Shown here piece after piece: positions 1 through 9,629 of a DNA stretch of 9,629 nt. The stretch spans positions 1 through 9,629 of the forward strand of contig JAJHRJ010000013.1 in assembly GCA_020832865.1 (NCBI GenBank), given 5' to 3'. The DNA comes from Desulfurococcaceae archaeon. Its GTDB lineage: Archaea > Thermoproteota > Thermoprotei_A > Sulfolobales > Desulfurococcaceae. How positions within the stretch are numbered: the stretch's first letter is position 1; the number at the start of each line of letters is the position of its first letter. The notes beneath the pieces are model-generated. The model had not been told where the DNA came from and ran no database searches. It worked only from the letters and a program-made list of their open reading frames with translations. The position numbers and the translations under genes were made by a program.

Positions 1-1
1 T

Positions 2-322
2 CTTTGGATTTTAAAGCATAACGCGGATATTAGTAAAATCGAGAAGTTTATTAACGAAGTCCATAGAGAAATCTCAAAACTATATCCTAAGATCAAAAGG
101 CCCATTGTAACCGTGGTAGACGCGTATATCCCAAGAGATGTTCTATTGAATGGATTAAGACAGTATATTGAAGAGAGAAAAAATGTCCTCGAAGAATGCA
201 AGAACAAATTGAAAATGACCACGGAAACTAGGAAGAAGCGGAGACTATATAGATCGCTTCGAGAATTGCAAGGAGAAATTGAATCGCTTGAGGAGGAGTT
301 GAAGTATTTAACTCAGATATAA
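2..322 (+). CDS. C-terminal part of an unrecognised helix-rich protein (5' end outside window)
   Basis: The frame is open from the first bases of the window to the TAA at 320-322, so this is the last 106 codons of a longer gene. A GTG at 113 gives a 69-residue ORF, but protein-like sequence continues upstream without a stop (for example KIEKFINEVHREISKLYPK), so that GTG is unlikely to be the true start. The visible part is a helix, then a hydrophobic strand (PIVTVVDAYI), then a charged probable coiled coil rich in E, K and R (about the last 50 residues). The order Lys-containing strand, helix, strand, helix faintly recalls the C-terminal half of archaeal PD-(D/E)XK proteins with coiled coils, but I see no ExK motif, so no function is assigned. 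It is the only plus-strand gene and converges on the leftward cluster. I am fairly sure it is coding; its family is unknown. Confidence 0.7.
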   Translation, partial: LWILKHNADISKIEKFINEVHREISKLYPKIKRPIVTVVDAYIPRDVLLNGLRQYIEERKNVLEECKNKLKMTTETRKKRRLYRSLRELQGEIESLEEELKYLTQI

Positions 323-375
323 GTCTGCTTTTTACCATGTATAAAAATCACATTAATTGTCCTTAGATCACACCA

Positions 376-397
376 TTGGCTCACTTCTTCGAGCCAA
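376..397. repeat. Perfect 7-bp inverted repeat (hairpin) between convergent genes
   Basis: TTGGCTC (376-382) and GAGCCAA (391-397) are exact reverse complements around an 8-nt loop. It lies in the 134-bp gap between the plus-strand gene ending at 322 and the minus-strand gene ending at 457. On the minus strand a T5 run (plus-strand A5 at 343-347) follows about 28 nt after the stem. On the plus strand no T-run follows directly, although T5 occurs at 329-333 just after the first gene's stop. It could be a terminator or RNA-processing element for the convergent transcripts, or chance. Nothing else is visible in this gap. Confidence 0.35.
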
Positions 398-456
398 ACT
401 CTCGCAGAATTTGAACTTGTATATTTTGAATAAGTACGAGACTAAGTTTCCTAGGA

Positions 457-1224
457 CTAGTGTGAATTCCTCATCTTCCATGTAACTAATTTATGCACCA
501 TAAATGAAATGTATTTTCTACTTTGCTGTATTAAGTCTTGTAATGCTCTCTTAATGTTATCTGGTATTAGTCCTATAAAGATGCTCTTTATTCCCGCTCT
601 TATAACCATATGTAGTTCTTCAACATTAGGCTCTCTGCTACCTAGTTCTATTATTATGAATCCGTCATCAAGCGCTGTCTTTTTGGCATTTTCTTCTATA
701 CTCTTTGCTACTAGGATCTTTAGATGTGGTTTTATGGGTAGTTGTTTAATTTTTGCTTGTTCAGAGTTAACGTCGTCTACGCTCATAGAGGAATTCCATT
801 TCTCACACGACACGTATGCCCTGAACTCGAATTTATTAATCTCCTTAGTAGCCCATACGTCAATCACGACAGTACTGTCTCCAATAGGGAACTTCTTGTC
901 AATTTCGGCTTTAAAGCCTAGATCAGATAGCACAGAGGCTACAATATGCTTGAGAATTCTACTATACATATCTCTATAGGGGGCAGGGACAACTACGTGA
1001 TAACCCTCTTCTTTAGTTCCTGGAATGACTAATACTAGAAAACCGGTCTTTAGTGCTTCACCAATAACATTTATTGCCATTTTGTCTTCCGGCTTAAACG
1101 GGCTCAACCAGATTTTAAATGATCCTTTTCTAGTCTTATAACTACATACTCTCTCTAGTTTTATAAATGCCTTGATGTACTTCTCGACACTGCTGAAGTC
1201 TGTGCTTTTTATAAATGTGTACAA
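457..1224 (-). CDS. PD-(D/E)XK-fold (restriction-endonuclease-like) protein, probably 5'-broken
   Basis: From the TTG at 1224 this is 255 residues. Residues about 83-196 follow the PD-(D/E)XK order: a helix before a Gly-Phe turn (SVLSDLGF), a strand ending in Asp122 (TVVIDVWA), a strand with YVSCEKW (137-143), a helix, a strand (LKILVAKS), a helix (ENAKKTALDDG) and a strand (FIIIELG). In Mrr-like nucleases the central strand usually reads V-E-C-K-x-W. Aligned on the Cys and Trp, this protein has Ser139 in place of Glu and Glu141 in place of Lys, so it may be inactive or use a shifted site. The TTG start is doubtful. No Shine-Dalgarno sequence precedes it, and the same frame stays protein-like and helical back to about 1390 (for example AIRLLYELEEYIGEIKRN, EKIEEEHYHSF) with no ATG, GTG or TTG before the stop at 1465-1467. 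The real product probably begins in another frame near 1523-1547 and would be about 355 residues. It lies downstream of the helicase on the same strand and may be a further component of that operon. Confidence 0.65.
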   Translation of the reverse strand: MYTFIKSTDFSSVEKYIKAFIKLERVCSYKTRKGSFKIWLSPFKPEDKMAINVIGEALKTGFLVLVIPGTKEEGYHVVVPAPYRDMYSRILKHIVASVLSDLGFKAEIDKKFPIGDSTVVIDVWATKEINKFEFRAYVSCEKWNSSMSVDDVNSEQAKIKQLPIKPHLKILVAKSIEENAKKTALDDGFIIIELGSREPNVEELHMVIRAGIKSIFIGLIPDNIKRALQDLIQQSRKYISFMVHKLVTWKMRNSH

Positions 1225-1367
1225 GGCTGTAGTGAAGCTGTGGTAGTGTTCTTCCTCGATCTTCTCGAGTAGGTCTACATTTCTCTTGATTTCTCCAATG
1301 TATTCTTCTAACTCATATAAAAGCCTTATAGCTTTATCAAGGTCCGTGTCTTTAAGACCAATATTCC

Positions 1368-1547
1368 TTAACGTAGTAATAATGTTGCTTTTAAGGCAAT
1401 GTGATGGAGGCGAATGTGAAGAATTGACAAGTAGAGAGTAGATATAGAAACCGGGTCTCCCTTCTCAACTATGAAACGAGCAAAACCAGGAAATTGGCTG
1501 CCCGTACCGTGTTCAGAACTCATAGAAACCGCCAAGTCTATACTCAA
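1368..1547 (-). pseudogene. Probable N-terminal part of the nuclease-like gene, in a shifted frame
   Basis: This minus-strand frame is open from the stop at 1563-1565 to the TAA at 1368-1370. It offers starts at TTG 1547, TTG 1535 and ATG 1523. From the ATG the protein begins MSSEHGTGSQFPGFARF, continues with VEKGDPVSISTLY and ILHIRLHHIALK, then stops 51 codons in. The downstream nuclease-like frame is open here at the same time but becomes protein-like only from about 1390. A -1 shift at the A4 tract (plus-strand TTTT at 1389-1392) would join IALK to SNIITTLRNIGLK and give one protein of about 355 residues. The local reading is C TTA AAA G, which resembles but does not equal a canonical slippery heptamer. 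It may be an inactivating indel, a homopolymer sequencing error or programmed frameshifting; the sequence alone does not decide. The reading as one gene is inferred from the two complementary frames and from the lack of a start in the downstream one. Confidence 0.5.
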
Positions 1548-1550
1548 GCC

Positions 1551-1560
1551 TATTTTTAAA
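1551..1560 (-). promoter_or_regulatory. Candidate TATA box (TTTAAAAATA) for the nuclease-like gene
   Basis: On the minus strand TTTAAAAATA is centred about 32 nt upstream of the A of the ATG at 1523. A start site 26-27 nt from the box centre would leave a leader of only about 6 nt, which fits the near-leaderless transcripts common in crenarchaea. No purine-rich BRE is obvious upstream, so the call is tentative. If correct, the downstream gene can be transcribed separately from the operon. Confidence 0.35.
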
Positions 1561-1573
1561 TGTCAAAAGAATC

Positions 1574-1609
1574 ATTTATATCGTTGTATGTGATACCACG
1601 ATTTATATC
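1574..1609 (-). promoter_or_regulatory. Repeated GATATAAAT boxes flanking a small palindrome
   Basis: The 9-mer GATATAAAT (minus strand) occurs exactly at 1574-1582 and again at 1601-1609, a 27-bp period. Between the copies lies GTAT-GTG-ATAC (1587-1597 on the plus strand), a 4-bp inverted repeat that extends outward with one mismatch. Either 9-mer could act as an archaeal TATA element. The nearer one would place a start site near 1552, just upstream of TTG 1547. The arrangement could be a tandem promoter with an operator, but function is inferred only from position and composition. Confidence 0.3.
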
Positions 1610-1697
1610 ATAGTTATTAACGATAGAGCAAACCACTCATCTATATCAACTATGTCAATACCAAAATACCCTGAAAGTAGAACACGTAGCTTCTTAA

Positions 1698-4600
1698 CTA
1701 CGCAAATATTATTCTCGCTCTTTTCTCTTCACGCGTGGTTATTAATATTCTCTTTGGTAGCTCTGCATATACTCCACAGATCGCGGTCCACGTCGCTGGG
1801 TTTTTGTCTTCTAAGCCCATTACATTGCACACCACGTAGTTGTATGGATTAGCCTCTGCGAATCTAGTCTCAGAGTCTGTTAACTCGGCTACCAGGATTT
1901 TCTTTAAATGGCTCTTAACCTCTACGTAGAGCTTCACGGGCCCTTCTCTACCTGGGCACTCTACGAGTATATCGTACGGCTTTGTGACGCCGATATTCTT
2001 CTCAAGTATTCGGCAGCCCCTCTCCTCGTATAGTTTAGCCACGTAGTTTACGCTGACCTCCTCCATCCAGTCTCTAAGTTCCTCAGGCAAACTCTCTTTG
2101 AAGGCCTTATACTCGGAGAGCCCCTGAGCCCCCACAAGACTAACTACCGTCTCGCCTAATCTGTAATCCAGGGATCCTGTGAAGCCAGTAAACTCCCCTA
2201 TTATCTCTGAAAGCCTCTGCTCTCTGCTCCTAATCCAGTTGTTCACGTCTTGCTCTAGCCTCTTAACTAGCCTGGCTACTAAGTCTCTAAGTAGCACAGC
2301 CTCCCTTTGATCACCTAACTGACCATTAGCATATAGCACTCTGAGGGGTTTGTGTTCAACTAGCCACTCTAATACCTTAATCCCCCAGTATAGCCTAGAC
2401 TCGCCACGCTCTCTAATAGCGAGTACCGGCAGTGAATATCTCACTTTGCTATCAAGTAGGAGGTTTAATATCCCTAAATACCCCTCCTCTAAATCCGGGT
2501 CATCAACTACCAGTAATGTATTAGCCGGAGGCGTACTAGCATCTGAGAGCTTCTCGTAGAGCTCTCTAATAGCTTTAGCTACATCACTTATTTTCTCATT
2601 GAAAAAACTGTCTAGGACTTTACCCATGGCTTCCTCGAATTCTAAGTGACTAGAACACCCTGTAAAGTCCTCGATTACCTCTCTCAACAAGTCTACGTTA
2701 ACTCTCGACGCGAGTTCCTCTACCAAGTCTCTATATTTCCTGAGCTTCTCGAGCAACTCTCTATAGGCCCTCTCTAGGACGATATCAATGGATTCTCCCT
2801 CGACATAGTACTTCTCGTAAAGCTCAGCGAGAGCCAAGCCTATGCTCTTCTCCGATATAACTAGGTACTCACCACCTGGTTCTCTACGCGTCAAGTAGAG
2901 TTCTAATATTCCTTCTATAGGTCTAGAGACTAGCTTCTGATCGACTATATTTAAGAGTTTATGTACTAGCCTAGTGTAGAAGTCGTATTCAACTCGAGTA
3001 TCCCGTACGAAGTCTACTATGACACAATTTCTTCTCTGGCGTAGTCGATATACTCGCCCAATTCGCTGATCCCTCCTAATAGGGCTCCATGTGACGTCAT
3101 AATTTATTACTACGTTGAACTCCTGTAAGTTGAGGCCCTCGGAGGCGACGTCGGTAGAGACTAATATTTTTAATACTCTCTCGTTAATAGACTCTTCAAT
3201 CGCGTCAACGAGATCTGGCAATAAGTGTGCTATTTCTTGATTACTCGAGGAGAGCTTTGCCATGAGAACCACTATTCTGCTTCCACGTAAAATAGTGGTG
3301 GATGCATCGAGAAGACTTATACTCCTGCGTAGAGCCCTTGACGAGGTCTCCTCTTCAAGCTTCTTTATGAGGACCCTGATTACTTTATGCTTTAACTCGT
3401 CATCTACTATAAACCCCCTGCTAATTAAAAAGTCTGCGATTTTTTCATATAAGTACTCTACAGTATCCCTGTATTCACTAAACACAATGTAGTCTCCATG
3501 TAGCTCTCGCGGTAATACACTGGGATTTGTAGTTGCGTAAAATAGTAAATGAGCAAGGGCTCTACACGCAGGGTCTCCTTTTTCGTATATCTCGGTAAAC
3601 TCGCTCAGCAACTTCAATGCTCTGTCACGTAAGTCCTGTGGAATAAGCTTTATAGATCTGGCGAGTGTAGCCTCCACTACTTTATCTGGGTCGCGTTCAA
3701 GTAAATAATCACTATAAGATATTCTAGGGTTTTCAAGCGATCTATTCTCGACTACTCTAGTAAAGGTTTTTAGAAACGCGTAGGGACTCGATAAAGCTCT
3801 CTTTAACATGATTACTTTGAGTAGAGTAGGTGCCCCGGGGTCTATAGACTTAAATAATAGTCCAAGAAATTCCCCTAGCTCCTCGTATAACCTCTTGTAC
3901 TCATCTAGCCTCACAAGTGCTAGAAACGTATGTAGCTTCGTGAAGACTTCTTTATTCTCAAGTAAATTAACGTGTTCTTTTAGCCTTCTATATACGACAT
4001 AGTCTGATACAGCCTCGTAGAATAATCTACGTTTATAAGGATTCTTCTCTAATTCCTTCGCGCTTTTCACTGCTTCTGGGATTAAGAGACCTATTCTATT
4101 AATTATGTCTTTATGGGTTCCACGCGAGGGAGTAGCTGATAGTAGAATTAAGTGCTTAGCTTTAGTGCATAGTGGAGCTATTCTCTCAGTTCGAAGAGAA
4201 GGACTACTCCTAGTAAAGCCTATGTGGTGTGCCTCGTCGACAATTATTAGATCCCAGTCCACACTAGACACGAAGTCATAATACGGTTTGAACCATCCAC
4301 GTGTATGTTTATCCGTACTGCCCCTCTTTACAAGATCCATGGGGGCCAATAGTACAAGTGGTTTATCATCTGCTAGGTGCTCTATTTCGGCCAGTAGAAA
4401 TTCAATGTTCTTTCGCGAAAGTTTCTTAACTACTCGGGGAGAGTAGAGTAAATCTCTAATCTCGTGGTAAAGCCACTGTCTTATAAGGCACCTCGGAGCA
4501 ATGATTAGAATTCTCTTCGCTTCTCCCACTGTTACTAAGTATTTCACTAGTCTAATAGCCTCAATAGTCTTCCCTAATCCGACTTCGTCCCCCACTAGGA

Positions 4601-4799
4601 TTCTAATACTCCTCCTAGGTATGGCGCTGACTACTAGTGCTAATTGATGTATGTAATTATAATATGGTTTACGAGGTACTTCAGGAGCGGGTGGAGACGA
4701 GAAGGGATTGTAGTATAATGTGAAAAATGGGTTGTACCTGAATAATGGGTCAAGTACGAGTTTTAAAATGCCCTTAAAGTCGCCTTGGTTCACCTGCAT
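1698..4799 (-). CDS. SNF2-like DEAH-box helicase with C-terminal DUF3883/Mrr-like nuclease domain
   Basis: This is a predicted ATP-dependent superfamily-2 DNA helicase or translocase. The motor is complete. It has a Q-motif-like NYIHQLALVV (48-57), Walker A GDEVGLGKT (70-78), DEAH box VDEAHH (187-192), motif III SATP (221-224), motif IV IVFSEYRDT (438-446), motif V STDVASEGLNLQ (548-559) and motif VI RRDQRIGRVYR (575-585). About 100 residues separate motifs IV and V, longer than the minimal fold. A helical middle region (about 640-915) leads to a C-terminal domain (918-1033) with the PD-(D/E)XK signature PYDILVE (Asp943) and YVEVKSH (Glu960, Lys962), resembling DUF3883/Mrr-type domains. The ATG start overlaps the end of the 147-residue gene by 10 nt and has AGAGGA at 4808-4813, 8 nt upstream. 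Family knowledge says such helicases accompany DNA-modification and defence genes; the joint helicase-nuclease role here is inferred. The C-terminus may be affected by a frameshift near 1721-1724. Confidence 0.85.
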   Translation of the reverse strand: MQVNQGDFKGILKLVLDPLFRYNPFFTLYYNPFSSPPAPEVPRKPYYNYIHQLALVVSAIPRRSIRILVGDEVGLGKTIEAIRLVKYLVTVGEAKRILIIAPRCLIRQWLYHEIRDLLYSPRVVKKLSRKNIEFLLAEIEHLADDKPLVLLAPMDLVKRGSTDKHTRGWFKPYYDFVSSVDWDLIIVDEAHHIGFTRSSPSLRTERIAPLCTKAKHLILLSATPSRGTHKDIINRIGLLIPEAVKSAKELEKNPYKRRLFYEAVSDYVVYRRLKEHVNLLENKEVFTKLHTFLALVRLDEYKRLYEELGEFLGLLFKSIDPGAPTLLKVIMLKRALSSPYAFLKTFTRVVENRSLENPRISYSDYLLERDPDKVVEATLARSIKLIPQDLRDRALKLLSEFTEIYEKGDPACRALAHLLFYATTNPSVLPRELHGDYIVFSEYRDTVEYLYEKIADFLISRGFIVDDELKHKVIRVLIKKLEEETSSRALRRSISLLDASTTILRGSRIVVLMAKLSSSNQEIAHLLPDLVDAIEESINERVLKILVSTDVASEGLNLQEFNVVINYDVTWSPIRRDQRIGRVYRLRQRRNCVIVDFVRDTRVEYDFYTRLVHKLLNIVDQKLVSRPIEGILELYLTRREPGGEYLVISEKSIGLALAELYEKYYVEGESIDIVLERAYRELLEKLRKYRDLVEELASRVNVDLLREVIEDFTGCSSHLEFEEAMGKVLDSFFNEKISDVAKAIRELYEKLSDASTPPANTLLVVDDPDLEEGYLGILNLLLDSKVRYSLPVLAIRERGESRLYWGIKVLEWLVEHKPLRVLYANGQLGDQREAVLLRDLVARLVKRLEQDVNNWIRSREQRLSEIIGEFTGFTGSLDYRLGETVVSLVGAQGLSEYKAFKESLPEELRDWMEEVSVNYVAKLYEERGCRILEKNIGVTKPYDILVECPGREGPVKLYVEVKSHLKKILVAELTDSETRFAEANPYNYVVCNVMGLEDKNPATWTAICGVYAELPKRILITTREEKRARIIFA

Positions 4800-5233
4800 A
4801 GACAGTATCCTCTTAATAGAGAAGAAAACCTCTTGGGGTCGGTTATCTTCATGAGTTCCAAGAGTATGTCAATAATGGGGCTAATGGCGTCTATTCTACT
4901 CCAGCACCTAGCTAGGCAATCCGCCCTTCTCGCGGATCTTATGTTAAGTACACTATTGATGTAGAATAAGTATAATTTGAAGTGGCGCTCTGCGTGCTCA
5001 CTAAATACTACTCGTATACTATTACCTCTTCTGCTTTCAACTTTTGCTAATTCTTGCTCTACTAGCGCTTGATTGTAGAGTATCCACTTCAACGCGTAGT
5101 CTGACTTCACCAGTCTCTTACCTTGGAAGATCAGTCTTCCAGAATCATAGCATCTAACTAAGTAGTAGGGCTTCTTGGCTCTCACTTGTTGAATAACTAC
5201 CTTGAGCTTCTTTATACTAGGCTTCTCGGTCAA
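4790..5233 (-). CDS. Small basic protein of unknown family, between the ATPase and helicase genes
   Basis: I do not recognise this 147-residue protein. The N-terminal half is strongly basic and probably strand-rich (KKLKVVIQQVRAKKPYYLVR, then RLIFQGKRLV). The C-terminal half looks helical (ERHFKLYLFYINSVLNIR, ISPIIDILLELMKI) and ends in a Cys-containing tail (Cys144, Cys146). Four cysteines sit at 106, 110, 144 and 146, but without a clear zinc-ribbon pattern. There is no signal peptide or membrane segment. The start is TTG, supported by a very strong Shine-Dalgarno sequence. The gene begins 20 bp after the ATPase stop and its end overlaps the helicase start by 10 nt, so it is co-translated with both. 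The basic character and position suggest a nucleic-acid-binding or bridging subunit for the helicase or ATPase; this is inference. Its length, intact frame and initiation signal make it a convincing gene. Confidence 0.8.
   Translation of the reverse strand: MTEKPSIKKLKVVIQQVRAKKPYYLVRCYDSGRLIFQGKRLVKSDYALKWILYNQALVEQELAKVESRRGNSIRVVFSEHAERHFKLYLFYINSVLNIRSARRADCLARCWSRIDAISPIIDILLELMKITDPKRFSSLLRGYCLCR
4808..4813 (-). promoter_or_regulatory. Ribosome binding site of the helicase gene (AGAGGA)
   Basis: AGAGGA on the minus strand lies 8 nt before the ATG at 4799, inside the coding sequence of the preceding 147-residue gene. It supports this start and implies that termination of the upstream gene and initiation of the helicase occur at the same place. 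Confidence 0.6.
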
Positions 5234-5238
5234 GCAAT

Positions 5239-5247
5239 ACCTCCTCT
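5239..5247 (-). promoter_or_regulatory. Strong Shine-Dalgarno sequence that fixes a TTG start (AGAGGAGGT)
   Basis: AGAGGAGGT on the minus strand sits 5 nt before the TTG at 5233, in the 20-bp gap after the ATPase stop codon. It is the strongest ribosome binding site in the window and is what decides the unusual TTG initiation of the 147-residue gene. Confidence 0.75.
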
Positions 5248-5253
5248 TAAACT

Positions 5254-8200
5254 CTAGATCTTTTTACACTCCATAATAACCGCTACAACTAGTGGTGCGA
5301 GTGGGTTTCCAAGTAGTCTCTCTCTAGCCAAACGTGCATAGCTCAATGTGTTGACTGTTAAATTAGTAAATTCTAGATTTACATCTAGGTCCTCTTCTAC
5401 GCCTAGAGACGCTATGATCTTAGCGATCTTTGAAGCACTAGTATTTCTAAATGCTGCTTCTACATACTCTCCACTACTAGTCTTTTGTACTACACTTCCA
5501 GTAACCACGACTTTTAGTCTCGCTAAGTCCTCTAAAACCTCTCTCAAGTGGGATATGGCGTATCTCACTACTTTACCTCTAAGTGCCACAGACTTAATCT
5601 CTACTCTCACACCTTCTTGTATTACCTCAAGCCTTTTAGCTAAATCAATTCCACTTATGTGCACATCTCTACAGAGTTCTCCCCTCACTCGTACTCGGGC
5701 TACGTGTAGCTCCGGAGATCTGTAACCCTGGGGTTCATATCCAGATACAAAGACATTAAATTCCCCAACTCTCTCAATTGGTAATTGTAGTTGAAAGTCT
5801 CCAGGAATTCTCACTTTATCTTCTACTCTAGCAACAACCCTACCTTCTTCATCTAGCGCTTTAACCTCGACTACTATCTGGAACTTCTCCTCGGACTCAA
5901 CAGCTCCTTTAAGGGTTAAAGTGAACGATTTATCTGCTTCTATGCTAATTGGTGTTTCACTGTACGTAACACCATTAACACTCACTACTCTAATGTTGAA
6001 TGTTCTTGGCGGAGTCTCTTCGACAAGTACGATTGGGTACTTCGATAACGCCTCTATAAGCTCTTTTGTACTCTTATACTTGGCCATGAACACTTCGAAG
6101 TCTTGGTTTCCATCTGGTAAGTAGACCATTAATTTTCTAACTACTCTTTCGCCTGGTTTAACCATGGTCTTTTTCTTCAATTTCTCAATGTATTCGTCTA
6201 TGATGTAATTTGGTGAGATTACCTCTACGTCTGCGAGTTTAACTCCTAGTAGACTCAGCTTCCTTTCGACATCTCCATCCCAGTTATTTAACCTACCCTC
6301 TCTGCTAAATCTAGTTTTATAGTACTGTGAAGCTACTTCTGCGGAGTAGGGATGATCTAACCAGAAAATATAGTCTCCATACCTGAACGCTACATCATTA
6401 TTTAAGTAAGCATTCTTGAGCATTTCTTTAAAGTCACTAAAGCTCGTTAAATGTGGTTTAACAGCATTTGAAGTCAATATCTGCTCCCACAATCCCTTAA
6501 CACTAATCGGTTTCTTTATTGATCTATCCAGCGGATCCCATAACTCACTCATATGTTTCAATTGATTGTATAGATCTTGCCAAGTCCACAAAGTCGGCAC
6601 TCCACGCTTCTCGAGTGTATCCTCGAGTAGCCTTGTAAGGCTAGATAGATCTCTGATCTCCTCTTCTTCTATTGGCTTTAGTTCAATACTATATTTCGCC
6701 TTCTGTCTGCCCATTATAACTGTTTTGAGAGAAAAGTATATCGTGGTCACTATCTGCTTTTCAGCGTCATCTTTGATCTTTTTAAGCCTCGATATTATAA
6801 ACTCGAAGAATTCATCGCCGAATTCGCTGCGAAGCAGCTCTTTGCTAGTATATATCTCGTTGACGACTTTATACAGTTTAAGTAAGTTCTTCAAGTACTC
6901 TAAGAGAGTTTGCGGTTCCGAGCCTGTGATGCGCTTTAAGCTCTCGGAGTACACTAGTCCGAGGTCTCTTGGATTAATATTGTAGTCTGGCAATAGGAGT
7001 ACTACATTATTCCTAGTGAGCACTACATCCTCGAGGTCTCTAGGTGGTTCTGATAACCCCAAATACACAAATAAAACTGGGTCTTGAGTTGACGCTAGCA
7101 CCTCTCTTAATTGGCTCTCAATTTCACTTAGTTTACTCGTAACTATAGGGATTACTTGTTTAATTTTACGCCCAGGCCTAAATACACTAGCATGGGCAAA
7201 CCTCCGCTCCAGTGTAGTTAATGCGTCGAGGTCTGTAGCTGAGAGATATCTCTCCCTCAAGAACTTCTCGATGTCAGGTACTAACGCGTAGAATAGTCTA
7301 CCCTCCATTTCCGTCATGTACGTTGAGGCGTCTTTTAACTCACTAATAGCGTTTAATACATCGGCGCAGGGTATATCGCGGAATACTAGTGGATCGTATA
7401 GTACCGCAGGGAGCTCATTGATTTCTGGATAAAGTTTGATCGAGGCCTTCATGCCTCGTCCTGGTATAGTGTAAAGCCATATGGTCTCGGCTAGAGCACC
7501 TTTTATAAAGTCCACTACGGCCTGTCTGGGTGCTGACTCCATAGCCCATATGTAGTTCTCGATTTTAGTAGCTTGTAGTTTAACGTCTTGCTCAAATATC
7601 CTCTGGAACTCGCTCTGGTTCTGTGTCGAGAGACCTCTTAGTAGCTCTGTCCTAAACTCTACTCTCTCAAGTGGTATAAGCCAAGGAGTAATTAGTGCTA
7701 TTGGAGGGTCTCTACCACGCCTCTGCTTAGATTCGTAAATGTACCTAATGAGTCTTGCTACATAGGCTAGTAAATACCTCGTAGTGCCTAATCCTGGAAT
7801 AGTACTAGCAATGTTCACTAATACCTCTATAAAAGCTGGATGGAACGGGTAATAGTCTCCAGTGCTCCTAGTGAAGCCTGCTATATCGCCATACTTTGCC
7901 TTAACCGACTTGGCGAGTGTAGAGTCCCGTGAGGTCTTGCTCTCCACTTCACGCTTAACGAGTCTAGCGTTTTCAACTACTTCTATCGAGTAGGCGTTTT
8001 CAAATAACCTCTTCTTAAAAACCTCGATTACATCCCTCCTCTCTAATGGGGGAATATACTCGTGTGAAACTCTAGTCAACATACTATTTATTTTATCAAC
8101 ATACTCCGGCTTCTGTATACCGGGTACTAGTCTACCCTCTATATACTCTGCTGGGAGAGTTGCTACAAGGACGGCGCCAGGCGTTTCACTAACAGCCTCT

Positions 8201-9000
8201 GCGAGGTTTCTAATAAACGAGAGGTATGATTCTGCATAATCTTTATACGTAGAGCTTATTCTAACAGCTAATTCCATGTATTCTACTGCTTCATCGAGTA
8301 GTATTAATACGCTCTTGTTGTGAAGAATCTTCACTAACTCATCTACTCGTGGTGCGTAGAAAGACTTGTCACTAGCCTCTAATTCCTGATATGCACCAAG
8401 TAGGTATGCTAGAAGACCCCATGGAGTGTAGATCTTGACACCCTTAATCTCCACTGGGTTATCCGGAGAGGGGGCTAGTTGCCTGGTATCGCCTACAATC
8501 GCTACAATACGTATCTCTCTATACTTATCTCTCACCAGGCTTAATGCGTGTCTCAATGCATACTTAACTCTCTCGTCGACACCAGTATACCTTAATACTT
8601 CTTCAATGCCCCTCTCATTAAATAACCTTGCTAAGTAGTAGAGTGTCGCTAAGAGGTGTGTCTTACCGCCACCCAGATGGCTTGGAATAATGTATACTCT
8701 AGAACTAATAGGCTGAGTACTCCCCCTCTCATCAAGATATACACTGGTTAACCCAGCGAGCCCCCCGAAGACCTTTATTATTACTTGCTTTATTGACTCA
8801 CTGAAGTGCGTTCTCTTCAAGAACTCCCTGGGATCGTAGAGTGAATTTGGCTTAAGTATTTGTGTAATAGGTATTTTGTCTCTAAGCTCGTTATAGATGT
8901 AGATATTTGCTAGGTTTACAGCTTCGACTATTTCACCCTCCAATACCTCGGGTCTAGGCCTCAATACACTTGTGAACGGTCTAGCGCTTGACGAAGTCAT
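5254..9000 (-). CDS. Large DUF499-family AAA+ P-loop ATPase
   Basis: This 1248-residue protein has the layout and length of the DUF499 ATPases. The Walker A motif is SHLGGGKT (107-114), where DUF499 members typically have a Gly-rich GGGKTH loop. Walker B is VLILLDEAVEY (231-241; Asp236, Glu237). A sensor-like strand follows (AVLVATLPAEY, 276-286). The family-typical segments IPPLERRDVIEVFKKRL (316-332), YPFHP (384-388) and TTRYLLAYVARLIR (406-419) come next. A long helical middle region leads to a strand-rich stretch at about 1001-1106, probably a beta-sandwich, and a final domain (1107-1248). The ATG is preceded by GGGTGA. The first 20 nt overlap the end of the methyltransferase gene. DUF499 proteins recur beside DUF1156 methyltransferases and helicases, and resemble in size and role the BREX ATPases BrxC/PglY. 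The protein probably couples ATP hydrolysis to assembly or DNA sensing by the system; that role is inferred. Confidence 0.85.
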   Translation of the reverse strand: MTSSSARPFTSVLRPRPEVLEGEIVEAVNLANIYIYNELRDKIPITQILKPNSLYDPREFLKRTHFSESIKQVIIKVFGGLAGLTSVYLDERGSTQPISSRVYIIPSHLGGGKTHLLATLYYLARLFNERGIEEVLRYTGVDERVKYALRHALSLVRDKYREIRIVAIVGDTRQLAPSPDNPVEIKGVKIYTPWGLLAYLLGAYQELEASDKSFYAPRVDELVKILHNKSVLILLDEAVEYMELAVRISSTYKDYAESYLSFIRNLAEAVSETPGAVLVATLPAEYIEGRLVPGIQKPEYVDKINSMLTRVSHEYIPPLERRDVIEVFKKRLFENAYSIEVVENARLVKREVESKTSRDSTLAKSVKAKYGDIAGFTRSTGDYYPFHPAFIEVLVNIASTIPGLGTTRYLLAYVARLIRYIYESKQRRGRDPPIALITPWLIPLERVEFRTELLRGLSTQNQSEFQRIFEQDVKLQATKIENYIWAMESAPRQAVVDFIKGALAETIWLYTIPGRGMKASIKLYPEINELPAVLYDPLVFRDIPCADVLNAISELKDASTYMTEMEGRLFYALVPDIEKFLRERYLSATDLDALTTLERRFAHASVFRPGRKIKQVIPIVTSKLSEIESQLREVLASTQDPVLFVYLGLSEPPRDLEDVVLTRNNVVLLLPDYNINPRDLGLVYSESLKRITGSEPQTLLEYLKNLLKLYKVVNEIYTSKELLRSEFGDEFFEFIISRLKKIKDDAEKQIVTTIYFSLKTVIMGRQKAKYSIELKPIEEEEIRDLSSLTRLLEDTLEKRGVPTLWTWQDLYNQLKHMSELWDPLDRSIKKPISVKGLWEQILTSNAVKPHLTSFSDFKEMLKNAYLNNDVAFRYGDYIFWLDHPYSAEVASQYYKTRFSREGRLNNWDGDVERKLSLLGVKLADVEVISPNYIIDEYIEKLKKKTMVKPGERVVRKLMVYLPDGNQDFEVFMAKYKSTKELIEALSKYPIVLVEETPPRTFNIRVVSVNGVTYSETPISIEADKSFTLTLKGAVESEEKFQIVVEVKALDEEGRVVARVEDKVRIPGDFQLQLPIERVGEFNVFVSGYEPQGYRSPELHVARVRVRGELCRDVHISGIDLAKRLEVIQEGVRVEIKSVALRGKVVRYAISHLREVLEDLARLKVVVTGSVVQKTSSGEYVEAAFRNTSASKIAKIIASLGVEEDLDVNLEFTNLTVNTLSYARLARERLLGNPLAPLVVAVIMECKKI

Positions 9001-9629
9001 GTAGAGTCACCCTTCTACCTCTGGGAGCCTGTGAACCAAGGTACTCTAAGACACGGGATGCGAGCTCTGCCTCTGGATCCCCGGCCAGCGTGGTCAAAGC
9101 CTTAGCTAGCTCTACAGCCTCTACTAGTAACGGCGGATTTACCGAGTACACTTTCTCATAGTACTTTACGAATACATCTCTTGGTTTAAGAGCATACAGC
9201 ATTAACGCGTGGAGAGCGTGTACTGGGCTCTTAAATAATGCTGGGTTATCTGGGTTAACACCATGCATTCTGAGAACCTCGGCCAACTCAGCTTCATCAC
9301 TACTCTTCGTAGGCTCAATTAAAACATATGTTTTCCTACTAGCAACCTCAGTCTCCTCCTCTCTGCCATAAATTCTTAACACACCCCTTCTCACCAGGTC
9401 ATCTAGTACTTTCTCTTTCTGAACTCCGAGACCATAACTTAGTAGTATTAAGTCGCTACTACTAGCTAGTCTACGACCCTCCTCACCGCGCGGAAACACT
9501 TTTTTAACAAGCAAGTAGAATATTGAGTCGCTATGAGTGAGCATGGCACCAGCCTCCTTCACATAAGCCCTCGCTAGTACCTCAGAGGCCAATCTAGTGA
9601 TTTCCTCAGAGCTCAGCTCTCTACCAGCC
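8981..9629 (-). CDS. C-terminal part of a DUF1156-type adenine-specific DNA methyltransferase (start outside window)
   Basis: The frame stays open to the window edge. The TTG at 9592 is an internal codon, because upstream residues such as AGRELSSEEITR continue the same helical sequence. About 215 residues are visible. They match my recollection of the C-terminal region of large DUF1156/COG1743 N6-adenine methyltransferases: a segment of the type SDSIFYLLVKKVFP, a helical block (LDDLVRRGVLRIYG), then the ALHALMLYALKPRDVFVKYY motif, a DPEAELASRVLEYLG segment and a short basic tail. The catalytic (D/N/S)PP(Y/F/W) and SAM-binding motifs lie in the missing part, so the assignment rests on these C-terminal features and on the DUF499 neighbour that such genes commonly have. 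Its stop lies 20 nt inside the ATPase gene, which indicates translational coupling. Its role would be modification of host DNA as the self mark. The ATPase assignment is firmer than this one. Confidence 0.65.
   Translation of the reverse strand, partial: AGRELSSEEITRLASEVLARAYVKEAGAMLTHSDSIFYLLVKKVFPRGEEGRRLASSSDLILLSYGLGVQKEKVLDDLVRRGVLRIYGREEETEVASRKTYVLIEPTKSSDEAELAEVLRMHGVNPDNPALFKSPVHALHALMLYALKPRDVFVKYYEKVYSVNPPLLVEAVELAKALTTLAGDPEAELASRVLEYLGSQAPRGRRVTLHDFVKR
9007..9012 (-). promoter_or_regulatory. Ribosome binding site of the DUF499 ATPase gene (GGGTGA)
   Basis: GGGTGA on the minus strand lies 6 nt before the ATG at 9000, within the 3' end of the methyltransferase coding sequence. 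It matches the GGTGA core typical of crenarchaeal anti-Shine-Dalgarno pairing and supports the chosen start. Confidence 0.7.

Follow-up and report, generated by a model that had tools for sequence, protein, structure and literature searches.

BREX-like systems are widespread, and to our knowledge the communication among their marking enzyme, ATPase and nuclease is still largely unknown. According to the accessible parts of the three papers closest to the present case, an operon of COG1743, DUF499 and a SWI2/SNF2-nuclease was reported in archaea in 2020 (PMC7641849), Hma (helicase-methylase-ATPase) was described in 2021 (PMC8565338), and DUF499-centered BREX-related (BR) systems, alias Hma, were described by Rakesh and Krishnan in 2026 (PMC12839542). 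In the part of the latter paper at hand, Type-1 BR is given as three genes, i.e., ATPase, methyltransferase and helicase, a C-terminal active PD-(D/E)XK domain is assigned to the helicase in 79% of the Type-1 BR taxa, and the antiphage activity of an Hma helicase is reported second-hand. No functional test of an archaeal BR/Hma member was found in the accessible literature on these systems.

The operon analyzed here lies in a 9,629-nucleotide stretch of DNA from a Desulfurococcaceae archaeon (contig JAJHRJ010000013.1), hereafter called the window, and is probably a restriction-modification-like defense operon of the DUF499-centered BR/Hma kind, represented here by a variant with four genes that occurs in hyperthermophilic Thermoproteota. 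The original prediction had described four same-strand genes separated by a 20-nt overlap, a 20-bp gap and a 10-nt overlap, and the four minus-strand ORFs reproduce this layout exactly:

8981-9628, minus strand: methyltransferase C-terminus, 215 aa, cut off by the contig end, beyond which its N-terminus lies
5254-9000, minus strand: DUF499 AAA+ ATPase, 1248 aa (Pfam DUF499, E value 6.7e-64; PADLOC HmaC, 1.4e-27)
8650..8676, minus strand: Walker A motif LGGGKTHLL of DUF499, with GGGKTH invariant in 15 aligned sequences including that of the window
8278..8307, minus strand: Walker B motif LILLDEAVEY of DUF499, from alignment and translation
4790-5233, minus strand: small protein of family S1, candidate adaptor subunit, 147 aa, TTG start
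4793..4918, minus strand: C-terminal CxxxC...CxC segment of the small protein (C106, C110, C144, C146)
1698-4799, minus strand: SNF2 helicase-nuclease, 1033 aa
4041..4601, minus strand: SNF2 N-terminal helicase domain, residues 67-253 (profile E value 3.5e-16)
3042..3206, minus strand: Helicase_C match, residues 532-586 (profile E value 1.1e-15)
1800..2063, minus strand: NOV_C PD-(D/E)XK nuclease domain, residues 913-1000 (E value 8.2e-8), with putative catalytic residues D943, E960 and K962

For a fifth gene of the window (457-1224, minus strand), none of the ORFs in the compared loci proved to be related, and it was therefore left out of the operon.

The methyltransferase piece shares 76% identity over 214 residues with the C-terminus of the 968-aa, 5'-open methyltransferase of locus L001 and 73% identity with that of L037. 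DUF1156 is present in the methyltransferases of the relatives scanned (L037, L038 and L041), and DPPY was found in all six relatives' methyltransferases checked. The piece itself has no Pfam match above the cut-off and a weak PADLOC MTase_II match (3.9e-5); judged from its relatives, it is the C-terminal 215 residues of a DUF1156-type N6-adenine methyltransferase, in line with the DUF1156-like C-terminus originally proposed. The predicted giant P-loop ATPase is borne out by the DUF499 match and by the presence of both Walker motifs, while a comparison of the DUF499 profile with PDB sequences yielded a single chance-level match (E value 0.49). Likewise, the SNF2-like helicase with a PD-(D/E)XK tail was recovered in all three of its domains. 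The D, E and K of NOV_C are kept in 43 of 43 aligned rows (one row being a repeat and three being outgroup loci), the tails having been scored with our own profile seeded from relatives of the window and with Pfam for a few only. On sequence grounds the tail is thus an intact PD-(D/E)XK nuclease that is predicted to be active. For the window helicase, PADLOC reported BrxHI/II (4.8e-45) and DrmD (2.8e-38), and a PLDc match was absent at E values up to 1. Profile searches, one of two tests set beforehand for the original prediction, did not assign the large proteins to housekeeping families: above the cut-off they matched only DUF499, general helicase and NOV_C domains, and their partial matches below it include the motor domains of helicases such as RapA. 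Since the DUF499 ATPase, the DUF1156-type N6-methyltransferase (assigned through its relatives) and the SNF2 helicase share one operon, the operon is, by its predicted gene products, a member of the already described DUF499-centered BR (Hma) kind.

The small basic protein of the original prediction, for which a pI of 10.0 was computed, is the product of a real gene, as several traits show: 27 proteins were among the matches listed in a search (E values up to 7e-38, the window's own cluster first), 17 aligned relatives of family S1, to which it belongs, are 48-78% identical, the four cysteines C106, C110, C144 and C146 are invariant across 18 aligned S1 proteins, the structure model has a mean pLDDT of 91, a ribosome-binding-like AGGAGGT stretch lies upstream, and the gene position is conserved (see below). 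The four S1 cysteines are not all retained in L049, in L004 or in S2, the commoner small-protein family. Profile comparison identifies S2 as homologous to Pfam DUF7680 (PF24728), with hhalign probabilities of 92-95% and E values of 6e-8 to 8e-7, compared with at most 1.6% for 24 unrelated slices. The link between S1 and S2 is weak: depending on the alignment, hhalign gave 4, 9 and 23%, whereas values of 2.9-5.1% were already obtained when S1 was compared with itself in reverse; the score fell from 23% to 9% once L048 was included in S1, and the signal was lost (0.1-0.2%) when S1 was compared with all S2, DUF7680 and related sequences pooled. A direct link from S1 to DUF7680 was not obtained (0.0-0.1%), nor was a known fold for the small protein, for which Foldseek and VIA-align gave weak matches only. 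The window small protein has no Pfam match, its PDB sequence search returned nothing below an E value of 0.06, and DUF3780 matched neither it nor any of 226 class genomes, with a profile that matched no control either.

Co-localization of homologues of the operon genes at other loci, a test set beforehand for the original prediction, was indeed found. Of the 54 rows that contain both a methyltransferase and a DUF499 gene (one row repeating a place), 49 have the two genes in the same orientation and -104 to +46 nt apart, and the other 5 have them divergent. The small ORF adjoins DUF499 at 51 of 52 readable places, where it stands between DUF499 and the effector, and of 50 measured distances between DUF499 and the small gene, 49 fall within -104 to +65 nt. 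These counts exclude L040 (a repeat of L003), L060, L064 and L068 (contigs ending in or after DUF499), as well as L074 and L119-L125 (other arrangement); the ORF picker had overlooked the small gene of L061, which was recognized by eye in the three-frame translation. We therefore regard the small gene, as far as gene neighborhoods indicate, as a near-obligate fourth component beside DUF499, which is a new finding; it is not strictly required, since L113 is the one place without it. A small-protein match was obtained in 39 class genomes, 37 of which also have a DUF499 match, compared with 43 of 229 overall, with small-protein profiles that were built from DUF499 loci. Searches of genome contigs gave no match with a single-protein query and four distinct loci with an alignment query, and a scan of viral contigs gave no match. 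In trees of the three core proteins, drawn with an arbitrary midpoint root, the Thermoproteota loci form a clade of their own, which also distinguishes them from Type-1 BR.

The effector differs among the relatives and comprises SNF2 with NOV_C, SNF2 lacking this tail together with an RNase J-like nuclease, or an McrB-like ATPase together with a PD-(D/E)XK-like protein. The list of metallo-beta-lactamase matches leaves out a 473-aa match of L124 (309 bits, outgroup, other strand), a second match of L107 (42 bits) and fragments in L051 and L067. The variation of the effector is a second new aspect. Because the small gene remains with DUF499 in two loci where the McrB-like/PD-(D/E)XK pair replaces the helicase, methyltransferase, DUF499 and small protein appear to constitute a constant core for modification and sensing, to which different effectors can be joined. 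L113 and two loci that carry an S2 protein without DUF499 speak against this view. A further-reaching and more tentative proposal, whose chances we see as fairly balanced but slightly adverse, is that methyltransferase, DUF499 and a DUF7680-like adaptor form a general chassis for exchanged effectors, and that in L160 and L161, where an undescribed operon lacks DUF499, a member of the same small family connects another ATPase with a YprA-like helicase. If so, the Thermoproteota lineage would represent a BR subtype of its own, with the adaptor as the defining feature. A small protein that is constant beside the ATPase while the nuclease changes would offer a direct handle on the communication of the components.

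In the mechanism proposed for this probable defense operon, the methyltransferase would mark host DNA as self, the DUF499 ATPase would load on DNA and read its methylation state, and the small protein, a candidate adaptor in view of gene position and co-occurrence, would link the ATPase with the effector; if the DNA is unmarked, the SNF2 motor would then be engaged and the NOV_C nuclease would cut. An improbable alternative is a Type-1 BR/Hma system of just three components, the small gene being a loosely associated extra, e.g., an anti-anti-defense or toxin-like passenger, and not encoding a subunit. Such a role would agree with L113, with the two bacterial NOV_C examples scanned, L127 (Rhodococcus) and L131 (Methylomonas), whose three core genes are not interrupted by a small gene, and with the finding that in 414 of 465 locus pairs the small protein has the lowest identity among the four. 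However, a loose passenger would hardly be expected at nearly all readable places and so close to DUF499, nor to persist when the effector changes, and among 11 plasmid loci read, 10 likewise have a relative of DUF7680 behind DUF499, no more than one gene away. A more serious competitor, although we still consider it rather doubtful, is a small protein that does not act as a structural adaptor but as a KH-like nucleic-acid-binding reader of modified DNA or of RNA, a role as proposed for TUDOR or DUF3780 in other BR types.

The least probable reading, to which we attach very little weight, is a chromosomal machine for DNA repair or replication restart composed of SNF2 motor, nuclease and ORC-like ATPase. 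The motor is indeed SNF2/RapA-like, and many of the Pfam families shown for 118 flanking proteins (including some otherwise counted as effectors of L045 and L056) are metabolic. No PADLOC family matched more than two of these proteins, a figure without a computed background rate, and the absence of a clear association with other defense genes in these flanks also weighs against the favored reading. A repair function is nevertheless difficult to reconcile with the patchy distribution of DUF499 in the class (43 of 229 genomes), the dedicated DNA methyltransferase, the exchangeable nucleases and the plasmid-borne homologues in bacterial and haloarchaeal systems, where DUF7680 also follows DUF499.

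Compared with known systems, the operon shares methyltransferase, large ATPase and SNF2 helicase with BREX Type 3 and DISARM class 1, but differs by the lack of a PglZ or MZB protein inside the relatives' operons. PglZ (PF08665) was weakly matched in 5 of 23 relatives' genomes, always outside the operon and at the nearest about 23 kb away (G219). MZB (PF09369)/DUF1998, which we take to be DrmB of DISARM, matched in 17 of the 23 genomes, 16 times at a great distance from the operon or on a different contig and once, below the cut-off, about 2.3 kb outside it (G125). As far as the relatives' operons show, canonical BREX and DISARM are accordingly unlikely, and the original view that the system is neither holds within this scope.

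With Hma the operon has the same three functions in common, and the PADLOC models HmaC and HmaA match, whereas the accessible description of Hma has three genes only and names no small component (PMC8565338). The archaeal operon of PMC7641849 follows the same logic, with a PD-(D/E)XK or PLDc nuclease, but in the part of that paper at hand an EVE partner is stressed and no small protein is named. Type-2 BR resembles the operon in the small protein beside DUF499 in plasmid examples and differs in having a helicase of the PLD/HKD type in place of NOV_C (all 4 scanned gave weak PLDc_2 matches, below the cut-off); its small component is DUF3780 in the accessible text of PMC12839542, whereas the two small proteins scanned match DUF7680 and not DUF3780. 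With Type-1 BR, finally, the operon shares the DUF499 ATPase, a DUF1156 N6-methyltransferase with CxxC pairs, the SNF2 helicase with C-terminal PD-(D/E)XK and the absence of a visible PglZ. It differs in its gene order, which is methyltransferase-DUF499-small protein-helicase here and helicase-methyltransferase-DUF499 in L127 and L131, and, relative to the parts of the Type-1 description at hand, in two further points: the ResIII/SNF2 match begins at residue 62/67, preceded in the helicase model by helices at 9-27 and 50-59, which would leave little room for the described N-terminal TUDOR domain, and in the archaeal operon an extra small gene, nearly always present, is inserted between DUF499 and helicase. 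The comparison suggests that the three-gene definitions of Hma and Type-1 BR omit a component in these archaea.

The window carries four minus-strand genes exactly as the original prediction described them, with a 20-nt overlap, a 20-bp gap, and a 10-nt overlap, and profile searches agree with its domain assignments for the ATPase and the helicase. The giant ATPase is a DUF499 protein (1,248 aa; Pfam, 6.7e-64), the helicase with the PD-(D/E)XK tail is a 1,033-aa SNF2 protein ending in a NOV_C nuclease domain at residues 913 to 1000 (Pfam, 8.2e-8), and the small protein is indeed basic (computed pI 10.0), with no Pfam match above the cutoff. The methyltransferase is open at the contig end; its 215 residues are 63 to 76% identical to the C termini of the methyltransferases in four related loci (968 aa, 5'-open, to 1,031 aa). 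Its predicted DUF1156-like character agrees with the DUF1156 domains of relatives (three scanned), and a DPPY motif and two CxxC pairs were found in 6/6 related methyltransferases checked. NCBIfam searches with the window proteins returned relatives below the cutoff only, and PADLOC gave partial matches to HmaC for the ATPase and to BrxHI/II, DrmD, and HmaA for the helicase. A further minus-strand protein of 255 aa (457-1224), encoded downstream, shows a weak, below-cutoff Mrr_cat match (Pfam, 0.019); none of the ORFs in the compared loci is related to it.

The 26 closest DUF499 proteins listed are 39 to 98% identical, with named ones from Thermosphaera, Thermogladius, and other Thermoprotei among them. 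A DUF499 profile (15 sequences, E value of 1e-20) matched 43/229 genomes of the class of locus L001, and the distribution across class genomes is patchy. The neighborhoods examined comprise 56 rows representing 55 distinct places, many in fragmentary assemblies. Methyltransferase and DUF499 genes are both present in 54 rows, in the same direction in 49 (gaps of -104 to +46 nt) and divergent in 5 (L047, L061, L062, L063, and L064). A small ORF follows DUF499 at 51 of the 52 readable places, 50 counted by ORF survey (131 to 207 aa) and L061 read by eye; L113 lacks the small gene, and 73 bp separate its ATPase and helicase. Additional methyltransferase-like ORFs, several of them partial, lie upstream in the opposite direction in L070, L071, and L073. 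In L155, a 207-aa protein (9963-10583) without a Pfam match up to an E value of 0.1 lies between DUF1156 and helicase.

The effector varies. NOV_C is found on 39/44 full-length helicases, and its D, E, and K residues are kept in 43/43 aligned rows (including one repeat and three outgroup loci). An RNase J-like metallo-beta-lactamase family, absent from the window, is represented by 20 full-length genes, which follow the helicase at -23 to +65 nt (133 nt in L050); HxHLDH is intact in every one, and the one copy tested matched RNase J at 3.9e-9. All five loci without NOV_C (L069 to L073) possess this gene. Two loci have exchanged the helicase:

L045, 3260-6712: methyltransferase-DUF499-small protein operon with an McrB-like ATPase replacing the helicase
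L056, 3868-7256: the same arrangement

An AAA_5 ATPase occupies the helicase position in both (1.5e-16 and 9.9e-15), and no SNF2 helicase was found within either stretch. The L045 ATPase resembles McrB (PDB 6n0s, 7.7e-39; McrB, 1.4e-6), and the protein after it has weak PD-(D/E)XK matches just below the cutoff (0.023) and no PDB match. Since the small gene is kept in these two loci, which are mutually alike, it appears to be tied to DUF499 rather than to one effector.

Pairwise searches split the small proteins into S1 (the window and eight others), S2 (28, later 40 members), and L048 alone; the 51 small ORFs comprise 9 S1, 40 S2, L048, and L061. The S1 proteins listed in a database search numbered 27, the window's own cluster among them. 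Four cysteines are invariant across 18 aligned S1 proteins, and the most distant members do not keep all. In plasmid-borne Haloferax and Aminobacter systems, the gene after DUF499 encodes Pfam DUF7680 (3.8e-38 and 3.9e-44), which four small proteins from other Thermoproteota loci matched below the cutoff (0.0007 to 0.019). Profile alignment shows S2 and DUF7680 to be homologous (hhalign, 94.7% and 91.7%; E values of 6e-8 and 8e-7; reversed alignments, ≤0.3%; 24 unrelated slices, ≤1.6%). DUF499 lies upstream of the DUF7680 relative, with at most one gene between, in 10 of the 11 plasmid loci examined (two Pfam confirmed, nine tblastn matches). The relationship between S1 and S2 is only suggestive: hhalign gave 4, 9, or 23%, depending on the included members, against ≤0.8% for reversed alignments, ≤0.5% for slices, and 2.9 to 5.1% for a reversed S1 self-comparison, and the signal was lost (0.1 to 0.2%) when S2 was pooled with DUF7680. 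A direct comparison of S1 with DUF7680 failed. The predicted S1 model (pLDDT, 91) has a beta-alpha-alpha-beta-beta-alpha core with weak structure matches, KH-like domains among them. In 414 of the 465 pairs formed by 31 loci, identity is lowest for the small protein among the four. The methyltransferase has the highest mean identity in every bin above 30% methyltransferase identity, by which the bins are defined; values of 15 to 20% barely exceed those of unrelated sequences.

S1 and S2 profiles matched 9 and 32 of 226 class genomes, respectively (together 39), and 37 of these 39 also have a DUF499 match; because the profiles were built from DUF499 loci, this co-occurrence mainly gauges the rarity of the protein elsewhere. 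Six DUF499 genomes lack an S1 or S2 match, two of which (L048 and L067) still have a small ORF in place. The two exceptions among the 39, L160 (2879-3280) and L161 (10137-10529), carry an S2 protein without DUF499, flanked by a coiled-coil-like protein on one side and a helicase on the other; the helicase is YprA-like in L161 (1.4e-14) and a short piece in L160. Upstream, both loci encode a protein whose apparent Walker A motif, APYGSGK[ST], was seen by eye and not flagged by a scripted pattern, and for which PDB searches gave no match; this gene set is possibly an undescribed system. The genome with an S2-like stretch interrupted by three in-frame stops (G109:C87:13218-13619) has an S1 operon as well.

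Among the first 25 families listed for 118 flanking proteins (23 loci), as raw counts, each PADLOC family has at most two matches, AriA and Csx1 among them, and each Pfam family at most four. A below-cutoff MZB match (G125:C3:105175-105312) sits in a frame of 751 aa, roughly 2.3 kb away from the L041 operon.

At the sequence level, the analysis establishes ATPase and nuclease motifs, methyltransferase motifs in relatives, a tight operon, and a conserved small protein. In the mechanism we propose, methylation would mark self DNA, DUF499 would act as the sensor, and the motor-nuclease would degrade unmarked DNA; gene position and co-occurrence suggest that the small protein may couple DUF499 to the motor-nuclease. 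Small partners of such an ATPase have a precedent in BrxA and BrxB, as reported in PMC13326643: both bind BrxC, BrxB linking it to PglZ and BrxA inhibiting the binding of BrxC to DNA.

DUF499 with SNF2-DUF3883 was noted in 2013 (PMC3710099), an archaeal COG1743-DUF499-SWI2/SNF2-nuclease operon was described in 2020 (PMC7641849), the name Hma was given in PMC8565338, and DUF499-centered, BREX-related (BR) systems have been defined in 3592 taxa, 408 of them archaeal (PMC12839542). The term DUF7680 is absent from the literature searched and from the main text of the last paper. In midpoint-rooted DUF499, methyltransferase, and helicase trees (46, 41, and 38 sequences), the Thermoproteota four-gene loci form one clade (support of 0.987, 0.82, and 0.887, respectively) apart from the bacterial NOV_C and the DUF7680 examples. 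Going by the available parts of the published descriptions, the window helicase shares the C-terminal PD-(D/E)XK nuclease of Type-1 BR and leaves little room for its N-terminal TUDOR domain, the SNF2 match starting at residue 67; unlike Type-1 BR, the window operon has a fourth gene.
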